DNA of 64,000 bases, from NCBI RefSeq assembly GCF_001886695.1, contig NZ_CP018097.1, forward strand, positions 310,001 through 374,000, written 5' to 3'. The notes under the pieces were generated by a model. That model made no database searches, had not been told where the DNA came from, and saw only the letters and a list, made by a program, of their open reading frames with translations. This document shows, in pieces, positions 1 to 64,000 of this stretch (its first letter is position 1; each line of letters starts with the position of its first letter). Source of the DNA: Aurantiacibacter gangjinensis (GTDB lineage: Bacteria > Pseudomonadota > Alphaproteobacteria > Sphingomonadales > Sphingomonadaceae). Both the position numbers and the translations under genes were made by a program.

Positions 1-280
1 TCGCATTCACCTGCACATCGATCAAGCTTGGGAGCGAAGTGCTGCCCTCGCCGCTGCCCGCCACCTCGCGCCAGCCCGAAAACCGCCATTGCTGCACCAG
101 CATGGCATCCATCGCCTGCTGGACAGGATTGTCGCGCGCCCAGCCAAGCGTAGCGCGCGCCTCTTCCTCGTAGCGAGAGGCAAGCGGTTCGTCCGGCCAT
201 TCGCTTAAGTCCACGAAGCGCGGCCAGAATGCGGAAAGGGCGGCGACCGCTATCAACAGCCACCGCCCCTTGCGTGTCAT
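1..280 (-). CDS. Hypothetical membrane-anchored protein, 3' end outside window
   Basis: The frame opens at an ATG (278-280, reverse) and runs off the left edge, giving about 93 residues of the N-terminus. It begins MTRKGRWLLIAVAALSAFWP, which is two basic residues followed by a hydrophobic stretch, so a signal anchor or signal peptide is likely. The remainder is hydrophilic and rich in Glu, Trp and Arg. No domain is recognised. It starts 14 bp after the rpoH stop on the same strand, so it may be cotranscribed with rpoH. Function is unknown and the carboxyl end is not visible. Confidence 0.6.
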   Translation of the reverse strand, partial: MTRKGRWLLIAVAALSAFWPRFVDLSEWPDEPLASRYEEEARATLGWARDNPVQQAMDAMLVQQWRFSGWREVAGSGEGSTSLPSLIDVQVNA

Positions 281-294
281 AAATTCACCGCCGA

Positions 295-1197
295 TCAAGC
301 AGCCTGCGGCATCAGCCGTTCGCCGGCGATCGCCTTCATCGCCTTTTGCAGCTTTTCGAAAGCGCGCACTTCGATCTGGCGAATGCGTTCGCGGCTGACC
401 GAATAGACCTGCGAGAGCTCTTCCAGCGTCTGCGGGTTTTCCGTCAGGCGGCGTTCGGTCAGGATGTGCTGTTCGCGTTCGTTCAGCGCATCCATCGCTT
501 CCACCAGCATTTCGCGGCGCACGCTGGCTTCCTCGGCATCGGCGACGGTCTCGTCCTGCAGCGGACGGTCATCCGTCAGCCAGTCCTGCCATTCGCCACT
601 GCCTTCCTCGCCATTGCGCATCGGCGTGTTGAGCGATCCGTCGCCGCCCATCATCATCCGGCGGTTCATGTTGACCACTTCCTGCTCCGGCACGCCCAGA
701 TCGGTGGCGATCTTGGTCACGTCGTCCGGCGTCAGGTCGGTGTCTTCATAGGCCTCGAGCTGCTTTTTCATGCGGCGCAGGTTGAAGAACAGCTTCTTCT
801 GCGCGGCCGTGGTGCCCATTTTGACGAGCGACCAGCTGCGCAGGATGAACTCCTGCATGCTCGCCTTGATCCACCACATGGCATAGGTCGCCAGGCGGAA
901 GCCGCGATCGGCCTCGAACTTCTTCACGCCCTGCATCAGGCCCACATTCCCTTCGGAAATGAGGTCGCTGACAGGCAGGCCGTAGCCGCGATAGCCCATG
1001 GCGATCTTGGCCACCAGGCGAAGGTGGCTCTGCACCAGCTGCGCGGCGGCTTCGGGGTCCTCATGCTCTTCATAGCGCTTGGCGAGCATGTATTCCTGCT
1101 CGGGCGTTAGCACGGGAAATTTCTTGATTTCCGACAGATAGCGGTTGAGTCCCTGCTCACCGCCCAGCGCCGGTACTGTAGCTCTGTTGTTACTCAC
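295..1197 (-). CDS. rpoH: RNA polymerase sigma factor RpoH (sigma-32 family)
   Basis: Heat-shock sigma factor that directs core RNA polymerase to stress promoters. The 300-residue product begins MSNNRATVPALGGEQGLNRY. Region 2 is clear (LISEGNVGLMQG, then the RFRLATYAMWWIKASMQEF-type core), and it is followed by the RpoH box QKKLFFNLRRMKKQ around residues 130-145, which separates RpoH from housekeeping sigma factors. The C-terminal region 4 helix-turn-helix is SVSRERIRQIE. I chose the GTG at 1195-1197 because the family N-terminus starts there. An upstream ATG at 1281 would add 28 residues of unrelated sequence. Length is normal for alphaproteobacterial RpoH. The gene lies 121 bp downstream of the pseudouridine synthase on the same strand. 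Confidence 0.95.
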   Translation of the reverse strand: MSNNRATVPALGGEQGLNRYLSEIKKFPVLTPEQEYMLAKRYEEHEDPEAAAQLVQSHLRLVAKIAMGYRGYGLPVSDLISEGNVGLMQGVKKFEADRGFRLATYAMWWIKASMQEFILRSWSLVKMGTTAAQKKLFFNLRRMKKQLEAYEDTDLTPDDVTKIATDLGVPEQEVVNMNRRMMMGGDGSLNTPMRNGEEGSGEWQDWLTDDRPLQDETVADAEEASVRREMLVEAMDALNEREQHILTERRLTENPQTLEELSQVYSVSRERIRQIEVRAFEKLQKAMKAIAGERLMPQAA

Positions 1198-1318
1198 GTC
1201 GTCCCAAACCTTTCTTTGCGTCGACCACTCGCTGCGGGCCCCTGATGGGCACCCGCGTCTGGCGGCCACATTGGGTGTCACTTCTTATAGCGCACCGACG
1301 GACCAAATAGGGTGCATT

Positions 1319-2272
1319 TCATCGATTGGAATGACCCATTTCGTCGATCAGTTCCCGCATATCGCATGGTAATTCGCTCGCAAACGACAAAGCGTTACCT
1401 GTCAGCGGGTGGATGAAGCCGAGTCGTGCGGCGTGAAGGGCCTGTCGCCGGAAATCCAGCGCGCCCACGATCGGTTTCAATGCAGATGGCGTGCGCCCGT
1501 ACACAGGGTCTCCTATTAGCGCATGACCGATTGACGCAAGGTGAACCCGCACCTGGTGGGTTCGCCCCGTTTCGAGGCGACATTCGACCAGCGCGCCGTG
1601 ATCCAGCCGCTCGAGTGTTTTGTAATGCGTCACGGCATGTTTTCCACGCGACGAATCGGCCTGTAGGACAGCCATTTTCTTGCGGTCCCTGTCCGATCTG
1701 CCCAGCCGCGCATCCACCGTGCCCGCAGGCGGGTTGGGATGGCCTCCGCAGACGGCCAGATAGGCGCGTTCCAGCGAATGGTCGGCAAATTGCCGGGCCA
1801 GCCCCTCATGCGCTGCATCGGACTTGGCGACGACCAGCAGGCCGGACGTGTCCTTGTCGATCCGGTGGACGATGCCCGGCCGCGCCACCCCGCCGATGCC
1901 GGAGAGCTGACCTTGGCAGTGGTGCAGCAACGCATTGACGAGCGTGCCATCGGGATTACCCGCAGCAGGGTGCACGACCATGCCGGCGGGCTTATCGACC
2001 ACAATCAGGTGCTCGTCCTCGAACACGACATCGATCGGTATATCCTGTGGAGAAGCCTGTGGATCGGCTGGGGGAGGCAAGTGGATTGCGAACGCCGCGC
2101 CCTCGGCCACCTTTGCCGATGGGCTGGTGGCGGGTGTGCCGTCTATTTCGACCTTGCCCTCTGCAATCAGTGCCTTGATCCGCTCTCGCGAAAGATCGGT
2201 GGCGGCGGCGAGGGCTTTGTCGAGGCGGGTTGTGTTTGGGGTGATGCCAGTGATCAAATCGTTTTTCGGCAC
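1319..2272 (-). CDS. rluD: RluA/RluD-family 23S rRNA pseudouridine synthase
   Basis: Isomerises specific uridines of 23S rRNA to pseudouridine. The 317-residue product has an N-terminal S4 RNA-binding domain (about residues 15-70) and an RluA catalytic domain. The catalytic motif GIVHRIDKDTSGLLV contains the nucleophilic Asp, and the later ETGRTHQVRVH motif is also present. The start is a GTG (2270-2272 reverse) preceded by a GAGGGGG Shine-Dalgarno at good spacing. That ribosome-binding site lies only a few bases from the left 34-bp repeat (2285-2318), so the repeat forms part of the leader. It is divergent from the GIY-YIG/JAMM gene. The exact paralogue (RluA, C or D) is inferred from length and S4 domain. 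Confidence 0.9.
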   Translation of the reverse strand: MPKNDLITGITPNTTRLDKALAAATDLSRERIKALIAEGKVEIDGTPATSPSAKVAEGAAFAIHLPPPADPQASPQDIPIDVVFEDEHLIVVDKPAGMVVHPAAGNPDGTLVNALLHHCQGQLSGIGGVARPGIVHRIDKDTSGLLVVAKSDAAHEGLARQFADHSLERAYLAVCGGHPNPPAGTVDARLGRSDRDRKKMAVLQADSSRGKHAVTHYKTLERLDHGALVECRLETGRTHQVRVHLASIGHALIGDPVYGRTPSALKPIVGALDFRRQALHAARLGFIHPLTGNALSFASELPCDMRELIDEMGHSNR

Positions 2273-2284
2273 GATGCCCCCTCA

Positions 2285-2318
2285 CCGACTGCCCTGAGCT
2301 TGTCGAAGGGCTGCCTTT
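2285..2318. repeat. Left copy of 34-bp inverted repeat (REP-like, family A)
   Basis: This segment is the exact reverse complement of 2608-2641. Its core CCCTGAGCTTGTCGAAGGG is itself an imperfect palindrome able to form a short hairpin. The two copies bracket the GIY-YIG coding segment, 16 bp before its start codon. This core resembles dispersed REP-type repeats I have seen in many proteobacterial genomes (recollection, not a search). Confidence 0.85.
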
Positions 2319-2334
2319 TTCTTAGTCCAAGAAG

Positions 2335-3036
2335 GTGCCTTACTGGACCTACATCCTCCACTGCAATACAGGTGTTCTTTACACGGGCCATACGGATAAT
2401 CTTGAGCGTCGGATCGCGCAGCATGAGCGCGGAGAATTGCCCGGTTTCACGAAGAACTATCTGCCTGTGAAGCTCGTGTGGTCGCAAGAATTTGTTACGC
2501 GAGAGGAAGCGAAAACTGCCGAAAAACAGATCAAGGGTTGGTCACGTCGGGAAAAGCTGGCTTTGATCCGGGGTGACTGGGATGCGGTCTCGCGCTTTTC
2601 CAGAAGCAAAGGCAGCCCTTCGACAAGCTCAGGGCAGTCGGATTTCTTATCTGTCAGCGCTATGGTGATAGACCAAATCCACCATCACGCTACCCGCGCC
2701 CACCCCCACGAATGCTGCGGCGTCCTCACCGGCACCGCCAACCACATCACCACCGCCATCCCGGCGCGAAACGTCCACCCGCAGCCAAGCACCCATTTCG
2801 AGATAGACCCGCAAACGCTCATCGACGCGCATCGCGCCGCACGCGGTGGCGGCCCGCAAGTATTGGGCTACTACCACTCGCACCCCGCAGGCGAGCCGCG
2901 CCCTTCGGCCACAGACCAGGCGATGGCGGCAGGCGACGGCGCGATCTGGGCGATTGTGGCGGGCGGTGCGATTGGCTGGTGGTGCGATGCGCCGGGCGGT
3001 TTCGTGGCGCTTTCCTACCCTCGCACGCTCGCGTAA
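2335..3036 (+). CDS. GIY-YIG nuclease fused in frame to M67/JAMM metallopeptidase
   Basis: One uninterrupted 233-codon frame encodes two modules. Residues 1-90 are a UPF0213-type GIY-YIG domain: TYIL...LYTGHT core, the ERRIAQHERG helix arginines and the AEKQIKGW glutamate. Residues 91-108 are a linker translated through the right-hand 34-bp repeat. Residues 110-233 are an M67 (Mov34/MPN/PAD-1) domain with the full JAMM zinc signature: Glu in HPHECCGVLTG, then HSHP, seven residues, and SATD. The frame begins with GTG after a weak AAGAAG. The ATG at 2662 would give the usual 124-residue stand-alone M67 protein but has no visible Shine-Dalgarno. I read this as an ancestral M67 gene into which a repeat-bounded nuclease cassette was inserted. 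Whether fused or separate proteins are made is not decided by sequence. JAMM substrate unknown. Confidence 0.8.
   Translation: MPYWTYILHCNTGVLYTGHTDNLERRIAQHERGELPGFTKNYLPVKLVWSQEFVTREEAKTAEKQIKGWSRREKLALIRGDWDAVSRFSRSKGSPSTSSGQSDFLSVSAMVIDQIHHHATRAHPHECCGVLTGTANHITTAIPARNVHPQPSTHFEIDPQTLIDAHRAARGGGPQVLGYYHSHPAGEPRPSATDQAMAAGDGAIWAIVAGGAIGWWCDAPGGFVALSYPRTLA
2608..2641. repeat. Right copy of 34-bp inverted repeat (REP-like, family A)
   Basis: Perfect 34/34 inverted match to 2285-2318. It is inside the open frame and encodes the linker between the nuclease and the JAMM domain (peptide KGSPSTSSGQSD). Identity stops abruptly on both sides, as expected of a discrete element rather than chance similarity. 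Confidence 0.85.
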
Positions 3037-3174
3037 GGGCCGCTGCATGTCTCATGCCTGTTACACCTTGCAGCGCCGTTTTTCATGCCTTCGCTGGCAA
3101 GGAACGGTTTTTGCGTTAGGACAGTGCTCCATGTGCTCCAGGTTAGCCCTCAATTCGAAAGCCGCTTCCGCCCG

Positions 3175-3831
3175 ATGACCACCAATTCCCTCGATCTTGC
3201 CGCCCTGCTCTGCTCGCGCCTCTGCCATGACATGCTCAGCCCCGTGGGCGCGCTCAATAACGGGCTGGAGCTGATGGCGGACGAGAAGGATCCGGTCATG
3301 CGCCAGCGCTGCATGGAGCTGCTGGAGCAAAGCGCGCGCACATCGGCCAACAAGCTCAAATTCTTCCGCCTCGCTTACGGCGCTGCCGGCGGCTTCGGCG
3401 AAGCGGTGCCGGTGGAAGAAGCGCATGAGCTGCTGCAATCGCTCACCGCTGCGGACGAGCGGCTGACGCTGGAATGGGCGGTGGGCGAGCAGAGCCTCTC
3501 CAAGCCCGCCATCAAGGTGCTGCTGAACCTTGCCGCCATGGGCCTCGACAGCCTGGTGCGCGGCGGCACGCTGGCCGTCGGGGCCGAACGCAGCGAGGGC
3601 AAGACGGAGATCGCCATTCGCGCCGCCGGGCCGAAGGTCGCCTTCGATGCTACGGTAGGCAAGGCGCTGGGCGGCCAGCTGGCGGAAAGCGAGCTTTCGG
3701 GTCGCACAGCCCCTGCCCACATGATCCGTCTGATCGTGGAGCGCGACAATGGCGAGGTCATGTATCACCATGGCGAGGATGCGCTGGTGCTGGGCGCGGT
3801 GCTGCCCGACATGGAAGGCATGATCGGATGA
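3175..3831 (+). CDS. chpT: Histidine phosphotransferase ChpT
   Basis: Relays phosphate from the hybrid kinase CckA to CtrA and CpdR in the alphaproteobacterial cell-cycle circuit. The 218-residue product begins MTTNSLDLAALLCSRLCHDM. The motif LCSRLCHDMLSPVGALNNGLELM is the DHp-like helix, and its His is the phospho-acceptor. A degenerate HATPase-like C-terminal domain follows. The ATG at 3175 is chosen because the longer frame from 3085 adds 30 residues outside the family. The stop overlaps the next start (ATGA), so it is translationally coupled to the amidase gene. Length matches ChpT proteins of related genomes as I know them. Confidence 0.88.
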   Translation: MTTNSLDLAALLCSRLCHDMLSPVGALNNGLELMADEKDPVMRQRCMELLEQSARTSANKLKFFRLAYGAAGGFGEAVPVEEAHELLQSLTAADERLTLEWAVGEQSLSKPAIKVLLNLAAMGLDSLVRGGTLAVGAERSEGKTEIAIRAAGPKVAFDATVGKALGGQLAESELSGRTAPAHMIRLIVERDNGEVMYHHGEDALVLGAVLPDMEGMIG

Positions 3832-4580
3832 GCCGCTCCGATTTCGGCGATGTCGGCCGGCATATTGCAAGCAGCGAGGACGAGCTGGTTCACCGCGAGG
3901 TCGTCTCGCCCAATTTCGACGAGCGCGCCCTGCCCATCTCCATGGTGGTGATCCACTACACCGAGATGGAGGACAAGGGCTTTGCTATCGAGCGGCTGTG
4001 CGACCCTGAAGCCAAGGTTTCCGCGCATTACGTGATCGGCAAGATGGGCGAAGTCGTGCGGCTGGTGCCGGAGGACAAGCGCGCCTGGCATGCGGGTGTC
4101 TCCTACTGGCGCGGGCACAAGGATGTGAATTCCGCCAGTATCGGTATCGAGCTCGATCATCCCGGCCACAAATACGGTTATGGCCCCTTCCCCGATGCGC
4201 AATTCGAAGCGCTGGTGCCGCTGGTGGCGCGCATGGTGAAAGCCCACGATATTCCGCGCGCCAATGTGGTGGGCCATTCCGACGTCGCGCCGGGCCGCAA
4301 GATCGATCCGGGCGAGCTGTTCCCATGGGATCGGCTCGCCGAATACGGTCTGTGCCTGCCGCGGCCCGAGAAACTGGAACGCGGCGACGTCTTCGACAAT
4401 GATGCCAGCTTCTACCTCGCGCTGGAACGCTTCGGCTATGACATCACCGACGGGTTCAAGGCGGTCGAGGCCTTCCAGCGCCGTTGGCGACCCGGCAAGA
4501 TCGACGGCCAGATCGATGGCGAGGTGCGCGCAATCCTCTTCCAGCTGCTGCTTGATCGCGACCGGGGACTCGCTAGATAG
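3828..4580 (+). CDS. N-acetylmuramoyl-L-alanine amidase (AmpD-like, amidase_2)
   Basis: Predicted zinc amidase cleaving the MurNAc-L-alanine bond of cell-wall (anhydro)muropeptides. The 250-residue product has an N-terminal amidase_2 fold (about residues 30-180). Metal and catalytic positions are visible: the His in MVVIHYTEM, the His in WHAGVSYW, and GHSDVAPGRKIDPG carrying the third zinc His plus Lys and Asp. The last 60 residues (AVEAFQRRWRP region) resemble a peptidoglycan-binding helical domain. No signal peptide is visible, so it is probably cytoplasmic and acts in recycling like AmpD. It starts inside the chpT stop codon (ATGA overlap). Confidence 0.88.
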   Translation: MSRSDFGDVGRHIASSEDELVHREVVSPNFDERALPISMVVIHYTEMEDKGFAIERLCDPEAKVSAHYVIGKMGEVVRLVPEDKRAWHAGVSYWRGHKDVNSASIGIELDHPGHKYGYGPFPDAQFEALVPLVARMVKAHDIPRANVVGHSDVAPGRKIDPGELFPWDRLAEYGLCLPRPEKLERGDVFDNDASFYLALERFGYDITDGFKAVEAFQRRWRPGKIDGQIDGEVRAILFQLLLDRDRGLAR

Positions 4581-4586
4581 GCAGCC

Positions 4587-4985
4587 GTGCCGGGGAGCCG
4601 GGCAGCCGCGTGCCTTTGGTGCGAGGAAAGTCCGGGCTCCACGAGACGAGGGTGGCGGGTAACGCCCGCCGTGGGAAACCACAGGGAAAGTGCCACAGAG
4701 AGAAGACCGCCGATGATCCTTTCAGGATACAGGCAAGGGTGAAAGGGTGCGGCAAGAGCGCACCGGGGTTCTGGCAACAGCGCCCGTCATGGCAAACCCC
4801 ACCCGGAGCAAGACCGCATAGGGGTCTCGCGCCATTAGCTGGCAGGAGCGTTTCGCTCCGAGAGACTCGGGTTGGTTGCTGGAGCGCGTGGAGCAATCCA
4901 CCGCCTAGATGAATGGCTGCCCCCGCAGCGCTGGTCGAGAGATACCGGTTGCGGGACAGAACCCGGCTTACAGGCTCCCCGGCAC
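4587..4985 (+). ncRNA. rnpB: RNase P RNA (class A)
   Basis: Catalytic RNA that removes 5' leaders from tRNA precursors. Terminal pairing is visible: GTGCCGGGGAGCC at 4587 is exactly complementary to the 3' end at 4973-4985. Conserved elements include GAGGAAAGTCCGGGCTCC near 4621, the AGAG-ACCGCC-like segment near 4700, and ACAGAACCCGGCTTACAG near 4957. Boundaries come from the terminal helix and could be off by a few bases. It follows the amidase gene directly and ends 3 bp before the convergent phosphoesterase stop. Confidence 0.95.
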
Positions 4986-4988
4986 GTT

Positions 4989-5789
4989 TCAGCCTTTCTC
5001 GACGCAGATGGCGCCGTCCGCGCCCTGCACCGCTGCGATATAGCGCCTTTGCGTGCCTTCCAGCACGATCGCGGTCAGCCTGCCGGTCTCGTAGGCACCT
5101 GTGTCCAGCCCGATGCGATTGCCCATGTCTTCGGGCTTCTCGCTAATGGTATGGCCGTGCACCACCACGAAATCTTCGTGAATGTCGCCATGGCTGAGGA
5201 AAGGCTCGCGAATCCAGCGAAGGCGGCTGATATCCTGCTCTGCCAGCGGGACGCCGGGCTCGATCCCGGCATGGACGAAAACGTAATCGCCGATGCGGAT
5301 GCTGTCTTCAAACCCCTGCATGAAGGCGACGTCCTCCTCCGGCACCGCCTCGCGCATCATTTCCTGCACTTCCTCGATGGAACTGCGCGTGTAGCGACTG
5401 CGATCCAGACCGTAGCTCATCAGCGTTTCGCGCCCGCCATAGCGCAGGAAATGGCGCAGCGTGTCGAGGCTCTCAAAGCTGCGGAGGAACATTTCCTCGT
5501 GATTGCCGGCAAGAATGCGGACATTGCGCGTGTGTTGCCACTCGCGCGCCATGGCGATCACCCGGCGGCTGTCGGGACCGCGGTCGACGAGGTCGCCCAG
5601 CAGGATGACGGTCGCCTCTGCCTCGGCCGTCTCGCGGTTGTCCGCCTCGATAGCCGCCATTATCGCCGCGAACAGGTCGTCCCGGCCATGGATGTCGCCC
5701 ATGGCATAGACACGCTCGCCATCGGGGATGGCAGCATCGAGGGAGGGGCGTTCTTCGCTCGCCCGGCGTGATCTGAAGAACGAAAACAT
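4989..5789 (-). CDS. Metallophosphoesterase, serine/threonine phosphatase-like
   Basis: Calcineurin-like phosphoesterase of 266 residues resembling bacterial PrpA/ApaH-type protein phosphatases. The ordered metal motifs are all present: GDIHGRDD, GDLVDRGPDS, GNHEEMF, then His in VFVHAGIEPG and VVHGHTI. The substrate cannot be told from sequence. It may be a phosphoprotein or a dinucleoside polyphosphate. Start: ATG at 5787-5789 (MFSFFRSRR). Upstream codons in the frame belong to the intergenic region. It is convergent with rnpB and divergent from the porin gene, with 251 bp between the two starts. Confidence 0.88.
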   Translation of the reverse strand: MFSFFRSRRASEERPSLDAAIPDGERVYAMGDIHGRDDLFAAIMAAIEADNRETAEAEATVILLGDLVDRGPDSRRVIAMAREWQHTRNVRILAGNHEEMFLRSFESLDTLRHFLRYGGRETLMSYGLDRSRYTRSSIEEVQEMMREAVPEEDVAFMQGFEDSIRIGDYVFVHAGIEPGVPLAEQDISRLRWIREPFLSHGDIHEDFVVVHGHTISEKPEDMGNRIGLDTGAYETGRLTAIVLEGTQRRYIAAVQGADGAICVEKG

Positions 5790-6040
5790 GGTGTGGCCTG
5801 TGCGCTCCACATAGGGCTTGTGCGCAAACACGCAATTGCACAATGGGCGGCGACTGGTGCGCAAACCACACAGATTGTCTCGCCATACGGAACAATGCGC
5901 AATTCTTCTTGTGCAGTGCAGCATGATCCGGCATGATTGTTGCTGCATTCGCGAAGATCGGGCACGAAACGATGCCCGGCGCGCGATCCGCGCAGGTGGG
6001 ACGAAGCATTGTTCACCACAAGCAATTGAGGAAATTGCCC

Positions 6041-6814
6041 ATGCTTACGTCCGTCCGCAGCCTTGCCGCTGCTTCAGTTTTCGCCCTCTCCGCATTCGCT
6101 GCCCCTTCCGCCATGGCGCAAGTGGTTAATCCCGCCGACGAGGTGGACGATGATGGCGGTATCGGTGTCGAGCTGTCCGCCAATGTCGCCATCGTCAGCG
6201 AATATCGCTTTCGCGGGGTAGACCTTTCGGGCGGCGACATCGCCATACAGGGCGGCATCGACCTTGGCCTGCCCGCCGGATTCTACCTTGGCACATGGGC
6301 ATCCTCCATCGACGAGGATACGGTCGGTTACGGCCACACCGAACTCGACATCTATGGCGGCTGGGCCGGTGAATTCGGCAATGTCTCCACCGATGTCGGC
6401 GTCATCGTCTATATCTACCCCAATGCAGGGGCGGGCGATTTCGACTATGTCGAATTCTACGGCTCGCTCGGCTACGCGCTCGGCCCGGCAGAAGTCACCG
6501 TCGGCATCGCTTATGCGCCGGACCAGGCCTCGCTTGGCGATACGGACAATTTCTACATCTATTCCGATGTCGGCGTCGGCATTCCCGGCACGCCTGTGAC
6601 AGTGACCGGCCATCTGGGATACACGGACGGCTTCCTGACATTTACCGACGACAGCGAAGCGCTCGACTATTCCATCGGCCTCGAAGCCGGTTTGCCGGGC
6701 ACGCCGGTATCGCTGGGCGTCGCGTTGGTCGGGGTAGAGGGCGATGCGCTGATCGACCCGAACGGGACCTTCACCGATGATGGCGTGGTGCTGACGCTGG
6801 GCGCCAGTTTCTAA
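6041..6814 (+). CDS. TorF-family putative outer-membrane porin
   Basis: Outer-membrane beta-barrel protein of 257 residues of the TorF family (conserved in Sphingomonadales). The Sec signal peptide is MLTSVRSLAAASVFALSAFA... ending AMA before QVVNPADE. The mature part alternates aromatic and acidic strands (YRFRGVDLSGG, YLGTWAS, LDIYGGW, FYIYSDVGVGIP) and ends in Phe, as expected of a barrel. I chose the ATG at 6041, preceded by GAGG, because it gives a proper signal peptide. The longer frame from 5933 would bury it. A rho-independent terminator follows directly. The transported solute is unknown. Confidence 0.85.
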   Translation: MLTSVRSLAAASVFALSAFAAPSAMAQVVNPADEVDDDGGIGVELSANVAIVSEYRFRGVDLSGGDIAIQGGIDLGLPAGFYLGTWASSIDEDTVGYGHTELDIYGGWAGEFGNVSTDVGVIVYIYPNAGAGDFDYVEFYGSLGYALGPAEVTVGIAYAPDQASLGDTDNFYIYSDVGVGIPGTPVTVTGHLGYTDGFLTFTDDSEALDYSIGLEAGLPGTPVSLGVALVGVEGDALIDPNGTFTDDGVVLTLGASF

Positions 6815-6834
6815 CGCCTTCCATATCATGAAAA

Positions 6835-6871
6835 GGGGCGCGGTCCGGCAACGGACCTGCGCCCTTTTTCT
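6835..6871 (+). terminator. Rho-independent terminator after the porin gene
   Basis: A strong hairpin (GGGCGCGGTCCG paired with CGGACCTGCGCCC, one bulge, loop GCAA) is followed by TTTTTC. It lies 20 bp after the porin stop. Confidence 0.85.
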
Positions 6872-6931
6872 TTGCGGCGATGCGCTCTCGCGCCTAGCTG
6901 CGAGCGAAACGATGAGAGAAGGACACGAGCC

Positions 6932-7369
6932 ATGGCCCAATACCTCCACACCATGATCCGCGTTGCCGATCCGGATGCCGCCATCGACTTCTTCAGGCTG
7001 ATCGGCCTGGAGGAAGTGCGCCGCAAGGAAAGCGAGAAGGGCCGCTTCACGCTCATCTTCATGGCCGCGCCGGGGCAGGAGGACGTCGCCGAACTGGAAT
7101 TGACCTATAACTGGCCGCCCGAAACCGGCAGCGCGCCCGAAACCTATGACGGCGGACGCAATTTCGGCCATCTCGCTTACCGCGTCGACGACATTTACGA
7201 AACGTGCCAGCGCCTGATGGATGCCGGCGTCACCATCAACCGTCCCCCGCGCGACGGCCACATGGCCTTCATCCGCTCGCCAGATGGCATTTCGGTCGAG
7301 TTGCTGCAGGATGGCCATCTCGACCCGCAGGAGCCTTGGGCCAGCATGGAAAATACCGGCAGCTGGTGA
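6932..7369 (+). CDS. gloA: Lactoylglutathione lyase (glyoxalase I)-like, VOC family
   Basis: Predicted to convert the methylglyoxal-glutathione hemithioacetal to S-lactoylglutathione in the cytoplasm. The 145-residue product is a single vicinal-oxygen-chelate unit: HTMIRVADPDAAIDFF at the start (first metal His), LELTYNW, NFGHLAYRVDDIYE (second His), and SPDGISVELLQ (metal Glu). Start is the ATG at 6932 preceded by GAGAGAAGGA. It is flanked by the porin terminator upstream and by repeat element B1 downstream. Another VOC activity cannot be excluded. Confidence 0.85.
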   Translation: MAQYLHTMIRVADPDAAIDFFRLIGLEEVRRKESEKGRFTLIFMAAPGQEDVAELELTYNWPPETGSAPETYDGGRNFGHLAYRVDDIYETCQRLMDAGVTINRPPRDGHMAFIRSPDGISVELLQDGHLDPQEPWASMENTGSW

Positions 7370-7410
7370 TCGGTCGTGCTTCGCTTGCACTTACCGGATT
7401 CTCCCGCAAT

Positions 7411-7521
7411 CCGTCATCGGGAGGAAGCGAAGCGACCGCGGCGATCCATGGTGCGACAATCCAACGCGGCGGAGCAGGCTACGGTAGCGCCATGGATCGC
7501 CACGCTTCGCTCGCGATGACG
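7411..7521. repeat. REPIN-like element B1 (two inverted arms)
   Basis: The left arm (7412-7460) runs CGTCATCGGGAG... to GGCGATCCATGG and the right arm (7482-7521) is its inverted partner, CCATGGATCGCC... ending GCGATGACG. The arms are separated by a spacer containing GCGGAGCAGGCTACGGTAGC. It lies 43 bp before the second GIY-YIG gene. The arm sequence matches elements B2 and B3. Confidence 0.85.
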
Positions 7522-7564
7522 ATTTCGCTTTGCATTGCCGATAGATACCCGACACCGTTCCGAG

Positions 7565-7867
7565 ATGAACCGCGACATATTCCAGCCAGCCGCCTACATC
7601 ATGGCCAGCCAGAAAGGCGGCACGCTCTATGTCGGTGTCACATCGGATCCGGTAAAACGCATTCATCAGCATCGCGAAGGCCTCGTGGACGGCTTCACCA
7701 AACGCTACCGCTGCAAACGCCTCGTCTGGATCGAGTTTCACGAAAACATGGACAGCGCCATCATTCGCGAGAAGCAGCTGAAAGCTGGCTCACGGAAGAC
7801 CAAGATAGCACTGATCGAGGCTGATAATGCTGACTGGCGCGACCTGTGGGACGCAATAATTAAATAG
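7565..7867 (+). CDS. GIY-YIG nuclease family protein (UPF0213-type)
   Basis: Single-domain nuclease-like protein of 100 residues. Family signatures are AAYIMASQKGGTLYVGVT (the GIY and YIG equivalents), VKRIHQHREG (catalytic-face Arg and His), GFTKRYRCKRLVWIE, and REKQLKAGSR with the metal-binding Glu. It is related to the nuclease half of the protein at 2335, but clearly not a recent copy. Start: ATG 7565 (MNRDIFQPAAYIM). The GIY core begins right after it, and an earlier in-frame start at 7535 adds 10 residues. No good Shine-Dalgarno is visible. The gene fits tightly between repeat elements B1 and B2 (3 bp from stop to B2). DNA or RNA substrate unknown. Confidence 0.85.
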   Translation: MNRDIFQPAAYIMASQKGGTLYVGVTSDPVKRIHQHREGLVDGFTKRYRCKRLVWIEFHENMDSAIIREKQLKAGSRKTKIALIEADNADWRDLWDAIIK

Positions 7868-7870
7868 ATT

Positions 7871-7981
7871 CGTCATCGCGAGGGAGCGTAGCGACTGCGG
7901 CGATCCATGGTGCGACTTTTGCAAGCCGGCGCCTTCGGACATGGCAGTCCCATGGATCGCCGCGCTTCGCTCGCGATGACG
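7871..7981. repeat. REPIN-like element B2
   Basis: Same arms as B1: CGTCATCGCGAG... CGATCCATGG at 7871-7910 and CCATGGATCGCCGCGC... GATGACG at 7950-7981. The spacer (TTTTGCAAGCCGGCGCC...) differs from B1 and B3. It begins 3 bp after the GIY-YIG stop codon. Confidence 0.85.
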
Positions 7982-7998
7982 GCGTCAAAAACCAAATC

Positions 7999-8107
7999 GG
8001 TCATCGCGAGGGAGCGTAGCGACCGCGGCGATCCATGGTGCGACAATTCATGGCGGAGCAGCGGGCTACGGTAGCGCCGTGGATCGCCGCGTTTCGCTCA
8101 CCTCGAC
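7999..8107. repeat. REPIN-like element B3, right arm partly eroded
   Basis: The left arm is nearly identical to B2 (GGTCATCGCGAGGGAGCG...). The spacer (GCGGAGCAGCGGGCTACGGTAGCGCC) is nearly that of B1. The right arm ends GTTTCGCTCACCTCG instead of GCTTCGCTCGCGATGACG. It ends about 60 bp before der and so forms part of its upstream region. Confidence 0.8.
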
Positions 8108-8166
8108 TCGCCCAACACCTCCACGAACATCTTGCCAATCGCGCTGCAAAGCGCCACCTGCCGCGC

Positions 8167-9663
8167 ATGATACAGCGCAAGCTCCCCGAGGTCGTCATCA
8201 TCGGCCGCCCCAATGTGGGCAAGTCGACCCTGTTCAACAGGCTGGTCGGCAAGCGGCTGGCGCTGGTGGACGACCAGCCCGGCGTCACGCGCGATCGCCG
8301 CAAGGGCGAGGCCGGCCTGCTGGGGCTGGAATTCGAAGCGGTCGACACTGCCGGATGGGAGGACGAGGACGACGCCTCTCTCCCCGGGCGGATGCGCGCG
8401 CAGACGCAGGTTTCGCTGAAAGGCGCCGATGCCGCGCTGTTCGTCTATGACAGCCGCGCCGGGCTCACCCCGCTCGACGAAGAGATCGCGCAATGGCTGC
8501 GCGAGCAGGAGGTGCCCGTCGTGCTCATCGCCAACAAGGCAGAGGGCAATGGCGGTGAAAGCGGCATCCTCGAAGGCTATTCGCTGGGTATGGGCGACCC
8601 CATCCCGGTCAGCGCCGAGCATGGCGAGGGTGTGGCAGACCTGTATTCCGCACTATTCCCGCTGATTGGCGACCGCGCCGAGCAGTTGGAACTGGAGGTC
8701 GAGCAGGCCGAGGCCATCGCCGCCGACGAGGCCGCCAAGCGCGCTGCCGCAGCTGCGGAAGCGGGCGAGGAGCTGGAGGAGATCGATCCCACCGCGCCGC
8801 TTTCGCTCGCCATCGTCGGGCGGCCCAATGCGGGCAAGAGCACGCTGATCAACCGCTTGCTGGATGAGGACCGTCTGCTGACCGGCCCCGAAGCGGGCAT
8901 CACCCGCGATTCCATCGCGGTGGACTGGCTCTGGACAGATCCCGCTTCGGGCGAGGAGCGAGTCATCAAGCTGATCGACACGGCGGGGATGCGCAAACGC
9001 GCCAAGGTGGTGGACAAGCTGGAGAAGCTGTCCGTCTCCGATGGCTTGCGGGCGGTCGATTATGCCGAAGTCGTGGTCCTGCTGCTGGATGCGACGCGCG
9101 GGCTGGAAGTGCAGGACCTGAAGATCGCCAGCCGCGTGCTCGAAGAAGGCCGCGCGCTGATGATCGCCATCAACAAGTGGGACATTGCCGAAGACCCGTC
9201 CGCGCTGTTCAACGGCGTGCGCGCGGCGCTGGACGAAGGCTTGGCACAGCTTCGCGGCGTGCCGCTCTTCGCCGTCTCCGCCGTGACCGGCAAGGGGCTA
9301 GACACCATGCTTGGCGCGGCCTTCAAGCTGCGCGAGGACTGGAGCCGACGCGTGCCCACCGCCGCACTCAACCGCTGGTTCGACGATGCGCTGTCCGCCA
9401 ATCCGCCGCCAGCGCCCGGCGGCAGGCGGATCAAGCTGCGCTATATCACCCAGGTCGGCACACGCCCGCCGCGTTTCGTCATTTTCGGCACGCGGCTGGA
9501 CGATCTGCCGGTCAGCTACGAGCGGTATCTGCTCAACGGATTGCGCAAGCGGTTGGGCTTTGGCGCGGTGCCGGTGCGACTGAGCCTGAAATCGCCGAAG
9601 AACCCGTATGACGCGAACAAGGGCGGTGGCGGCAAGTTCAGCGGCGGCCAGGGGCGCGATTAA
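8167..9663 (+). CDS. der: Ribosome-assembly GTPase Der (EngA)
   Basis: Essential tandem GTPase required for 50S ribosome maturation. The 498-residue product has two G domains. G1 carries GRPNVGKST, then DTAGW and the NKAE motif. G2 carries GRPNAGKST, then DTAGMRKRAKV and NKWD. A C-terminal KH-like domain starts near residue 395 (RWFDDALSANPPPAPGGRRIKLRYITQ). An acidic and alanine-rich linker (about residues 175-205) joins the two G domains. The start ATG 8167 is inferred from the family start just before the first G domain. Upstream codons in the frame are the translated B3 repeat. No clear Shine-Dalgarno precedes the start. Confidence 0.95.
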   Translation: MIQRKLPEVVIIGRPNVGKSTLFNRLVGKRLALVDDQPGVTRDRRKGEAGLLGLEFEAVDTAGWEDEDDASLPGRMRAQTQVSLKGADAALFVYDSRAGLTPLDEEIAQWLREQEVPVVLIANKAEGNGGESGILEGYSLGMGDPIPVSAEHGEGVADLYSALFPLIGDRAEQLELEVEQAEAIAADEAAKRAAAAAEAGEELEEIDPTAPLSLAIVGRPNAGKSTLINRLLDEDRLLTGPEAGITRDSIAVDWLWTDPASGEERVIKLIDTAGMRKRAKVVDKLEKLSVSDGLRAVDYAEVVVLLLDATRGLEVQDLKIASRVLEEGRALMIAINKWDIAEDPSALFNGVRAALDEGLAQLRGVPLFAVSAVTGKGLDTMLGAAFKLREDWSRRVPTAALNRWFDDALSANPPPAPGGRRIKLRYITQVGTRPPRFVIFGTRLDDLPVSYERYLLNGLRKRLGFGAVPVRLSLKSPKNPYDANKGGGGKFSGGQGRD

Positions 9664-9723
9664 ATCGTCGACTGCCAACACCAGGCCGGTATTATCGCGG
9701 CGCCACTACCGATTGCGGCCTTC

Positions 9724-9767
9724 ATGCAAAAATGAAAGCGGCGGCGGAGATAACTCCCCGCCGCCGC
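9724..9767 (-). terminator. Rho-independent terminator downstream of bfr
   Basis: Read on the minus strand, GCGGCGGCGGGGA pairs with TCCGCCGCCGC and is followed by TTTCATTTTTGC. It lies 36 bp beyond the bacterioferritin stop. The stem would form on the plus strand too but lacks a T tract there. Confidence 0.75.
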
Positions 9768-9802
9768 AGTCTCGTTGTCTCGGCCCCTAGCTGACTTAAT
9801 CC

Positions 9803-10306
9803 CTAAGCGGTGCCCGCGTTGTTCTCGCCTTCGCCAGCCGCCACGCTGTTCAGCTGGACGTAATTCTGCAAGCCCATCCGCTCGATCATGTCGAATTGCG
9901 TTTCGAGGAAATCGACATGCTCTTCCTCGCTGGCGAGGATCGTTTCGAAGAGCTGGCCGGAGGTGAAATCCTTCACTTCCTGACAATAATCCGCCGCTTC
10001 GCGCAGCAGCGGGATGGCGTCGTGCTCCATGGCGAGGTCGGCTTTGAGGATTTCCTCGACCGTTTCGCCCACGCGCAGCTTGTGGAGCGCCTGGAAGTTC
10101 GGCAGCCCATTCAGGAACAGGATGCGATCGGCCAACCAGTCGGCATGCTTCATCTCATCGATCGATTCGTGCCGTTCGTATTCGGCGAGCTTGTAAACGC
10201 CCCAATCGTTGAGGACGCGGTAGTGCAGCCAGTACTGGTTGATCGCGGTCAGCTCATTGGTGAGCGCCTTGTTGAGATATTCGATGACATTTTCGTCGCC
10301 CTTCAC
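9803..10306 (-). CDS. bfr: Bacterioferritin
   Basis: Haem-containing iron-storage protein that oxidises and mineralises iron inside a 24-subunit shell. The 167-residue product has the ferritin four-helix fold. Ferroxidase ligands are visible: Glu in LTNELTAINQYW, YERHESIDEMKHA (Glu and His), LAMEHDA, and ASEEEHVDFLE. The haem-binding Met is in DEMKHADWL. The start is probably the GTG at 10304-10306 (VKGDENVIEYLNK), because AAGGAG lies 9 bases upstream. The ATG three codons earlier overlaps that Shine-Dalgarno and cannot use it. It is downstream of bfd on the same strand, with a Fur-like palindrome in its promoter region. Confidence 0.93.
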   Translation of the reverse strand: MKGDENVIEYLNKALTNELTAINQYWLHYRVLNDWGVYKLAEYERHESIDEMKHADWLADRILFLNGLPNFQALHKLRVGETVEEILKADLAMEHDAIPLLREAADYCQEVKDFTSGQLFETILASEEEHVDFLETQFDMIERMGLQNYVQLNSVAAGEGENNAGTA

Positions 10307-10417
10307 AGCGCACATCTCCTTTGCAAGAAATCTGGCTGGCAGATGCTCACCATAGCGCCCGATTGGCAAGGCTTTCGGAGACAATTACAGGCCAAAAACC
10401 GCAGAAATCTGCGCTAA

Positions 10418-10432
10418 TGCGAATGCGTATCA
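10418..10432. promoter_or_regulatory. Fur-like palindrome upstream of bfr
   Basis: TGCGAATGCGTATCA is a 7-1-7 inverted repeat close to the alphaproteobacterial Fur/Mur-type box. It lies about 110 bp before the bfr start in the bfd-bfr gap, which fits iron control of storage genes. Which regulator binds is inference. Confidence 0.5.
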
Positions 10433-10445
10433 GGATTGATGAAAG

Positions 10446-10637
10446 TTAGGCGGCTACCATGGGAGGCAGGAGAGCGGCGCGCTCTTCCTCGATCACCTCG
10501 TTCGCCTCTTCCAAGCACTGGCCGCAATTGGGGCGCTTGCCCAGTTTGGCATACACGCTTTCCGCCCCGCCACGGTGCTGGCGCGCAGCCTTGCGCAATT
10601 CACACTCTTTGATGGCATTGCAGATGCAGGTGTACAT
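10446..10637 (-). CDS. bfd: Bacterioferritin-associated ferredoxin (2Fe-2S)
   Basis: Small [2Fe-2S] ferredoxin that reduces the bacterioferritin core to release iron. The 63-residue product carries the four cluster cysteines in the Bfd pattern: MYTCICNAIKECELR at the start (the CxC pair) and PNCGQCLEEA (CxxC) near residue 40. Size and spacing match the BFD-like domain. It lies upstream of bfr on the same strand, the usual functional pairing, with 139 bp between the genes. Confidence 0.92.
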   Translation of the reverse strand: MYTCICNAIKECELRKAARQHRGGAESVYAKLGKRPNCGQCLEEANEVIEEERAALLPPMVAA

Positions 10638-10702
10638 CGATCCGGCGACTCCGTCTGTGCGAATCCCGAATTAATGCGAATGGATTGCATTAGCAAGTCT
10701 TT

Positions 10703-10717
10703 TGCGAGTAATTCTCA
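10703..10717. promoter_or_regulatory. Fur-like palindrome upstream of bfd
   Basis: TGCGAGTAATTCTCA is a 7-1-7 inverted repeat near the Fur-box pattern, 66 bp upstream of the bfd start. A further inverted repeat, TAATGC-N9-GCATTA at 10672-10692, lies between it and the gene. Both suggest iron-dependent control. Binding is inferred only. Confidence 0.55.
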
Positions 10718-10737
10718 AAATCATTCACAGCGCGGTG

Positions 10738-12015
10738 TCAGCGTCGCAGCGGGAAGCGCTTCCAATAGGTCAGGCAGCGCCAAAGCCATTCAAGCGGCCC
10801 GTAGCGATATCGCTCCAGCCAAGGCTTCGACCACGCCAGCATGATCGCCCAGGCCAGCGCGACCACCAGGTACAGTTCTGGCCTTGAAAGCTCGCCCCAC
10901 AGGCCCCCCGCCCATGGGTGGAAGATCAGCATCATCAGCACCGAGGTGCCGAGGTAATTGGTGAAGGCCGCCCTGCCCGCCGCCGAAAGCCGTTCCGCCA
11001 ACCAGCCGCTGGCCGTCGCCCCGATCTGTGCCAGCAGCACGGCAAGGCCAAGGATCATTAGAAGGCGCGGTAGCATGGAGAAGGAGACGAAGGCGGCAAT
11101 CGTGCTCCAATAGGTGAAGCCGATGCTCTTCAGCCAAAGGCCCAACAGCAGGCTCAGCGCGCCGCCTATCAGCAGCAGCGACCACGCCCACACCTGCCGC
11201 TTGCGCACCGATCCCCCGGGGCTGAACCAGCCGAATTTGTACATTGCCATGCCCACCAGCATCAGCGGCAGCGTTTCGAAAGCGAACAGCCACAGCATGT
11301 TGAGAATGTCGGCGGCGTGGTTGGTGACGTTGTTGGTCACGTAATCGACATAGCTGCCGCTTTCCATGATCGGCCGTTCGCGCGCATCGATGTCGAGCGT
11401 TTCCTGCTTCACCTCGATCATCGCGGCAGCGCCTTCCTCCATACCCTCTTGCTGGCCGAGCGGTGTTTCGGCGATGAAATAGGCAGAGCCAATGGTGGCG
11501 AAATAGACGAGCGCGCCAAGGGCATATCCGCTGAGACCCAAGGCCATCAGCGCGCGCCCTTCCATGCGGACGAACAGCACCGCCACGAAGCCAGCAACCG
11601 CATACAGCGTCAGGATGTCGCCGCGCCAAATGAGGAAGAAGTGGATCAGGCCGAAAACTAGCAGCCAGCCGAGCCGCCGTACCTGCAACCAGCGAGACGA
11701 TCCACGCGCCCACGCCCGCTCCATGAACAGCGCCATGCCTGCGCCGAACAGCAGGGTAAACAGCCCGCGCATCTTGCCATCGATCAGGGTGAATTGCGCG
11801 ACATAGAGCCATTCGTCGATCGAATCGTGCGGCACGAGGAAGGCGCTCGGCATCATATAGGCGGCCCAAGGCTGGCCGAAGGCGACGATATTGGCAGCAA
11901 GAATGCCGAGCACGGCAATGCCGCGAATGAAATCGAGGCCAAGGATCCGCTCGCCCGATTTGGCAGGTGCAGGCGGCACGGCCTCGCCATCGGGCGTTGT
12001 CTGCGTCTCGGTCAT
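10738..12015 (-). CDS. DUF418 family integral membrane protein
   Basis: Polytopic inner-membrane protein of 425 residues with roughly ten hydrophobic segments. The family's N-terminal motif RILGLDFIRGIAVLGILAAN is present, followed by FTLLFGAGMALFMERA (residues about 85-105) and the C-terminal DUF418 domain with AFTNYLGTSVLMMLIF. A role has been suggested in transport or envelope assembly, but no reaction is established. The start ATG at 12013-12015 is preceded by GAGGGGA. The codons upstream in the frame lack a ribosome-binding site. It is transcribed toward bfd but ends before its operator. Confidence 0.85.
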   Translation of the reverse strand: MTETQTTPDGEAVPPAPAKSGERILGLDFIRGIAVLGILAANIVAFGQPWAAYMMPSAFLVPHDSIDEWLYVAQFTLIDGKMRGLFTLLFGAGMALFMERAWARGSSRWLQVRRLGWLLVFGLIHFFLIWRGDILTLYAVAGFVAVLFVRMEGRALMALGLSGYALGALVYFATIGSAYFIAETPLGQQEGMEEGAAAMIEVKQETLDIDARERPIMESGSYVDYVTNNVTNHAADILNMLWLFAFETLPLMLVGMAMYKFGWFSPGGSVRKRQVWAWSLLLIGGALSLLLGLWLKSIGFTYWSTIAAFVSFSMLPRLLMILGLAVLLAQIGATASGWLAERLSAAGRAAFTNYLGTSVLMMLIFHPWAGGLWGELSRPELYLVVALAWAIMLAWSKPWLERYRYGPLEWLWRCLTYWKRFPLRR

Positions 12016-12075
12016 GGTAGTCCCCTCAATCGTCCTTGTGCGCACTATGGCGCTGACCCGGCGATTCGCAAAGGA

Positions 12076-13203
12076 TCAGTTACAGGTGACGAGGCATTCC
12101 TGCCCGGCGCGGCGCAGGCTGTTGCAGGCAGCCTGCGCTTCGGCTTCGCTGGCGTACCCGCCTGCCAGTAACCGCGTGACGCGGCCCGAGGGGACGAGCA
12201 GGCGCGCACGTCCGGCGATTTCAGGCCGGTCCGCCAAGCGGGACCAGAGCCGCTCTGCATTCCCCGCCACGCCGAATGCGCCAAGCTGCACTTTCCATGG
12301 GCCACTGCTGAGATCGCGCGCAGCTGTGGCGGCACGAGCGGGCGGCGCGGGCGTGGCTGCTGCGGCTCGAGCAGGCTCCTGCCTTGCCGGACGTGCAGGC
12401 GAGGATCGCCGCGCAAAGCTCGCCCCCGCTTCGGCGGGATCGGCAGTGCCCGTGGCCTGGCGCGCTTGCAGCACGGCATCGCGCGCCGCAGCGACTGATG
12501 GTGATACGGCCACGGTCTGGACCGGCGGAGGCGCTTGGCGTGCAGGCGGCGGCGCGGATGGCACCGGCGCTTCTCCGCTGACCGCGAGGTCTGCCGCGGC
12601 CAGCTGCGCCGCGCGCGTCTGCATCGTATCCGTCTCGATTGCGCGGGCAAGCGAAGCGGCGGCCTGCCGGTCTTCCAGCGGGATATGGCGATCCATCTCC
12701 GTAATCGCTGTGGCGGCTTGCGGCAGGCCAGCAGCATTGGCCAGCGTCATCAGCGCATAGGCGCGCTGCCAGTCCCGCTCCAGCAAATCGCCGTTGAAAT
12801 GACCCACGCCCAGCAAATAATGCGCGCGCGGATCGCCTCGCCCGCTGGCTTCCAGCACCAAGGGTAAAGCCTCTTCGCGGCGGCCACTCTGGAACAGCAT
12901 CAGGCCATAGGTATCCGCAGCCTGCAAATGCCCTGCCTGCGCGGCGGCTTCGTAAAGCTCTTCCGCGCGCGCCATGTCGACAGGCACGCCGCGGCCCAGC
13001 CGGTAAGCCTGCCCCAGATTGAACATCGCATCGGGATCGCCCGCTTCAGCCGGGCCCTGCCACGCTGCTACGGCGGCTGCGTAATCGCCGCGCGCCCAAG
13101 CATCCACGCCGTCACGCACATCGGCAGAAGCAGGCGCGGCCAGCAGCAGGGCAGCCACCGCCAAGCTGCGTGAAAGCACGTATGTCCTGCTGCGCTTTGC
13201 CAT
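12076..13203 (-). CDS. Sel1-like repeat and SPOR domain protein, exported
   Basis: Probable periplasmic envelope protein of 375 residues. The signal peptide is MAKRSRTYVLSRSLAVAALLLAAPASA. Sel1/TPR-like repeats cover about residues 25-190 (AAVAAWQGPAEAGDPDAMFNLGQAYRLGRGV and related units). A Pro/Ala-rich linker follows, and then a C-terminal SPOR domain (GPWKVQLGAFGVAGNAERLWSRL) that in its family binds denuded glycan strands at septa. The ATG at 13203 is preferred since GGGGA lies six bases upstream. An in-frame ATG two codons earlier sits on that site. It is divergent from the ParA-like gene (287 bp apart) and mirrors the SPOR lipoprotein at 14695. Confidence 0.85.
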   Translation of the reverse strand: MAKRSRTYVLSRSLAVAALLLAAPASADVRDGVDAWARGDYAAAVAAWQGPAEAGDPDAMFNLGQAYRLGRGVPVDMARAEELYEAAAQAGHLQAADTYGLMLFQSGRREEALPLVLEASGRGDPRAHYLLGVGHFNGDLLERDWQRAYALMTLANAAGLPQAATAITEMDRHIPLEDRQAAASLARAIETDTMQTRAAQLAAADLAVSGEAPVPSAPPPARQAPPPVQTVAVSPSVAAARDAVLQARQATGTADPAEAGASFARRSSPARPARQEPARAAAATPAPPARAATAARDLSSGPWKVQLGAFGVAGNAERLWSRLADRPEIAGRARLLVPSGRVTRLLAGGYASEAEAQAACNSLRRAGQECLVTCN

Positions 13204-13490
13204 GACCATTCCCCGTGTTGCGCACCAAGCGAGCGGTGCGAGTACCATGCCTGCCATAGTAAACGGCCTGTTAGCAAAGCGTTTATGCGCTGCGCCTATC
13301 ATCCCCTTACCGTATGGCAGCGCCCGCAGCGCGGCCAGCGATCCGGCCACAGACAGCCTCCTGCACAGCCAACGTTGCGCAACAAGGCCCTGTGCAAATT
13401 AACCCAAAATAAAGGGTATCCTGCGAAGCCCTAAGGCGAAGGCCCGTGATGAGACTTGGTTCGGGTCAGTAACTTTTAGGGGGAATCGCC

Positions 13491-14207
13491 TTGCGCGTTT
13501 TGGCTTTGGCATCGCAAAAGGGTGGATCTGGCAAGACCACACTGTCCGGACACCTCGCCGTGCAGGCGCAGCGCGCTGGCGCTGGACCGGTCGTTCTGAT
13601 CGACATCGATCCGCAGGGCTCGCTGGCCGACTGGTGGAACGAGCGTGAAGCGGAGTTTCCCGCTTTCGCCCAGACCACGGTCGCCCGGCTCGCAAACGAT
13701 CTGGCGATACTTCGCCAGCAAGGCTTCAAGCTTGCCGTCATCGATACGCCGCCCGCCATCACCATGGCGATCCAGAGCGTGATTTCGGTGGCAGAGCTGA
13801 TGGTCGTCCCGACCCGCCCCAGCCCGCACGATTTGCGCGCCGTGGGTGCCACGGTCGATCTGTGCGAGCGTGCCGGCAAGCCGCTTATCTTCGTGGTGAA
13901 TGCCGCAACGCCGAAGGCCAAGATCACTTCGGAAGCTGCCGTCGCGCTGTCGCAGCACGGCACCGTTGCCCCCATCACCGTTCACCATCGCACCGATTTC
14001 GCCGCCTCGATGATCGACGGTCGCACCGTCATGGAAGTCGAGCCGGAAGGTCGCAGCGCGCAGGAAGTAACGGCGCTGTGGCACTATGTGGCCGATCGCC
14101 TCGAAAAGAACTTCCGCCGCACCGTCTTTGCCGCACCCGGCAAGGCAGCTGCGGCCAATGGCGCGCATCGCCCGCAGAGCAATTTCGGTCGCCGGGCGGC
14201 TCAGTAA
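13491..14207 (+). CDS. ParA/MinD-family ATPase, orphan
   Basis: Cytoplasmic deviant Walker ATPase of 238 residues. The P-loop is SQKGGSGKTTLSGHLA (both lysines), with IDIDPQGSLADWW (switch I) and VIDTPPAI (Walker B). The C-terminal 30 residues are basic. Start is TTG at 13491 with TAGGGGGAA upstream. No parB or parS-like context is present, and the next genes are a ribbon-helix-helix-like protein and a SPOR lipoprotein. It may position a surface or septal complex rather than a chromosome (inference). The stop overlaps the next start (TAATG). Confidence 0.85.
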   Translation: MRVLALASQKGGSGKTTLSGHLAVQAQRAGAGPVVLIDIDPQGSLADWWNEREAEFPAFAQTTVARLANDLAILRQQGFKLAVIDTPPAITMAIQSVISVAELMVVPTRPSPHDLRAVGATVDLCERAGKPLIFVVNAATPKAKITSEAAVALSQHGTVAPITVHHRTDFAASMIDGRTVMEVEPEGRSAQEVTALWHYVADRLEKNFRRTVFAAPGKAAAANGAHRPQSNFGRRAAQ

Positions 14208-14680
14208 TGGGCAGCGCCATGACAGACAGCGCCTTTGCATCGCTTGGTCCGATGCTGCTGGCTCGCAAAGGCACGGCCAAGCCGGCCATGCGCGCACAGC
14301 TGACGCAGAACGACCGCGTCGGCACGCTGGGCGACGATTTCGACGACCTGGCTGCCAGCCAGTCGGCCCTTGGATGGGACGATATGGGCGGCGAGGAAAG
14401 CTCCGTCGTGCCGCTGCGCATCGCCAACGATACAGCGCCGCTCGCATCGCTGCCGCAGGTCTCGGCCCGTCCGCGCCGTGTTGCCGCGCCGCAGGGCCGC
14501 CGCACCGCCTTCACTCTGCGGCTCGATGCAGAACGCCATCTGAAGATGCGCCTTGCTGCGACCATGCAGGAATGCAGCGCACAGGAACTCGTGACCGAGG
14601 CGCTCGACCGCTTCCTGTCCGAAATTCCCGAACTTGATTCGGTTGCCGCGCATGTCGCGGGCAAGAAAACCAATAGCTGA
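14207..14680 (+). CDS. Hypothetical protein with ribbon-helix-helix-like C-terminus
   Basis: Protein of 157 residues with no confident family. The first 90 residues are low in complexity (GDDFDDLAASQSALGWDDM). The last 55 (RTAFTLRLDAERHLKMRLAATMQECSAQELVTEALDRFLSE) look like a ribbon-helix-helix DNA-binding fold: one strand, then two helices with TLRL and LVTEALDRFL. ParA ATPases often work with such partners, so it may be the cognate activator or anchor of the ATPase just upstream. The start ATG at 14207 overlaps the preceding stop. An alternative ATG lies at 14219. Confidence 0.75.
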   Translation: MGSAMTDSAFASLGPMLLARKGTAKPAMRAQLTQNDRVGTLGDDFDDLAASQSALGWDDMGGEESSVVPLRIANDTAPLASLPQVSARPRRVAAPQGRRTAFTLRLDAERHLKMRLAATMQECSAQELVTEALDRFLSEIPELDSVAAHVAGKKTNS

Positions 14681-14694
14681 GAGGGATGCGAGAA

Positions 14695-16128
14695 ATGACC
14701 GCAGATACCAAGCGTAAGCCGATGATCGCCCTTGGCCTGACCACGGCCATGGCTGCTGTGTTGCTGGGCGGCTGTGCCGGTACAGCAGCGCCGCGTGCCG
14801 AGGTCTCCGCGACCGACGCCGTGCGCGCCATGGATCGCGGCCAAACCAGCGAAGCCGTTCGCCATGCGGAGGCTGCCGTGCAGGCGGAGCCGCGCAATGC
14901 CGAATATCGCATGGTGCTGGGCAATGCCTATCTCGAGGAAGGGCGCTTTGCGTCCGCCTCCACATCCTTTGCCGATGCGATGGCGCTGGGCGAGAACAGC
15001 CCGCGCGCTGCGCTCAGCCTCGCCTTGTCTCTCAGCGGGGAAGGCCGTTTCGCCGAATCGAGCGCCATGCTGCGCCAGTGGGAAGGCGAGATCGCCGCAG
15101 CCGACCTCGGCCTTGCCTATGCGCTGGCAGGTGAGCCGGAACGCGGCATCCACATCCTTTCCAATTCCATCCGCCAGGGCGACAATACGGTGAAGACCCG
15201 CCAGAACCTGGCCTATGCCTATGCCGTGGCCGGTCGCTGGCGCGATGCCCGCCTGATGGTGGCGCAGGATGTGCCTGCCGACCAGGTTGGCGATCGTATG
15301 CAGCAATGGGCGCAGCTGACCCACGCCGAAGCCTACCAGCACCGCCTCGCCGGTCTGCTGGGTGTGCCTGCCGGCGTGCGCGATGCCGGCCAGCCTGTGC
15401 ATCTGGCACTGGTGAACAATCCGGGTGTCGACCAGCTGGCAGCCGAGACATATGCTGCCGCACCTGCCGCACCTGTCGCACAGGTCCAGGCTCCGTCGCC
15501 TACCGCAGAACTGCCGCCGCTCGCAGCACCCGCTGCCATGTCCGGCACGCCCGTGACTGCTGAGGAGCCCGCAAGCTTCGCCGAAGCCTTCACCGCTCCC
15601 GAGCCTGCGCGTGCTCCGGCTTTGGCTCCGATCGCTACGGCCGCGCCGAGCGAGCGTTATGCCGCTTCGCCGGTCGTGCAGTCCGTGCGCAATGATGGCG
15701 AGGCCCGCATGGCCGCAGCAGCAACCGCAGCGCATGCCGCCGCGACGCCTGCTCGCCCAACGCGCCGCGCGGCTGCGGCTTCTGGCACCGGTCCGGCCAC
15801 GGCCAGCTTCACCTCCGCGCCTGTGGCAGACGGCTCGCACCTCGTGCAGCTCGGCAGCTTCTCCAGCGAAGCCGCCGCCCGCCGCGCATGGGACATCTAT
15901 ACCGACCGCCACCCCGCCCTCGCCAATCACGAAATGGTGATCACCGAGGCCGTGGTTCGCGGCAAGCGCTACTGGCGCGTATCGGCTGGTGGTTTCGACA
16001 CCGCATCCAGCCGCGCCATGTGCTCCAACGTCAATACGTCGGCTGCCGGGGAAGGCTGCATCAGCTGGGCTGCATCCAGCCCGCTCCCCGGCGCAGTAGA
16101 CAATGGCGTGCGCCTGGCCCGCCGCTAA
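14695..16128 (+). CDS. TPR and SPOR domain lipoprotein
   Basis: Predicted outer-membrane-anchored lipoprotein of 477 residues. The signal peptide ends in the lipobox LLGGC (Cys near residue 27). TPR-like repeats fill about residues 40-190 (EAVRHAEAAVQAEPRNAEYRMVLGNAYLEEGRF). An Ala/Pro-rich linker runs from 240 to 370. A SPOR domain follows (SHLVQLGSFSSEAAARRAWDIY, KRYWRVSAGGF). The start ATG 14695 has GAGGGA eight bases upstream. It is third in a compact operon with the ParA-like ATPase and the RHH-like protein. A strong terminator follows. A role in septal peptidoglycan is suggested by SPOR family biology. Confidence 0.85.
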   Translation: MTADTKRKPMIALGLTTAMAAVLLGGCAGTAAPRAEVSATDAVRAMDRGQTSEAVRHAEAAVQAEPRNAEYRMVLGNAYLEEGRFASASTSFADAMALGENSPRAALSLALSLSGEGRFAESSAMLRQWEGEIAAADLGLAYALAGEPERGIHILSNSIRQGDNTVKTRQNLAYAYAVAGRWRDARLMVAQDVPADQVGDRMQQWAQLTHAEAYQHRLAGLLGVPAGVRDAGQPVHLALVNNPGVDQLAAETYAAAPAAPVAQVQAPSPTAELPPLAAPAAMSGTPVTAEEPASFAEAFTAPEPARAPALAPIATAAPSERYAASPVVQSVRNDGEARMAAAATAAHAAATPARPTRRAAAASGTGPATASFTSAPVADGSHLVQLGSFSSEAAARRAWDIYTDRHPALANHEMVITEAVVRGKRYWRVSAGGFDTASSRAMCSNVNTSAAGEGCISWAASSPLPGAVDNGVRLARR

Positions 16129-16149
16129 TTCGGTTCGTCCCGAGAGAAG

Positions 16150-16183
16150 CCCTTCCCGCTTCATGCGGGGAGGGTTTTCTTTT
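16150..16183 (+). terminator. Rho-independent terminator of the ParA/SPOR operon
   Basis: CCCTTCCCGC pairs with GCGGGGAGGG around loop TTCAT (one G-T pair) and is followed by TTTTCTTTT. It lies 22 bp after the SPOR lipoprotein stop and also separates it from the convergent SDR gene. Confidence 0.85.
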
Positions 16184-16191
16184 GTCCGGCG

Positions 16192-16965
16192 TCAGAGTGT
16201 ATAGCCGCCATCGCTCACCAGTGCGGTGCCGGTAACGGTGCCCGACGCGTCGGACAACAGGAACAACACTTGCTGCGCCAGTTCCTCCGCCGTCTCGAAA
16301 CGGCCCATTGGCGTCATCCCTTCGGCCATCGTGTTGAGCGCGCCTGCGCGGTCGCCTTGATGTTTTTCCACCAACTCCTCGAAGAACGGCGCGCTGTCCC
16401 AGATGGCGGTATCGACCCCGCCCGGTGCAATGGCGTTCACCCGGATGCGGCGGCGCGCGCCTTCTTTCGCGGCGATCTTGGCCAGATGCAGCGTGGCCGC
16501 TTTCGATGCGCCGTAAGCGGCGATCCCCGGCTCGGCCTTCAGGCCTGCGACCGACGCAGTGAGCACCATGCTCGCCCCGTCCTTCGCCTGCCGCATCGCG
16601 GTGCGCAGCGAAAGAAACAGGCCATCGAGATTGACCGCCATGACCTGTCGCCAGTCGGCAAAGGCCATCTTGTGCACGGGAGCGGCCTGACCCGCAATCC
16701 CGGCATTGAGCAGGGCCGCATCCAGAGCGCCGCCATCGCCTTCGATGCGGTCCCACAGCGCCTCGTCGGCAACATCGCCTGCATAAAGGCTCGTCTCGCA
16801 AGCGAGGTCGAGATTGTTCAGCGCCTGCTCGTTCAGGTCGACCAGCACCAGGTGCGCCGCGCCGGCATCGGCAAGCGCGCGGGCGCTAGCGAGGCCGATG
16901 CCCGAGGCCGCACCAGTTACCATCACCCGCTTTCCGCTGAAATTATAAGTCAATTTCCACTCCAC
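16192..16965 (-). CDS. Short-chain dehydrogenase/reductase
   Basis: Classical SDR of 257 residues, an NAD(P)-dependent oxidoreductase of unknown substrate. Cofactor motif VTGAASGIGLASA near residues 16-28. LVLVDLNEQ ends the second strand, and the Asp favours NAD. NAGIAG, then the catalytic Ser in VLTASVAG and YGASK (Tyr and Lys) follow, and the C-terminus is the usual VSDGG. Its first codons overlap the end of the dihydroorotase-like gene by 23 bp on the same strand, so it is the last gene of the pyrB-pyrX operon, though no pyrimidine role is obvious. Confidence 0.88.
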   Translation of the reverse strand: MEWKLTYNFSGKRVMVTGAASGIGLASARALADAGAAHLVLVDLNEQALNNLDLACETSLYAGDVADEALWDRIEGDGGALDAALLNAGIAGQAAPVHKMAFADWRQVMAVNLDGLFLSLRTAMRQAKDGASMVLTASVAGLKAEPGIAAYGASKAATLHLAKIAAKEGARRRIRVNAIAPGGVDTAIWDSAPFFEELVEKHQGDRAGALNTMAEGMTPMGRFETAEELAQQVLFLLSDASGTVTGTALVSDGGYTL

Positions 16966-18181
16966 CTTTCCAGAGCCGGGTCACGCGGCCCTGCACGGGC
17001 TGGCGATCGAACGGCGTATTGCCTGCCGATGCCGCCATTTCCCGGCTATCGACGATCCAGGGCGCTTCGGGGTCGAGCAGCGCGATATCGGCCTCGTATC
17101 CCTCAGCAAGCATGCCGGCCTTCACGCCCAGCAGCGCGGCCGGTGTGCGCGCCAACAGGTCGAAACCGCGGGGCATATCGATCACGCCGTCGCGAACCAG
17201 CGTCAACGTCATGGCGAGCAGCGTCTCGGCCCCTGCCATTCCCGGCGCGGCATCGGCGAAGGGCAGGTTCTTGTCCTCCGGCCCGCGCGGATCGTGGCCG
17301 CTGGCGATCACGTCTATCGTGCCATCGCCGATGGCTTCGCGCACGGCCTCGCGGTCGTCCTCGCTCCGCAATGGCGGGGAGAGGCGCGCGAAGGTGCGGT
17401 AATCGCCCAGTGCGAGGTCGGACAGCATGAAATGCGCTGGCGTTACACCCGCCGTAATGGCGACGCCGCGCGCCTTGGCCTGCCGAACCAGCTCAAGCCC
17501 CGCGCGGGTGGTGACTTGCCGCACATGCAGCCGCGCGCCGCTCATTTCGGCAAGCGCGATATCGCGGGCGAGCGCCAGCGTCTCGGCCTCGGCAGGCGCG
17601 CTCGGCAGGCCCAGCCTGGTAGCCATCTCGCTGGCCGTGGCGGCGGCATTGCCCGCGATCCCGCCATCCTCGGCATGGGTCACCACGACAAGGTCCAGCA
17701 TTGCGGCATATTGCAGCAGGCGCAGCATGACGCCGCTATCGGCAATCCAGCGCCGCCCGGTGGCGACCGCCCTTGCGCCAGCCTCCGCCATCAGCGCGAT
17801 TTCCGCCAGATGCTCGCCGGCAAGATCCTTGGTCGCCGCCGCCATGGGATGGACCCACAGATCGGGCTTGCCGCTCTGCGCGAGGAAACGCACGCGCGCC
17901 GCAATGTCGAGCGGCGGCGCCTGGTCAGGCATCAGCGCGGCGCGCGTAATGCCGCCGAAATGGAAAGCGGGCTTGTCGATGGCAAACACGCCCAGGTCGA
18001 CGATACCGGGCACGACGAACTGGCCTTTCGCGTCGAGGATGGCGGCATTTTCGGTGCTTTGGTCGGCACTCGTTTCAACACTGTCGATATGGCCGTCCGC
18101 CATGCAGATCGTGCCCTCAACCACCCCTTCCGGGGTCAGCACGCGACCGTTAGAAATGGCAGAAATGCTGGGGTTCGTCAT
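16943..18181 (-). CDS. pyrX: Dihydroorotase-like protein, probably inactive PyrX type
   Basis: Amidohydrolase-fold protein of 412 residues, homologous to type I dihydroorotase. The metal-binding HxH motif expected after VVPGIVD (normally DxHxH) is absent and reads LGVFAIDKP instead. A His in VVTHAEDGG and the ASGHDPRG motif near the C-terminus remain. Loss of HxH is typical of the non-catalytic PyrX (pyrC') subunit, which forms a structural complex with aspartate carbamoyltransferase in Pseudomonas-type systems. The start ATG 18181 overlaps the pyrB stop (ATGA). The nearby ATG at 18187 sits on the GAGGGGGA Shine-Dalgarno. A catalytic dihydroorotase should be encoded elsewhere. Confidence 0.85.
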
Positions 18182-19209
18182 ACCCATTCCCCCTCGCCCC
18201 AGCCCGGCTCACCGCGCGCCTTCCGCGTCAGAATGTCGAGACACGCCATCCGCACCGCGACCCCCATCTCCACCTGATCGGTGATGATGGAACGCGACGG
18301 GTCGTCAGCCACATCGCTGTCGATCTCGACACCGCGATTCATCGGGCCGGGATGCATCACGATGGCATCGGCAGACGCCTTCGCCAGCCTTTCTTTCGTG
18401 AGGCCATAGAGGTGGCGATATTCGCGCGGGCTCGGGATGAACTGCCCGTCCATCCGCTCGTTCTGCAAGCGCAGCATCATCACCACATCGGCACCGTCCA
18501 GCGCCTTGTCGAAATCGTGGAACGGCTCTGCGCCGATCTGCTCCACGCCGGTCGGCATCAGCGCGGGAGGCGCGCACAGCCGCACGCTCGCGCCCATCGC
18601 CTGCAGACAGAGGATATTCGACCGCGCCACCCGGCTGTGCAGGATATCGCCGCAAATCGTCACCGTCAGGCCGGTGAAGTCCTCGCTCGTCTGCCCTCTC
18701 TTTCGCAAGGCATGGCGCAGCGCCAGTGCATCCAGCAGGGCCTGCGTCGGATGCTCGTGCTGCCCGTCGCCCGCATTGAGCACGGGGCAATCGACATGAC
18801 CCGCGATCAGCCCCACCGCTCCGCTGGAACCGTGACGGATCACGATAGCATCGGCCCGCATGGCGTTGAGCGTGCGCGCCGTATCGATCAGTGTTTCGCC
18901 CTTCTTCACGCTAGACTGTGCGGCATGCATGTTGATGACATCCGCACCCAACCGCTTGCCCGCAATCTCGAACGACAGCAGCGTGCGCGTCGAGTTTTCG
19001 AAGAAGGCGTTGATTATTGTGAGGCCCGACAGCCGGTCCGTATGCTTGGCCGCCTGCCGATTGAATTCCACATATTGTTCCGCCTCGGCCAGCACGTAGA
19101 GAATCTCGTGCCGTTCTAGCGCGGAAATGCCGATCAGGTCGCGATGGGGAAAAGCGCGCCCCCCTGCGGGAAAGCGGCTGCGGGCGGAGGGTTCGGGCGG
19201 CGATGTCAT
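18178..19209 (-). CDS. pyrB: Aspartate carbamoyltransferase catalytic subunit
   Basis: Second step of pyrimidine synthesis: carbamoyl phosphate plus aspartate to carbamoyl aspartate. The 343-residue product has the carbamoyl-phosphate signature [13 protein letters not shown], then [20 protein letters not shown], and [12 protein letters not shown] with the aspartate-domain RLQNER motif. Start ATG at 19207-19209 ([13 protein letters not shown]). AAGGG lies about ten bases upstream. A start three codons earlier is possible. It is the first gene of a coupled set pyrB-pyrX-SDR. No attenuator-like hairpin and T tract were seen in the 115 bp upstream. Confidence 0.93.
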
Positions 19210-19323
19210 TAAAGCCATGCCCTTAGTCGAGCGACCTATGCCGCTCAAGGCTTATGTCTGGCATCGCGCCGATAGAGCCCCTACACAGAGAAGCGAAACG
19301 CAGCTCCGCAACAGGGATTATCC

Positions 19324-21225
19324 ATGAATTTCGCACGTAAAGTCTGGCGCTTGCTGGTCTGCATCAAGGATGCGCTGGCGCTGCTCTTCCTGCTGCTGTT
19401 CTTCGCAGGCCTGTTCGCTATCCTCAGCGCACGCCCCAATCCCGGCACGGTGCGCGACGGTGCGCTGCTGCTCGAAATCCAAGGCGTGGTCGTGGAAGAG
19501 GTGGCGCCGGTCGATCCGCTTCAGGCCCTGCTCGCCAATACGGTGCCGGTGCGCGAATACGCCGCGCGCGATCTCGTGCGCGCTATCGATGCCGCGGCAG
19601 GCGATGAACGGGTGGATGCGCTCGCTCTCGATCTCAGCGGTTTCCTTGGTGGCGGCGCCGTGCATCTAAGCGAATTGGCGGGCGCGCTGGAGCGGTTCTC
19701 GAACACCGACAAGGCGATTTACGCATACGCTTTTGCCTATGGCGACGATGCGATGCTGCTGGCCGCCCATGCCGACGAGATCTGGGTCGATCCGCAAGGG
19801 GGTGTCGCCATTTCCGGCCCGGGCGGGGAAAACCTCTATTATGACGGCCTGCTGGAGCGTTTCAACATCACCGCAAATGTCTACCGTGTCGGCACCTATA
19901 AGAGCGCAGTCGAACCTTGGACCGAAAGCGGCATGTCCGACGAGGCGCGCGAGCAAATCTCGCAGCTATACGCGACGCTCTGGCAGGAATGGCGTGCACA
20001 GGTAAATAGCGCACGGCCGCAAGCCGATATCGACCTCGTTACCAGTGATGTCGCCGGGTGGCTGGCAGCTTCTGCCAACGACATTGCCGATGCGTCGCTC
20101 GCCGCAGGCCTCGCAGATCGCATCGGCACGCGGGTCGAATGGGGCGAACGCATCGCCTCCGAAGTGGGCGAGGATGAATGGTCGGACGAACCCGGCGCAT
20201 TCGCCGCCACGGATTACGATCCCTGGCTCGCCAATGTCGATGCAGATGCCGAATTCGGCACCGAAGGCACGATCGCGGTCATCACCGTGGATGGCGAAAT
20301 CACCGATGGCGAGGCGGGGCCGGGTTCTGCTGGCGCTGCGCGCATCACAGCGCTGCTCGACGAGGCGCTGGACGACGATATCAGCGGGCTGGTGGTGCGG
20401 ATCAATTCGCCCGGCGGCACGGTAACAGGGTCCGAAGCCATCCGACGCGCGGTGCTGCGCCATCGCGACAAGGGTGTGCCGGTTGCCGTTTCCATGGGCA
20501 ATTACGCGGCGTCCGGCGGTTACTGGATCGCCACCGCAGGGCAGCGCCTGTTTGGGGAACCGCAAACCATCACCGGCTCTATCGGCGTTTTCCTTGTTCT
20601 GCCCAGCTTCGAGAATGTGCTGGCCGAATATGGCGTGACCACCGATGGCGTGCGCACCACCGGCCTCTCCGGACAGCCCGATCTGCTCGGCGGCATCACG
20701 CCGGAGGCCGATGCGCTTCTGCAGGCCTCGACCGAAGGCTTCTATGCCGACTTCCTCGGGCTGGTCGCCCAGTCGCGCGACATCTCGCCAGAGCGGGCCG
20801 ACGAACTGGGACAGGGCCGCGTCTGGGATGGCGGTGCTGCGCGCCAGCTCGGTCTTATCGACCAGTTCGGCGATCTCGACAGCGCCATTGCCTGGGTCGC
20901 GGAACGCGCGGAGCTGGCCGATGGCAGCTTCACCGTCGATTATCTCGGCGACGATGCTCCCAGCTACGATTCCCTGCTGGCACGCCTGTTGATGGGCGGC
21001 AGCGCAGGCGAGGGAGAGACCCGCGATATCGTGGCGATCCTCGGCCAGCGCGAAACCGCACGGCTGGGCACGATCGCAAGCGATCTCGAACGCCTGATGC
21101 GCGCCGAAGGGGTGATGGCCCGTTGCCTCGAATGCACGACCCTTCCCGGCGGCGAGCGCGGCGGCGTACGGGCCGACACGGCCTCCATCTGGCGCACCCT
21201 GCTAAGCCGCTCGCTGACAGAGTAA
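19324..21225 (+). CDS. sppA: Signal peptide peptidase SppA, long (67K) type
   Basis: Inner-membrane serine protease that degrades cleaved signal peptides in the periplasm. The 633-residue product has an N-terminal transmembrane segment (about residues 17-37) and two tandem ClpP-like S49 domains. The catalytic dyad is visible across the halves: Lys193 in GTYKSAVEPW and Ser397 in NYAASGGYWIATAG. Oxyanion and loop motif RINSPGGTVTGSE and the GSIGVF segment are normal. Length matches the double-domain E. coli-type SppA rather than the short Gram-positive form. The gene is divergent from pyrB. Confidence 0.92.
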   Translation: MNFARKVWRLLVCIKDALALLFLLLFFAGLFAILSARPNPGTVRDGALLLEIQGVVVEEVAPVDPLQALLANTVPVREYAARDLVRAIDAAAGDERVDALALDLSGFLGGGAVHLSELAGALERFSNTDKAIYAYAFAYGDDAMLLAAHADEIWVDPQGGVAISGPGGENLYYDGLLERFNITANVYRVGTYKSAVEPWTESGMSDEAREQISQLYATLWQEWRAQVNSARPQADIDLVTSDVAGWLAASANDIADASLAAGLADRIGTRVEWGERIASEVGEDEWSDEPGAFAATDYDPWLANVDADAEFGTEGTIAVITVDGEITDGEAGPGSAGAARITALLDEALDDDISGLVVRINSPGGTVTGSEAIRRAVLRHRDKGVPVAVSMGNYAASGGYWIATAGQRLFGEPQTITGSIGVFLVLPSFENVLAEYGVTTDGVRTTGLSGQPDLLGGITPEADALLQASTEGFYADFLGLVAQSRDISPERADELGQGRVWDGGAARQLGLIDQFGDLDSAIAWVAERAELADGSFTVDYLGDDAPSYDSLLARLLMGGSAGEGETRDIVAILGQRETARLGTIASDLERLMRAEGVMARCLECTTLPGGERGGVRADTASIWRTLLSRSLTE

Positions 21226-21295
21226 CAAGCTGCAAAACTCGCGCTTGCAAGGGCGTAGCGAAAATGGCAAAGGCCCGCTCCTGCCGCAGATCGGC

Positions 21296-21370
21296 GGGCG
21301 CGTAGCTCAGTGGTAGAGCACACCCTTCACACGGGTGGGGTCGCAAGTTCAATCCTTGCCGCGCCCACCA
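21296..21370 (+). tRNA. tRNA-Val (CAC)
   Basis: A 75-nt cloverleaf including encoded CCA. The acceptor GGGCGCG pairs with CGCGCCC. The D arm begins GCTC...GAGC, the anticodon loop is TTCACAC (anticodon CAC) on a CACCC/GGGTG stem, and the T arm is GCAAGTTCAATCCTTGC. It stands at the left edge of the accessory region 21.4-30.3 kb, a typical integration site. Confidence 0.95.
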
Positions 21371-21583
21371 TCTTTTCAATGATTTAGAAGAGATGGGCGG
21401 CGTTTCCATGAAAAAAACATGAAAAATTTGGGTGGACATCCGCGAACATCGGCGGGGATCTCGGCGCGGTGAGTCTTCAAGCAATCGCTAACTCGATCGA
21501 CCTGCATAGCCGCAGCGAACCAGAAGGTTACCGCTTTTTCACGATTGGCTGACTAACATGCCCCGTCAAACTCGAGAGAAAGC

Positions 21584-22231
21584 ATGTCAGCCCATCAACC
21601 AGTCCTTCCGGCCAAGGCCATTGAGCTCGTTAAGTCCAGAAATCTCGAAAAAGCTGATGATTTGTTAGCCGATTTCGCCGCGGCTGGCCTGATCAAAACC
21701 TATGCTCTCGTACGAGAAATAAGACCCGCCGGGGGTCCGACCAAGGTAGTGCGCGATGCTCAGATTCCGAACGAAGATTGGGAAAGGATTGTAGCATCAG
21801 GAAAAATTCATGCCGCTCTAAACGGTGGAACAGTTCGGCTAGAAGGATCGCCTCTACATGGAGGTTTGCCGTCAGTACTCATAACCGGAATCAGCTTTTC
21901 CGAAGCTGCGCTCGTCAAGGTTCTCGATAGGTATTGCGTGGGTTTACTTGCCGATGCCTCAGAGCAATCTAGCGGCTGCGATGCGCACGCTATGACGAAA
22001 AGCATCGCTCCATCCATCGACGCTTCCGAGGCAAAGAAGGAAGGCGTGCAACCGATCAGGTCCGGCGATCTTACCGCGTCAGTCGCTCAGACCGAACAGG
22101 CGACTGGGTTGGGTCGAACGACAATCGACAAGCTTATGCGAGATGGCACGCTGGTCAGGAAAAAAGTCGGCAGACGAACTCTGATCACGGTCGAAAGCAT
22201 CGAGCGTTTGGTTGGTGCAAAGGTAGCCTGA
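21584..22231 (+). CDS. Orphan protein with helix-turn-helix (excisionase-like) C-terminus
   Basis: Protein of 215 residues. The last 55 residues (LTASVAQTEQATGLGRTTIDKLMRDGTLVRKKVGRRTLITVESIERL) match the HTH_17/excisionase type of winged helix, where GLGRTTIDKLMRDGTL is the recognition element and GRRTLIT the wing. The first 150 residues are not recognised. They contain KTYALVREIRPAGGP and a VASGKIHAALNGGTVRLEG stretch. It starts at ATG 21584 after GAGAG. It lies just beyond tRNA-Val with no integrase nearby, so it may be a remnant or regulator of an integrative element. Base usage looks less GC-biased than its neighbours by eye. Confidence 0.7.
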   Translation: MSAHQPVLPAKAIELVKSRNLEKADDLLADFAAAGLIKTYALVREIRPAGGPTKVVRDAQIPNEDWERIVASGKIHAALNGGTVRLEGSPLHGGLPSVLITGISFSEAALVKVLDRYCVGLLADASEQSSGCDAHAMTKSIAPSIDASEAKKEGVQPIRSGDLTASVAQTEQATGLGRTTIDKLMRDGTLVRKKVGRRTLITVESIERLVGAKVA

Positions 22232-22335
22232 CAACTAGTAAATGCGATGGTTCTCAAGTCCGCTTTGCGACCCATTATCGGTCATACGTCGCGCCTCGCG
22301 CTCTTCCCGAAAGCCGACGCCCTATGCGATGGCTC

Positions 22336-22743
22336 TCACGGTGGACGAAAGTCGCTGCCAGATGCGGCACAATGCGCTCCGCGCAGCCAATTTCGCAGAT
22401 GAGCCATCGCTACAAGAATGGCTCCGACCGAGGTCGTAGCCACCTCGATAGCGTCGCTTTTAGCGAACAGTCCGAACACCATCGATGCCAAGCCCACCAT
22501 GCCCAACCCAAGAGAAAGTTGCGCATGTGGGGAACGCTTGGCGGCCTTCCATAGGACGGTCCCGCTAAATGGCAGAGCGATAGCAACGAGCAAGGGGTGC
22601 AAGTCTTCGGGCAAGTCCAGCCAGGTCGACCATGCTGGAGATAGCGCGATGATCACCGGAGGCAACAGACAGTGAACGATACAGATGCTCGAAATGGTTA
22701 TGCCGATGCCATCCAGCCAGTTTGCCTGCCTTCGGAGCGTCAT
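22336..22743 (-). CDS. MerC domain-containing membrane protein
   Basis: Inner-membrane protein of 135 residues with four predicted membrane helices. The first contains the conserved cysteine region ISSICIVHCLLPPVIIAL (two Cys flanking IVH), as in MerC-type mercury or metal carriers. Others are LHPLLVAIALPFSGTVLW, LGLGMVGLASMVFGLFA and VATTSVGAILVAMAHL. Its start ATG overlaps the stop of the DUF1826 gene (TGATG), so both are made from one transcript. No mer operon genes are present. Together with its neighbours this suggests metal homeostasis rather than mercury resistance (inference). Confidence 0.8.
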   Translation of the reverse strand: MTLRRQANWLDGIGITISSICIVHCLLPPVIIALSPAWSTWLDLPEDLHPLLVAIALPFSGTVLWKAAKRSPHAQLSLGLGMVGLASMVFGLFAKSDAIEVATTSVGAILVAMAHLRNWLRGAHCAASGSDFRPP

Positions 22744-23357
22744 CACCCACACTCGCCTTCACTGGCGAAGGTTTGCGTATCGATTACCAGTACGAGGCGC
22801 TTGACGCCCAAGTCAGCCGCAGGCGGGGACCGGTGAAAGCTAGGCGCGTGGTTTTCGCCATAGAGGCGGCCCTTGAAAAGTCCGACATGGCCTGTCGGAA
22901 GGTCAAGCAAGATTTCGGATCCGGGATCGTTATCGAGCGCGATCTGCGTGCCCGGACCCGCGTATGTTGTGATCAGGCGAAGGTCGGTGTAGTCGGCGTG
23001 CCCCCTACGGCATGAATTCGTGACGATCTGCTCTAGGCGAATGCGTATGTGATCGGAACCGGTGAGGTCCGCAAAACGCAAAGCAAGCCGTTCGATGCCC
23101 CGACATATCTGCGGAGGAAGATCCGGCAACTGCGATATCGCCTCCGCCACGGACCCGGTGGCGATGTGAGAGAATGGTTCGGTTTTCAGAAGCTTTGCGG
23201 CCGGCGCGGCCAGCTCAACGACACTCCGCGGTTCAATGACCAGCGACGTTTGCGGATCGGCGATGGAATCCCATCGGGCCGGGATTCTTTGCCAGGATTG
23301 CCTGATGCGCGCGTTGATCACCGTCCGGCCATCAGGTCTTTCAGCAACAATATCCAT
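22743..23357 (-). CDS. DUF1826 domain-containing protein
   Basis: Cytoplasmic protein of 204 residues with the DUF1826 pattern: ARIRQSWQRIPARWD near the start, a central RFADLTGSDHIRIRLEQIVTNSCRRGHADYTDLRLITTYAGPGTQ block with Cys/His residues, and a closing SPPAADLGVKRLVLVIDT. Function is not established. From memory, members often lie near zinc-responsive (Zur) genes. Start is ATG 23357 (MDIVAERPDG), with AAGG eight bases upstream. An earlier in-frame start at 23405 is less likely. It is divergent from the TonB receptor, and the two share an intergenic inverted repeat. Confidence 0.8.
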   Translation of the reverse strand: MDIVAERPDGRTVINARIRQSWQRIPARWDSIADPQTSLVIEPRSVVELAAPAAKLLKTEPFSHIATGSVAEAISQLPDLPPQICRGIERLALRFADLTGSDHIRIRLEQIVTNSCRRGHADYTDLRLITTYAGPGTQIALDNDPGSEILLDLPTGHVGLFKGRLYGENHAPSFHRSPPAADLGVKRLVLVIDTQTFASEGECG

Positions 23358-23470
23358 AGGAGTAGCCTTCCATGTTAAGCAGGCTCGTGTCCGAGCTCGG
23401 GGCACGGCAATCTGTGATCCGTCGAAAGGTTGCGGCCGGCGCGATAGTGGTCAGTCTGACAAATACGCTC

Positions 23471-23498
23471 TTGACGTAATGTTATGCTGTATCATAAC
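23471..23498. promoter_or_regulatory. Inverted repeat overlapping a promoter between DUF1826 and TonB genes
   Basis: GTTATG-CTGTAT-CATAAC (23481-23498) is a perfect 6-bp-arm palindrome just after a TTGACG -35-like hexamer (23471). AT-rich half sites of this kind resemble Zur/Fur operators, although the 6-base spacer is longer than the usual Zur core. It lies about 80 bp before the receptor start and 114 bp before the DUF1826 start. Regulator assignment is inference. Confidence 0.45.
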
Positions 23499-23578
23499 CA
23501 ACCCCGCAATTCGGAAGCCGCGTTTCCGGCGCGGGTCCGGGCATCACATATTTTCTGCCTTGGACGGGGGTCCTGATC

Positions 23579-25735
23579 GTGCTCGATTTTCGCTTTGTCG
23601 TATCCGCTTCAGTTTTCACCATGGCCACAGCCATGGTAAATTCGACGCAAGTTGCGGCGCAGGAAACAGAGGTCTCAGAAGACGCTGAAGCGCTTGGCGA
23701 AGTTATCCTGGTGACGGGTGTGCGCCCAGCCTATCGTGGCGACTTCGAAGCGCTCGAAATTCCGCAAGCTGAGCAAATCATTTCTACTCAGCTTCTGGAG
23801 GACAACAATGCTCTCGACCTCGATAACGCGCTGGACCTTTCCGCATCGGTGGCGAGACAAAACAACTTTGGTGGGTTGTGGAATAGTTTCGCCATTCGCG
23901 GTCTTGTAGGCGACGAAAACCTCCCGAGTGGCTTCCTCGTCAATGGCTTCAACGCGGGGCGCGGTTTTTCCGGACCGCGCGATCTTGCCGGCATTGAGGC
24001 GGTCGAGGTTTTAAAGGGTCCTCGCGCAGCTCTTTATGGGCGCGGCGAACCGGGCGGAACGGTCAACCTTTTGACCAAGAGTCCGCGGTTCGAGACGGCG
24101 GGCGAGATTCTTTTTCAGGCTGGCTCATACGACTTCTATCGTGGAGATGTCGATCTTCAGACCACACTGGGTAGTGCAGTCGGCGTCAGATTCGTAGGAT
24201 TTTACGAGGACGCCGGAAGCTTTCGCGACACGATAGAAACAGAACGTTTTGGACTTTTTCCGTCTGTTGCGATCAACATCAGTGATGCATCCCGCCTCGT
24301 TTACGAACTCGAGTATACACGCCAGGAACTGCCTTTTGACCGCGGTGTCTTGGCGTTGAATGGTGAGCTCGGCGTCCTCCCGATCAGCCGGTTTCTGGGA
24401 GAACCCGCAGACGGCCCGAACATCACCGAATCCTTTGGCCATCAAGTGGAATTCCAACACGATTTTTCAGATAGCTGGAGTGCGCTTTTGGGCTTCAACT
24501 ATCGCGATACCTCGCTGACGGGGTCTGCAACGGAAGCGGAACTTTCCGGCAGCCGACAGCAGTTATTCGTAGACGGCCGCACACTGACGCGGCAACGCCG
24601 ATTCAGAGACTATAGTGGCGAGTATTATGTTTTTCGTGGAGAGCTGACCGGAGAATTCGAGACAGGTGGCGTGCAGCACCGCATAATTATCGGGGCTGAC
24701 ACTGACCGGTTCGAGAACGATCAAGTATTCAGCCGGGTGCGTTCGCGACCGCTATCGAGCGATCCCTCGCTTCAAGAATTGCAGGCTCTCGATATTTTCG
24801 ATCCGCAATACGGACGCTTCCCTTTGCCGGAGCCGACGCCGTTAACGGATCGATTGGAGATCCAAGCTGCGACGGGTGTTTACTTTCAATATCAGGTCAG
24901 CCTTGGCGAACGCTTCGATTTGCGTCTCGGGGGTCGCTATGATGAGTTTTCGGACGAGCAGAACAACCGGGCGACGAACCGTATTTTCGAAACAAACGAC
25001 AACGAATTCAGCCCGCAAGTCGGTGCCGTTTACCGTTTTACGCCAGAGATCGCGATTTACGCGACCTACGGCGAGAACTTCCGTTCCCTATCCGGGGCGA
25101 CGTTTGACGGCGAACCCTTCGATCCGAAAAAGGCGGAGGCCTTCGAAGGCGGCATTAAATTTGAGAGCTCTGACGGACGCCTCTTGGCGACCGCGACGCT
25201 TTTCTCGATCCAGCAGAGCAATATTCTGATTGGCGATCCCGTTAATCAGTTTTTTCTCATCTCTGCGGGTGAAGCGAGTAGCAGGGGAGCGGAATTCGAT
25301 CTGCAAGCGCGTTTGTTCTCCGGCACTGACCTGTGGGTTTCCTATGCGTATGTCGATGCTCAGATCGACGAGGAAATCATCGACGCAAACTTCCTCGTTC
25401 CCATCGTTCCGGGCTCGCGAATTCTCAACGTTCCGGATCATAGCTTGAACGTGCAATTGGCACATACGACGCAGGTGCTGAGGCGAAACGTCAGGTTTGG
25501 CGGCGGCGTTCTTTATGTGAGCGACAGGTTGGGCGAAGTCGGCACAGATTTCGAGCTTCCGGCCTACACGCTCGCGCGGCTATTCGCTGAAGCCGACTTG
25601 ACTGAAAACGTTGCGATCAGGCTCGATGTCGACAACCTTTTTGGTGAGGAATGGTATCCGAACTCCCTTGCCGAACTCCGCGTGCAACCCGGTGCCCCCA
25701 GGACTGTCCGCGTTGGCGCTCGGTTCAGCTTCTAA
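23579..25735 (+). CDS. TonB-dependent receptor (siderophore/metal type)
   Basis: Outer-membrane gated transporter of 718 residues. A signal peptide of about 30 residues ends near VAAQ. A TonB-box-like GEVILVTG follows, then a plug domain (about 45-155: SFAIRGLVGDENLPSGFLVNGF, IEAVEVLKGPRAALYGRGEPGGTVNLLTK). The beta-barrel ends in the typical VRVGARFSF with terminal Phe. Plug motifs are those of the siderophore-receptor subfamily. Start is GTG at 23579 after GGGGG. An ABC transporter of three genes follows 15 bp later, implying an outer-to-inner membrane uptake line. Ligand unknown. Zinc or a metal chelate is a guess from context. Confidence 0.9.
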   Translation: MLDFRFVVSASVFTMATAMVNSTQVAAQETEVSEDAEALGEVILVTGVRPAYRGDFEALEIPQAEQIISTQLLEDNNALDLDNALDLSASVARQNNFGGLWNSFAIRGLVGDENLPSGFLVNGFNAGRGFSGPRDLAGIEAVEVLKGPRAALYGRGEPGGTVNLLTKSPRFETAGEILFQAGSYDFYRGDVDLQTTLGSAVGVRFVGFYEDAGSFRDTIETERFGLFPSVAINISDASRLVYELEYTRQELPFDRGVLALNGELGVLPISRFLGEPADGPNITESFGHQVEFQHDFSDSWSALLGFNYRDTSLTGSATEAELSGSRQQLFVDGRTLTRQRRFRDYSGEYYVFRGELTGEFETGGVQHRIIIGADTDRFENDQVFSRVRSRPLSSDPSLQELQALDIFDPQYGRFPLPEPTPLTDRLEIQAATGVYFQYQVSLGERFDLRLGGRYDEFSDEQNNRATNRIFETNDNEFSPQVGAVYRFTPEIAIYATYGENFRSLSGATFDGEPFDPKKAEAFEGGIKFESSDGRLLATATLFSIQQSNILIGDPVNQFFLISAGEASSRGAEFDLQARLFSGTDLWVSYAYVDAQIDEEIIDANFLVPIVPGSRILNVPDHSLNVQLAHTTQVLRRNVRFGGGVLYVSDRLGEVGTDFELPAYTLARLFAEADLTENVAIRLDVDNLFGEEWYPNSLAELRVQPGAPRTVRVGARFSF

Positions 25736-25750
25736 CGAAAGAACAATCCG

Positions 25751-26470
25751 GTGACCGCACCACTCGAAGCCCGCTCCCTGTCGCTCGTTCGGGACGGCAA
25801 CGCCGTCCTCGACAATGTGTCCTTCTCCGTTGCCCAAGGCGAGATCTTTGCCCTGCTGGGCGGTAACGGCGCAGGCAAATCGAGCACGCTGCTGACCTTC
25901 CTCGGCTTCCTGCAGCCGTCGGCAGGCGAGGTGCTGGTTCGGGGGCGGAGTGTGCATTCGGATATCCCGGCGGCGCGTTCGGCCATTGCCTATTTGCCCG
26001 AGGCAGCATCGCTCTACGGTCATATGAGCGCCTACGAGAACCTCGAGTATTTCCTCGACCTCGCAGGCCGGAGCGCTTCGCGCGGTGATCTGGATGCAGC
26101 CTTCGAGCGGGTCGCGCTGGCCGATGAAGCACGCTCGCGCCGACTGCAATCCTACTCCAAGGGCATGAGGCAAAAGGCCGCCATCGCGCTGGCGCTACTG
26201 CGCGAGACGCCGATCCTGTTGCTGGACGAGCCCACTTCCGGGCTCGACCCGGTCGCCATCGACGAGTTTCACGATTTGGTGAAGAAGCTGGCATCGAGCG
26301 GCCAGACGATCCTGATGGTGACGCATGATGTCTATGGCGCGTGCCAGGTGGCCGACCGAGTAGGGCTCCTTCGGCGGGGCAAGCTTGTCGGCAGTTTCGC
26401 CGCCGAGCCCGGCATGCGGATCGACACCGAGACGGTGCATGCAGCCTTTGCGGAGCGCGAAGCGGCATGA
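25751..26470 (+). CDS. ABC transporter ATP-binding protein (NosF/CcmA-like)
   Basis: Cytoplasmic ATPase of 239 residues powering the two permeases downstream. Walker A GGNGAGKSS (about residues 37-45), Q-loop in AYLPEAASLYG, signature motif YSKGMRQKAAIAL, Walker B ILLLDEPTSGLDP, H-loop His in MVTHD. It groups by motif with ABC-2 type drug/NosF-like ATPases rather than with importers that use binding proteins. Start is GTG 25751, 15 bp after the receptor stop. Its stop overlaps the next start (ATGA). Confidence 0.9.
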   Translation: MTAPLEARSLSLVRDGNAVLDNVSFSVAQGEIFALLGGNGAGKSSTLLTFLGFLQPSAGEVLVRGRSVHSDIPAARSAIAYLPEAASLYGHMSAYENLEYFLDLAGRSASRGDLDAAFERVALADEARSRRLQSYSKGMRQKAAIALALLRETPILLLDEPTSGLDPVAIDEFHDLVKKLASSGQTILMVTHDVYGACQVADRVGLLRRGKLVGSFAAEPGMRIDTETVHAAFAEREAA

Positions 26471-27903
26471 ACTCGCCGATCCGTATTGCGCGCGAGGAAT
26501 GGCGGCTCTGGCTTCGATCGAAGGTTGTCGTCGCCGCCGCGCTTATCATCGCGGTGCTGCTGGCGGCGACCAGCGTCCTCACCATCAATCGCATCGCCGA
26601 CGAGCAGGCGCAGCGTCTGGAGCAACAGGTTGCGGCCGAGCAAACCTTCTTCGCTCAGCCGGACCGTCATCCTCACCGTATGGTCCATTACGGGCACTAT
26701 GCCTTCCGGCCGCCGCCTCCCCTGGCAATATTCGAACCCGGCGTGGATGCAGTAACGGGGCAATCGATCTTCCTCGAAGGTCATCGGCAGAACAGCGCGA
26801 TGTTCGCCGATACGAAGGCAGCCGCCGATCTGGGCGGGTTCGCCGCTCTCACCCCCGCCAGCCTGTATCAGCTCCTGCTTCCGCTCCTGTTGATCGTGCT
26901 GGGGCACGCCATGTTCCTGCGCGAACGGGAAAGTGGAACGCTCGCGGTGCTGTTGGCGCAAGGATCGTCGGGCACCAGGCTCGCGCTCGGCAAGGCGACT
27001 GCCCTCCTTTCCGTGATCGCGATCTTTATGATCCCGCTTATGGTGGTTGCTGCTTATTCGGTTGTCTTGGGCGAGAGTGCCTTGGCTGCAACATCGCTCG
27101 TCGCGGGTTATTTTCTCTATCTTTGTGTGTGGGGAGCCATCATCCTGGCCGCGTCGATCCTTATCCGACAGCGGGCAGTATCACTCGGCGCGCTGGTGTT
27201 CGTCTGGCTGTTCGCCGCGCTGATTGTTCCGCGCTTCGCCATCAACGCCAGCAGCGCGGCCATCGACGCGCCGAGCAAGATTGAGAGCGATCTTGTAATG
27301 CTTGCCGAGCAGCGCAAGCTAGGTGACGGCCACAATGCCGCAGACCCGGCCTTCGAGCAGCTGCAGGCGCAGGTGCTCGAACAATATGACGTCGAGACGA
27401 TTGAGGAACTGCCGATCAACTGGCGCGGCGTGGTGGCGACCTATTCCGAGGCTGAGCTGACCGATCTGCTCAACCGTTTCGCCGAGAACCGGATGTCGCT
27501 CGAAGCAGGCCAGTCGCGACTGTTCGATCTGTTCGGGCTGGCCTCGCCGACAATCGCGATCGCCTCCTCCTCGCGCACACTGGCGGCCACAGACCTTGCC
27601 ACACATCATCGTTTCCTGCGCGAAAGCGAGGATCTGCGCTTCGATTTCGTGCAGGCGCTAAACCAGGCACATGCGACCGACCTCGACTACACGCTCGACA
27701 TGAACCGGAACAACGATGCGGCATCTGCTGAAGCCGCGCGCATCAACGCGGCAAGCTGGCAGGTGCTGGACGAGTTCCGCTTCCAGCCTGACGATGCAGG
27801 GGACCGACTGGCGCGCGCCGCACTGCCGCTCGGCATCCTGCTCTTGTGGCTCGTGATCGCGGGCGGCACGGTGGTCTGGGCAGCGCGAAAGGTGCGGGTC
27901 TGA
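26467..27903 (+). CDS. ABC transporter permease, DUF3526 type (first)
   Basis: Inner-membrane permease of 478 residues. The N-terminal helix WLRSKVVVAAALIIAVLLAAT is followed by a large soluble loop, a central block of four to five helices (about residues 138-265) and a second soluble region to a final helix (about 452-472). LRERESGTLAVLLAQGSSG near 155 is the ABC-2 permease coupling-type motif. This layout matches DUF3526 permeases that occur in pairs next to NosF-like ATPases. Start ATG 26467 overlaps the ATPase stop, and the stop overlaps the second permease start (TGATG). Confidence 0.85.
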   Translation: MNSPIRIAREEWRLWLRSKVVVAAALIIAVLLAATSVLTINRIADEQAQRLEQQVAAEQTFFAQPDRHPHRMVHYGHYAFRPPPPLAIFEPGVDAVTGQSIFLEGHRQNSAMFADTKAAADLGGFAALTPASLYQLLLPLLLIVLGHAMFLRERESGTLAVLLAQGSSGTRLALGKATALLSVIAIFMIPLMVVAAYSVVLGESALAATSLVAGYFLYLCVWGAIILAASILIRQRAVSLGALVFVWLFAALIVPRFAINASSAAIDAPSKIESDLVMLAEQRKLGDGHNAADPAFEQLQAQVLEQYDVETIEELPINWRGVVATYSEAELTDLLNRFAENRMSLEAGQSRLFDLFGLASPTIAIASSSRTLAATDLATHHRFLRESEDLRFDFVQALNQAHATDLDYTLDMNRNNDAASAEAARINAASWQVLDEFRFQPDDAGDRLARAALPLGILLLWLVIAGGTVVWAARKVRV

Positions 27904-29153
27904 TGCTTAGATCTTTCACCCGCGAACTGCGCTTTCTTCGCAGGGACCGAGGCGCCTTATTCTGGCTTGCGTTGGCGTTCCTACTCTCGGTTATCGCCGT
28001 GTCGTTCGGGATTGCCGAAACGCGCGAGCAGCGCGCAACCATCGCAACGCTAATCGAGGAGGACGCGGCCGACCGCGCGAATGCCCTTTCGATTCAGGAA
28101 GACTGGGGCGGCGCGGCCTATTACGCCTTTCATCTGACCTATGAGCCGCCGTCCGATTTCGCCTTCGCCGCCATGGGCCAGCGCGACACAGCGCCATGGA
28201 AGCACCGCATCAAGATGCTGGCGCTCGAAGGGCAGATCCACGAGGCCGATACGCGCAACGCCGATTTCGGCCTGGTCGGACGGTTCGATTTCGCCTTCCT
28301 CGCGGCTGCGGTGGCCCCGCTATTGCTGATCCTGCTTCTTTACGATCTGCGCGCTTCAGAACGCACGGCGCGGCGGCATGACTTGCTTGTCGCCACGGCC
28401 GGATCGCCGCAATCCCTATGGCTGCCCCGTGCGTCACTCAGGGTCTTTTCCCTCGCCGCTCTGCTACTCCTTCCATTGTGGATTGGCGCGACGATCGAGG
28501 GCACATCGCTTGGCGTTACGCTTCAGGCCAGCGCCATCGTGATAGGCGCGCTCCTAGTCTGGTGGTTGATCGTTGAACTGGTGAGCCGGATCGATGGTTC
28601 GCTCTCCGTCTTGCTCACGTCGCTGATCGGCCTGTGGCTGGCGCTCGCCATTATCGTTCCTGCGATATCGAAAGCGGCAATCGAGGCGGCGAACCCTGTG
28701 CCGGATGGCGGCGAAATTCTGTTGCTCCAGCGTGAAACCGTCAACGATGCGTGGGACCTGCCGAAGGAGGACACGATGGACCCTTTCGTAGAACAATATC
28801 CCGAATGGCGCGAAAACTCCGTCATTGAGGAGGGCTTCGAGTGGAAATGGTATTACGCGTTCCAGCAGGTTGGAGACCAGGCGGCCGCGCCGCTGGCCAA
28901 TCGCTACCGACAGGCCAGACTGGAGCGCAACCGGCAAGCGGGACTGGCATCGCTGCTTTCCCCCACATCGTTCGTGGAGCGCAGTTTCAAGAAGATCGCC
29001 CGAACTGATGCTACGGCCATGGTCGCGTATGAAGACCGGATTAGGGACTTCCACGAAAGTCTGCGGCAGTTTCATTATCCGCTGATGTTCCCTGAAGTCG
29101 AATACGACGCCGCCCGACTTGAAGACCTTCCGCAATATGATCCGTCACAGTAG
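27903..29153 (+). CDS. ABC transporter permease, DUF3526 type (second)
   Basis: Inner-membrane permease of 416 residues with the same architecture as its upstream partner but diverged sequence. One N-terminal helix (FWLALAFLLSVIAVSFGIAE) is followed by a periplasmic loop, then helices from about 125 to 265 with LRASERTARRHDLLVATAGSPQ as the coupling-type motif. The C-terminal part is mainly soluble (PEWRENSVIEEGFEWKWYYAFQQVG) and no final helix is seen, unlike its partner. It is the last gene of the receptor-ABC operon. The following DNA holds no convincing gene for 1.17 kb. Confidence 0.85.
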   Translation: MLRSFTRELRFLRRDRGALFWLALAFLLSVIAVSFGIAETREQRATIATLIEEDAADRANALSIQEDWGGAAYYAFHLTYEPPSDFAFAAMGQRDTAPWKHRIKMLALEGQIHEADTRNADFGLVGRFDFAFLAAAVAPLLLILLLYDLRASERTARRHDLLVATAGSPQSLWLPRASLRVFSLAALLLLPLWIGATIEGTSLGVTLQASAIVIGALLVWWLIVELVSRIDGSLSVLLTSLIGLWLALAIIVPAISKAAIEAANPVPDGGEILLLQRETVNDAWDLPKEDTMDPFVEQYPEWRENSVIEEGFEWKWYYAFQQVGDQAAAPLANRYRQARLERNRQAGLASLLSPTSFVERSFKKIARTDATAMVAYEDRIRDFHESLRQFHYPLMFPEVEYDAARLEDLPQYDPSQ

Positions 29154-30326
29154 CGTTGCGGTCATAATCAAACGTCTTTTCGCTCTTCTCACCGTCATCG
29201 TCTCGAGAGGCTTTGCTTATTCTGCGGTTGCACAGCGGCGTGCTGCCTTCACCATCGCTGACATTGCTATCAAGCCTGCAAACCCAAAGCGATTTTGGCT
29301 CACCGTCTGGGCGCTAGCACACAACGTCCCCCCGGCACTTCGCTTCTTCGAAAAAGAACAACCGGCAGGTTGGCGTTCATTGGGGCCTGTTAGCCTCGAC
29401 CCCGACCGCAGACCGTTATGTGTGGGAAGGCGACTTGATCGCGAAGAACGCCGACCTCCGCGGAGGCGAATTCAAGCGCATCTATGCGTCGGTCGACTCA
29501 TCCGCGCTCTATGACTTGTGCGGGTCACCGGAAAGGGCCGGAGATAGAATTTTGGCGATCGGCAATCCGGTTGTTGCGCCTTGCTACCACGATGCGTCAG
29601 CTGCCGTCGTAACAAGGGTTGCACCACCCAAACCACCGATTGAACCGGACCGGTCGCTTTTTCTTCAACATCTGCAGAAAGTGCCCAACTTTGATCGTTT
29701 TGCCGTCCTGAAGGTCAGTGCTCCTATTCGTAAGGAAAAGTTGGTGCCCAATAAAGGACAAAACGGGCACTTAAATCGTTGGCGAATTTTTGCCGATTTG
29801 CCGTGACCCGTCAGCTATGCGCCCTAATTTCGGTCGTTCGAGTGTGTGTGATATTCACTTAGAAGCTGCCGTTTAAATTGCCTTGGAAGGCTGCGACCTC
29901 TTTTCGTCGCCCTCATTCAAGTCAGGCCTCCTCTCTAACTCCTGCTTGAGTCTTAAAATCAGATTATTGCCCTAGCCAGCGTGGTCATCAAAGCGGCATA
30001 GGCGCTCGAGGATATATCGCATGACCCAACGAACTGTGGCGAACCGACCTTAATTATTTTGAGGGCATCGGAAGGGCACATGTGGACCTGTCCAACGTGC
30101 TCGACAATTACTCGCGCTACCGCAATCGCGTGACTCCCGGCGATGCTTACTTCCGTAGGGCCCTGCTATCACCAAGTGACTGAGGCTTCACTAGCTGGCT
30201 TTGCTAAATTTGAGCTTTCCGCTGAAACCCGGACCTTGGGCGAGATCCGCGCTTCCATGTACTAACCCTCGGAACGTAATCGAGAATCCTGATAACTCAG
30301 AGCCTGCATTCCTCGGCGCAGTGTCG
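29154..30326. other. About 1.2 kb without an intact gene, probably decayed DNA
   Basis: No frame here has a convincing start, ribosome-binding site and domain. Two stretches read like former coding sequence: the frame around 29395-29640 (GGEFKRIYASVDSSALYDL) and the stop-bounded frame 30025-30183. Local AT content is higher than in flanking core genes by eye. I found no transposase, terminal repeats or copy of the tRNA-Val 3' end. It probably marks the scarred right edge of the accessory region. Confidence 0.5.
30025..30183 (+). pseudogene. Possible 3' fragment of a lost gene
   Basis: A 52-codon frame bounded by a stop on its left, without a start codon, reads DLNYFEGIGRAHVDLSNV and continues to a TGA at 30181. 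The peptide has the composition and periodicity of a real C-terminus, but I do not recognise its family. Read as a remnant, not as an expressed gene. Confidence 0.3.
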
Positions 30327-31898
30327 CTAGAAGACCAGCGGTGCCAGCAGGTAAGACAGCGCGATGATCGCCACGCTCGCCAGCAGATTGAGGCGGAAGC
30401 CGGCCCTCGCCATCTGCTCCAGCGAAATCTTGCCGCTGGCATAGATCACCGCATTCGGCCCCGTCGCCATGGGCAGCATGAAGGCGCAGCTTGCCGCAAG
30501 CGCAACCGGCGCGGCGAGCAGCGCGACATCGATGTCGCTCGCTTCGCCCACGGCGATCAGCACCGGCATGGTCGCTGCCGCCGTAGCGACGTTGGAGGTG
30601 ATTTCTGTCAGAAAGATGATGAGCAAGGTGACCAGCGCGATCAGCAGGATGACTGGCAAGGTACCGATGATGGCAAGCTCGCCGCCCAGCCATGCGCTCA
30701 TTCCGGAATACCGCATCGCTCCGGCCAGCGCCATGCCGCCGCCGAACAGCAGCACCACGCCCCAGGGGATGGATTCGGCCGTCTTCCAGTCGAGCAGCCT
30801 TGCAGCCCGATCGGACCGGTCTCCTGCCGGGATAAGGAAGCACAGCACCACGCCGATAATGGCCGCCACGCTGTCGGACAGACCGGACAGTGGCTGGACG
30901 CCGCCGATCTCGAGTTCGCGCAGCGGAATGCCGAATATCCAGAGCGAGGCGATGAATGCGAACATGCCGATGACGCGCTTTTCCGCCACGCTCATCGGGC
31001 CGAGCGCCGCGACCTTCCGGTCGATCATTCCCGCGACCTTGTCCGCCGTATCCTGCGACACATCGGACTTTGCGCCCTCGAAGCGCGATAGCAGCCACCA
31101 TGCCAATGGGACGAGAACGAGGACGGCCGGAACGCCCAGCGCCATCCAGGTGACGAAGCCGATCTCCTCGCCCGTGCTCCGCTCGACCGCGTCCTTCACC
31201 AGGAGGTTGGTCGGCGTGCCGATATAGGTGCCGAGCCCGCCTATCGAACATGCCCACGCAATGCCGAGCAGCAGGAGGATCGTGAAGCGACCGGCATTCT
31301 CTTCATCGTCGTCGGCAAGGGTCACCGCGATGGACAGCGCGATGGGCACAAGCATGATGGCCGTGGCGGTGTTGGAAATCCACATGGACAGCAAAGCGGC
31401 GGTCGCCATGAAGCCGGCCAGAAGCGCTTTCCGCCTGCCGCCGAAATGCGACAGCGTGCCAAGCGCGATCCGTTCGTGCAGACCCCATCGCTCGATTGCC
31501 TTGGCGATGATGAAACCGCCAAGCAGAAGCACAACGATCGGATGCAGGTAAGCGCCCGCCACATCGGCGAGCGGGGCCACCTGTCCAATGGGCAGTACAA
31601 CCATGGGAAGCAGCGCAGTGACCGCAATGGGAATGGCTTCGCTCACCCACCATATCGCCATCAGAACCAGCAGCGAGAAAACAGTCCATGCCTGCAAGGG
31701 CGAGCCCGGCAAGTCGCCCGCCGCCGAGTCCGCATACATCGCTTCGAGACCTGCCGGCACACCGATCAGATGGATCAGCAGGAAGGCGACCGGCCCGGCA
31801 ATCAACCCGATCACGCGCCGTTTGGAAAGCCCGTCGCCGTCCTTCTGCAACGCTGTCACAGGTGTCATTCCGCGGTGTCCTGTGCCATCCGGTTTCAT
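30327..31898 (-). CDS. SLC13/DASS-family sodium-coupled carboxylate transporter
   Basis: Inner-membrane symporter of 523 residues with about 12 helices, expected to import di- or tricarboxylates or related sugar acids with sodium. The paired DASS signatures are visible: MWISNTATAIMLVPIAL (first SNT motif) and LTEITSNVATAAATMPV (second, SNV rather than SNT). The re-entrant region GTYIGTPTNLLV and the ending ATGPNAVIYASG are also family features. The start ATG 31896-31898 is a choice. A later ATG at 31868 would remove ten residues. It is downstream of the large TonB receptor on the same strand, suggesting that receptor and transporter move the same solute. Confidence 0.85.
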   Translation of the reverse strand: MKPDGTGHRGMTPVTALQKDGDGLSKRRVIGLIAGPVAFLLIHLIGVPAGLEAMYADSAAGDLPGSPLQAWTVFSLLVLMAIWWVSEAIPIAVTALLPMVVLPIGQVAPLADVAGAYLHPIVVLLLGGFIIAKAIERWGLHERIALGTLSHFGGRRKALLAGFMATAALLSMWISNTATAIMLVPIALSIAVTLADDDEENAGRFTILLLLGIAWACSIGGLGTYIGTPTNLLVKDAVERSTGEEIGFVTWMALGVPAVLVLVPLAWWLLSRFEGAKSDVSQDTADKVAGMIDRKVAALGPMSVAEKRVIGMFAFIASLWIFGIPLRELEIGGVQPLSGLSDSVAAIIGVVLCFLIPAGDRSDRAARLLDWKTAESIPWGVVLLFGGGMALAGAMRYSGMSAWLGGELAIIGTLPVILLIALVTLLIIFLTEITSNVATAAATMPVLIAVGEASDIDVALLAAPVALAASCAFMLPMATGPNAVIYASGKISLEQMARAGFRLNLLASVAIIALSYLLAPLVF

Positions 31899-32071
31899 TC
31901 GCCTAGCCTTTTTCCCTCGCGAGCGCGGCACTGCCGCTTGGCCGAACACGCTGCGCTCCCGCATCCTCGACGTTTCGTATCCACAGCGGCAAACAACAAA
32001 AGCTCGCCGCGCGCAAAGCGATGATTGGCGACACCCGAGGGGCGCCGCCAATCATTCGATCATACTGGTCT

Positions 32072-35000
32072 TCAGAAGCGGATGCGCGCTCCCAACTGGT
32101 AGGTCGCACCATACTGCTCATTGCCGTTGTAGACCGGCCCGGTCAGCCCGCCGCCGCGGAAGAAACGCTCTTCCCCGGCTCCGTTGATATTGATCGCATC
32201 GGCATAGACCTGGATGGCGTCGGTAATTTCCCAGCGGGCGTTGATGTCGAAGGAGGTACGGGCGGCCTCCAGCTCATCACCCTGAGGGAATTCCAGCCCC
32301 AGCAGGCCTGTGCGAACACCGACGAGACGCTCGCCGACATAATTCACCGTACCGCGCAGGCTGAAGCCCGATTTCTCCCAGCCCAGCGATGCGTTTCCAA
32401 CTAGGTCTGCCTGATCGGGGAAGGGAATTTCGCCGAAGATCTCGTCTCGGCCGGAGCTGCTCGCCAGCGTCAGGTTGCCGGCAAAGAACAGGCCGTCCAG
32501 CGGAGCAGGCAGGAAGGTGTAGTTCTGCGTGTAGCTGAATTCGACGCCGTAAATCTCCGCCTGATCGCCATTGTAATATGTCACCGTGCGGTCGAACACC
32601 GTCGGGTCTACCCCAACAAGCGCGACATCATCACCCGTTAGTGTGACGGGCAGGATGAAATCGGAGATATCCTTGTAGAAGGCTGCGACCTGCAGGAAGG
32701 TATTCGAGTTCGGATACCAAGAAACCGAAGCATCATATTGCTGCGCGCGGAACGGATTCAGGCTCGCGTCGCGCAGCGGCAGGGCCTCTGTTCCGGCCGA
32801 CGTACGCGTTTCCAGGAAGTCGACGATATCGGTGACGCCGTTGATCTGCCCGGCGTCCAGCGCATCCTCGAAATCATCCTCGTCGGTAAGGTCCTCGATT
32901 TCGATGAACTGGCTCGCCGCCGCTTCGCGGAAGTCAGGCCGTTGTAGAGCTTCCGTGTAAGACAAGCGGATCACGACATCGTCGATTGGCTCCCAACGGA
33001 TGTTCAGGTTGGGCAGGAAATCGGTGTAGCTGTTCGAGCCCGAAATCCCGACCGGGGTGTTGACCACCTCCTCGAACACATCGAGGTCGCCGTCCTCGTC
33101 AACAAAGAAGCGTCCGCCAAGCGGTGACGCCAGGACCTCGGCATCGGTAAGGCCGAGATCGTCCTGCAGATACTCCAGAATCAGGTCGGAAAGATCGTCA
33201 TCGAATGCGCGCTGCGTGGCGGAGAACCCTGTGGTGTTCCAGTCCGTACGCTCGATACGCAGGCCGCCGATGATTTCGAGCCGGTCGGTGATGGGTAGGC
33301 GCGCCATGACATAGCCTGCAAGCACTTCCTCGTTGGCAGTGTAATCGCGCACGATGGAATTGATTGCATCGAACGGATCGCCCTGATCGACCTCGCCGTT
33401 TGCAGCGAGATCCTTGAGGAAGTCTTCCAGTACGTCGAGTTCGGGATTGAAAGTGAATTGGATTTCGCCGTCATCGAATGGCGCCAGCGGGAAATCGGCC
33501 AGCGTAAGATCATCGTCCGAATTGACCCGGAGACGCTCGACATCGAAGTCGCGCGAGCGCTCTTGGTACTTGGCACCGAACTGGAAGAATGCCGGGCGGT
33601 CATTGAACAGGAAATCGCGGCGGATGTCGCCCCGGGCTGCAAAGATCTCGTCTTCGGAAAAGAAGTCGTATTGTGTCAGGAAGCGGAAATCGAAGTTTTC
33701 CGGGACACTGGCGTCGTCATCCGCATCTTCCGGATTGGGGAGGATCTCGAAATCCACACCGTCCGGTCCAAGATTTTCGTACCGAACGCGAATATCCCGT
33801 TCGCGGAAACGCCCTTCCACGGAAGGCGTGCGGGAGTCGTTCAGCGAATAATTCACGTCGCCTTCAAAGGTCCAGTCGCCCGCGACATGGCTGAAACCGC
33901 CATTGATGACGTAAAGCTCATCGACCTGATCGCTGAACCGGAAACGCTTTTCGGTGTCGACATCGGTGATATCGCCGCTGTTCGGACCCAGGGCGAGAAT
34001 TTCCTCGTCGTCACCGTCGTTCAATTCGTAGCGCTGGCGGTTGCGAACATCGTCGTCCTCGAAGCGGGAATAGGTGCCGCGGAGATAAATCTCCGTATCC
34101 TGCTGGGGACGGTATTCCAGATTGAGGTTGGACGAGAAGCGCGTGCGCTCGGCCGGGTCGGAGCGCAGGTCGATGCGGTTGGGCGAGAAGATCGCTTGAT
34201 CGGGATCGCTGACGGCGAAATCGATCGTATCGTCGTCATCGCCCGCATTATCGCCAAGCGCCGGATCGTCGATCTCTTCGATCTGCTCTTCAGTGCCGTC
34301 GAGATTGGAACGGATGCCGTCATCACCGCGGAAGTCGTCGACGATGGAGCGGCGCCGCGACCAGCTCGCCGAGGCCGCAATGCCGAATTCCTGGCTCTCG
34401 CCAATGTCGAAGATGCGGGTAAAATCGCCCGAGATGCGCGGATTGAAATCGTCGCTGCGCTCCTGGTAGCCGATCTCCCCGCGCAGGGTGGCCGATGTCG
34501 TTTCCCCGCGATCGAATGCGGATAGCGTGCGCAGGTTGATCGCACCGGCAATCGAGTCTGCATCCTGATTGGGAAGAAGGGTCTTCGACACTTCGATGCC
34601 GTTCAAGAGGTCGGAAGACACGATGTCGAGGGCGACCGAACGCGAATTTTCATCGCGCGTACCGATGCGCGCGCCATCGACGGTGACTGTCACGAAGGAG
34701 CCGGACAGGCCGCGAATGGCTACTTGCTGACCCTCGCCCTCGGATCGCCGCACGGTTACGCCGGGCAGACGCTGGAGGGATTCGGCGACGTTCTGATCGG
34801 CAAAGGCGCCGATATCGTCAGCCGTGACGACATTGGTCAGATTGTCGTTCTCGCGCTCCGCAGCGCGCGCACTGTTGAGCGAACCGCGAATACCGCTGAC
34901 CACGATCGTGTTGAGAGCACCTTCGGCTAGCGAGAGATCGAACGTCTCGACGGCTTCATCGACCACGATGGTGCGCGTATCGATGACGTCGCCGAGATAG

Positions 35001-35260
35001 GAGATCACGATCGAATATTCACCGAGAGGCACATTCGGCAGGCGATAGCGCCCGTCAGCAGCAGTGGTGTCCTCGACATCCAGCTCGGGGATCGCGATAG
35101 TGACGCCCTGGAAGATACGCTGATCTTCACCGCGCCGCACTTCGCCGGTGATGCTGGCTGCAGCATCCTGTGCCGAAACCGCTGGCGCATAGAGAATGCC
35201 TGCCGCAACGCCCGCGAGCGAAACGGACGAACAAATGGCGCGAAGTTTCCGATCTTTCAT
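32072..35260 (-). CDS. TonB-dependent receptor with carboxypeptidase-like N-domain
   Basis: Large outer-membrane receptor of 1062 residues. The signal peptide ends near AVSAQDAA. Residues about 30-105 form a carboxypeptidase regulatory-like domain (SITGEVRRGE...TTAADGRYRLPNVPLGEYSI). A plug follows (AFADQNVAESLQRLPGVTVRR, QVAIRGLSGSFVTVTVDGARI, GIEVSKTLLPNQDADSIAGAINLRT), then a long acidic barrel ending YQLGARIRF. This architecture is typical of sphingomonad receptors for oligosaccharides and related organics. ATG 35260 has GAGGGGAG upstream. It is preceded by a palindrome (35369-35384) similar to one beside the iclR gene, implying substrate-controlled expression. Confidence 0.92.
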   Translation of the reverse strand: MKDRKLRAICSSVSLAGVAAGILYAPAVSAQDAAASITGEVRRGEDQRIFQGVTIAIPELDVEDTTAADGRYRLPNVPLGEYSIVISYLGDVIDTRTIVVDEAVETFDLSLAEGALNTIVVSGIRGSLNSARAAERENDNLTNVVTADDIGAFADQNVAESLQRLPGVTVRRSEGEGQQVAIRGLSGSFVTVTVDGARIGTRDENSRSVALDIVSSDLLNGIEVSKTLLPNQDADSIAGAINLRTLSAFDRGETTSATLRGEIGYQERSDDFNPRISGDFTRIFDIGESQEFGIAASASWSRRRSIVDDFRGDDGIRSNLDGTEEQIEEIDDPALGDNAGDDDDTIDFAVSDPDQAIFSPNRIDLRSDPAERTRFSSNLNLEYRPQQDTEIYLRGTYSRFEDDDVRNRQRYELNDGDDEEILALGPNSGDITDVDTEKRFRFSDQVDELYVINGGFSHVAGDWTFEGDVNYSLNDSRTPSVEGRFRERDIRVRYENLGPDGVDFEILPNPEDADDDASVPENFDFRFLTQYDFFSEDEIFAARGDIRRDFLFNDRPAFFQFGAKYQERSRDFDVERLRVNSDDDLTLADFPLAPFDDGEIQFTFNPELDVLEDFLKDLAANGEVDQGDPFDAINSIVRDYTANEEVLAGYVMARLPITDRLEIIGGLRIERTDWNTTGFSATQRAFDDDLSDLILEYLQDDLGLTDAEVLASPLGGRFFVDEDGDLDVFEEVVNTPVGISGSNSYTDFLPNLNIRWEPIDDVVIRLSYTEALQRPDFREAAASQFIEIEDLTDEDDFEDALDAGQINGVTDIVDFLETRTSAGTEALPLRDASLNPFRAQQYDASVSWYPNSNTFLQVAAFYKDISDFILPVTLTGDDVALVGVDPTVFDRTVTYYNGDQAEIYGVEFSYTQNYTFLPAPLDGLFFAGNLTLASSSGRDEIFGEIPFPDQADLVGNASLGWEKSGFSLRGTVNYVGERLVGVRTGLLGLEFPQGDELEAARTSFDINARWEITDAIQVYADAININGAGEERFFRGGGLTGPVYNGNEQYGATYQLGARIRF

Positions 35261-35368
35261 GGTTCTCCCCTCTTCCAAATGGCGACGTTTCCCGCCGCTT
35301 TATTGACTGCCGAGCATACGATGTGCGCGGCAAGCGTGGCGAGCCAAATCCGCTCGACAGCTATGCAT

Positions 35369-35384
35369 TTCCCACTGTGTGGAA
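35369..35384. promoter_or_regulatory. Candidate IclR-type operator before the TonB receptor
   Basis: TTCCCACTGTGTGGAA is an imperfect palindrome, followed by CGCG, about 110 bp upstream of the receptor start. It shares the half site TGTGGAAC with TTCCACGATGTGGAA at 40641-40655. IclR-family proteins bind short palindromes of this shape. Binding is inferred. Confidence 0.5.
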
Positions 35385-35397
35385 CGCGAAGGCGCGA

Positions 35398-36636
35398 TCA
35401 GCCCTCGAACACATCCTCGCGCACCGAGCTGGAGACAGCTTCGAGCCGCGCTTCGTTGATCTCGATGCCGAGGCCGGGACGGTCGGGGATGGCCAGCGAA
35501 CCGCTGTCGTAATCCAGATAGACGTCAGCGCATGCCAGAAGCGGCGCGTAATCGTCCACGTCGACATACTCCATGAAGGGCCCGATGATCGAATAGGATG
35601 CCGCCAGCTGCAGCGATGCCGCCGTCGATACGAGCGGGCGGGTGTTGTGCATGATGATGGGCTTTTGATTGACCTGCGAAAGATGGCCGATCCGGTGCAT
35701 GCCGGTGATACCCATCGCCTTGATCACATCGGGATTGAGGTAATCGGGATCGGCATAGCGGATCAGCTCTTCGACTTGCCAAGGCGTGTATTCTTTTTCG
35801 CCGGCAATGATCGACAGGTCGAGCGCGTCGACCACTTCCTTCGTTTCGGAGTGGTTCTGGTCGGAGCACGGCTCTTCGAAGAAACGGAAGCCATATTCGT
35901 CCTGCAAGACGCGGCCGATCTGGATGGCGCGGCTCGCCGAGTAGCCATTGTTGATGTCGGTAAACAGCTCCGCACGCCCGGCGAGGCGGCGCGAGATTAC
36001 ATCCATATATTCGATCGTGCGATCTTCGACCGGGTTGAGATGGGATTCCCTGATCTGCATCCGGCACTTGACCGTATTGAAGCCGCGGTCGACGAATTTC
36101 ATCGCCTTGTCCGCAGCTTCTTCGGGCGTCATGCTGGTCCAGCGACGCGTGCCGTAACTGCCATAGACAGGCATCCGGTCGCGGTAGGAGCCGCCGAGCA
36201 GGCGATAGACCGGCACATCGAGGATGCGTGCCTTGGCATCCCACAGGGCAATGTCGATCCCGGCAATGGTGTTGGCCAGCGTGCCGCCGGGGCCGAAATC
36301 ATGTTCGCGATAGAAGATCTCTTCGGTGATTGGGCCGGTGTCGAACGGGTCGCGGCCCAATACGCGGCGCGCCATCTCGTCATGGATGAAGGTTTGCATC
36401 GTCGTGGGGATACCGGCATCGGTCTCCCCCCAGCCGGTGATGCCGCTATCGGTGGTGATCTTGACGAATAGGCCCCAATCGCCGGCGAAAGTCTTGATGG
36501 ACCGGATGACCAGGTCGGATTCGGTCGGCGCGGCAAGGGCCGGGGAAAGAAGGCCACCGCCCAACAACATGCCCGCCGAGGCGACACCACTCGCCTTCAG
36601 AAAGCTGCGACGGTCATGGATATTGTCTGTAAGCAT
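35398..36636 (-). CDS. Tat-exported enolase-superfamily (mandelate racemase-like) enzyme
   Basis: Predicted acid-sugar dehydratase or epimerase of 412 residues. It starts with a Tat signal, DRRSFLKASG, a hydrophobic run and cleavage near LAAPTES. The MR_MLE fold follows: N-terminal capping domain to about residue 160, then the barrel. Metal ligands are visible: Asp in LFTDINNGYS, Glu in FRFFEEPC, Glu in IIAGEKEYT. The general-base position reads VKCRM (KxR), and a His lies in PIIMHNTRP. Substrate is not predictable. Tat export is unusual for this mainly cytoplasmic superfamily and suggests periplasmic action. It is 35 bp downstream of the WD40-like gene, probably the same transcript. Confidence 0.85.
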   Translation of the reverse strand: MLTDNIHDRRSFLKASGVASAGMLLGGGLLSPALAAPTESDLVIRSIKTFAGDWGLFVKITTDSGITGWGETDAGIPTTMQTFIHDEMARRVLGRDPFDTGPITEEIFYREHDFGPGGTLANTIAGIDIALWDAKARILDVPVYRLLGGSYRDRMPVYGSYGTRRWTSMTPEEAADKAMKFVDRGFNTVKCRMQIRESHLNPVEDRTIEYMDVISRRLAGRAELFTDINNGYSASRAIQIGRVLQDEYGFRFFEEPCSDQNHSETKEVVDALDLSIIAGEKEYTPWQVEELIRYADPDYLNPDVIKAMGITGMHRIGHLSQVNQKPIIMHNTRPLVSTAASLQLAASYSIIGPFMEYVDVDDYAPLLACADVYLDYDSGSLAIPDRPGLGIEINEARLEAVSSSVREDVFEG

Positions 36637-36671
36637 TGGGGCCTCTCCGCCTCTGGTTTTCTTATGCCGGA

Positions 36672-37793
36672 TCAGTTGGAAGCGCGATTGGCTTCGGCTG
36701 CCGCACGATCCTGGATTTCGCGCACCTCGCGGTGACGTCGCTCATTAATGCGCGGATCGTCGGACATGAATGTCCAGAGCTGCACCGTGCCGTCCTGATG
36801 CGCGGTTGTGAGCATCGTGCCCTCGGTGTTGAAATGCATGTATTCCAACGCATCGGTCACCTGGGCGCGGTGGGCGTAGGGCAGCGAATCGTTGCGGACG
36901 GAGGGGTCCAGCAGATATTCGGTTGCGAAGAAATCGATGGTGAAGCCGTGTCCGGCAACCGCGAGATACCGGCCGTCGCGAGTCCATTCGAGCGTTTCGG
37001 TCTTCTGGCCTGACTTGTTGAGCAAGCGAACCAGCTCGCCGGTCGCCATGTCGTAAATATAGACGAAGCCATGCGTCCCGCCTGCCGCCAGCAAGGTGCC
37101 ATCGGGATTGAACTTTGTGTTGATGTAGATGTGGTCATCATCGAAGAGCGGGCTTTCCTCGGCGATGTCCCAGGCATGGCGCTCGCTCCAGTCGGCCACG
37201 TTATAGACGCGCGCCGCCTTATCGCCCACGACAGCCATCATGGTGGAATCCGACGAGAAATCGATTTCGTTCACGGTGCCGCGATGCGGTATCTGCGTGA
37301 CCAATGACCAGTCTTCGGTGGAGAATACGCGGGTTACGCCCATGCCGTCCACACGCTCCTGCCCCGTCGCGAGATAACGGCCATCGGGCGAGGCGCTCAG
37401 GCCGTCGATCCCGTTCTGGTGCTGGAAGGTGAAGACAATCTCGGCCGTGTCGGCGCGAAACACCTGTAAAAGGCCATCTTCGCTGACGCTTGCGACATGC
37501 TGCCCGTCGACTGTCCAGGCGACCCTTTCGATTTCCTGTGCCAGCGTGCGCGACCACATCTGATGGCCGTCCGATACGCGGAAGATGCGCACCGTGTAAT
37601 CGAACTTTGTACCGGTGACGATATACTGCCCGTCGCGCGAGAATTCCGCGGACTCCACCGACCCAAGCTCGCCATAGATATCGGCAATGCGGGACCAGAC
37701 GTGGTTCAGCCGGATGCCCCCTTCCGAAGACGCTGCGGGCGTCGCCAGCAGCATGGAACCCAGACAAGCGGCAATGAGAAGAATTCGGGACAT
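36672..37793 (-). CDS. Exported WD40-like beta-propeller protein
   Basis: Secreted or periplasmic protein of 373 residues with a Sec signal peptide (MSRILLIAACLGSMLLATPAASS). The remainder is about seven repeats of the WD40/quinoprotein type: VESAEFSRDGQYIVTGTKFDYTVRIF, VAWTVDGQHVASVSEDGLLQVF, LSASPDGRYLATGQ, IDFSSDSTMMAVVGDKAARVY, and further blades to DGTVQLWTF. Such propellers bind ligands or partners and have no assigned catalysis here. It lies between the sulfotransferase-like gene and the Tat-exported enolase-superfamily gene. Its role may be to bind substrate or scaffold those periplasmic enzymes (inference). Confidence 0.82.
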   Translation of the reverse strand: MSRILLIAACLGSMLLATPAASSEGGIRLNHVWSRIADIYGELGSVESAEFSRDGQYIVTGTKFDYTVRIFRVSDGHQMWSRTLAQEIERVAWTVDGQHVASVSEDGLLQVFRADTAEIVFTFQHQNGIDGLSASPDGRYLATGQERVDGMGVTRVFSTEDWSLVTQIPHRGTVNEIDFSSDSTMMAVVGDKAARVYNVADWSERHAWDIAEESPLFDDDHIYINTKFNPDGTLLAAGGTHGFVYIYDMATGELVRLLNKSGQKTETLEWTRDGRYLAVAGHGFTIDFFATEYLLDPSVRNDSLPYAHRAQVTDALEYMHFNTEGTMLTTAHQDGTVQLWTFMSDDPRINERRHREVREIQDRAAAEANRASN

Positions 37794-37868
37794 ATATCGG
37801 CCTTACCTTGGCAATCGTGACAGATCGCAAGTGGTATGCCGAAGCCATGCGGCCATCAATGCATGCGC

Positions 37869-37885
37869 GTCCACATCGTGAGAAC
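37869..37885. promoter_or_regulatory. Weak third match to the candidate IclR operator
   Basis: GTCCACATCGTGAGAAC resembles the reverse of the 40641 palindrome (TTCCACATCGTGGAA) with one inserted base and one loss. It lies 76 bp upstream of the WD40-like gene start. The symmetry is poor, so this is tentative. Confidence 0.25.
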
Positions 37886-37890
37886 TGCCA

Positions 37891-39288
37891 TTACAATCGA
37901 GCCCCGAGAGCCTTTGCCAGCGGCGCCAACCCGCGCTCGAAACGCCGCCATTTGCCGATGGAAGCAGTGCTTATGGGCCGACGCACCTGCTCCGTGCTTG
38001 CCGTGTGGACCACGCCCTGCCGGTTCGACGCGTCGAGATAGTCCGCATTCCATTCCAGCCCGCAATGGTCGAAAATACGGCGGGCCTCGGCCTCGGGGTT
38101 TTTCACCAGCCGCTCATAGGATGCGATGAGCAGTCGGTCCGGCCGCTGAGCTGCAAGGCGGTCCATCATCGACACATAGCCCTGCCTGAAGGCCGCCAGA
38201 TCTTGCAGATCGTAACTGTAGTCGAATCCCGCCGGGAAAAGCTGGGTGAATGCGCTGGAACACGCGTCCATCGCGTCGCGGCGCAGGTCGACAATGCGCG
38301 CGTCAGGGAACGCCGCCAGAATGAACGGCACGAACCAGAGATTGTTGGGGTTTTTGTCGATGACCACTGGCCGATCGCCCGAATGCCGCTGCATCAGCGC
38401 GCGATAGCGGGTCGCGGCCTTCGCCAATACCGCCGGATCGCTCGTCGCCAATTTGGTCGGATAGCCGCCCATCTCTGCGACTATTCTGCCCAGATAGGGC
38501 CGTTCGTCCGCACCGGCAGCATCGGGAGATGCAGCGAGGATATATTCCAGCAATGTCGATCCCGACCGCGGCATGCCGACGATGAAGATCGGGCGCGGCG
38601 AGGAGGCAGCGCCCCCGTCATCCGCGACCCGGCATTGTGACGGAGCTTCCGCCAGATCGTCGAACACTCGCACGTCGCTCTCCGCGTCATAGCCATGGGC
38701 AGCGTGCCAGCGTTTCGCACCTCTGCAATACGCCGCGAAGGCAGGTGCGAAATCGGCCGTGTCGTCATAAGCCTTTCCCAGCGCGTAGAGAATGCCCGCG
38801 CTCGCATCGTCCTTGGTCGCAAGATTTTCCAGCGTCGCCAGCTCTCCCTCCGCGATCACGGAGCGTTTGATCGCCGCGAGGCTCCACCAGGCTATGCCGC
38901 TCGATGTATCCAGATCGATCGCGTGGCGGTACTGGCCAACCGCCTCTTCCGTCTGCCCCAGAGCGCGCAGGGCATGGCCTCTCACCAGCGCAGCGGCGAA
39001 AGGCGCGTCGTCGGCCACATCGCGATCATCCAGGATAGCAAGCGCGCCAGTCGCATCCCGGTCGGAAAGCATCGAGCGCGCGCGGCCCAGCCGGTATTCG
39101 GGCCGCGCTCCGTCCAGCTTTTCCAACATCTGCCAGGCACGGGCAGCAGCATCGTAACGGCCTAAAGCGTCGCACGACCGGGCAAGCGCGTGCCATGCGG
39201 AGATATCAGCCGCATCGTCGCGCAAGGCACGGGCGGCCGATGCGGCCACCTGCACCATCTTGCGAAAACCGGCACTTGCCTCCGTCAC
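37891..39288 (-). CDS. TPR-containing sulfotransferase family protein
   Basis: Protein of 465 residues. The N-terminal 200 residues are TPR-like helices (WHALARSCDALGRYDAAARAWQML, VRGHALRALGQTEEAVGQYRHAIDLD). The C-terminal half is a sulfotransferase fold with the PAPS-binding loop FIVGMPRSGSTLLEYILAASP (about 235-255) and the later VIDKNPNNLWFVPFI and ARIVDLRRDAMDACSS, the 3'-phosphate-binding type of motif. No signal peptide is seen. TPR-sulfotransferase fusions are common in alphaproteobacteria, with largely unknown acceptors. It starts 15 bp after the upstream enolase-superfamily stop. Its presence in a catabolic operon is unexplained. Confidence 0.85.
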   Translation of the reverse strand: MTEASAGFRKMVQVAASAARALRDDAADISAWHALARSCDALGRYDAAARAWQMLEKLDGARPEYRLGRARSMLSDRDATGALAILDDRDVADDAPFAAALVRGHALRALGQTEEAVGQYRHAIDLDTSSGIAWWSLAAIKRSVIAEGELATLENLATKDDASAGILYALGKAYDDTADFAPAFAAYCRGAKRWHAAHGYDAESDVRVFDDLAEAPSQCRVADDGGAASSPRPIFIVGMPRSGSTLLEYILAASPDAAGADERPYLGRIVAEMGGYPTKLATSDPAVLAKAATRYRALMQRHSGDRPVVIDKNPNNLWFVPFILAAFPDARIVDLRRDAMDACSSAFTQLFPAGFDYSYDLQDLAAFRQGYVSMMDRLAAQRPDRLLIASYERLVKNPEAEARRIFDHCGLEWNADYLDASNRQGVVHTASTEQVRRPISTASIGKWRRFERGLAPLAKALGARL

Positions 39289-39303
39289 GGTAAAAGAGAA
39301 CGA

Positions 39304-40575
39304 TCAAACGAGACGCGGAACCGTCGTGAAAATGGCATCGTCGAATTCACAGCCCCATCCATGGCCCGTCGGCACGCTCACCGTTCCACCACGCGCGGGC
39401 GGAACGCCTGTGCTCATCGGTAGCACATTTTCGTTGGAACGGTGTTCCTGATACTCGCCGAGATTGGGGCAGATCGCCGCGAAATGCAGGATGTAGGCCT
39501 GCGTCGGATCATTGCGCGGACTGTGCGGCGTGATGACCGTTCCGCGCGAGCGCGCAATCTCGGCCATCTGCAGTAGCCGGATGAAGCCGCCCTGATACAT
39601 CGTGTCCGGCTGGATCAGATCGACGATATCGGTATCGAGCATATCGGCGAACTGGGCGAGCGAAGTGTCCTGCTCTCCGCCTGCGACAGTCATGTCGAGC
39701 GCGCGGGTCACTTCGCGGGTCGCAGCGTAGTCCTGCCATTCGCAGGGCTCTTCGAAAAAGCCGGCATTCACGCTTTCCAGCAGCCTGCCGATGCGAATGG
39801 CGTTCGCCGCGTCGTATGATCCGTTGGCATCGAAATAGAGCGTCATGTCGTCGCCCAGCCGCTCGCGCGCGCGGACGATAAGAGCCTCGCTATAGCCCGG
39901 ATAGACATCGCCATTGCGGCTCATCCGCCCGCCGATCTTGAGCTTGGCGGCGCGCGCTCCGGACTCGGCGATGTCGGCTTCGAGAATATCGAGCAGCCCG
40001 TCCGGCGAAAGGTTCGGGTCACGTATCAGGTTCGACTGGTAGATCGGAATTTCGCTGCGCAGCTGGGGCATGAAGAGTGCATGGACAGGCCGCTGCGCCA
40101 CGCGGCCCAGCATGTCGAGTATTGCGCATTCCACGAAGGACACGGCATTCCAGAGGGCCATGCCGGCATATTTGTAATTGCGGCCATGACGGTAGACGTC
40201 CTGGATCAGCTGCTCGATCTGGACCGCATCCTTGCCGATGAAAAACGGAATGACGAGTTCCGACAGAACGGAAGCAAGGGCACGCGTGCGATTATTACAG
40301 GCGACCACCCCTTCCGCTCCGCTGCGCGACCTCAGCCGCATGTAGTTCTGCCGCGCGCCGGCGGAATAGACTTCGATTGTCTCGATAAACTCGGGAGCCG
40401 AGAAGTGGTTCGCCACGCCCCAGATGCGGGGGTTGCGCCAGTCATATGCAAACGCTCCGCCATTCTGGGAAACGCCGGTCATTGCCGTTCCAGACATGGG
40501 CGACCGGGCGCACGCGGATAACATGCTTGCGCCAGAAAGGGCGCCCGCTCCTGCCATGAAAGATCTGCGATGCAT
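39304..40575 (-). CDS. Tat-exported enolase-superfamily lipoprotein-like enzyme
   Basis: Second mandelate racemase/muconate lactonizing enzyme-like protein, 423 residues. The N-terminus MHRRSFMAGAGALSGASMLSACA combines a twin-arginine motif with a lipobox (LSAC), so it may be a Tat-exported lipoprotein. The active site looks complete: KLKIGG (KxK bases), Asp in LYFDANGSYD, Glu in AGFFEEPCEW, Glu in VAGGEQDTS and His in VITPHSPRN. Product chemistry is unknown. Acid-sugar dehydration is typical of the family. ATG 40575 has GGGAG upstream. It is the first gene of the leftward arm and is divergent from iclR, with the palindrome 40641-40655 between. Confidence 0.85.
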   Translation of the reverse strand: MHRRSFMAGAGALSGASMLSACARSPMSGTAMTGVSQNGGAFAYDWRNPRIWGVANHFSAPEFIETIEVYSAGARQNYMRLRSRSGAEGVVACNNRTRALASVLSELVIPFFIGKDAVQIEQLIQDVYRHGRNYKYAGMALWNAVSFVECAILDMLGRVAQRPVHALFMPQLRSEIPIYQSNLIRDPNLSPDGLLDILEADIAESGARAAKLKIGGRMSRNGDVYPGYSEALIVRARERLGDDMTLYFDANGSYDAANAIRIGRLLESVNAGFFEEPCEWQDYAATREVTRALDMTVAGGEQDTSLAQFADMLDTDIVDLIQPDTMYQGGFIRLLQMAEIARSRGTVITPHSPRNDPTQAYILHFAAICPNLGEYQEHRSNENVLPMSTGVPPARGGTVSVPTGHGWGCEFDDAIFTTVPRLV

Positions 40576-40640
40576 CCCGGTTCTCCCTTTTGCCGAAAGC
40601 CGGATCGGTACGCCAAGCTCGCAAACGAAGGGAGCCGCGT

Positions 40641-40655
40641 TTCCACGATGTGGAA
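40641..40655. promoter_or_regulatory. Candidate IclR operator (TTCCAC-N3-GTGGAA)
   Basis: This perfect 6-3-6 palindrome lies 65 bp upstream of the leftward enolase-superfamily gene and 224 bp upstream of iclR. The remainder of the 304-bp gap (40576-40879) holds no gene. Position in a divergent promoter next to an IclR gene, plus a near copy at 35369, supports operator function. Not tested. Confidence 0.55.
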
Positions 40656-40879
40656 CGGCTTGGGCGCTGCCGCTTGTGGCTCGGCACTTTTTGGGCTTTA
40701 TTCCATCATACGGATACCGTGAGAATCCGTCACAGCTTCCGGTTGCGAGCGGTGACTGTTTTTATAAAAAAGCAGAACCGACGATCGGCAGCATGGTCTG
40801 ACCCGGAAAACGGGTGGATCGACTTATATGCATGGCAAAGTACGGACATTCTCCACGCTGGCCCTGCAAGGAGGATGTC

Positions 40880-41782
40880 ATGGCTACTCAATTGGAAAAT
40901 GGTGCCGATGGGGCGCCTCTCGGGCAGTCGCTCGGGAGAACGCATGATACGCAGGTCCGTAGTGAAGACGGGACCGGCATTGCCGATATCATCCGCAATG
41001 CCGGATCGTCAGGCCAGGTGCAGTCGCTGGTGCGCGCACTCGGTACGCTGGAAGTCCTTGCCGACTATCCGGAAGGCCTGACGCTTACGAAGCTTGCCGA
41101 AGCGACCGGCCTTGCCCGGTCGACCACGCACCGCCTGCTAACCACCATGGACGCCATGCAATTCGTGATGTTCGATGCGAAGCGCAGCCTCTGGCGGGTT
41201 GGCCCGCGCGCCTTCTCCGTCGGCTCGGCATTCGATGGAGCAGGCGTCATCAAGCGTCTGAGCACGCCGGTCGCCGCCGCGCTGAGCATGGATTGCCGCG
41301 AGACGGTGAATGTCGTCGTGATGCAGGACAACAGCCAGATATATGTGGGCCAAAAGGTTACGCCCCTGCCCACCCCCTTCCGCCTGCGCGAAGGCGATCG
41401 CTTGCCTGCGCAATATGGAGCGGGCGGCAAGAGCATGCTGTCTTACTGGGAGGACGCGCAGCTGGCGGAATATCTCCAGGCATGCGATTTCACACGGCGT
41501 ACCGGAAAGTCCAACACCGATGTCGGCCTCCTGCGCGAGAAGCTGAAATTGGCGCATGAGCGCGGTTATGCTTTCGATTGCGAGGAAAACCTCAATGACC
41601 TGCGCTGCGTGGGTGCGCCGATCTTCGACCATCGCGGCAAGCCGGTGGCGGCCATCTCGATTTCCGCGCCGCTGAACCGCATGCCCAAGGACCGGATGCA
41701 TTCGCTGGGCCGCGCGATCAAGGCGGCGTCCGCCAAGGTTACCGAGAGCATTAACGGCATCGCCCCCCGTCACCTGAACTAG
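40880..41782 (+). CDS. IclR-family transcriptional regulator
   Basis: Ligand-responsive DNA-binding protein of 300 residues. The N-terminal winged helix spans about residues 48-110 (VRALGTLEVLADYPEGLTLTKLAEATGLARSTTHRLLTTM), and the C-terminal IclR effector domain follows (VNVVVMQDNSQIYVGQKV, YGAGGKSMLSYW, DLRCVGAPIFDHRGKPVAAISIS). A 45-residue N-terminal extension precedes the HTH. The start ATG 40880 follows an excellent AAGGAGG. It is the first gene of the rightward catabolic arm and divergent from the leftward arm. It probably controls both arms in response to a pathway intermediate (inference from position and palindromes). Confidence 0.9.
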   Translation: MATQLENGADGAPLGQSLGRTHDTQVRSEDGTGIADIIRNAGSSGQVQSLVRALGTLEVLADYPEGLTLTKLAEATGLARSTTHRLLTTMDAMQFVMFDAKRSLWRVGPRAFSVGSAFDGAGVIKRLSTPVAAALSMDCRETVNVVVMQDNSQIYVGQKVTPLPTPFRLREGDRLPAQYGAGGKSMLSYWEDAQLAEYLQACDFTRRTGKSNTDVGLLREKLKLAHERGYAFDCEENLNDLRCVGAPIFDHRGKPVAAISISAPLNRMPKDRMHSLGRAIKAASAKVTESINGIAPRHLN

Positions 41783-41830
41783 CTGCCTCGCCATCCGGCG
41801 ATCAAACCTTCGCGATCAAGGAAACAGGGT

Positions 41831-42907
41831 GTGAAAAGCTATGACATCGCCCGGATTCCGGGTGACGGCATCGGGCAGGAAGTCACCCCGGCAGCCTGCG
41901 CAGTCCTCGAAGCGGTCGGGAAACGGCATGGCATTGTCTTCCGCTGGCGACCGTTCGACTGGAGCTGCGCGCGGCTGAAGGCCGAAGGCGCCATGATGCC
42001 GCAAGACGGTATCTCGCAGCTATCCGGCATGGATGCGATCCTGCTTGGCGCGGTGGGCTTTCCCGGTGTTGCCGATCACGAATCCCTTTGGGGGCTCCTC
42101 ATCCCGCTGCGCCGCGGCCTGCAGCAATATGTCAATTTGCGCCCCGTGCGATTGATGCCGGGCATCCAGTCCCCGCTGGTCGGGCGCAGCGGTGCCGATA
42201 TCGACTTCCTGATCGTCCGCGAGAATTCCGAAGGCGAGTATTCCGACATTGGCGGCAGATTTGCCGATGGCACGCCGGCAGAGGCGGCGTTCCAGACCTC
42301 CGTCTTCACCCGCGCCGCCACAGACCGGATCATGCGCTACGCCTTTGATCTCGCGGGCAAACGGAGCGCGAAACACGTCACCTCGGCTACGAAGTCCAAC
42401 GGGATGAAGCATACGATGCCCTTCTGGGACGAACGCTTCGCAGCCATCTCCGCCGAATATCCCGATATCGCGACGAGCCAGTACCATATCGATATCCTCA
42501 CCGCGCACTTTGTAAGCCATCCGGACTGGTTCGATGTCGTCGTCGCTTCCAATCTGTTCGGCGATATCCTTTCCGATCTCGGCCCTGCGATTGCCGGGTC
42601 TATCGGCATCGCACCGTCGGCGAACATCAATCCCGAGCGGGACTATCCATCCATGTTCGAGCCGGTCCATGGCAGCGCACCGGACATTGCCGGCAAAGGC
42701 ATAGCCAACCCCGTCGCTGCCATCTGGTCGGGCGCGATGATGCTGGATCATCTCGGCGAGAAAGATGCGGCGTCGGACGTCGAGGCCGCAATGGAAAAGG
42801 CCTTGCTTCGTAGCGATTGCCTTACGCCGGACCTGGGAGGTCCGGCTGATACAAAGGGCATGACGCGCGCGGTCTTGGACAATTTATCAGGGAGCGGAGC
42901 TGCATGA
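41831..42907 (+). CDS. Tartrate/D-malate dehydrogenase-like beta-decarboxylating dehydrogenase
   Basis: NAD-dependent oxidative decarboxylase of 358 residues from the isocitrate/isopropylmalate dehydrogenase family. It opens with IARIPGDGIGQEV. Substrate-site residues are in LLGAVGFPG, NLRPVRLMPG and IVRENSEGEYSDIGGR, the ENSEGEYS motif matching tartrate/malate-type rather than isocitrate enzymes. Lys in TSATKSNGMKHTMPFWDE, metal Asp in NLFGDILSDLG, and FEPVHGSAPDIAGKGIANP close the site. Likely substrates are 2,3-dihydroxy or 2-hydroxy diacids. Start is GTG 41831 with AAGGAAACAGGG upstream. The stop overlaps the next start (ATGA). Confidence 0.87.
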   Translation: MKSYDIARIPGDGIGQEVTPAACAVLEAVGKRHGIVFRWRPFDWSCARLKAEGAMMPQDGISQLSGMDAILLGAVGFPGVADHESLWGLLIPLRRGLQQYVNLRPVRLMPGIQSPLVGRSGADIDFLIVRENSEGEYSDIGGRFADGTPAEAAFQTSVFTRAATDRIMRYAFDLAGKRSAKHVTSATKSNGMKHTMPFWDERFAAISAEYPDIATSQYHIDILTAHFVSHPDWFDVVVASNLFGDILSDLGPAIAGSIGIAPSANINPERDYPSMFEPVHGSAPDIAGKGIANPVAAIWSGAMMLDHLGEKDAASDVEAAMEKALLRSDCLTPDLGGPADTKGMTRAVLDNLSGSGAA

Positions 42908-44181
42908 GCGTGCACAACAAGCTGAGATCGCCACTTTCTCTATCGCGGCGCGCCGCCATGTTTGGCGCAGGCAGCGTGGCAGGGGTCGGCATGGTCGCTC
43001 GCACCGCACCTACTTTCGCCGCTTCCACGCCGGACACCAGCACGCAGGACCGTATCGCGGCGGCGCTCTACGGCCTTGCCATCGGCGACGGGATGGGCGC
43101 GCCCGTAGAGGGCTGGAAGTCGCGGGATATCGTGGCGCGCTTCGGCGACCATGATTTTCGGCAATTCCTACCGCCGACCGATCCTCAACTGGTGGGCACC
43201 GGCCGGGGCAAGGGTGAAGGCCGCATCACCGATGACGGGCTGCTCCTCGAGGCTCTGATCCGCGCCTACGAGGAAAAGCGCGATCATCTGTCCGCGCACG
43301 ATTTTGCGGATTACTTCGTTCCGGAATATGCCGAGCGTCCGGTCTGGATACCGGAGCGACAGGACACCATGCCGTCTATCGAGCGACCCTTGTGGTTTCC
43401 CGAACGCTACTCGCACCGGCAGCTTGCGATCTACCGGATGGAGCCGCGCCGTGCCGGTTATGCCAACCGCGAAACGCAGAGCTATGGCGGCTATACGATG
43501 CCGATCGGCGTGGTGAATGCCGCCGACCCCGACCGGGCCTATCGCGAAGCTGCCGATTTCGGCTTGGCGACGCAAACCAGCTACGGGCTTGAAGCGGGTG
43601 CAGTCGCCGCTGCAAGCTTTGCCGCAGCGCTCGCTCCCGATGCGAATGTCGCATCCGTGCTCGATGCCTCTCTCGACCTGGCGCGCGACGGAACGCGCGA
43701 TGCGCTGCATGCCGTCCTGCCCACCGTCAGCGCTTCCATGTCCGTTTACGAGATGGTCGCCACCGTGCGCGAGCAATACCTGCCATTCTCGGGCGTCCGC
43801 TTAGAAGACGATGAGATCGAAGAGGCCGATATGCAGGACGCCGAGCGCTCCGCATATGGCGAGCCGTCGCGCATAATCTCCATCGAAAATCCCGTCGCCG
43901 CCCTCGCCATACTCAAATGGTCGGGCGGGGATTTCCTGTCGGCCCTGCGCGCCAGCGTTTTCTACGGCGAAGATTGCGAATCGATTGCCGCACATGTGTG
44001 CGGACTGATCGGTGCGCTGCACGGCAAGCGGGCGATCCCGGATGGTTTGATGACAGCTTCGGACACCGTCAATCGCCGGGACCGACGCGAGGACGCTGCC
44101 CGCTTGCTCGCAGTTGCCCGGCATATCCGCTCTTTGGACGAGCACCGCATGACCGCGCGCGCAAGGGCTCTGACGGGCTGA
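42904..44181 (+). CDS. Tat-exported ADP-ribosylglycohydrolase family protein
   Basis: Protein of 425 residues. The first 40 residues hold a twin-arginine-like signal (LSLSRRAAMFGAGSVAG... to TFAAST). The mature part has the ADP-ribosylglycohydrolase fold: AALYGLAIGDGMGAPVEGW, GRITDDGLLLEALI (family TDD metal motif) and a C-terminal GEDCESIAAHVCGLIGALHG, which corresponds to the usual GxDxDSxA metal motif with Cys-Glu replacing Thr-Asp. Both acidic positions that bind metal remain plausible. The family hydrolyses N- or O-ribosidic bonds. Within a sugar-catabolic operon a periplasmic glycoside is a more likely substrate than ADP-ribosylated protein (inference). It is coupled to the dehydrogenase upstream. 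Confidence 0.8.
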   Translation: MSVHNKLRSPLSLSRRAAMFGAGSVAGVGMVARTAPTFAASTPDTSTQDRIAAALYGLAIGDGMGAPVEGWKSRDIVARFGDHDFRQFLPPTDPQLVGTGRGKGEGRITDDGLLLEALIRAYEEKRDHLSAHDFADYFVPEYAERPVWIPERQDTMPSIERPLWFPERYSHRQLAIYRMEPRRAGYANRETQSYGGYTMPIGVVNAADPDRAYREAADFGLATQTSYGLEAGAVAAASFAAALAPDANVASVLDASLDLARDGTRDALHAVLPTVSASMSVYEMVATVREQYLPFSGVRLEDDEIEEADMQDAERSAYGEPSRIISIENPVAALAILKWSGGDFLSALRASVFYGEDCESIAAHVCGLIGALHGKRAIPDGLMTASDTVNRRDRREDAARLLAVARHIRSLDEHRMTARARALTG

Positions 44182-44281
44182 CGGGCGATACGCCCGCATC
44201 GTGAAAACCGCGCATCTCGCCAGTGCTCTTGATCGCCCGTGACGCTACGCAAGATGCACATCATTCAGCGGAAAGATCACG

Positions 44282-45160
44282 ATGCCACTCGTCAGCATAA
44301 CCCCTGTCCTTCGCCACGCGCTTGAAAACGGATATGCGGTGGCCGCCTTCAATCCGGTGGACTACAATTCCATGTCGGCCATGGTCGCTGCGGCGGACAG
44401 CGTTCGCGCTCCGGTGATCGTCCAGACATCGGCCAAAACCATCCGGCGCTACGGGCACGAAACACTGGCCGGCTGGATGCGCGATCTGACAGCGGATACC
44501 GATTCGCCCGTTGTCCTCCATCTCGATCACGGCAAGGACATGGACATGATCCGGAAGTGCATCGACACCGGATGGACTTCGGTCATGATCGATGCCTCGG
44601 ATCGCCCCTTTGCCGAGAACCTGCAGCGCACCCGCCAGGTGAACGACTGGGCCAATGCTGCAGGGATCGGTATCGAGGCGGAGATCGGCGAGATCGGCGG
44701 TGTCGAGGAAGACATCGTCGTCGAAGCCGAAGATGCCGGATTGACCGATCCTGCCGAAGCCGAAGAGTTCTGCCAGAAACTGGAGCTGGCTGCATTTGCC
44801 GGTGCCATCGGCACGGCGCACGGCCAGTATCGCGGCACGCCCGAGGTGCGCTTCGACCTGATCGAAGAGATCAACCGGCGCACAGGTGTGCCGATGGCGC
44901 TGCATGGCGGCACCGGCTTGTCGGACGAGATTTTCCAACGGGCGATCAAGCTGGGCTGTGCGAAAATCAACATCTCTACCGCGCTCAAGCACGTCTATAT
45001 CGACAGTTTCCTCGATCACCGGCAGGCCAATCCCGACGACTACGAGCCGCTATCCTACATCAATGCCCAGTTCGATGCGCTCAAGGCGCTGTTCGTCCAG
45101 AAGATCGAACAGTTCGGCGGGGCCGGAAAGGCCGAGCTGGTCATGCAGGAAGCCGCCTGA
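44282..45160 (+). CDS. Class II (zinc) ketose-bisphosphate-type aldolase
   Basis: Aldolase of 292 residues of the fructose-bisphosphate/tagatose-bisphosphate class II family. Zinc and catalytic motifs: AAFNPVDYNSMSAMV near the start, VVLHLDHGKDMD (catalytic Asp, zinc His), EAEIGEIGG, AIGTAHGQYRG (zinc His), MALHGGTGLSD (zinc His) and CAKINISTALK (phosphate loop). It lies closer to the small GatY/KbaY-like group than to FbaA by length. It should cleave a phosphorylated ketose or acid sugar to DHAP or dihydroxyacetone and an aldehyde. Three bases separate it from the HAD gene. Confidence 0.87.
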   Translation: MPLVSITPVLRHALENGYAVAAFNPVDYNSMSAMVAAADSVRAPVIVQTSAKTIRRYGHETLAGWMRDLTADTDSPVVLHLDHGKDMDMIRKCIDTGWTSVMIDASDRPFAENLQRTRQVNDWANAAGIGIEAEIGEIGGVEEDIVVEAEDAGLTDPAEAEEFCQKLELAAFAGAIGTAHGQYRGTPEVRFDLIEEINRRTGVPMALHGGTGLSDEIFQRAIKLGCAKINISTALKHVYIDSFLDHRQANPDDYEPLSYINAQFDALKALFVQKIEQFGGAGKAELVMQEAA

Positions 45161-45163
45161 CAC

Positions 45164-45862
45164 ATGATGCAAGCGCTTATCTTCGATTGTGACGGCGTGC
45201 TCGTCGATACCGAGAAGGATGGCCACCGGGTCGCCTTCAACACCGCTTTCGAAACGCACGGTATCGATGCGCATTGGGGAGTCAGGGAGTATCATGACCT
45301 CCTTCAGGTCGCTGGCGGTAAAGAGCGCATGCGCTTCTACTTCGACCGCAATGGCTGGCCTGAAGCCGAAGCCGAGCGCGACGCATTGATAAAGGACCTG
45401 CACGCGACCAAATCTGCGGCCTTCCAAGACTTGCTGCGCGGCGGAAAAATGACGCTGCGGCCGGGTGTCGCCCGATTGGTGGACGAAGCGCGCGCCGCCG
45501 ATATGGCGCTGGCAGTATGTTCCACCTCGAAGCTCGAATCCGTTCAGGCCTGTGTGGACCTGTTGGGGCCGGACCGCGCGAACGCGTTCTCGTTCATCCT
45601 GGCCGGCGATGCGGTATCGCGTAAGAAGCCCGATCCGGAAATTTATCTAACGGCAGCCGAGCGGCTAGATCTTCCCGCATCGCAGTGTCTGGTGATCGAA
45701 GACAGCGAGATCGGCTGCCGCGCCGCCACCAGTGCGGGCATGCGCTGCGTGGTCACGACGAGCGCCTATACGGCATCGGAAAGTTTCGAAGGTGCTTACC
45801 GTGTCGTGCCGGAATTGGGCGACGGCGCGAATGCCGTGCCATTGGTTGAAATTGCCACGTAG
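45164..45862 (+). CDS. HAD-family phosphatase (CbbY/beta-PGM-like)
   Basis: Cytoplasmic phosphatase or phosphomutase of 232 residues. Motif I is IFDCDGVLVDTE (two nucleophile-region Asp), motif II the Ser in AVCSTSK, motif III Lys in SRKKPDPEIY, motif IV IEDSEIGCRAA. A helical cap separates motifs I and II, as in the CbbY group. The most likely task is to remove phosphate from a sugar phosphate or a dead-end product of the pathway. It starts 3 bp after the aldolase stop, and either of two adjacent ATG codons could be used. Confidence 0.87.
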   Translation: MMQALIFDCDGVLVDTEKDGHRVAFNTAFETHGIDAHWGVREYHDLLQVAGGKERMRFYFDRNGWPEAEAERDALIKDLHATKSAAFQDLLRGGKMTLRPGVARLVDEARAADMALAVCSTSKLESVQACVDLLGPDRANAFSFILAGDAVSRKKPDPEIYLTAAERLDLPASQCLVIEDSEIGCRAATSAGMRCVVTTSAYTASESFEGAYRVVPELGDGANAVPLVEIAT

Positions 45863-45901
45863 ACTGGCGCTAGATTTGATACGTTTGGGAGAACGGTAAA
45901 A

Positions 45902-46528
45902 ATGAATTCCGTGACAATGGAAGATGTCGAATTGGCTGTTCGCGCCATGATCGATGTCGCGCTGGAAAACGAAGCGTATTTCTCCGATCTCGACGGGGTG
46001 GTTGGCGATGCCGATTTCGGCGTTTCGCTTGCAACCGGCTTTCGCGAGATCGATGCCAAATGGGATACGCTCGACCGGACCTCCATCGGGCACTTCTTCC
46101 TCGCCATATCGCAAATCATCACCGGCAAGGTGGGCGGTTGCTCCGGGCCGATCTGGGGGACCGCTTTCATGCGCGCCGGCATCGTGGCGCGCGACAAGTC
46201 GGAATTGTCGGCTGACGACATCGGCCAGATTTTCGAACGCGCGATCGACGGCATCAAGGCCCGCGGCGGCGCCGAAGAGGGCGACAAGACCTTGCTCGAT
46301 GCTCTTTGCCCGATGAGCCGCGCCTTCGAGGCGGAGAAGAACGGCGAGCCATTGCCCGCGGTTGTCGCGGCCGCGGAGCAGGCCGTGGAAGACACCAGAA
46401 ACCTCGAAGCGCGCCGGGGCCGGCAATCCTTCACCGGAGAGCGGTCCATCGGCACGCTCGATCCGGGCTGCGTGGCGGTCGCCACGATGACCAAGCGCAT
46501 CGCCGAAACCGCAAAGCAATCCGCCTGA
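45902..46528 (+). CDS. dhaL: Dihydroxyacetone kinase subunit DhaL
   Basis: Nucleotide-binding subunit (208 residues) of a two-protein triose/tetrose kinase. The magnesium-site motif reads LDGVVGDADFGVSLATGF. The usual GDGDHG is GDADFG, keeping the Asp residues but replacing His with Phe. GKVGGCSGPIWGTAFMRAG and the RSIGTLDPGCVAVATM ending are further family landmarks. No DhaM (PTS donor) gene is nearby, so ATP use is more likely than PEP. The order dhaL then dhaK reverses the common arrangement. The altered motif may reflect a substrate such as erythrulose rather than dihydroxyacetone (inference). Confidence 0.87.
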   Translation: MNSVTMEDVELAVRAMIDVALENEAYFSDLDGVVGDADFGVSLATGFREIDAKWDTLDRTSIGHFFLAISQIITGKVGGCSGPIWGTAFMRAGIVARDKSELSADDIGQIFERAIDGIKARGGAEEGDKTLLDALCPMSRAFEAEKNGEPLPAVVAAAEQAVEDTRNLEARRGRQSFTGERSIGTLDPGCVAVATMTKRIAETAKQSA

Positions 46529-46574
46529 CCGCCTGACCAGCGGCGCATAGGCGATAGGAGAGAAAGACAAGGCC

Positions 46575-47570
46575 ATGGCAAAATTCGTAAACGATCCTGC
46601 AAATTTCGTGACCGAAATGCTGGAAGGTTTGGTGCGCGCCAATCCCGACACTCTGGAATGGGACCGCGAATACAACATCATCAGCGCTGCCGGTGCCGCC
46701 AATGCCGACCGAGTTCGCATCGTGCAGGGATCGGGATCGGGACATGAGCCTGCCCATGTCATGGCCGTCGGCCCCGGCATGCTGGACGCAGCCGTCCCTG
46801 GGGGGGTCTTCGCCGCCCCTTCCATGGACCAGTGTCTTGCGGGCATTCGCGCCATGAACGGCCCTAAGGGCGTGCTGTATCTGGTGAACAATTACCAGGG
46901 CGACCGGATGAACTGGGACATGGCGCAAGAGATGGCCGAAGCCGAAGGCATCCGCGTCGGCAAGGTTGTCATCAATGACGACGTCGCCGTGCAGGATTCC
47001 ACACATACGGTCGGTCGACGCGGCGTGGCAGGCAATTTCTTCGTCATCAAAGCGTGCGGCGCGGCCAGCGCCAATGGAGCGGACCTCGATACGCTTGTGG
47101 CCTTGGGCGAGAAGGTGAACGACAACGTGCGCTCCATGGGCGTGGCGCTGTCGGGCTGCCGTCCGCCTGCCAAGCAAGACCCCATCTTCACTCTCGGCGA
47201 GAATGAAGTCGAATTCGGCGTCGGCATTCACGGCGAGCCGGGCCGCGCACGTATCGCGATGAAGTCCGCCGACGAGTTGATGACCGATGTCTTCGAACTG
47301 GTCGCGGGCGATTTGCCGTTCAACAAGGGTGACCGCGTGGCGTTGATGGTGAATGGCCTTGGCGGAACGCCTATCAGCGAATTGTACGTTCTTTACCGCA
47401 AAGCGGCCGAGCTTGCCGAGGAACGCGGCCTCACGGTCGTGCGCAACTATGTCGGCGAATATTGCACGGCGCTGGAGATGAACGGCTTCTCCCTCACCAT
47501 GCTACGCCTTGATGACGAGCTCGAGGGGCTTCTCGACGCCCCGGCACAGGTGCCGATCCGCGTCTTCTGA
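46575..47570 (+). CDS. dhaK: Dihydroxyacetone kinase subunit DhaK
   Basis: Substrate-binding subunit of 331 residues, which holds the ketose as a hemiaminal on a His. Landmarks: VQGSGSGHEPAHVMAVGPGMLDAAVPG (about 55-80), LVNNYQGDRMNWDMA, NDDVAVQDSTHTVGRRGVAG, and EFGVGIHGEPGRAR with the substrate-bonding His. Length is close to E. coli DhaK (356). Together with DhaL it would phosphorylate dihydroxyacetone or a short ketose released by the adjacent aldolase or transaldolase. A Shine-Dalgarno (AGGAGAGA) lies upstream of ATG 46575. Confidence 0.9.
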   Translation: MAKFVNDPANFVTEMLEGLVRANPDTLEWDREYNIISAAGAANADRVRIVQGSGSGHEPAHVMAVGPGMLDAAVPGGVFAAPSMDQCLAGIRAMNGPKGVLYLVNNYQGDRMNWDMAQEMAEAEGIRVGKVVINDDVAVQDSTHTVGRRGVAGNFFVIKACGAASANGADLDTLVALGEKVNDNVRSMGVALSGCRPPAKQDPIFTLGENEVEFGVGIHGEPGRARIAMKSADELMTDVFELVAGDLPFNKGDRVALMVNGLGGTPISELYVLYRKAAELAEERGLTVVRNYVGEYCTALEMNGFSLTMLRLDDELEGLLDAPAQVPIRVF

Positions 47571-47646
47571 CGCATCGGCGCTTTCCGACTGCCGCGCAAG
47601 CGGCTCCATTCCAGACCTTTTCGGCCCTTTGACACAGGAGCGGCCC

Positions 47647-48849
47647 ATGACCCTGCACGTCCTAGAGAAACTCGCAGCTACCAATCCGGATTGTGAAATC
47701 TGGTGGGATTCCTCGCCTCTCGTCTATCAGGACTGGGCGCAGGCCACCCTTGCCTCCGCACCGGCAGAGAAGCGCGATGTGTGGGCCGAGCAATTGCAGC
47801 GCCTGCTCGATCCCGAAACAATCGCCCAAGACGGCACGATGGGTTTTCGCGGCGTCACGACGAACCCGCCGCTCAGCCTGCAAGCCCTGCAAAACGATCC
47901 GCAATACTGGCGGGCGGAAATCCAGCGCATCGCGAAGGACTATCCTCGGGGCGATGTGCAGGGCGTTTACTGGGCAACCTACCTGCAGGTCGTGCGCAAG
48001 AGCGCCGAAATGGTGCTGCCAGTGTTCCGCAAGTCCGGAGCCAAATACGGCTACGTATCCGGCCAGGTCGATCCCCGCTATGTGCGCGACGGAGAGCGCA
48101 TGCTGCGCGAAGGTCTGCAGATCGCCGCGCAGGGCGAAAACGTGATGGTGAAGATACCTGGGTCGAAGGAAGGGTACGAGGTCATCGAGGAACTGACCGC
48201 GCGCGGCATCGCCACCAACAACACAACGTCCTTCACAGTGTCGCAATATCAGCGCTGCATGGATGCCGTCTCGAAGGGATTGGCGCGCGCAAGAGCATCG
48301 GGCGTATCGCTCGACCGTTGGCGGTCCGTCGTCACGCATATGTCGTCAAGGCTCGGGACGATCGGCGATCTGGAAGCGGAAGCCGCGATGCGCGATCTGG
48401 CGTTTACGCCCGCGGAAATCCAGCAGGGCGAGATGGCGGTCCTCAAGCGGGCTTATGAATTCGGCCGGACCAACAATTACCCGTCCAAAATGCTGCAATG
48501 CTCCATGCGCGTGCATGAAGATCCCGAAACCGGCAAGGCATCCAGCTGGCACATCCAGAAGATCGCCGGCGGAGACTTCGTATACACCTGCCCGCCCACC
48601 TACATTGCAAAGCTGATGGAGGTCGAAGACAGGCTCGATGATTTCGACGCGAACGCCATCGACGAGCAACCACCAGCCGAGCTGATCGAAAGATTGCGGC
48701 GCCTGCCCTATTTCCGCAAGGCCTATGACTTCGATGCGATGGAGCCGGAAGAATTCGTCGAATTCGGCGCCTTCGCCGCGACGGCCACCGAGTTTGCCAA
48801 GGCCACGCGCAAAACCGTCGATTTCGTGACCGCTGCTATGGAACACTGA
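47647..48849 (+). CDS. Divergent transaldolase-family protein (400 residues)
   Basis: Class I aldolase-fold enzyme. Family landmarks are the early Asp in WWDSSPLVYQD, GFRGVTTNPPLSLQAL (compare GVTTNPSL in Fsa), and NVMVKIPGSKEGYEVIEELTARGIATNNTTSF with the Schiff-base Lys in VKIP. It is longer than Fsa (217) and TalB (about 317). The extra length is spread through the C-terminal half (MRVHEDPETGKASSWHIQKIAGGDFVYTCPPTY). It probably transfers or releases a three-carbon ketose unit feeding DhaKL. ATG 47647 has AGGAG seven bases upstream, and the longer frame from 47509 overlaps dhaK and is not used. It is the last gene of the operon and convergent with gntP. Confidence 0.8.
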   Translation: MTLHVLEKLAATNPDCEIWWDSSPLVYQDWAQATLASAPAEKRDVWAEQLQRLLDPETIAQDGTMGFRGVTTNPPLSLQALQNDPQYWRAEIQRIAKDYPRGDVQGVYWATYLQVVRKSAEMVLPVFRKSGAKYGYVSGQVDPRYVRDGERMLREGLQIAAQGENVMVKIPGSKEGYEVIEELTARGIATNNTTSFTVSQYQRCMDAVSKGLARARASGVSLDRWRSVVTHMSSRLGTIGDLEAEAAMRDLAFTPAEIQQGEMAVLKRAYEFGRTNNYPSKMLQCSMRVHEDPETGKASSWHIQKIAGGDFVYTCPPTYIAKLMEVEDRLDDFDANAIDEQPPAELIERLRRLPYFRKAYDFDAMEPEEFVEFGAFAATATEFAKATRKTVDFVTAAMEH

Positions 48850-48863
48850 CGCGACCGGCGCAA

Positions 48864-50207
48864 TCAGCCCAGCAGCGCGCTCGCAGTCACTACGGCGATC
48901 GAGGCCGCCACGGCCTGCACCAGCGTGCCGGGCGAATATAGCGTTAGGGCTTGCCGGGTCGACATGTTCGATAGTCGGCTGACCACCCAGAAGAAGCTGT
49001 CATTGACATGGCTGATCGCCATGGCCCCGGCACCGATGGCGATGGTCGCAAGAGCGCGGTCCATGTCGGACTCCAGCCCGAGACTGGGAAGCAGCGGCGC
49101 GGTCAGCCCTGCCGTGGTGATGATCGCCACCGTCGAAGAGCCCTGCCCCGTCTTGATCGCCGCTGCGATGAGCAGCGGCAGCAAAAGTCCCAATCCCTCG
49201 ATCCCGGCAATCCCGCTCACCGAAGATGCTATTCCCGATTCGGCCAGTACGCGGCCGAATGCGCCGCCTGCGCCGGTAATCAGGATGATGACGGCACAGT
49301 CACGGATAGCATCGCCTATCCACCCGCTTTCGGACAGCATATCTCGTGTCAGCCTGTCAGGCAGAGCGAGCGCGGCCAGCGCACCGATGCCAAGCGCGAT
49401 GATAGGCTGACCTAACCACGCGACGATAGCGGAAATATCGCCCATATTTCGCGAGACCGAAGGCAATGCGACAAGCGTGCCAAGGCAGATCAGGACTATC
49501 GGGAGCGCTACCGGTGCCAGAGCTTTTCCAATCGACGGACCAGTCTTGTCGCCAGCAGGTTCCATGCTCGCAGGTTCGGGGGGCATGGCATCGGGGGCGA
49601 TGAATGCTCTTCTGCCGACGAAATGGGCATAGGCGGCTCCAGCACAGGTCGTCAGAAGGGCAATGGGCAGGCCCAAAAGCATGACGAAACCGAGATCAGC
49701 CCCCAGCAATTCCGCAGCGGCGATTGGCCCCGGTGTCGGGGGCACCATGGTGTGCCCGGCATATAGGCCAAGTGCCAGTGCAAGCGCGCCCGGCACGACT
49801 GACCCGTTACTTTCCCGCGCCGCAGCATGGTTGAGCGGCGAGAGCAGGATAAAGCCGCTGTCGCAGAAGACGGGGACAGAAACGACCAGCCCCATTCCGC
49901 CCATTCCTATGGTAACGCGCTTCCAGCCTATGCCGCGCATCAAAAGCCGCGCCAGCCTCGCCGCTGCGCCGGAGCGTTCGAGGAATACGCCGATGATCGA
50001 ACCGAGCAGAATGATAGGCCCGATGTAGCCAATGGTCGCTCCGAAGCCTGCCCCGACATGGCCGACGATCTCGCCTGCCGGAACGGCGGTGAGCAGTCCG
50101 TAGCCAAGGGCCGCCAGCAAAAGCGCGATGACCGGATGTAGGCGCAGCCACCCGGTCGCCATCACGACCCAGGCCAGCGCGAGCAACAATGCTATCATCG
50201 GTTCCAT
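48864..50207 (-). CDS. GntP-family gluconate/organic acid permease
   Basis: Inner-membrane proton symporter of 447 residues with about 12-14 helices. GntP features include LHPVIALLLAALGYG, GFGATIGYIGPIILLGSIIGVFLERSGAA, VPVFCDSGFILLSPL, HTMVPPTPGPIAAAELLGADLG, and KTGQGSSTVAIITTAG near the C-terminus. Family substrates are gluconate, other sugar acids and hydroxy acids. It is convergent with the transaldolase-family gene and ends 15 bp from it, so it belongs to the catabolic block and may import the acid substrate or a periplasmic product. Start ATG 50207 has GGAG upstream. Confidence 0.88.
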   Translation of the reverse strand: MEPMIALLLALAWVVMATGWLRLHPVIALLLAALGYGLLTAVPAGEIVGHVGAGFGATIGYIGPIILLGSIIGVFLERSGAAARLARLLMRGIGWKRVTIGMGGMGLVVSVPVFCDSGFILLSPLNHAAARESNGSVVPGALALALGLYAGHTMVPPTPGPIAAAELLGADLGFVMLLGLPIALLTTCAGAAYAHFVGRRAFIAPDAMPPEPASMEPAGDKTGPSIGKALAPVALPIVLICLGTLVALPSVSRNMGDISAIVAWLGQPIIALGIGALAALALPDRLTRDMLSESGWIGDAIRDCAVIILITGAGGAFGRVLAESGIASSVSGIAGIEGLGLLLPLLIAAAIKTGQGSSTVAIITTAGLTAPLLPSLGLESDMDRALATIAIGAGAMAISHVNDSFFWVVSRLSNMSTRQALTLYSPGTLVQAVAASIAVVTASALLG

Positions 50208-50315
50208 GGAAGGGCTCCGCGAAAAGCCTAATATGTCGAAACTCGCGCGACAGGGCGATTACGATGAGGAGCCATCCCACAGTGCAGAACGCGATAGATT
50301 TATCGCCGCTGAAAA

Positions 50316-50402
50316 TGGTGCCCAGAAGAGGACTCGAACCTCCACGCCCTTGCGAGCGCCGCCACCTGAAGACGGTGCGTCTACCAATTCCGCCATCTGG
50401 GC
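50316..50402 (-). tRNA. tRNA-Leu (CAG)
   Basis: An 87-nt class II tRNA on the minus strand: acceptor GCCCAGA with TCTGGGC, D arm GGCGGAATTGGTAGACGC, anticodon loop TTCAGGT (CAG), long variable arm (GCGCTCGCAAGGGCGT), T arm GAGGTTCGAGTCCTC, and encoded ACCA. The boundary follows the acceptor pairing. Confidence 0.95.
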
Positions 50403-50621
50403 ACCGGAGCAGGCCGGTCATCGAATGCCGCCTGCGTGGTAGGGGCGCGCAGTTAGGACAGGGCGGGCGGCCTGTCAACGATGGACAGAAGCCTCGCGCG
50501 ATAATTTCTGCGGCGGGAACGCAGGCGGGTGGCGGCTCGTAAGTCTCGGGCATTGCCCCATGCGCGCGTTTGCGGCAATGGCGGCAGCACTCTGCATACT
50601 CGCAAGCGAAAGACACGTCCC

Positions 50622-51566
50622 ATGGCCCGCAAATCTCCGCTGAACGGCAAGCTCGTCACCCTGATCGGCGGCAACGGCTTTATCGGTAGCCATGTGGCGC
50701 AGGATTTGCTGGAGCGCGGCGCGCGCGTTCGCATTGCCGCGCGCAACCCGGAAAAAGCCTTCAAGCTGAAGCCGCTGGCCAATCTGGGCCAGCTGCAATT
50801 CGCGCGCTGCAATGCGATGGACAAGCGCAGCATCGAGGCTTGCGTGAACGGCTCGGACGCAGTGGTCTACCTGATCGGCACGTTCGAAGGAAACCAGAAG
50901 GCATTGCAGGCCGACGGTGCCGGCCACGCCGCGAAGGCTGCCGCGGATACGGGTGCGCAGGCTTTCGTCTACATCTCAGCCATCGGCGCGGATGCGGAAA
51001 AGGAAACCGGCTATTACCGCACCAAGGGCATGGGCGAGCGACAAGTGTTCGACGCCTTCCCGAAAGCCAGCGTAGTGCGACCCTCTGTCGTATTCGGCGA
51101 GGATGACGGGCTGGTCCCCATGTTCGCCGATCTCGTCAAGATGATGCCGGTCATGCCGGTCTTCGGTGCGGATAGCGAATTCCAGGTCGTGTGGGTGGAC
51201 GATGTGGCTGCTGCCGTCACCACCGCGCTGGAAGACCCCAAGAGCCATGGCGGCAAGACCTTCGAGGCGGCCGGCCCCGAAAAGCTCACCATGATGCAGA
51301 TCCACGAGATGATCGCCGAGGGGCAGGAGCGCCAGCGGGTGTTCTTCCCCATGCCCACGCCTCTCGCCAAGATGTTCGCATCGGTTCCGCTGACGCCGAT
51401 CAATTCGGACCAGTTGGCCATGCTCGAAGAAGGCAGCGTGGCGAGCAAGGGCGTGCCGCAGCTGGCGAAACTGGGCATCTCTCCCAAGCCGCTGTCGCTC
51501 TTCATTGATCGCTGGATGGTGCGCTATCGCCGCAACGGGCGTTTTACCGAAACAAGGGCTTGGTAG
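50622..51566 (+). CDS. NDUFA9-like NAD(P)-binding protein, atypical SDR
   Basis: Extended/atypical short-chain dehydrogenase fold of 314 residues. The nucleotide motif TLIGGNGFIGSHVAQDLLERGARVRIAARNP is at residues 12-42, with VYISAIGA near 115 and YYRTKGMGE carrying the Tyr-x-x-x-Lys-like pair. This is the type annotated as complex I NDUFA9 subunit family in alphaproteobacteria, where it may assist respiratory complex I or quinone handling. Direct evidence in bacteria is thin. Start ATG 50622. The stop is followed within a few bases by a tandem repeat array. Confidence 0.85.
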   Translation: MARKSPLNGKLVTLIGGNGFIGSHVAQDLLERGARVRIAARNPEKAFKLKPLANLGQLQFARCNAMDKRSIEACVNGSDAVVYLIGTFEGNQKALQADGAGHAAKAAADTGAQAFVYISAIGADAEKETGYYRTKGMGERQVFDAFPKASVVRPSVVFGEDDGLVPMFADLVKMMPVMPVFGADSEFQVVWVDDVAAAVTTALEDPKSHGGKTFEAAGPEKLTMMQIHEMIAEGQERQRVFFPMPTPLAKMFASVPLTPINSDQLAMLEEGSVASKGVPQLAKLGISPKPLSLFIDRWMVRYRRNGRFTETRAW

Positions 51567-51569
51567 TTT

Positions 51570-51849
51570 GCGAGGGCGCATCCGCGCCCTCGTCCTCGGT
51601 GCTGTTCGCTCCGCTACGCTACGCGGCAACTGCGGTCGCGCAGTCGCGCTCTGTCAGTCGCTGGGTGCGACTGAATTAGGCGTTTGTTCTGCGAGGGTGC
51701 ATCCGCGCCCTCGTCCTCGGTGCTATTCGCTTCGCGGCACCTGCGGTCGCCCGTTCGGGCTCGGTCAGTCACTTGATGTCACTGAACTGAGGGACCCACG
51801 TGCGACCGTGGATCCGCGCGCTCCTTCCCGCTCGGTCATTCGCTCGCGG
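51570..51849. repeat. Tandem array of about 121-bp hairpin-bearing repeats (family C)
   Basis: Unit 1 begins at 51570 and unit 2 at 51691. They share about 40 nearly identical opening bases (hairpin CGAGGGCGC-ATCC-GCGCCCTCG, then TCCTCGGTGCTNTTCGCT) and similar tails ending in GTCAGTC...GACTGAA. In unit 2 the stem base change C to T gives a G-T pair, so pairing is kept. A degenerate third unit begins near 51802 and overlaps the nfeD 3' end. No gene lies in the 269-bp gap. Confidence 0.75.
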
Positions 51850-52321
51850 TGATCGATTGTCTTGTAGCTCTCGGCTCGACCTTTTCCACCAGCAGGATTG
51901 CGCCATCCGTGCCGGTGATGCGGACGCGCTCGCCGAGAGCTGCGTCCGGGCCGCGCGCTATCCATTCGCTATCCCCATGCTTCACCCTGCCGCTGCCGCC
52001 GTCGATAGGCACGACCACGATTGCGGTTTCACCCGCAAGGCGCGCACCGCGGCGGTTCATCTTCGGGTCGGCCTCGACGATAGGATTGTCGCGCACATAG
52101 CGTTTGCCGGAAAACAGCGCGAGGATCGCCAGCACGGCGAACAACGCGATTTGCAGCGGAATGCCTATGGGCGTTCCCCAGGCGATGATGCCGGTGATGA
52201 CTGCGGCACCGGCCAGCCATATCAGGAAGACGCCGGGGACGAGAATTTCCGCCGCGGCGAGGAAGAAGCCCAGCGCGAGCCAGAAGAAATGATGGTCGAC
52301 ATCGCTCAGCCAGTCCATCAC
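51836..52321 (-). CDS. NfeD family membrane protein
   Basis: Short NfeD protein of 161 residues. Transmembrane segments are FFWLALGFFLAAAEILVPGVFLIWLAGAAVITGII and PLQIALFAVLAILALFS, followed by a C-terminal OB-fold-like domain (ARLAGETAIVVVPIDGGSGRVKHGDSEWIARGPDAALGERVRITGTDGAILLVE). NfeD proteins pair with SPFH-domain proteins, possibly in membrane-domain quality control. The start overlaps the SPFH gene stop, matching that partnership. The last bases run into the family C repeat. Confidence 0.88.
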   Translation of the reverse strand: MMDWLSDVDHHFFWLALGFFLAAAEILVPGVFLIWLAGAAVITGIIAWGTPIGIPLQIALFAVLAILALFSGKRYVRDNPIVEADPKMNRRGARLAGETAIVVVPIDGGSGRVKHGDSEWIARGPDAALGERVRITGTDGAILLVEKVEPRATRQSITASE

Positions 52322-53286
52322 GCGCCCCCGCGGCTGCGCGGCACGGCAGCGCCTGTCGCAGGCGGCGGAGTGGGAGAGCCATGCTCGCCCAGCGCCTCTT
52401 TCGCCAGCTCGCCAATGCCGCCCAGCGTGCCGATCAACTGCGTTGCTTCTACCGGGAAAAGAATGGTCTTGGCGTTGGGGCTGGTGGCGAACTTGCCGAC
52501 GGCCTTGGTATATTCCTGCGCCACGAAATAGTTGATTGCCTGGCTGCCGCTGGTGGCGATGGCCTGCGACACCATTTCGGTCGCCTTTGCCTCGGCCTCG
52601 GCTTCACGCTCGCGCGCCTCTGCATCGCGGAAAGCGGCTTCGCGGCGGCCCTCGGCTTCAAGGATTGCGGACTGCTTGGAGCCTTCGGCGCGCAGGATTT
52701 CCGATGCGCGGTCACCTTCGGCTTCGAGGATTTCGGCACGCTTCAGGCGCTCTGCCTTCATCTGCCGCGCCATGGCTTCGGAGATATCGACCGGCGGGCG
52801 GATGTCCTTGATCTCGACCCGGGTAATCTTCACGCCCCATGGCGAGGTCGCATGGTCGACCACGGCGAGCAGGCGGGCATTGATTTCGTCTCGCTTGGAC
52901 AATGTCTCGTCCAGATCCATGCTGCCCATCACCGTACGCAGGTTAGTGGTGGTGAGCGCCATGATCGCGGCATAGAGGTTGGAAACTTCGTAAGCCGCCT
53001 TGCCCGCATCCAGCACTTGGAAAAAGACCACCGCGTCCACGCCGACCATGGCGTTATCCTTGGTGATGATTTCCTGCCCCGGAATGTCCAGAACCTGCTC
53101 CATCATATTTACCTTCTGGCCGACGCGGTCGATGAAGGGGAAGATGATCAGCAGCCCGGGTTCTGCAGCCTTGGTATATTTGCCGAGCCGCTCCACCGTG
53201 TAGACATAGCCCTGCTTCACCACGCGCACGGCCATGACCACGAACACGATCACCAGCACCAATACGGCTACCAGAAATTCAAACAC
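52318..53286 (-). CDS. SPFH/Band 7 domain protein (QmcA/stomatin-like)
   Basis: Membrane-anchored oligomeric scaffold of 322 residues. N-terminal helix FLVAVLVLVIVFVVMAV, then the SPFH domain (about 25-190: GYVYTVERLGKYTKAAEPGLLIIFPFIDRV, LRTVMGSMDLDETLSKRDEIN, WGVKITRVEIKDIRPP), a coiled-coil Ala/Glu-rich stretch (REAAFRDAEAREREAEAEAKA) and a Pro-rich tail. It starts with GTG (53284-53286) after GGGAGAG. It is translationally coupled to nfeD. Predicted role is organisation of membrane microdomains or FtsH regulation, by family. Confidence 0.9.
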   Translation of the reverse strand: MFEFLVAVLVLVIVFVVMAVRVVKQGYVYTVERLGKYTKAAEPGLLIIFPFIDRVGQKVNMMEQVLDIPGQEIITKDNAMVGVDAVVFFQVLDAGKAAYEVSNLYAAIMALTTTNLRTVMGSMDLDETLSKRDEINARLLAVVDHATSPWGVKITRVEIKDIRPPVDISEAMARQMKAERLKRAEILEAEGDRASEILRAEGSKQSAILEAEGRREAAFRDAEAREREAEAEAKATEMVSQAIATSGSQAINYFVAQEYTKAVGKFATSPNAKTILFPVEATQLIGTLGGIGELAKEALGEHGSPTPPPATGAAVPRSRGGA

Positions 53287-53459
53287 CCTACTCTCCCGCC
53301 AAAACCGTTTCGGCCGAGAAGCATCCTAGCGCAGCACGCCGATGCGGCAAGCACCATCGCATGGCGGAGGAAATCGCGCGAGGCGCTCTGGCCACGCGCC
53401 CATCCTCGCGCCTATAGCGGCGGCCATCCAAACCCTTGCTGCAAGAGAGAGATTCGCCC

Positions 53460-54113
53460 GTGAAATTCTTCGCCGACACTGCCGAACTTGACGATATTCG
53501 CGACCTCGCCGCGACCGGCCTGCTGGACGGTGTAACCACCAATCCCAGTCTGATCGCCAAAAGCGGGCGTAATTTCATGGAAGTCACCAAGGACATTTGC
53601 GACATCGTGAATGGCCCGGTCAGCGCCGAAGTGGTCGCTCTCGACCATGAAACGATGATGAAAGAGGCGGAAAAGCTGCGCAAGATCGCGGATAATGTCT
53701 GCATCAAGGTGCCGCTCACGGTCGATGGCCTGAAGACCTGCAAGGCACTGACCGACGATGGCACTATGGTGAATGTGACGCTGTGTTTCTCGGCCAATCA
53801 GGCGCTGCTGGCAGCCAAGGCGGGCGCGACCTTCATCTCGCCTTTCGTGGGTCGTCATGACGATAACGGCGTCGATGGCATGGATCTGATCCGCGACATC
53901 CGGCTGATCTACGATAATTACCTGTTCGACACCGAAATCCTTGTCGCCAGTGTGCGGCACGTGACGCATGTGCTGGAAAGCGCGCGGATCGGCGCCGATG
54001 TGATGACCGCGCCGCCCAAGGTGATCCATGCGCTGTTCAAGCACGTGCTCACCGACAAGGGGATCGACGGCTTCCTGAAGGATTGGGAAAGCACCGGCCA
54101 GTCCATCCTGTAA
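53460..54113 (+). CDS. fsa: Fructose-6-phosphate aldolase / short transaldolase
   Basis: Short transaldolase-family enzyme of 217 residues, the size of FSA/Tal[37 protein letters not shown] is the signature N-terminus (Asp acid/base in FADTAE). The Schiff-base Lys is in [13 protein letters not shown], and [32 protein letters not shown] continues the family pattern. It either cleaves fructose 6-phosphate to dihydroxyacetone and glyceraldehyde 3-phosphate or acts as the pentose-phosphate transaldolase. The two cannot be separated by sequence alone. Start is GTG 53460 after AAGAGAGAGA. Confidence 0.9.
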
Positions 54114-54174
54114 AGGCTCGCCCCCGACAGCAGGCGCGGTGGCGCGGAGGGCTCGGATGGGCTAGACTGCCGCC

Positions 54175-54369
54175 ATGCAGACCGTCTTGGAATTTCTCGT
54201 GCAATTCCTGCTGGCGCTGGCAGGCGCCATCGGCGTTGCCATCGCCTGGGTGGGCGGCATGGCGCTGCTATGCGGGGCCGGCATTGGCGGATGCGGCTTT
54301 TGGTGGACGCTGCGGCGACGCAAGCGTCGCGCGCTGGAAAAGTTGAAAGAAATTACGCCGGGCGACTAG
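54175..54369 (+). CDS. Small hypothetical membrane protein
   Basis: Protein of 64 residues with one long or two short hydrophobic segments (LEFLVQFLLALAGAIGVAIAWVGGMALLCGAGIGGCGFWW) followed by a basic tail RRRKRRALEKLKE, giving a predicted inside-facing C-terminus. No family is recognised. It follows fsa by 61 bp on the same strand and is convergent with the acyl-CoA ligase gene, 9 bp away. The membrane-then-basic pattern supports a real gene, but only moderately. Confidence 0.6.
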   Translation: MQTVLEFLVQFLLALAGAIGVAIAWVGGMALLCGAGIGGCGFWWTLRRRKRRALEKLKEITPGD

Positions 54370-54378
54370 CCCGGTCAC

Positions 54379-56007
54379 CTAGCCGCCATAGCTGTCCATC
54401 GACTTTTCCTTGGTGTGCGCGGCCACCCAGTCGTCTCGCAGCTGGAACTTGCGGATCTTGCCCGAACCGGTCAGCGGCCATTCGGTCACCTGCGTCCAAT
54501 AGGCCGGGCACTTCTGCGGCGCGATCTGGCTGCGGACATGCGCCTTGAAAGCGTCGGGATCGAACTCGGCCCCGTCTTGCACGCGGATAAAGGCGGCCAC
54601 GGCTTCGCCCAGCACATCGTCGGGCACGCCGACCACGGCGCATTCGGCAATGGCGGGATGCTCCAGCAGCACGTTCTCGATTTCCGCCGGGAACAGGTTT
54701 TCGCCGCCGCGGATGATCATTTCCTTCACCCGTCCGGTGATCTTCACATAGCCGCGATCGTCCATCGTGCCGAGATCGCCGGTGCACAGCCACCCATCCC
54801 CGGTCACGGTTTCGGCCGTCGCTTCGGGATTGTCGTTATAGCCCAGCATCGTGGCGTAGGAGCGGGAGCGGATTTCGCCGACCGTATCGCAAGGCAGCAC
54901 TTCACCGGTTGCCGCGTCGACGATGGCCACTTCGCAGCCCAGCGCAGGCTGGCCAATGGTCGTCACGATATCCTCGAAATCGTCGGTAGGGCGGCCACTG
55001 GTGATGAGCGGACTGCTTTCGGTCTGGCCGTAGGCGACCAGCGCCTTGGCGCCCAGCGTGGCTTCCACCGCGCGGGCCAGTTCGGGCGCTACCATCGCAC
55101 CGCCCATGCCGATGATTTCCAGCGAAGAAAGGTCACGCGGCTGCGCCTTTTGCGCCGCCACCATCGCCACCGCCATGGTCGGCACGCAGATCGTCCAACT
55201 GACTTTCTCACGCTCGATAATGTCCAGCGCCGCGCCGGGATCGAATGCCAGCAACGGGCAATAGGCCCCGCCCGACTGCAGCGAGCCGAGCACGCCCATC
55301 GAGCACCCCATCGTATGGAACAGCGGCGTGAGGCCGATGGTGGAAAGGTTCTTGGGCAAGTCGCCCACTTTCACGAACAGGCGGGCATTGTTGGTAAGGT
55401 TGCGGTGCGACAGCACCACGCCCTTGGGAAAACCGGTGGTGCCCGACGTGTACTGGATCTGCGCAGGATCGTTGGTGTCGACATCGGGCAGGCTGCCCGA
55501 GGGATCGGTGTAGAGCGACGCCTCGTCCTGCATATCGACGATCTCGCGCAGCGTTGGCAGGTCTTCGGCCACGCCTTGCGCGATGGATTTCATCGGATTG
55601 CCGCGGAACTCTGAGATCAAAAACAGCGCGGCAGAATTGCTCTGGCGCAGCACGAAATCCAGCTCGCGCTTCTGGTAGGCGGGGTTGACCGTCACCAGCG
55701 TCAGCCCGGCGAGCGCGGCAGCGTATTCGACCAGCACCCATTCCGGAATATTCGGGCCCCACACGGCGACGCGCTCACCCGGCTGGAAGCGCGCGGCGAA
55801 GCCTTTCGCCATGCGCTCGGCATCGTGCAGCAATTCGGCATAGGTCCAGCGGCGGCCCGTCGTGCCGTCGGGCAGGCCCTCGACCAGCGCGTCGCCATCG
55901 CCGTTCTTCTCGGCTTGCTCGCGCAGCAGATCGCCAATCGTGCGATCCTCGATCTCTTCGTCGGCAAACCAGTCACAATGGGCCTTATCGAGGCGGCGCT
56001 CGGTCAT
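54379..56007 (-). CDS. AMP-binding acyl-CoA ligase
   Basis: ANL-superfamily ligase of 542 residues, activating a carboxylic acid (probably a fatty acid) to its acyl-CoA through an acyl-adenylate. P-loop IQYTSGTTGFPKGVVLSHRNL (about 190-210), AYGQTESSPLI (A5), GDGWLCTGDLGTMDDRGYVKITGR (A7-A8 hinge), and the catalytic Lys in PLTGSGKIRKFQLR. The start ATG 56007 has GGAGAGAAAG upstream. Chain-length preference cannot be stated. It is preceded on the same strand by the dienelactone hydrolase gene, 77 bp away. Confidence 0.9.
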   Translation of the reverse strand: MTERRLDKAHCDWFADEEIEDRTIGDLLREQAEKNGDGDALVEGLPDGTTGRRWTYAELLHDAERMAKGFAARFQPGERVAVWGPNIPEWVLVEYAAALAGLTLVTVNPAYQKRELDFVLRQSNSAALFLISEFRGNPMKSIAQGVAEDLPTLREIVDMQDEASLYTDPSGSLPDVDTNDPAQIQYTSGTTGFPKGVVLSHRNLTNNARLFVKVGDLPKNLSTIGLTPLFHTMGCSMGVLGSLQSGGAYCPLLAFDPGAALDIIEREKVSWTICVPTMAVAMVAAQKAQPRDLSSLEIIGMGGAMVAPELARAVEATLGAKALVAYGQTESSPLITSGRPTDDFEDIVTTIGQPALGCEVAIVDAATGEVLPCDTVGEIRSRSYATMLGYNDNPEATAETVTGDGWLCTGDLGTMDDRGYVKITGRVKEMIIRGGENLFPAEIENVLLEHPAIAECAVVGVPDDVLGEAVAAFIRVQDGAEFDPDAFKAHVRSQIAPQKCPAYWTQVTEWPLTGSGKIRKFQLRDDWVAAHTKEKSMDSYGG

Positions 56008-56084
56008 CTTTCTCTCCAGATTGTCCCCGCGCGATTCTTCGCGTCGGTCATGATAGCGGAAGCCTAGGGCGATTCCGCGCAGGG

Positions 56085-56963
56085 TCAAAGCCCCTCGTAA
56101 AACGCCAGTAGGCGCGACCAGGCTCGCTCTGCCTCGTCGTGGTTGTAAGCCGGGCTGTCGGGCACGCACCAGCCGTGGTCCGCAGAATAGACCTCTACCT
56201 CGGCGCCGACTTCGGCGTTCGATGCGGCGCGCCGCAGGACGGTCTTGTGATCGGGCGCCTCGGCATCGTCATCCTGCGCAATGGCGAAGATGTAGTTGGT
56301 GTCCGGCGTCTCGGCCAGCAGGCGGTGCGGGCTGTGATCGTCCTCGCGCACAAGTCCGCCGCCATGGAAGCTGGCAGCAACGCCTACACGGTCAGGGCGA
56401 GCATGCGCGCTGTAGACGGTGAAGGGGCCGCCCATGCAATAACCCTGCGTACCGATGCGGCGGGCGCGGTCGACGCCGTCCTGATCATCGAGGAAATCGA
56501 CGATGGCGTCGGCATCGCGCATGATCGCTTCGGAGGACAGCTTGTCGCGCCAGGGCCGCACGGTCTGGAAACCGCCGGACGATGCAAAGTTGGCGAAGCT
56601 GGCAAATTGCTGGCCGGTCACGTCGCGGTAATACGGGTTGACCAGCAGCACAGCATAGCCCGCTTCGGCCAAGCGGCGGGCCATCATGCGCTTGGCGTCG
56701 CGCACGCCTGCGATATCGGGCCAGAGGATGACAGCGGGATGTGTGCCGGCCGACGGCCGGACGAACAGCGCATCCATCTCGCCATCGGCGGTGGCGAATT
56801 GCACATCGTCCTCGGTCAGCGTGGGCGTGCCGATCAGGTCTTCGTCAAGCTCACCGTCGATACCGGTGCAGGCGGCAAGGGTGGCCGACCCGGTCAGAAG
56901 CGCGAACTGGCGCCGGTCGAATGTCGGGACGGTCGGTCCTGCATGGGTCGTCTGCTTGCACAT
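56085..56963 (-). CDS. Dienelactone hydrolase family protein, Tat/lipoprotein-like
   Basis: Alpha/beta hydrolase of 292 residues. The N-terminus has a twin-arginine-like motif (TFDRRQFALLTGSATLAAC) with a lipobox-like LAAC, suggesting export and possible lipidation. The DLH domain follows: HPAVILWPDIAGVRDAKRMMARRLAEAGYAVLLVNPYYR, nucleophile Cys in GTQGYCMGGPFT, and His in YSADHGWCVPDS. The Cys nucleophile is typical of DLH. Natural substrate is unknown, since no aromatic degradation genes are nearby. It is 13 bp upstream-adjacent to the nitronate monooxygenase in the same direction. Confidence 0.85.
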   Translation of the reverse strand: MCKQTTHAGPTVPTFDRRQFALLTGSATLAACTGIDGELDEDLIGTPTLTEDDVQFATADGEMDALFVRPSAGTHPAVILWPDIAGVRDAKRMMARRLAEAGYAVLLVNPYYRDVTGQQFASFANFASSGGFQTVRPWRDKLSSEAIMRDADAIVDFLDDQDGVDRARRIGTQGYCMGGPFTVYSAHARPDRVGVAASFHGGGLVREDDHSPHRLLAETPDTNYIFAIAQDDDAEAPDHKTVLRRAASNAEVGAEVEVYSADHGWCVPDSPAYNHDEAERAWSRLLAFYEGL

Positions 56964-56976
56964 GTCGCGTCCTCTC

Positions 56977-57987
56977 CTATCGCCGAGCCAGCGCGTCCTC
57001 CGCCTGGCACATGAGTTTGACGATGATCTCGGCTGCCGGTTCCTCTTCCTTGACCAGGCCGACCGACTGGCCGGCCATCATCGACCCGTTTTCAATATCG
57101 CCATCGACCACCGCGCGGCGCAGCGCGCCTGCCCAGTAATGCTCGATCTGCAATTGCGCCTCGTTCATGTCGACCTCGCCGCGGTCGAGCACGGCGGCGA
57201 CTTCGCGCTGCTTGGCAGTGAAGCTTTCCGTGCCCTTGTTCTTGAGCGCGCGCACCGGGATCACCGGCAGGCGCGGATCGACCTGCACGCTGGTTTCCGC
57301 ATCGCGGGCCTTCGCGCGGAAAAAGGCTTTCTTGAAATCGGGATGGGCTATGCTCTCGGTGGCGCAGGCAAAGCGCGTGCCCAATTGTACGCCGGATGCG
57401 CCCATTTCCAGATAGGCGGCAATCATGTCGCCCGTGCCGATTCCGCCGGCAACGAAGACCACGAAATCCTGCGCCAGCTCGGGCAGGAATTCCTGCGCGA
57501 GGATGCTGGTGGACACCGGCCCGATATGCCCGCCCGCCTCGCTGCCTTCGATCACCAGCGCATCCGCGCCTGACCGCAGCAATTTCTTCGCCAGCGCCAG
57601 CGTGGGTGCGAACACGATGACTTTCGCACCGCCGGCCTTGATCGCCTCGACACTGCCCTTGGGCGGGATGCCGCCTGCCAGCACCACATGGCTCACACCA
57701 TGCTTCGTGCAGACCGCAATCAGATCGGTAAGGTCGGGGTGCATGGTGATGAGGTTCACGCCGAAAGGCTTGTCCGTCATCGCCTTGGTCGCGGCGATTT
57801 CCGCATCGAGCAAGTCGGGCGTCATCGCCCCGCAGGCGATCACGCCGAAGCCGCCGCCATTGCTGATAGCGGAGACGAGATTGCGCTCCGACACCCAGCT
57901 CATCGCGCCGCACATGATGGCGTGCTCGCTGCCGAGAAATTCGATACCGCGCGCCATCAGCGCGGATGTCTTGGGATAGCTGCTCAT
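56977..57987 (-). CDS. Nitronate monooxygenase (2-nitropropane dioxygenase family)
   Basis: FMN-dependent TIM-barrel enzyme of 336 residues that oxidises alkyl nitronates such as propionate 3-nitronate. Landmarks: IEFLGSEHAIMCGAMSWVS near the start, LVSAISNGGGFGVIACGAM, VVLAGGIPPKGSVEAIKAGGAKVIVFAP, ALVIEGSEAGGHIG (phosphate and catalytic His region), and FVAGGIGTGDMIAAYLEMGASGVQLGTRF. Start ATG 57987 (MSSYPKTSALM). The open frame continues to 58260, but that part is antisense-like to purT. Typical length. It follows purT by 10 bp in the lysC-sORF-purT direction. Confidence 0.88.
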   Translation of the reverse strand: MSSYPKTSALMARGIEFLGSEHAIMCGAMSWVSERNLVSAISNGGGFGVIACGAMTPDLLDAEIAATKAMTDKPFGVNLITMHPDLTDLIAVCTKHGVSHVVLAGGIPPKGSVEAIKAGGAKVIVFAPTLALAKKLLRSGADALVIEGSEAGGHIGPVSTSILAQEFLPELAQDFVVFVAGGIGTGDMIAAYLEMGASGVQLGTRFACATESIAHPDFKKAFFRAKARDAETSVQVDPRLPVIPVRALKNKGTESFTAKQREVAAVLDRGEVDMNEAQLQIEHYWAGALRRAVVDGDIENGSMMAGQSVGLVKEEEPAAEIIVKLMCQAEDALARR

Positions 57988-57997
57988 GCCGGTGCGA

Positions 57998-59185
57998 CTA
58001 GGCGGGTCCGTCGCCATAGGCAATGCGGACCATGCCTGCCGCCTGCGCCGACAGCGCGCGGGCATCGTCGGTATCCTCCCCCACGGCCAGCGCCACGCCC
58101 ATGCGGCGATAGGGCCTTGTGGTGGGCTTGCCGAAGATGCGGACATCGACATCGGGGCTGAGACCCAGCGCATCGGCGACACCTTCGAAGCTGAAATCGC
58201 TGCTGTCGCGATCGGCGAGGATGACGGCGGAAGCGGCGGGCACGGCCGGTTCCTCGCCATGGATAGGAAGACCCATCACGGCGCGGGCATGCAGGTCGAA
58301 TTCGGACAAGCTCTGCGAGATCAGCGTCACCATGCCGGTGTCGTGCGGCCTGGGTGAAAGTTCGGAGAAGATCACTTCCTCGCCGCGTACGAAAAACTCG
58401 ACGCCGTAAAGGCCGTATCCCCGCCCCTCGCCTTCCAGCGCCGAGACGACCTTCTGGGCCATCTCCTGCGCCGTGGCGAGCGCGGCCTCGCTCATCGCGG
58501 CGGGCTGCCAGCTTTCCTGATAATCGCCGCGTTCCTGCCGGTGGCCGATAGGCTCGCAGAAAGTGAAGCCGCCCTTATGGCGCACGGTGAGCAGCGTGAT
58601 CTCGTAATCGAAGGCAATGAATTCTTCCACGATCACCCGCGCCCGGTCTCCGCGCATATTGGCGACGGCATGGTCCCATGCGGCCTGCAGCTCGGCCTCG
58701 CTATCGACCTTGCTCTGCCCCTTGCCGCTGGAGGACATGACCGGCTTGATGACGCAAGGAAAGCCGGTGTGCGCCGCGCCCGCCTGCACTTCGTCGAAGC
58801 TCTCGGCGTAGCGATAGCGCGAGGTGGTGAGCCCCAGTTCCAGCGCGGCGAGATCGCGGATAGCATCGCGGTTCATCGTCATCTGCGCCGCCTTGGCGGA
58901 GGGGATGACGGTGAGGCCCTCCTCCTCCAGATCGGCCAGCACCTCGGTGCGGATCGCCTCGATCTCGGGCACGATATAATCGGGCTGGTGCTTGCGGGCA
59001 GCGGCACGCAGCGCATCGCCATCGAGCATGGAAAACACTTCACGCCCGTCCGCCACCTGCATGGCAGGCGCGTCGTCATAGGCATCGCAGGCGATGACAT
59101 GCGCGCCGAGCCGCTTGGCCGAGATGACGAATTCGCGCCCCAGTTCGCCCGAGCCGAGCAGGAGGATCTTGGCGGTGTGGCTCAT
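57998..59185 (-). CDS. purT: Formate-dependent phosphoribosylglycinamide formyltransferase
   Basis: ATP-grasp enzyme of 395 residues converting GAR, formate and ATP to formyl-GAR in purine synthesis. N-terminal [31 protein letters not shown], central ATP-grasp with [60 protein letters not shown] (metal-binding Glu), and the C-terminal [19 protein letters not shown]. Start ATG 59185 overlaps the stop of the 37-codon gene upstream (ATGA). Length matches E. coli PurT (392). Confidence 0.94.
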
Positions 59186-59295
59186 TTCGAACGCTCGACG
59201 CCGGCTTCGTCCAACCAATCCGGCGCGTTGATCGAAGCGTAGGCTCCGAGGCTGAGCAGGATAACGAAGCCAGCGAAGGTCAGCGCGCGCCGCAT
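59182..59295 (-). CDS. Uncharacterised 37-residue single-pass membrane protein
   Basis: Short frame wedged between lysC and purT. The ATG at 59293-59295 overlaps the lysC stop (TGATG) and its TGA overlaps the purT start (ATGA), so ribosomes would pass straight through all three. The peptide starts [20 protein letters not shown], two arginines then one hydrophobic helix, and ends in a polar acidic tail ([12 protein letters not shown]). This is a classic small membrane-protein layout, with a cytoplasmic N-terminus by the positive-inside rule. No homologue is recognised. Perfect coupling on both sides is the main evidence that it is real. Confidence 0.65.
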
Positions 59296-60578
59296 CAGGC
59301 CGCTTCGCCCTCTTCGGCATCCAGCCCGTAGGCGGTGTGCAACACGCGCACGGCCAGTTCGGTCTCGTCCTCGTCGATCAGCACGCTGACCTTGATTTCC
59401 GAGGTGGAGATTGCCTGCACGTTGATGCCGCGCTCCGCCAGCGCGCGGAACATGGTAGCAGCGACGCCTGCATGGCTTTTCATCCCCATGCCGACGACGC
59501 TGATCTTGGCGACCTTGCTGTCGGTGATGATGCGGTTGAAGCCGAGCGCTTCCTTGCGATCTTCGAGCAGCGCCTGCGCGCGGGCAAGTTCGTTCAGCGG
59601 CACGGTGAAGGTCACGTCCGTCTCGCCCTTGTCGCGGCCCACATTCTGGATGATCATATCGACATTGATGCCGGCATCGCCCAGCGGTGCGAAAATATCC
59701 GCCACCGCGCCCGGCTTGTCCTGCACCCGCGTCAGCACCACGCGCGCTTCATTCTTGTCATGGGCGATGCCGGTAACGGTCTGGCGTTCCATATCTGTCG
59801 TCTCCAGGATGTCCTGCATTTCATCTTCGGACACGATCATCGTGCCCGGCAGCGTGTCGGCCGGCGGCGAGCCTTCTTCCACGAAGGAAGAGAGCACCTG
59901 CACCCGCACATTGTGCTTCATCGCGAGGCTGACGGAGCGGGTCTGCAGCACTTTCGCGCCCACGGATGCCAGCTCCAGCATTTCCTCGTAGGATACGTAT
60001 TTGATCTTGCGTGCGCGAGCCACGATGCGTGGGTCGGTGGTGTAGACCCCGTCCACATCGGTGTAGATATCGCAGCGGTCCGCGCCCACGGCTGCGGCGA
60101 CGGCGACTGCCGAAGTATCGGAACCGCCCCGCCCCATGGTGGTGATGCGCTGGTGATCGGACACGCCCTGAAAGCCCGGGATTACGGCGATCTCGCCTTC
60201 CGCCATGCTGTCTGCCAGCCGTTCGGCATGGATTTCACCCACACGGGCATTGGCGTGGGCGGAGAAGGTTTTCACCGGCAATTGCCAGCCCAGCCAGCTG
60301 CGCGCCTTGCAGCCCATGGCCTGCAATGTGAGAGCCAGCAGGCCCGCCGTCACCTGCTCCCCGCTGGCGACGACGACATCGTATTCCGCCGGATCGTAGA
60401 GCGGATTGGCCTCGCGGCAGAAGTTCACCAGCCTGTCCGTCTCGCCGGCCATGGCGGAAACGACGACGGCGACCTCGTTACCCCCGGCCGCCTGCGCGCG
60501 CACGATATTGGCGACGCGCCGGATGCGTTCCGTCCCCGCGACCGAGGTGCCGCCGAATTTCATCACGATGCGGGCCAA
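59295..60578 (-). CDS. lysC: Aspartate kinase
   Basis: First enzyme of the lysine, threonine, methionine branch: phosphorylates aspartate. The 427-residue product has the amino acid kinase domain ([49 protein letters not shown]) and two C-terminal ACT domains ([46 protein letters not shown]) for feedback control. The start appears to be TTG (60576-60578, [10 protein letters not shown]) with GAGG upstream. An internal ATG at residue 6 is the alternative. It is the first gene of a tightly coupled set lysC-sORF-purT-nitronate monooxygenase and divergent from ubiG. Confidence 0.94.
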
Positions 60579-60635
60579 GTGCTTGCCTCATGCGTTAATA
60601 TGGTCGAACCCTTCGCGCGCTGTTAGGGAGCCGCA

Positions 60636-61385
60636 ATGCCAGACGCAACTGTCACATCCGAAACCGGTTCCGCCACCATCCGGCCCGAGGAGGCGCACTT
60701 CTTCGGCGCGCTGGCGGCGGATTGGTGGGATCCGGCAGGCTCCTCCGCCATGCTGCACAAGCTCAATCCGGTGCGCCTCAAATTCCTGCGAGAAGCGGTG
60801 GACATGCATTGGGGCGGCGATATCGAGAGCGTGCGCCCGCTGGCAGGCAAGGTCGTGCTGGATGTCGGATGCGGCGCGGGCCTGCTGACCGAACCGCTGG
60901 CGCGGCTTGGCGGAGAGGTGACGGGCGTGGATGCGTCGCCGGAAAATACGCGGGCCGCCGCCGCGCATTCCGAAGGCGCGGGGCTGGATATCCGCTACAT
61001 CCCCGGCGAGCTGGGTTCGCTGGGGCTTGGGCATTTCGACCTCGTTACCAGCATGGAAGTGATCGAGCATGTGGCCGACAAGCAGGCTTTCGCCGTGCAA
61101 CTCGCCGCGCATCTCGCGCCGGGCGGAGTGATGGTGCTTTCCACCCCCAACCGCACGCTCGCCAGCCGCGCGCTGCTGGTGGAGGCGGCCGAGGCGAGCG
61201 GCATGGTGCCCAAGGGCACGCATGACTGGCACGATTTCGTGACCCCGGAGGAGCTGGAAAATCTGCTGGAAGCCGCCGGGCTGGAGATGGGCAATCCGCA
61301 AGGCGTTGCGTGGTCGCCGTCCAAAGGACTGCATCTGTCGGACGACCTTTCGCTCAATTACATCGTGACGGCGCGGCACGCCTAA
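60636..61385 (+). CDS. ubiG: Ubiquinone biosynthesis O-methyltransferase UbiG
   Basis: SAM-dependent methyltransferase of 249 residues performing the two O-methylations of ubiquinone synthesis. N-terminal EEAHFFGALAADWWDPAGSSAMLHKLNPVRLKFL is diagnostic of UbiG. Motif I is VVLDVGCGAGLLTEPLARLG, then VTGVDASPENTRAAAAHS, SMEVIEHVADKQAF and LSTPNRTLASRALLVEAAE. Start ATG 60636 with GGGAG upstream. It is convergent with the glycerophosphodiesterase gene. The two stops overlap by four bases. Confidence 0.94.
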   Translation: MPDATVTSETGSATIRPEEAHFFGALAADWWDPAGSSAMLHKLNPVRLKFLREAVDMHWGGDIESVRPLAGKVVLDVGCGAGLLTEPLARLGGEVTGVDASPENTRAAAAHSEGAGLDIRYIPGELGSLGLGHFDLVTSMEVIEHVADKQAFAVQLAAHLAPGGVMVLSTPNRTLASRALLVEAAEASGMVPKGTHDWHDFVTPEELENLLEAAGLEMGNPQGVAWSPSKGLHLSDDLSLNYIVTARHA

Positions 61386-62410
61386 TCGGAAATAGTGCCG
61401 AGCATCAGGCCCGGATCGTCGGTAAACACCGCGTCCACTCCGGCGCTTTCGAGCAACCGGATCAGCACCTCCATGGCGCCCTCCTCTGCGTCATCGGCAG
61501 AACTCCTGAGCGCTGCCGGAAGGAAAATGTTTTCTTTTCGCGCGGTCCATGCGTGGACAAGTAAACCCCCTGCCTGCGCCGCTTCGATAACGCCTGTCGA
61601 GGCACCGTCCTCTCCCAGCAATAGCGGGATGGCTGCGCCGATCCCGTCCGCATACTCCGCGATCTCGGCCAGGCCTTCGGGCGTCACCATGTCGGCGTAG
61701 CTGCGCGACGGATCATCCGCCGGGCCGCCTTCGTTGGAAACAAGCTGCACCAGCCGGATATCGGTCATGCCGTTCAGCCGCCGCAGCGGGGCGATGTCGA
61801 AGCTCTGGATGAACGCCGGCGCCTCCGCGCCTTCATACCCAGCACTGTGCAATTGCTCGACCAGCATAGCGGCCAGGTCGCAACCCAGACCTTCGAAATA
61901 GGTCGGATGTTTTATCTCCGGATAGAGGCCTACCGTGCGCCCCGTCTCTTCCTCCAGCGCGCGAGCGAGCTGGATCACCTCGGTGAGCGTTGGCACCTGG
62001 TACAGCCCGTCGAATGCGGTGTTCTGCGGACGGATCTCGGGCAGACGCTCGCGGACGCGCAGCGTGCGCAGTTCGGCCAACGTGAAGTCCTCGGTGAACC
62101 AGCCGCTCACTTCCTCGCCATCGATCATCTTGGTCGTATGGCGATCGGCGAATTCCGGGCGGTCGGCGACATCGGTCGTTCCGCTAATCTCGTTCTCGTG
62201 CCGCGCCACCAGCACGCCGTCGGCAGTCGGCACCAGGTCCGGCTCGATATAATCCGCGCCCTGCCGCACGCCCAGTTCATAGGCGGCCAGTGTGTGTTCG
62301 GGGCGGTCCCCGCTGGCTCCGCGATGGGCGATGATGAGCATGTCGGCCTCCTGTGCAGCGAGCGCGGTGGGGATCAGTGTGGCAAGCAACAGCAGCATCC
62401 AGCGTATCAT
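61382..62410 (-). CDS. Exported glycerophosphodiester phosphodiesterase
   Basis: Periplasmic GDPD of 342 residues (GlpQ-like) hydrolysing glycerophosphodiesters to glycerol 3-phosphate and an alcohol. Signal peptide MIRWMLLLLATLIPTALAAQE. Active-site motifs: LIIAHRGASGDRPEHTLAAYELGVRQGADYIEPDLV (catalytic His, metal Glu and Asp), VARHENEISGTTDV (second His), VGLYPEIKHPTYF, and the closing AVFTDDPGLM. ATG at 62408-62410 overlaps the stop of the upstream DCC gene (ATGA). Longer frames upstream are not supported. Confidence 0.92.
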   Translation of the reverse strand: MIRWMLLLLATLIPTALAAQEADMLIIAHRGASGDRPEHTLAAYELGVRQGADYIEPDLVPTADGVLVARHENEISGTTDVADRPEFADRHTTKMIDGEEVSGWFTEDFTLAELRTLRVRERLPEIRPQNTAFDGLYQVPTLTEVIQLARALEEETGRTVGLYPEIKHPTYFEGLGCDLAAMLVEQLHSAGYEGAEAPAFIQSFDIAPLRRLNGMTDIRLVQLVSNEGGPADDPSRSYADMVTPEGLAEIAEYADGIGAAIPLLLGEDGASTGVIEAAQAGGLLVHAWTARKENIFLPAALRSSADDAEEGAMEVLIRLLESAGVDAVFTDDPGLMLGTISD

Positions 62411-62859
62411 GGCAGAACCCTCTCCATATCCTTTGCGTCCGGCATCCAGCATGTCTCGCGCTTGCCGAAGAGGCGATAGCGATTGCGCGCGATCAGGCGG
62501 TAGACCGGGTCGCGCAATATCCGCGGCACCATGCTGCCGAGCGCCGCCAGCCATGTCCACGGCCACGGCAGGCCGCGCCAGATGGCCAGCACCCCGTCGC
62601 TGTCGCGCCAGACGTGCGCTCCGTCCACCACCACCATCGTTTCCGGATCGGCAGGGTCAATCCCCAGCATGCGGTAGATGGCGCTGCCTGCGGCGCCCTG
62701 CATGGAGGCGAGGCGGAAGCGGCGGCGTGTGTCGCGTTTCAGGATGAAGAGGGCATTCGCGCTGCACAGCACGCATTCGGCATCGAAGACCACCACGGGT
62801 CCGCCTTCCAATGCCGCCAGCGGATCAGCCAAGCGCGTTTTCCCATTCGCTTTCGGCAA
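62407..62859 (-). CDS. DCC-type thiol-disulfide oxidoreductase family protein (DUF393)
   Basis: Protein of 150 residues with the DCC signature VVVFDAECVLCSANALFILKRD (about 22-43), where the D-x-x-C-x-x-C core gives the family its name. Then FRLASMQGAAGSAIYRMLG, and a C-terminal segment with RDPVYRLIARNRYRLFGKRETCWMP. The family is thought to have thioredoxin-like redox activity, without a proven substrate. Its start lies inside the end of the ArsC-like gene (35-bp overlap). Confidence 0.85.
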   Translation of the reverse strand: MPKANGKTRLADPLAALEGGPVVVFDAECVLCSANALFILKRDTRRRFRLASMQGAAGSAIYRMLGIDPADPETMVVVDGAHVWRDSDGVLAIWRGLPWPWTWLAALGSMVPRILRDPVYRLIARNRYRLFGKRETCWMPDAKDMERVLP

Positions 62860-63175
62860 AGCCGACCAGCACGTGCTCGTCGCCCTCGCGCTCCATCACC
62901 GGGCGCTTGATCATGCTGGGATGCTCCACCATCAGGGCGAGAGCCTTTTCGCGGTCCATATCGGCCGTGTCCGCCTCGTCCAGCTTGCGGAAGGTGGTGC
63001 CGCGCCGGTTGAGCAGCACTTCCCAACCGCATCGGTCGGCCCAGTGCGACAGCTTCTCGGCATCCGCGCCTTCCTTCTTGTAATCGTGAAAGCTGTATTC
63101 GAGCCCATTTGTGTCCAGCCATTTGCGGGCCTTCTTGACGGTGTCGCAATTGGGGATGCCGTAGAGGTGGATCAT
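62825..63175 (-). CDS. ArsC/Spx-family reductase (YffB-like)
   Basis: Thioredoxin-fold protein of 116 residues. It begins MIHLYGIPNCDTVKKARKWLD with a single Cys in NCDTVKKA, as in YffB. The classic CxxC is absent. The Arg segment SMIKRPVMEREGDEHVLVGF is present. YffB-type proteins are probably glutathione-dependent thiol reductases rather than arsenate reductases, and no ars genes are near. ATG 63175 overlaps the stop of the preceding monooxygenase gene (ATGA), and AAAGGA lies upstream. Confidence 0.87.
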   Translation of the reverse strand: MIHLYGIPNCDTVKKARKWLDTNGLEYSFHDYKKEGADAEKLSHWADRCGWEVLLNRRGTTFRKLDEADTADMDREKALALMVEHPSMIKRPVMEREGDEHVLVGFAESEWENALG

Positions 63176-63486
63176 GAAGGGTCCTTTGCCACGAAGCGGT
63201 GTGTCAGGGGATTGTTGCAGGCGTATAACGTGTAGGTGGCATACCACCGTTTGCGGCCATCGGCCTGCGCGATGCGGTGTTCGGCCACGCGGCCCCAGCC
63301 ATGCGCTGCATCCTCGCTGGCCCATTCGGAGATGGCGACGGTTTCGCCATCGCCAGCCACATAGCTTTTGAAGCTGAGGAAACCCGGCTGCGCCTTCGCC
63401 AAAGCTTCCATCGCCTGTGCCTGCGCCGCATAAACCTCCGCATCGATGCCGGAGCGCTTGGTACTGCGAAAGAGAACGAGATACAT
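63172..63486 (-). CDS. Antibiotic biosynthesis monooxygenase (ABM) domain protein
   Basis: Small ferredoxin-like-fold protein of 104 residues: MYLVLFRSTKRSG, YAAQAQAMEALAKAQPGFLSFKSYVAGDGETVAISEWASEDAAHGWGRVAEHRIAQADGRKRWYATY. The pattern of PGF, then ISEW, and the AEHRIAQ helix is that of ABM-domain proteins related to YgiN and haem-degrading monooxygenases. Actual chemistry cannot be told. First of four coupled genes (ABM, ArsC-like, DCC, GDPD). The 239-bp gap upstream toward ruvC has no clear gene. Confidence 0.85.
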   Translation of the reverse strand: MYLVLFRSTKRSGIDAEVYAAQAQAMEALAKAQPGFLSFKSYVAGDGETVAISEWASEDAAHGWGRVAEHRIAQADGRKRWYATYTLYACNNPLTHRFVAKDPS

Positions 63487-63725
63487 GGTTCGTCCATACA
63501 GGCAGCGACGGCACTTTGTCGAAGCCCAAGTTTACCCGCGAAGTTGACAAAGCCGACACTTGCGAGGGACGGTATATGGCCGTTTTCCGATTTTATTTCA
63601 GAGAGTAAAGACGATCTGGCGAAGTTGACACTTTGCCGAAGAAAAACAAAGCGGGTCGAAGAAATTTGCATGAGCGCGCGCTAACCGGCCGTTTGCGCTG
63701 TAGGAAAGCTGCCGGGCGTTGCCGC

Positions 63726-64000
63726 TTAGCGTGTATGCGCATCCGCGATGGCGACGGCCAGCGCGTCGGCGGCGTCCGCGCCCGCAATCTGCGCGCCGGG
63801 CAGCAACACTTTGAGCATGGCTTGCACTTGCCGCTTGTCCGCCCCGCCAGTGCCGACCACGGCCTTTTTCACGCCCCGGGCCGAATGCTCGCGCACAACG
63901 AGATCCGCCATGCCGCACGCCGCCAGCACCGCGCCGCGCGCTTGCGCCAATTTCAGCGTCGATTGCGGGTTCTTGTTAACGAACACTTCCTCGCACGCCG
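63726..64000 (-). CDS. ruvC: Holliday junction resolvase RuvC, C-terminal part
   Basis: The frame enters from the right edge and ends at TAA (63726-63728), showing the last 91 residues. [28 protein letters not shown] is the conserved RuvC segment, with [26 protein letters not shown] (basic DNA-contact region) and [15 protein letters not shown], which contains the last catalytic acidic pair. RuvC cleaves Holliday junctions in the RuvABC resolvasome. The 5' end, with the first catalytic Asp, is outside the window. Confidence 0.93.

What the first reader, a model, noticed from the sequence alone, without database searches (positions are those of the whole stretch)
2285..8107. Hypothesis: GIY-YIG proteins as mobilisers or keepers of REP-type palindromes
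REP/REPIN elements are known to be associated with RAYT (IS200-like) transposases. Here two related but diverged UPF0213-type GIY-YIG nucleases each sit inside a different palindromic repeat family within 6 kb. Each nuclease may recognise or nick its own repeat, giving a REP-dispersal system based on a different enzyme. I do not know of a described system of this kind, but cannot search.
Basis: inference. Interest (0 to 1): 0.8.

Follow-up and report, generated by a model that had tools for sequence, protein, structure and literature searches.

The report
GIY-YIG nuclease cassettes bordered by REPs
Small GIY-YIG DNA-cutting enzymes in many bacteria are encoded between two inverted copies of a scattered hairpin repeat, each enzyme group tending to its own repeat type, which suggests that they are the missing partner enzyme of a large class of genomic repeats with no known mover.

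Summary
Observation confirmed. NUC1 (2335-2607) lies between perfect 34-bp inverted arms (family A), NUC2 (7565-7867) among CGTC-headed family-B palindromes. All 6 small GIY-YIG genes found in this genome, but not uvrC, are so flanked, by five repeat types. In 60 genomes of the order, 65 of 101 small GIY-YIG genes have significant inverted flanks (shuffles 0.16%; uvrC 0 of 14). Repeat type follows nuclease phylogeny (family A: one clade; label-free Mantel r 0.39, 0 of 999 permutations). A-repeat number follows A-nuclease presence (11 of 12 genomes against 3 of 48) and is unrelated to RAYT-type (Y1_Tnp) genes, which this genome lacks. Related nucleases at unrelated sites share DNA that ends at or near the repeats' outer ends. 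The same architecture occurs in several phyla. Most flanking repeats fit the known 'CGTC REPs', reported in 2013 to lack a dedicated transposase. Best reading: repeat-nuclease-repeat is a mobile cassette, and dispersed repeat pairs are its gene-less derivatives. That the nuclease itself cuts the hairpins and drives movement is inferred, not shown. The listings of ten library searches showed no paper describing this.

The parts
2285..2318 (-). left arm, family A repeat (core CCTGAGCTTGTCGAAGG)
2335..2607 (+). NUC1, GIY-YIG nuclease domain, A clade; frame continues through the right arm
2608..2641 (+). right arm, family A repeat, perfect inverted copy of the left arm; translated as a PSTSSGQS linker
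2662..3033 (+). Prok-JAB domain fused in frame behind NUC1 (host gene next to rluD)
7412..7521 (.). B unit 1, CGTC at both outer ends, folds as one long hairpin
7565..7867 (+). NUC2, GIY-YIG nuclease, B clade
7871..7981 (.). B unit 2, CGTC at both outer ends, folds as one long hairpin
7999..8100 (.). B unit 3, right end degenerate, just upstream of der

Best explanation
The two loci are members of a large class of small mobile cassettes, each made of a REP-type palindrome, a single-domain GIY-YIG nuclease gene and an inverted copy of the same palindrome. SHOWN by sequence: the association, clade-to-repeat matching, presence/absence between relatives, and homologous DNA ending at or near the outer ends of the repeats in cassettes at unrelated sites. 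INFERRED: each nuclease recognises its own repeat, folded as a hairpin or cruciform (conserved head, loop and tail, freely varying paired stem), and cuts at or near its outer end; the cut cassette, or a gene-less pair of repeats, is then copied or moved by host repair and replication. The dispersed repeat pairs would be non-autonomous derivatives, as REPINs are for RAYT transposases. NUC1 at rluD-JAB looks partly settled: it is kept at one site in many species and is fused to a host protein.
For: Own genome: the 6 small GIY-YIG genes found (E up to 0.001) lie between inverted palindromes of 5 types, uvrC does not. 60 genomes: 65 of 101 small GIY-YIG score 14 or more (shuffle null 0.16%); uvrC 0 of 14. 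Repeat type follows the tree and the Mantel test (also inside the CGTC clade, r 0.22, 0 of 999). A-nuclease presence predicts 5 or more A cores, 11 of 12 against 3 of 48, p 1e-8, and inside the window's family 9 of 9 against 1 of 7, with no cross-association. Boundaries: in L195/L350 and L314/L320 homology starts and stops at CGTC/GACG at both ends; L141/L166 (one genome) about ten bases outside the heads; L163/L201 (one genome) and L239/L242 at the left head, with gaps on the right; L348/L357, two sites of one Sinorhizobium replicon, 94% alike over about 570 bp. Sites without the cassette: glo-der (only G000 filled among 21 readable loci), Sinorhizobium and Sphingobium plasmids. Nuclease-JAB frame open in 8 of 9 same-orientation rluD-JAB loci; dN/dS median 0.09. 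Gene-less repeat pairs have the same outward-head orientation as the cassette: CTTG-loop CGTC type 7 of 8 close pairs, A 21 of 22 in the NUC1 orientation.
Against: No binding, cutting or transposition was observed. No clear target-site duplication was seen. Repeats without a detected cognate nuclease exist: G050 has 28 B and 5 A copies, G036 6 B, G033 15 A, G026 5 A; G058 has an A-clade nuclease but 0 matches to the A core, its arms being a variant; this genome has NUC2 but few B copies. The copy-number tests do not correct for species phylogeny. The two CGTC sub-types (loop 4 and loop 5) are mixed on the tree, 10 and 11 changes, and one of 6 B rows stands apart. 11 of 78 loci labelled as flanked have an inverted-repeat score under 13, some with a repeat on one side only (for example L154, L178, L197, L209). 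A GIY-YIG nuclease is not known to make a covalent intermediate (general knowledge), so host functions would have to do the rejoining.
Confidence: 0.62

Rival explanations
1. Free-standing homing endonuclease: the nuclease cuts a REP palindrome at another site and the cassette is copied in by homologous repair through the flanking repeats. The repeats are target and homology arms, not transposon ends.
For: GIY-YIG is a classical homing-nuclease fold (general knowledge). In three of the four plasmid alleles without cassette that I fetched, the site holds a single near-symmetric palindrome with heads at both ends, as if a REP were the insertion site or the scar: L352 (Sinorhizobium), L353 and L355 (Sphingobium).
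Against: Empty glo-der and rluD-JAB loci and the shortest ruvA-ruvB gap (L363, 12 bp) show no palindrome, nor does the fourth plasmid allele L354. It does not by itself explain dispersal of gene-less repeat pairs to sites without a repeat.
Confidence: 0.2
2. Keeper, not mover: a structure-specific nuclease, like the GIY-YIG enzyme SLX1, that removes hairpins formed by its repeat and limits their damage; repeat pairs spread by replication errors.
For: Stem positions of the repeats vary with kept pairing (pairing was part of the selection); the nuclease is under purifying selection and NUC1 is retained and fused to a host gene in several species.
Against: A keeper need not be flanked by its repeats nor move with them; the cassette boundaries and multiple sites argue for a mobile unit.
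Confidence: 0.1
3. Passenger: the repeat pair is moved by another enzyme (RAYT or other transposase) and the nuclease is cargo.
For: Four of 14 genomes with 5 or more A cores do encode Y1_Tnp proteins.
Against: No Y1_Tnp match in this genome and no association with repeat number (p 1.0); repeat type tracks nuclease clade; PMC3733652 reports no transposase gene flanked by CGTC repeats beyond fortuitous cases (passages). Other transposase families were not searched here.
Confidence: 0.06

Closest known systems
CGTC-tagged REPs (Di Nocera et al. 2013, PMC3733652; passages read)
   Same: Head CGTC/TGTC, stem 8-9, loop 4-5, tail CCA, A-T first pair, outward-head dimers: the repeats beside the CGTC-clade nucleases fit. 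Neisseria dRS3 is listed there as CGTC-1.
   Different: That paper states that these repeats lack a dedicated transposase and does not mention GIY-YIG (0 hits for 'GIY'). Family A here has no simple CGTC hairpin; family B is CGTC-headed but longer.
RAYT transposases with GTAG REPs / REPINs
   Same: Single small enzyme gene flanked by inverted REPs, with gene-less REP pairs dispersed in the genome (passages of PMC3733652, and general knowledge).
   Different: RAYTs are Y1 tyrosine transposases; here the enzyme is a GIY-YIG nuclease and the tag is CGTC or the A type, not GTAG.
Free-standing GIY-YIG homing endonucleases (I-TevI/Seg type; recalled)
   Same: Mobile gene with a GIY-YIG domain.
   Different: No intron; ends are REP palindromes; many repeat copies per genome; single domain of about 75-100 residues.
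UPF0213 proteins (PDB 1zg2, 1ywl)
   Same: The only two solved structures matched by the sequence profile (E 1.9e-6 and 2.7e-4).
   Different: Deposited as hypothetical proteins; flanks of those two genes were not examined. A YhbQ-like subclade in our set (name recalled) has no repeat flanks.
Tsy transposon (PMC10293859; passages read)
   Same: Mobile element carrying a GIY-YIG nuclease.
   Different: There the nuclease is a non-essential accessory of tyrosine recombinases, and no inverted-repeat ends were detected.

Membership tests
CGTC-tagged REP (flanking repeats of the CGTC-clade nucleases) | CGTC or TGTC head, 8-9 bp stem, 4-5 nt loop, CCA-like tail | tested here: met
   97 loop-5 and 99 loop-4 repeats selected for [CT]GTC head and stem pairing; tails CCA 73 of 97 and 69 of 99; pair 1 A-T 76 of 97 and 78 of 99. 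Head and pairing were selection criteria there; tail and loop sequence were not. Heads and hairpins are also seen without that selection.
CGTC-tagged REP (flanking repeats of the CGTC-clade nucleases) | Predominantly dimers with CGTC outside | tested here: met
   Own genome, CTTG-loop type: 7 outward-head close pairs, 1 of the opposite kind, 0 tandem; definition.
CGTC-tagged REP (family A) | CGTC head and simple 8-9 bp hairpin | tested here: not met
   One A arm alone folds poorly (z -1.4); a pair folds as one long stem (z -4.4).
RAYT/REPIN system | Y1/HUH tyrosine transposase beside the repeats | tested here: not met
   PF01797 0 matches in the genome; the window proteins are GIY-YIG.
RAYT/REPIN system | GTAG tag on the repeats | tested here: not met
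   Heads are CGTC/TGTC or CCGNTC in family A.
GIY-YIG nuclease superfamily | Pfam GIY-YIG domain with conserved core residues | tested here: met
   Y, YxG, R, H and E columns invariant or nearly so in the alignments; their catalytic roles are recalled.
Homing endonuclease | Cleaves the cassette-less allele at the insertion point | not testable with these tools
   Needs an assay.
Autonomous transposable element | Defined ends, same unit at unrelated sites | tested here: met
   both ends at the heads in L195/L350 and L314/L320, less exact in L141/L166, L163/L201 and L239/L242.
Autonomous transposable element | Target-site duplication | tested here: inconclusive
   None seen by eye at the boundaries; genus relatives too diverged for exact empty sites.
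Autonomous transposable element | Movement dependent on the encoded enzyme | not testable with these tools
   Needs an experiment.

The most novel reading that the evidence does not exclude
A previously undescribed class of mobile DNA in which a single-domain GIY-YIG nuclease serves as the dedicated enzyme of REP palindromes. It would be the missing partner of the CGTC REP superfamily (which includes Neisseria dRS3), widespread across bacterial phyla, with enzyme and hairpin co-diversifying.
Probability: 0.5. Interest if true: 0.93.

Novelty: categorically new. Interest (0 to 1): 0.85.

Why it matters
CGTC REPs were reported in 2013 to lack a dedicated transposase, and two ad hoc ideas (extinct enzyme, borrowed enzymes) were offered (PMC3733652, passages). 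A candidate cognate nuclease lying inside the repeats makes the question directly testable with one purified protein and one oligonucleotide. It would also give a use to a very common family of uncharacterised small proteins, a second enzymatic route to REP dispersal, and a natural set of nuclease-hairpin specificity pairs.

Tried and rejected
RAYT as explanation: rejected. Repeats as general intergenic furniture: rejected by uvrC, shuffle and pseudo-gene controls. NUC1 repeats as a local oddity: rejected, 74 matches in the genome. Mismatched-pair null for the inverted-repeat score: 99% at 21 for the 60 genomes and inflated for the and loci because members share repeats (95% at 21), so shuffled flanks were used as null. 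Defence role: no PADLOC hit for NUC1 or NUC2, two weak part-matches (E 2e-4 and 9e-3) for one CGTC-clade nuclease. NCBIfam: nothing. Exact target-site duplication: sought by eye, not found. Literature: ten library searches; I saw listings with starts of abstracts (one search listed none) and passages of four papers. None of this links GIY-YIG proteins to REPs; PMC9465073 only lists a RayT and a GIY-YIG gene among genes that differ between Moraxella clades. bioRxiv and most subscription papers are not in that library.

Choices that affect counts: one search reports 165 matches in 60 genomes (sum of its per-genome column); 101 small ones were analysed. Left out were uvrC-like long frames, the rluD-JAB copy of G008 (already L081), one 506-aa frame, and matches below the listing limit. 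Of the 101 repeat labels, 34 were changed by hand from flank sequence after the automatic pass, and four A2 labels were merged into A; the automatic pass alone found a matching type on both sides in 46 of 101, something one-sided or unmatched in 20, nothing in 35. Of the hand-set labels some rest on one side only. The tree test repeated with the 45 automatic two-sided labels of types A, B, T4 and T5 gave 7 changes against a shuffled mean of 20.2, least 15 of 200. The Mantel test uses no labels (65 loci with score 14 or more). In one search, 79 of 80 loci, and, 29 of 32, were scored. The A-nuclease and B-nuclease genome lists come from the rows. One more Sphingobium plasmid that appears to lack the cassette (H84) was not fetched.
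Full report
WHAT IS THERE. NUC1 (2335-2607) is flanked by a perfect 34-nt inverted repeat at 2285-2318 and 2608-2641. NUC2 (7565-7867) lies between 110-nt B units at 7412-7521 and 7871-7981, with a third at about 7999-8100. Both are GIY-YIG proteins, 42% identical. The NUC1 frame continues through the right arm, read as PSTSSGQS, into a Prok-JAB domain.

THE PATTERN IS GENOME-WIDE. PF01541 gives 7 matches in this genome: the two above, four more small proteins and uvrC. Each of the four others is also flanked by inverted palindromes: GTCATCCTGAACTTGTTTCAGGATC type (L003), GTCACCCCGGACTTGATCCGGGGTCC type (L004, L006) and GTCACCCCCGCGAAGGCGGGGGTCC type (L005). Around uvrC no 11-mer is shared between the flanks. 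The repeats are dispersed. The A core has 74 matches against 1 control; of 22 close pairs 21 have the same relative orientation as around NUC1, 15 of them 57-62 bp apart, and the short elements share end and inner sequence with the NUC1 element. The CTTG-loop CGTC type has 34 against 0, with 7 of 8 close pairs in the outward-head orientation. B is low-copy here. Y1_Tnp, the RAYT domain, has no match.

SIXTY GENOMES. From PF01541 in 60 genomes of the order I analysed 101 small proteins. The best local match of the left flank to the reverse complement of the right flank scored 14 or more in 65 of 101 against 0.16% of shuffles; uvrC genes scored 10 or less in 14 of 14. Pseudo-genes reached 14 in 9 of 421 window positions (3 at the two nuclease loci) and 3 of 412 in relatives. 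The CGTC-type flanking hairpins have CGTC outward, stem 8-9, loop 4-5 and CCA inward. After labelling (34 of 101 changed by hand, see Tried and rejected) there were 33 loop-5 CGTC, 21 loop-4 CGTC, 18 A, 6 B and 23 unflanked; of these 29, 18, 15, 3 and 0 score 14 or more. On the tree A is one clade (18 of 18, SH-aLRT 94), B is a clade of 5 plus one outlier, and unflanked needs 2 changes: the unflanked proteins are other GIY-YIG subfamilies plus one row (L203). In total 15 changes against a shuffled mean of 56.8 (0 of 200). With automatic two-sided labels only (45 rows) there are 7 changes against 20.2, least 15 of 200. The loop-4 and loop-5 types are mixed (10 and 11 changes, against shuffled means of 19.3 and 28.0). 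Without labels, arm similarity correlates with protein identity between genomes (r 0.386, 0 of 999; inside the CGTC clade r 0.221, 0 of 999), while different nucleases of one genome have unlike arms (median similarity 0.25 over 82 pairs). With 95 alignment columns many forks of the tree are unresolved.

COPY NUMBER. Five or more A cores occur in 11 of 12 genomes with an A-clade nuclease and in 3 of 48 without (p 1e-8); inside the window's family 9 of 9 and 1 of 7 (at 10 copies 9 of 9 and 0 of 7). For B (2 or more copies) 5 of 6 against 2 of 54; at 5 or more copies only 3 of 6 against 2 of 54 (p 0.005). One exception, G050, has 28 copies and no detected B nuclease. A nuclease does not predict B copies nor B nuclease A copies in the family (p 0.58 and 0.23), and Y1_Tnp does not predict A copies (p 1.0). 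These tests do not correct for species phylogeny.

MOBILITY. At rluD-JAB the NUC1 cassette is present in 10 of the 19 genus genomes in which the JAB gene was found, counting this one. In 9 it has the same orientation and in one (L080) it is reversed; 7 are empty; one (L076) keeps a single arm and an inverted piece of the nuclease start; one (L072) could not be read. At glo-der only this genome has the B cassette; 20 relatives in which glo was found beside der have no NUC2 match. At ruvA-ruvB a relative of the L003 nuclease is present in 7 of 26 loci in which ruvA was found, this genome included. Related nucleases (77-94% alike in DNA) occur at unrelated sites with homology ending at or near the repeats: L195/L350 (Novosphingobium aromaticivorans pNL2) and L314/L320 (viral contigs) at CGTC and GACG at both ends; L141/L166 in one genome with about ten further matching bases outside the heads; L163/L201 in one genome and L239/L242 clearly at the left head, less cleanly on the right. 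Two copies in one Sinorhizobium replicon share about 570 bp at 94%. Against 96%-identical flanks in S. meliloti one of these sites lacks the cassette and holds one near-symmetric palindrome; of three Sphingobium plasmids without cassette that I fetched, two hold such a palindrome and one does not. In Azospirillum a cassette sits between sufB and sufC. No target-site duplication was recognised.

BREADTH. By record title these include Planctomycetes, Marinimicrobia, Uhrbacteria, Omnitrophus, Dehalococcoidia, many Proteobacteria and a Neisseria gonorrhoeae record. Among viral contigs 24 of 29 score 14 or more; whether those contigs are truly viral was not checked.

SELECTION AND FUNCTION. NUC1 orthologues have median dN/dS 0.09 (27 of 45 pairs with finite dS; dS is near saturation). 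The nuclease-JAB frame is open in 8 of 9 same-orientation loci. Three Sinorhizobium copies show dN below 0.01 against dS 0.08-0.31. So the protein appears to be under purifying selection. Stem positions of the repeats vary with kept pairing, while head, loop and tail are nearly constant (head and pairing were part of the selection), which suggests recognition of a folded hairpin.

COMPARISON. Di Nocera et al. 2013 (PMC3733652, passages read) define GTAG and CGTC REPs; [quoted passage not shown] The repeats around the CGTC-clade nucleases meet that definition. The system works like RAYT/REPIN but is not a member: the enzyme family and the tag differ. The listings of ten library searches showed no report of this association; the library lacks bioRxiv and most subscription journals.

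VERDICT. The association is real, general and specific. Mobility of the cassette is well supported by sequence comparison. That the nuclease is the agent is the simplest reading of clade-specific pairing, purifying selection and the lack of a RAYT, but it is untested.

Noticed in passing
window 2335-3033; L064-L067, L069, L073, L077, L081: In-frame fusion of the A-clade nuclease to a Prok-JAB protein, with the repeat arm encoding the linker, open in 8 of 9 same-orientation loci. Function of the fusion unknown.
   Followed up: partly
L352, L353, L355: Alleles without the nuclease hold one near-symmetric palindrome with heads at both ends, as if made of the outer halves of the two flanking repeats.
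   Followed up: partly
L080; L076: Reversed NUC1 cassette in one species and a decayed inverted remnant with one arm in another at the same rluD-JAB site.
   Followed up: no
L148/L159 (G047:C5:159053-159852): Two GIY-YIG genes in tandem, identical over the compared protein stretch, separated by the same CGTC repeats.
   Followed up: no
L008, L013, L033, L077, L079: A arms in which the core is interrupted by an extra short stretch, hairpin-like by eye, on one side.
   Followed up: no
window 4590-4986: RNase P RNA, bacterial class A (275 bits), between the two nuclease loci.
   Followed up: yes
L349: A GIY-YIG gene inserted between sufB and sufC on an Azospirillum lipoferum plasmid.
   Followed up: no
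G050: 28 B and 5 A repeat copies but no detected B or A nuclease: possible loss of the enzyme.
   Followed up: no
L358-L387: The ruvA-ruvB gap varies from 12 to about 1400 bp, with different inserts, in this genus.
   Followed up: no
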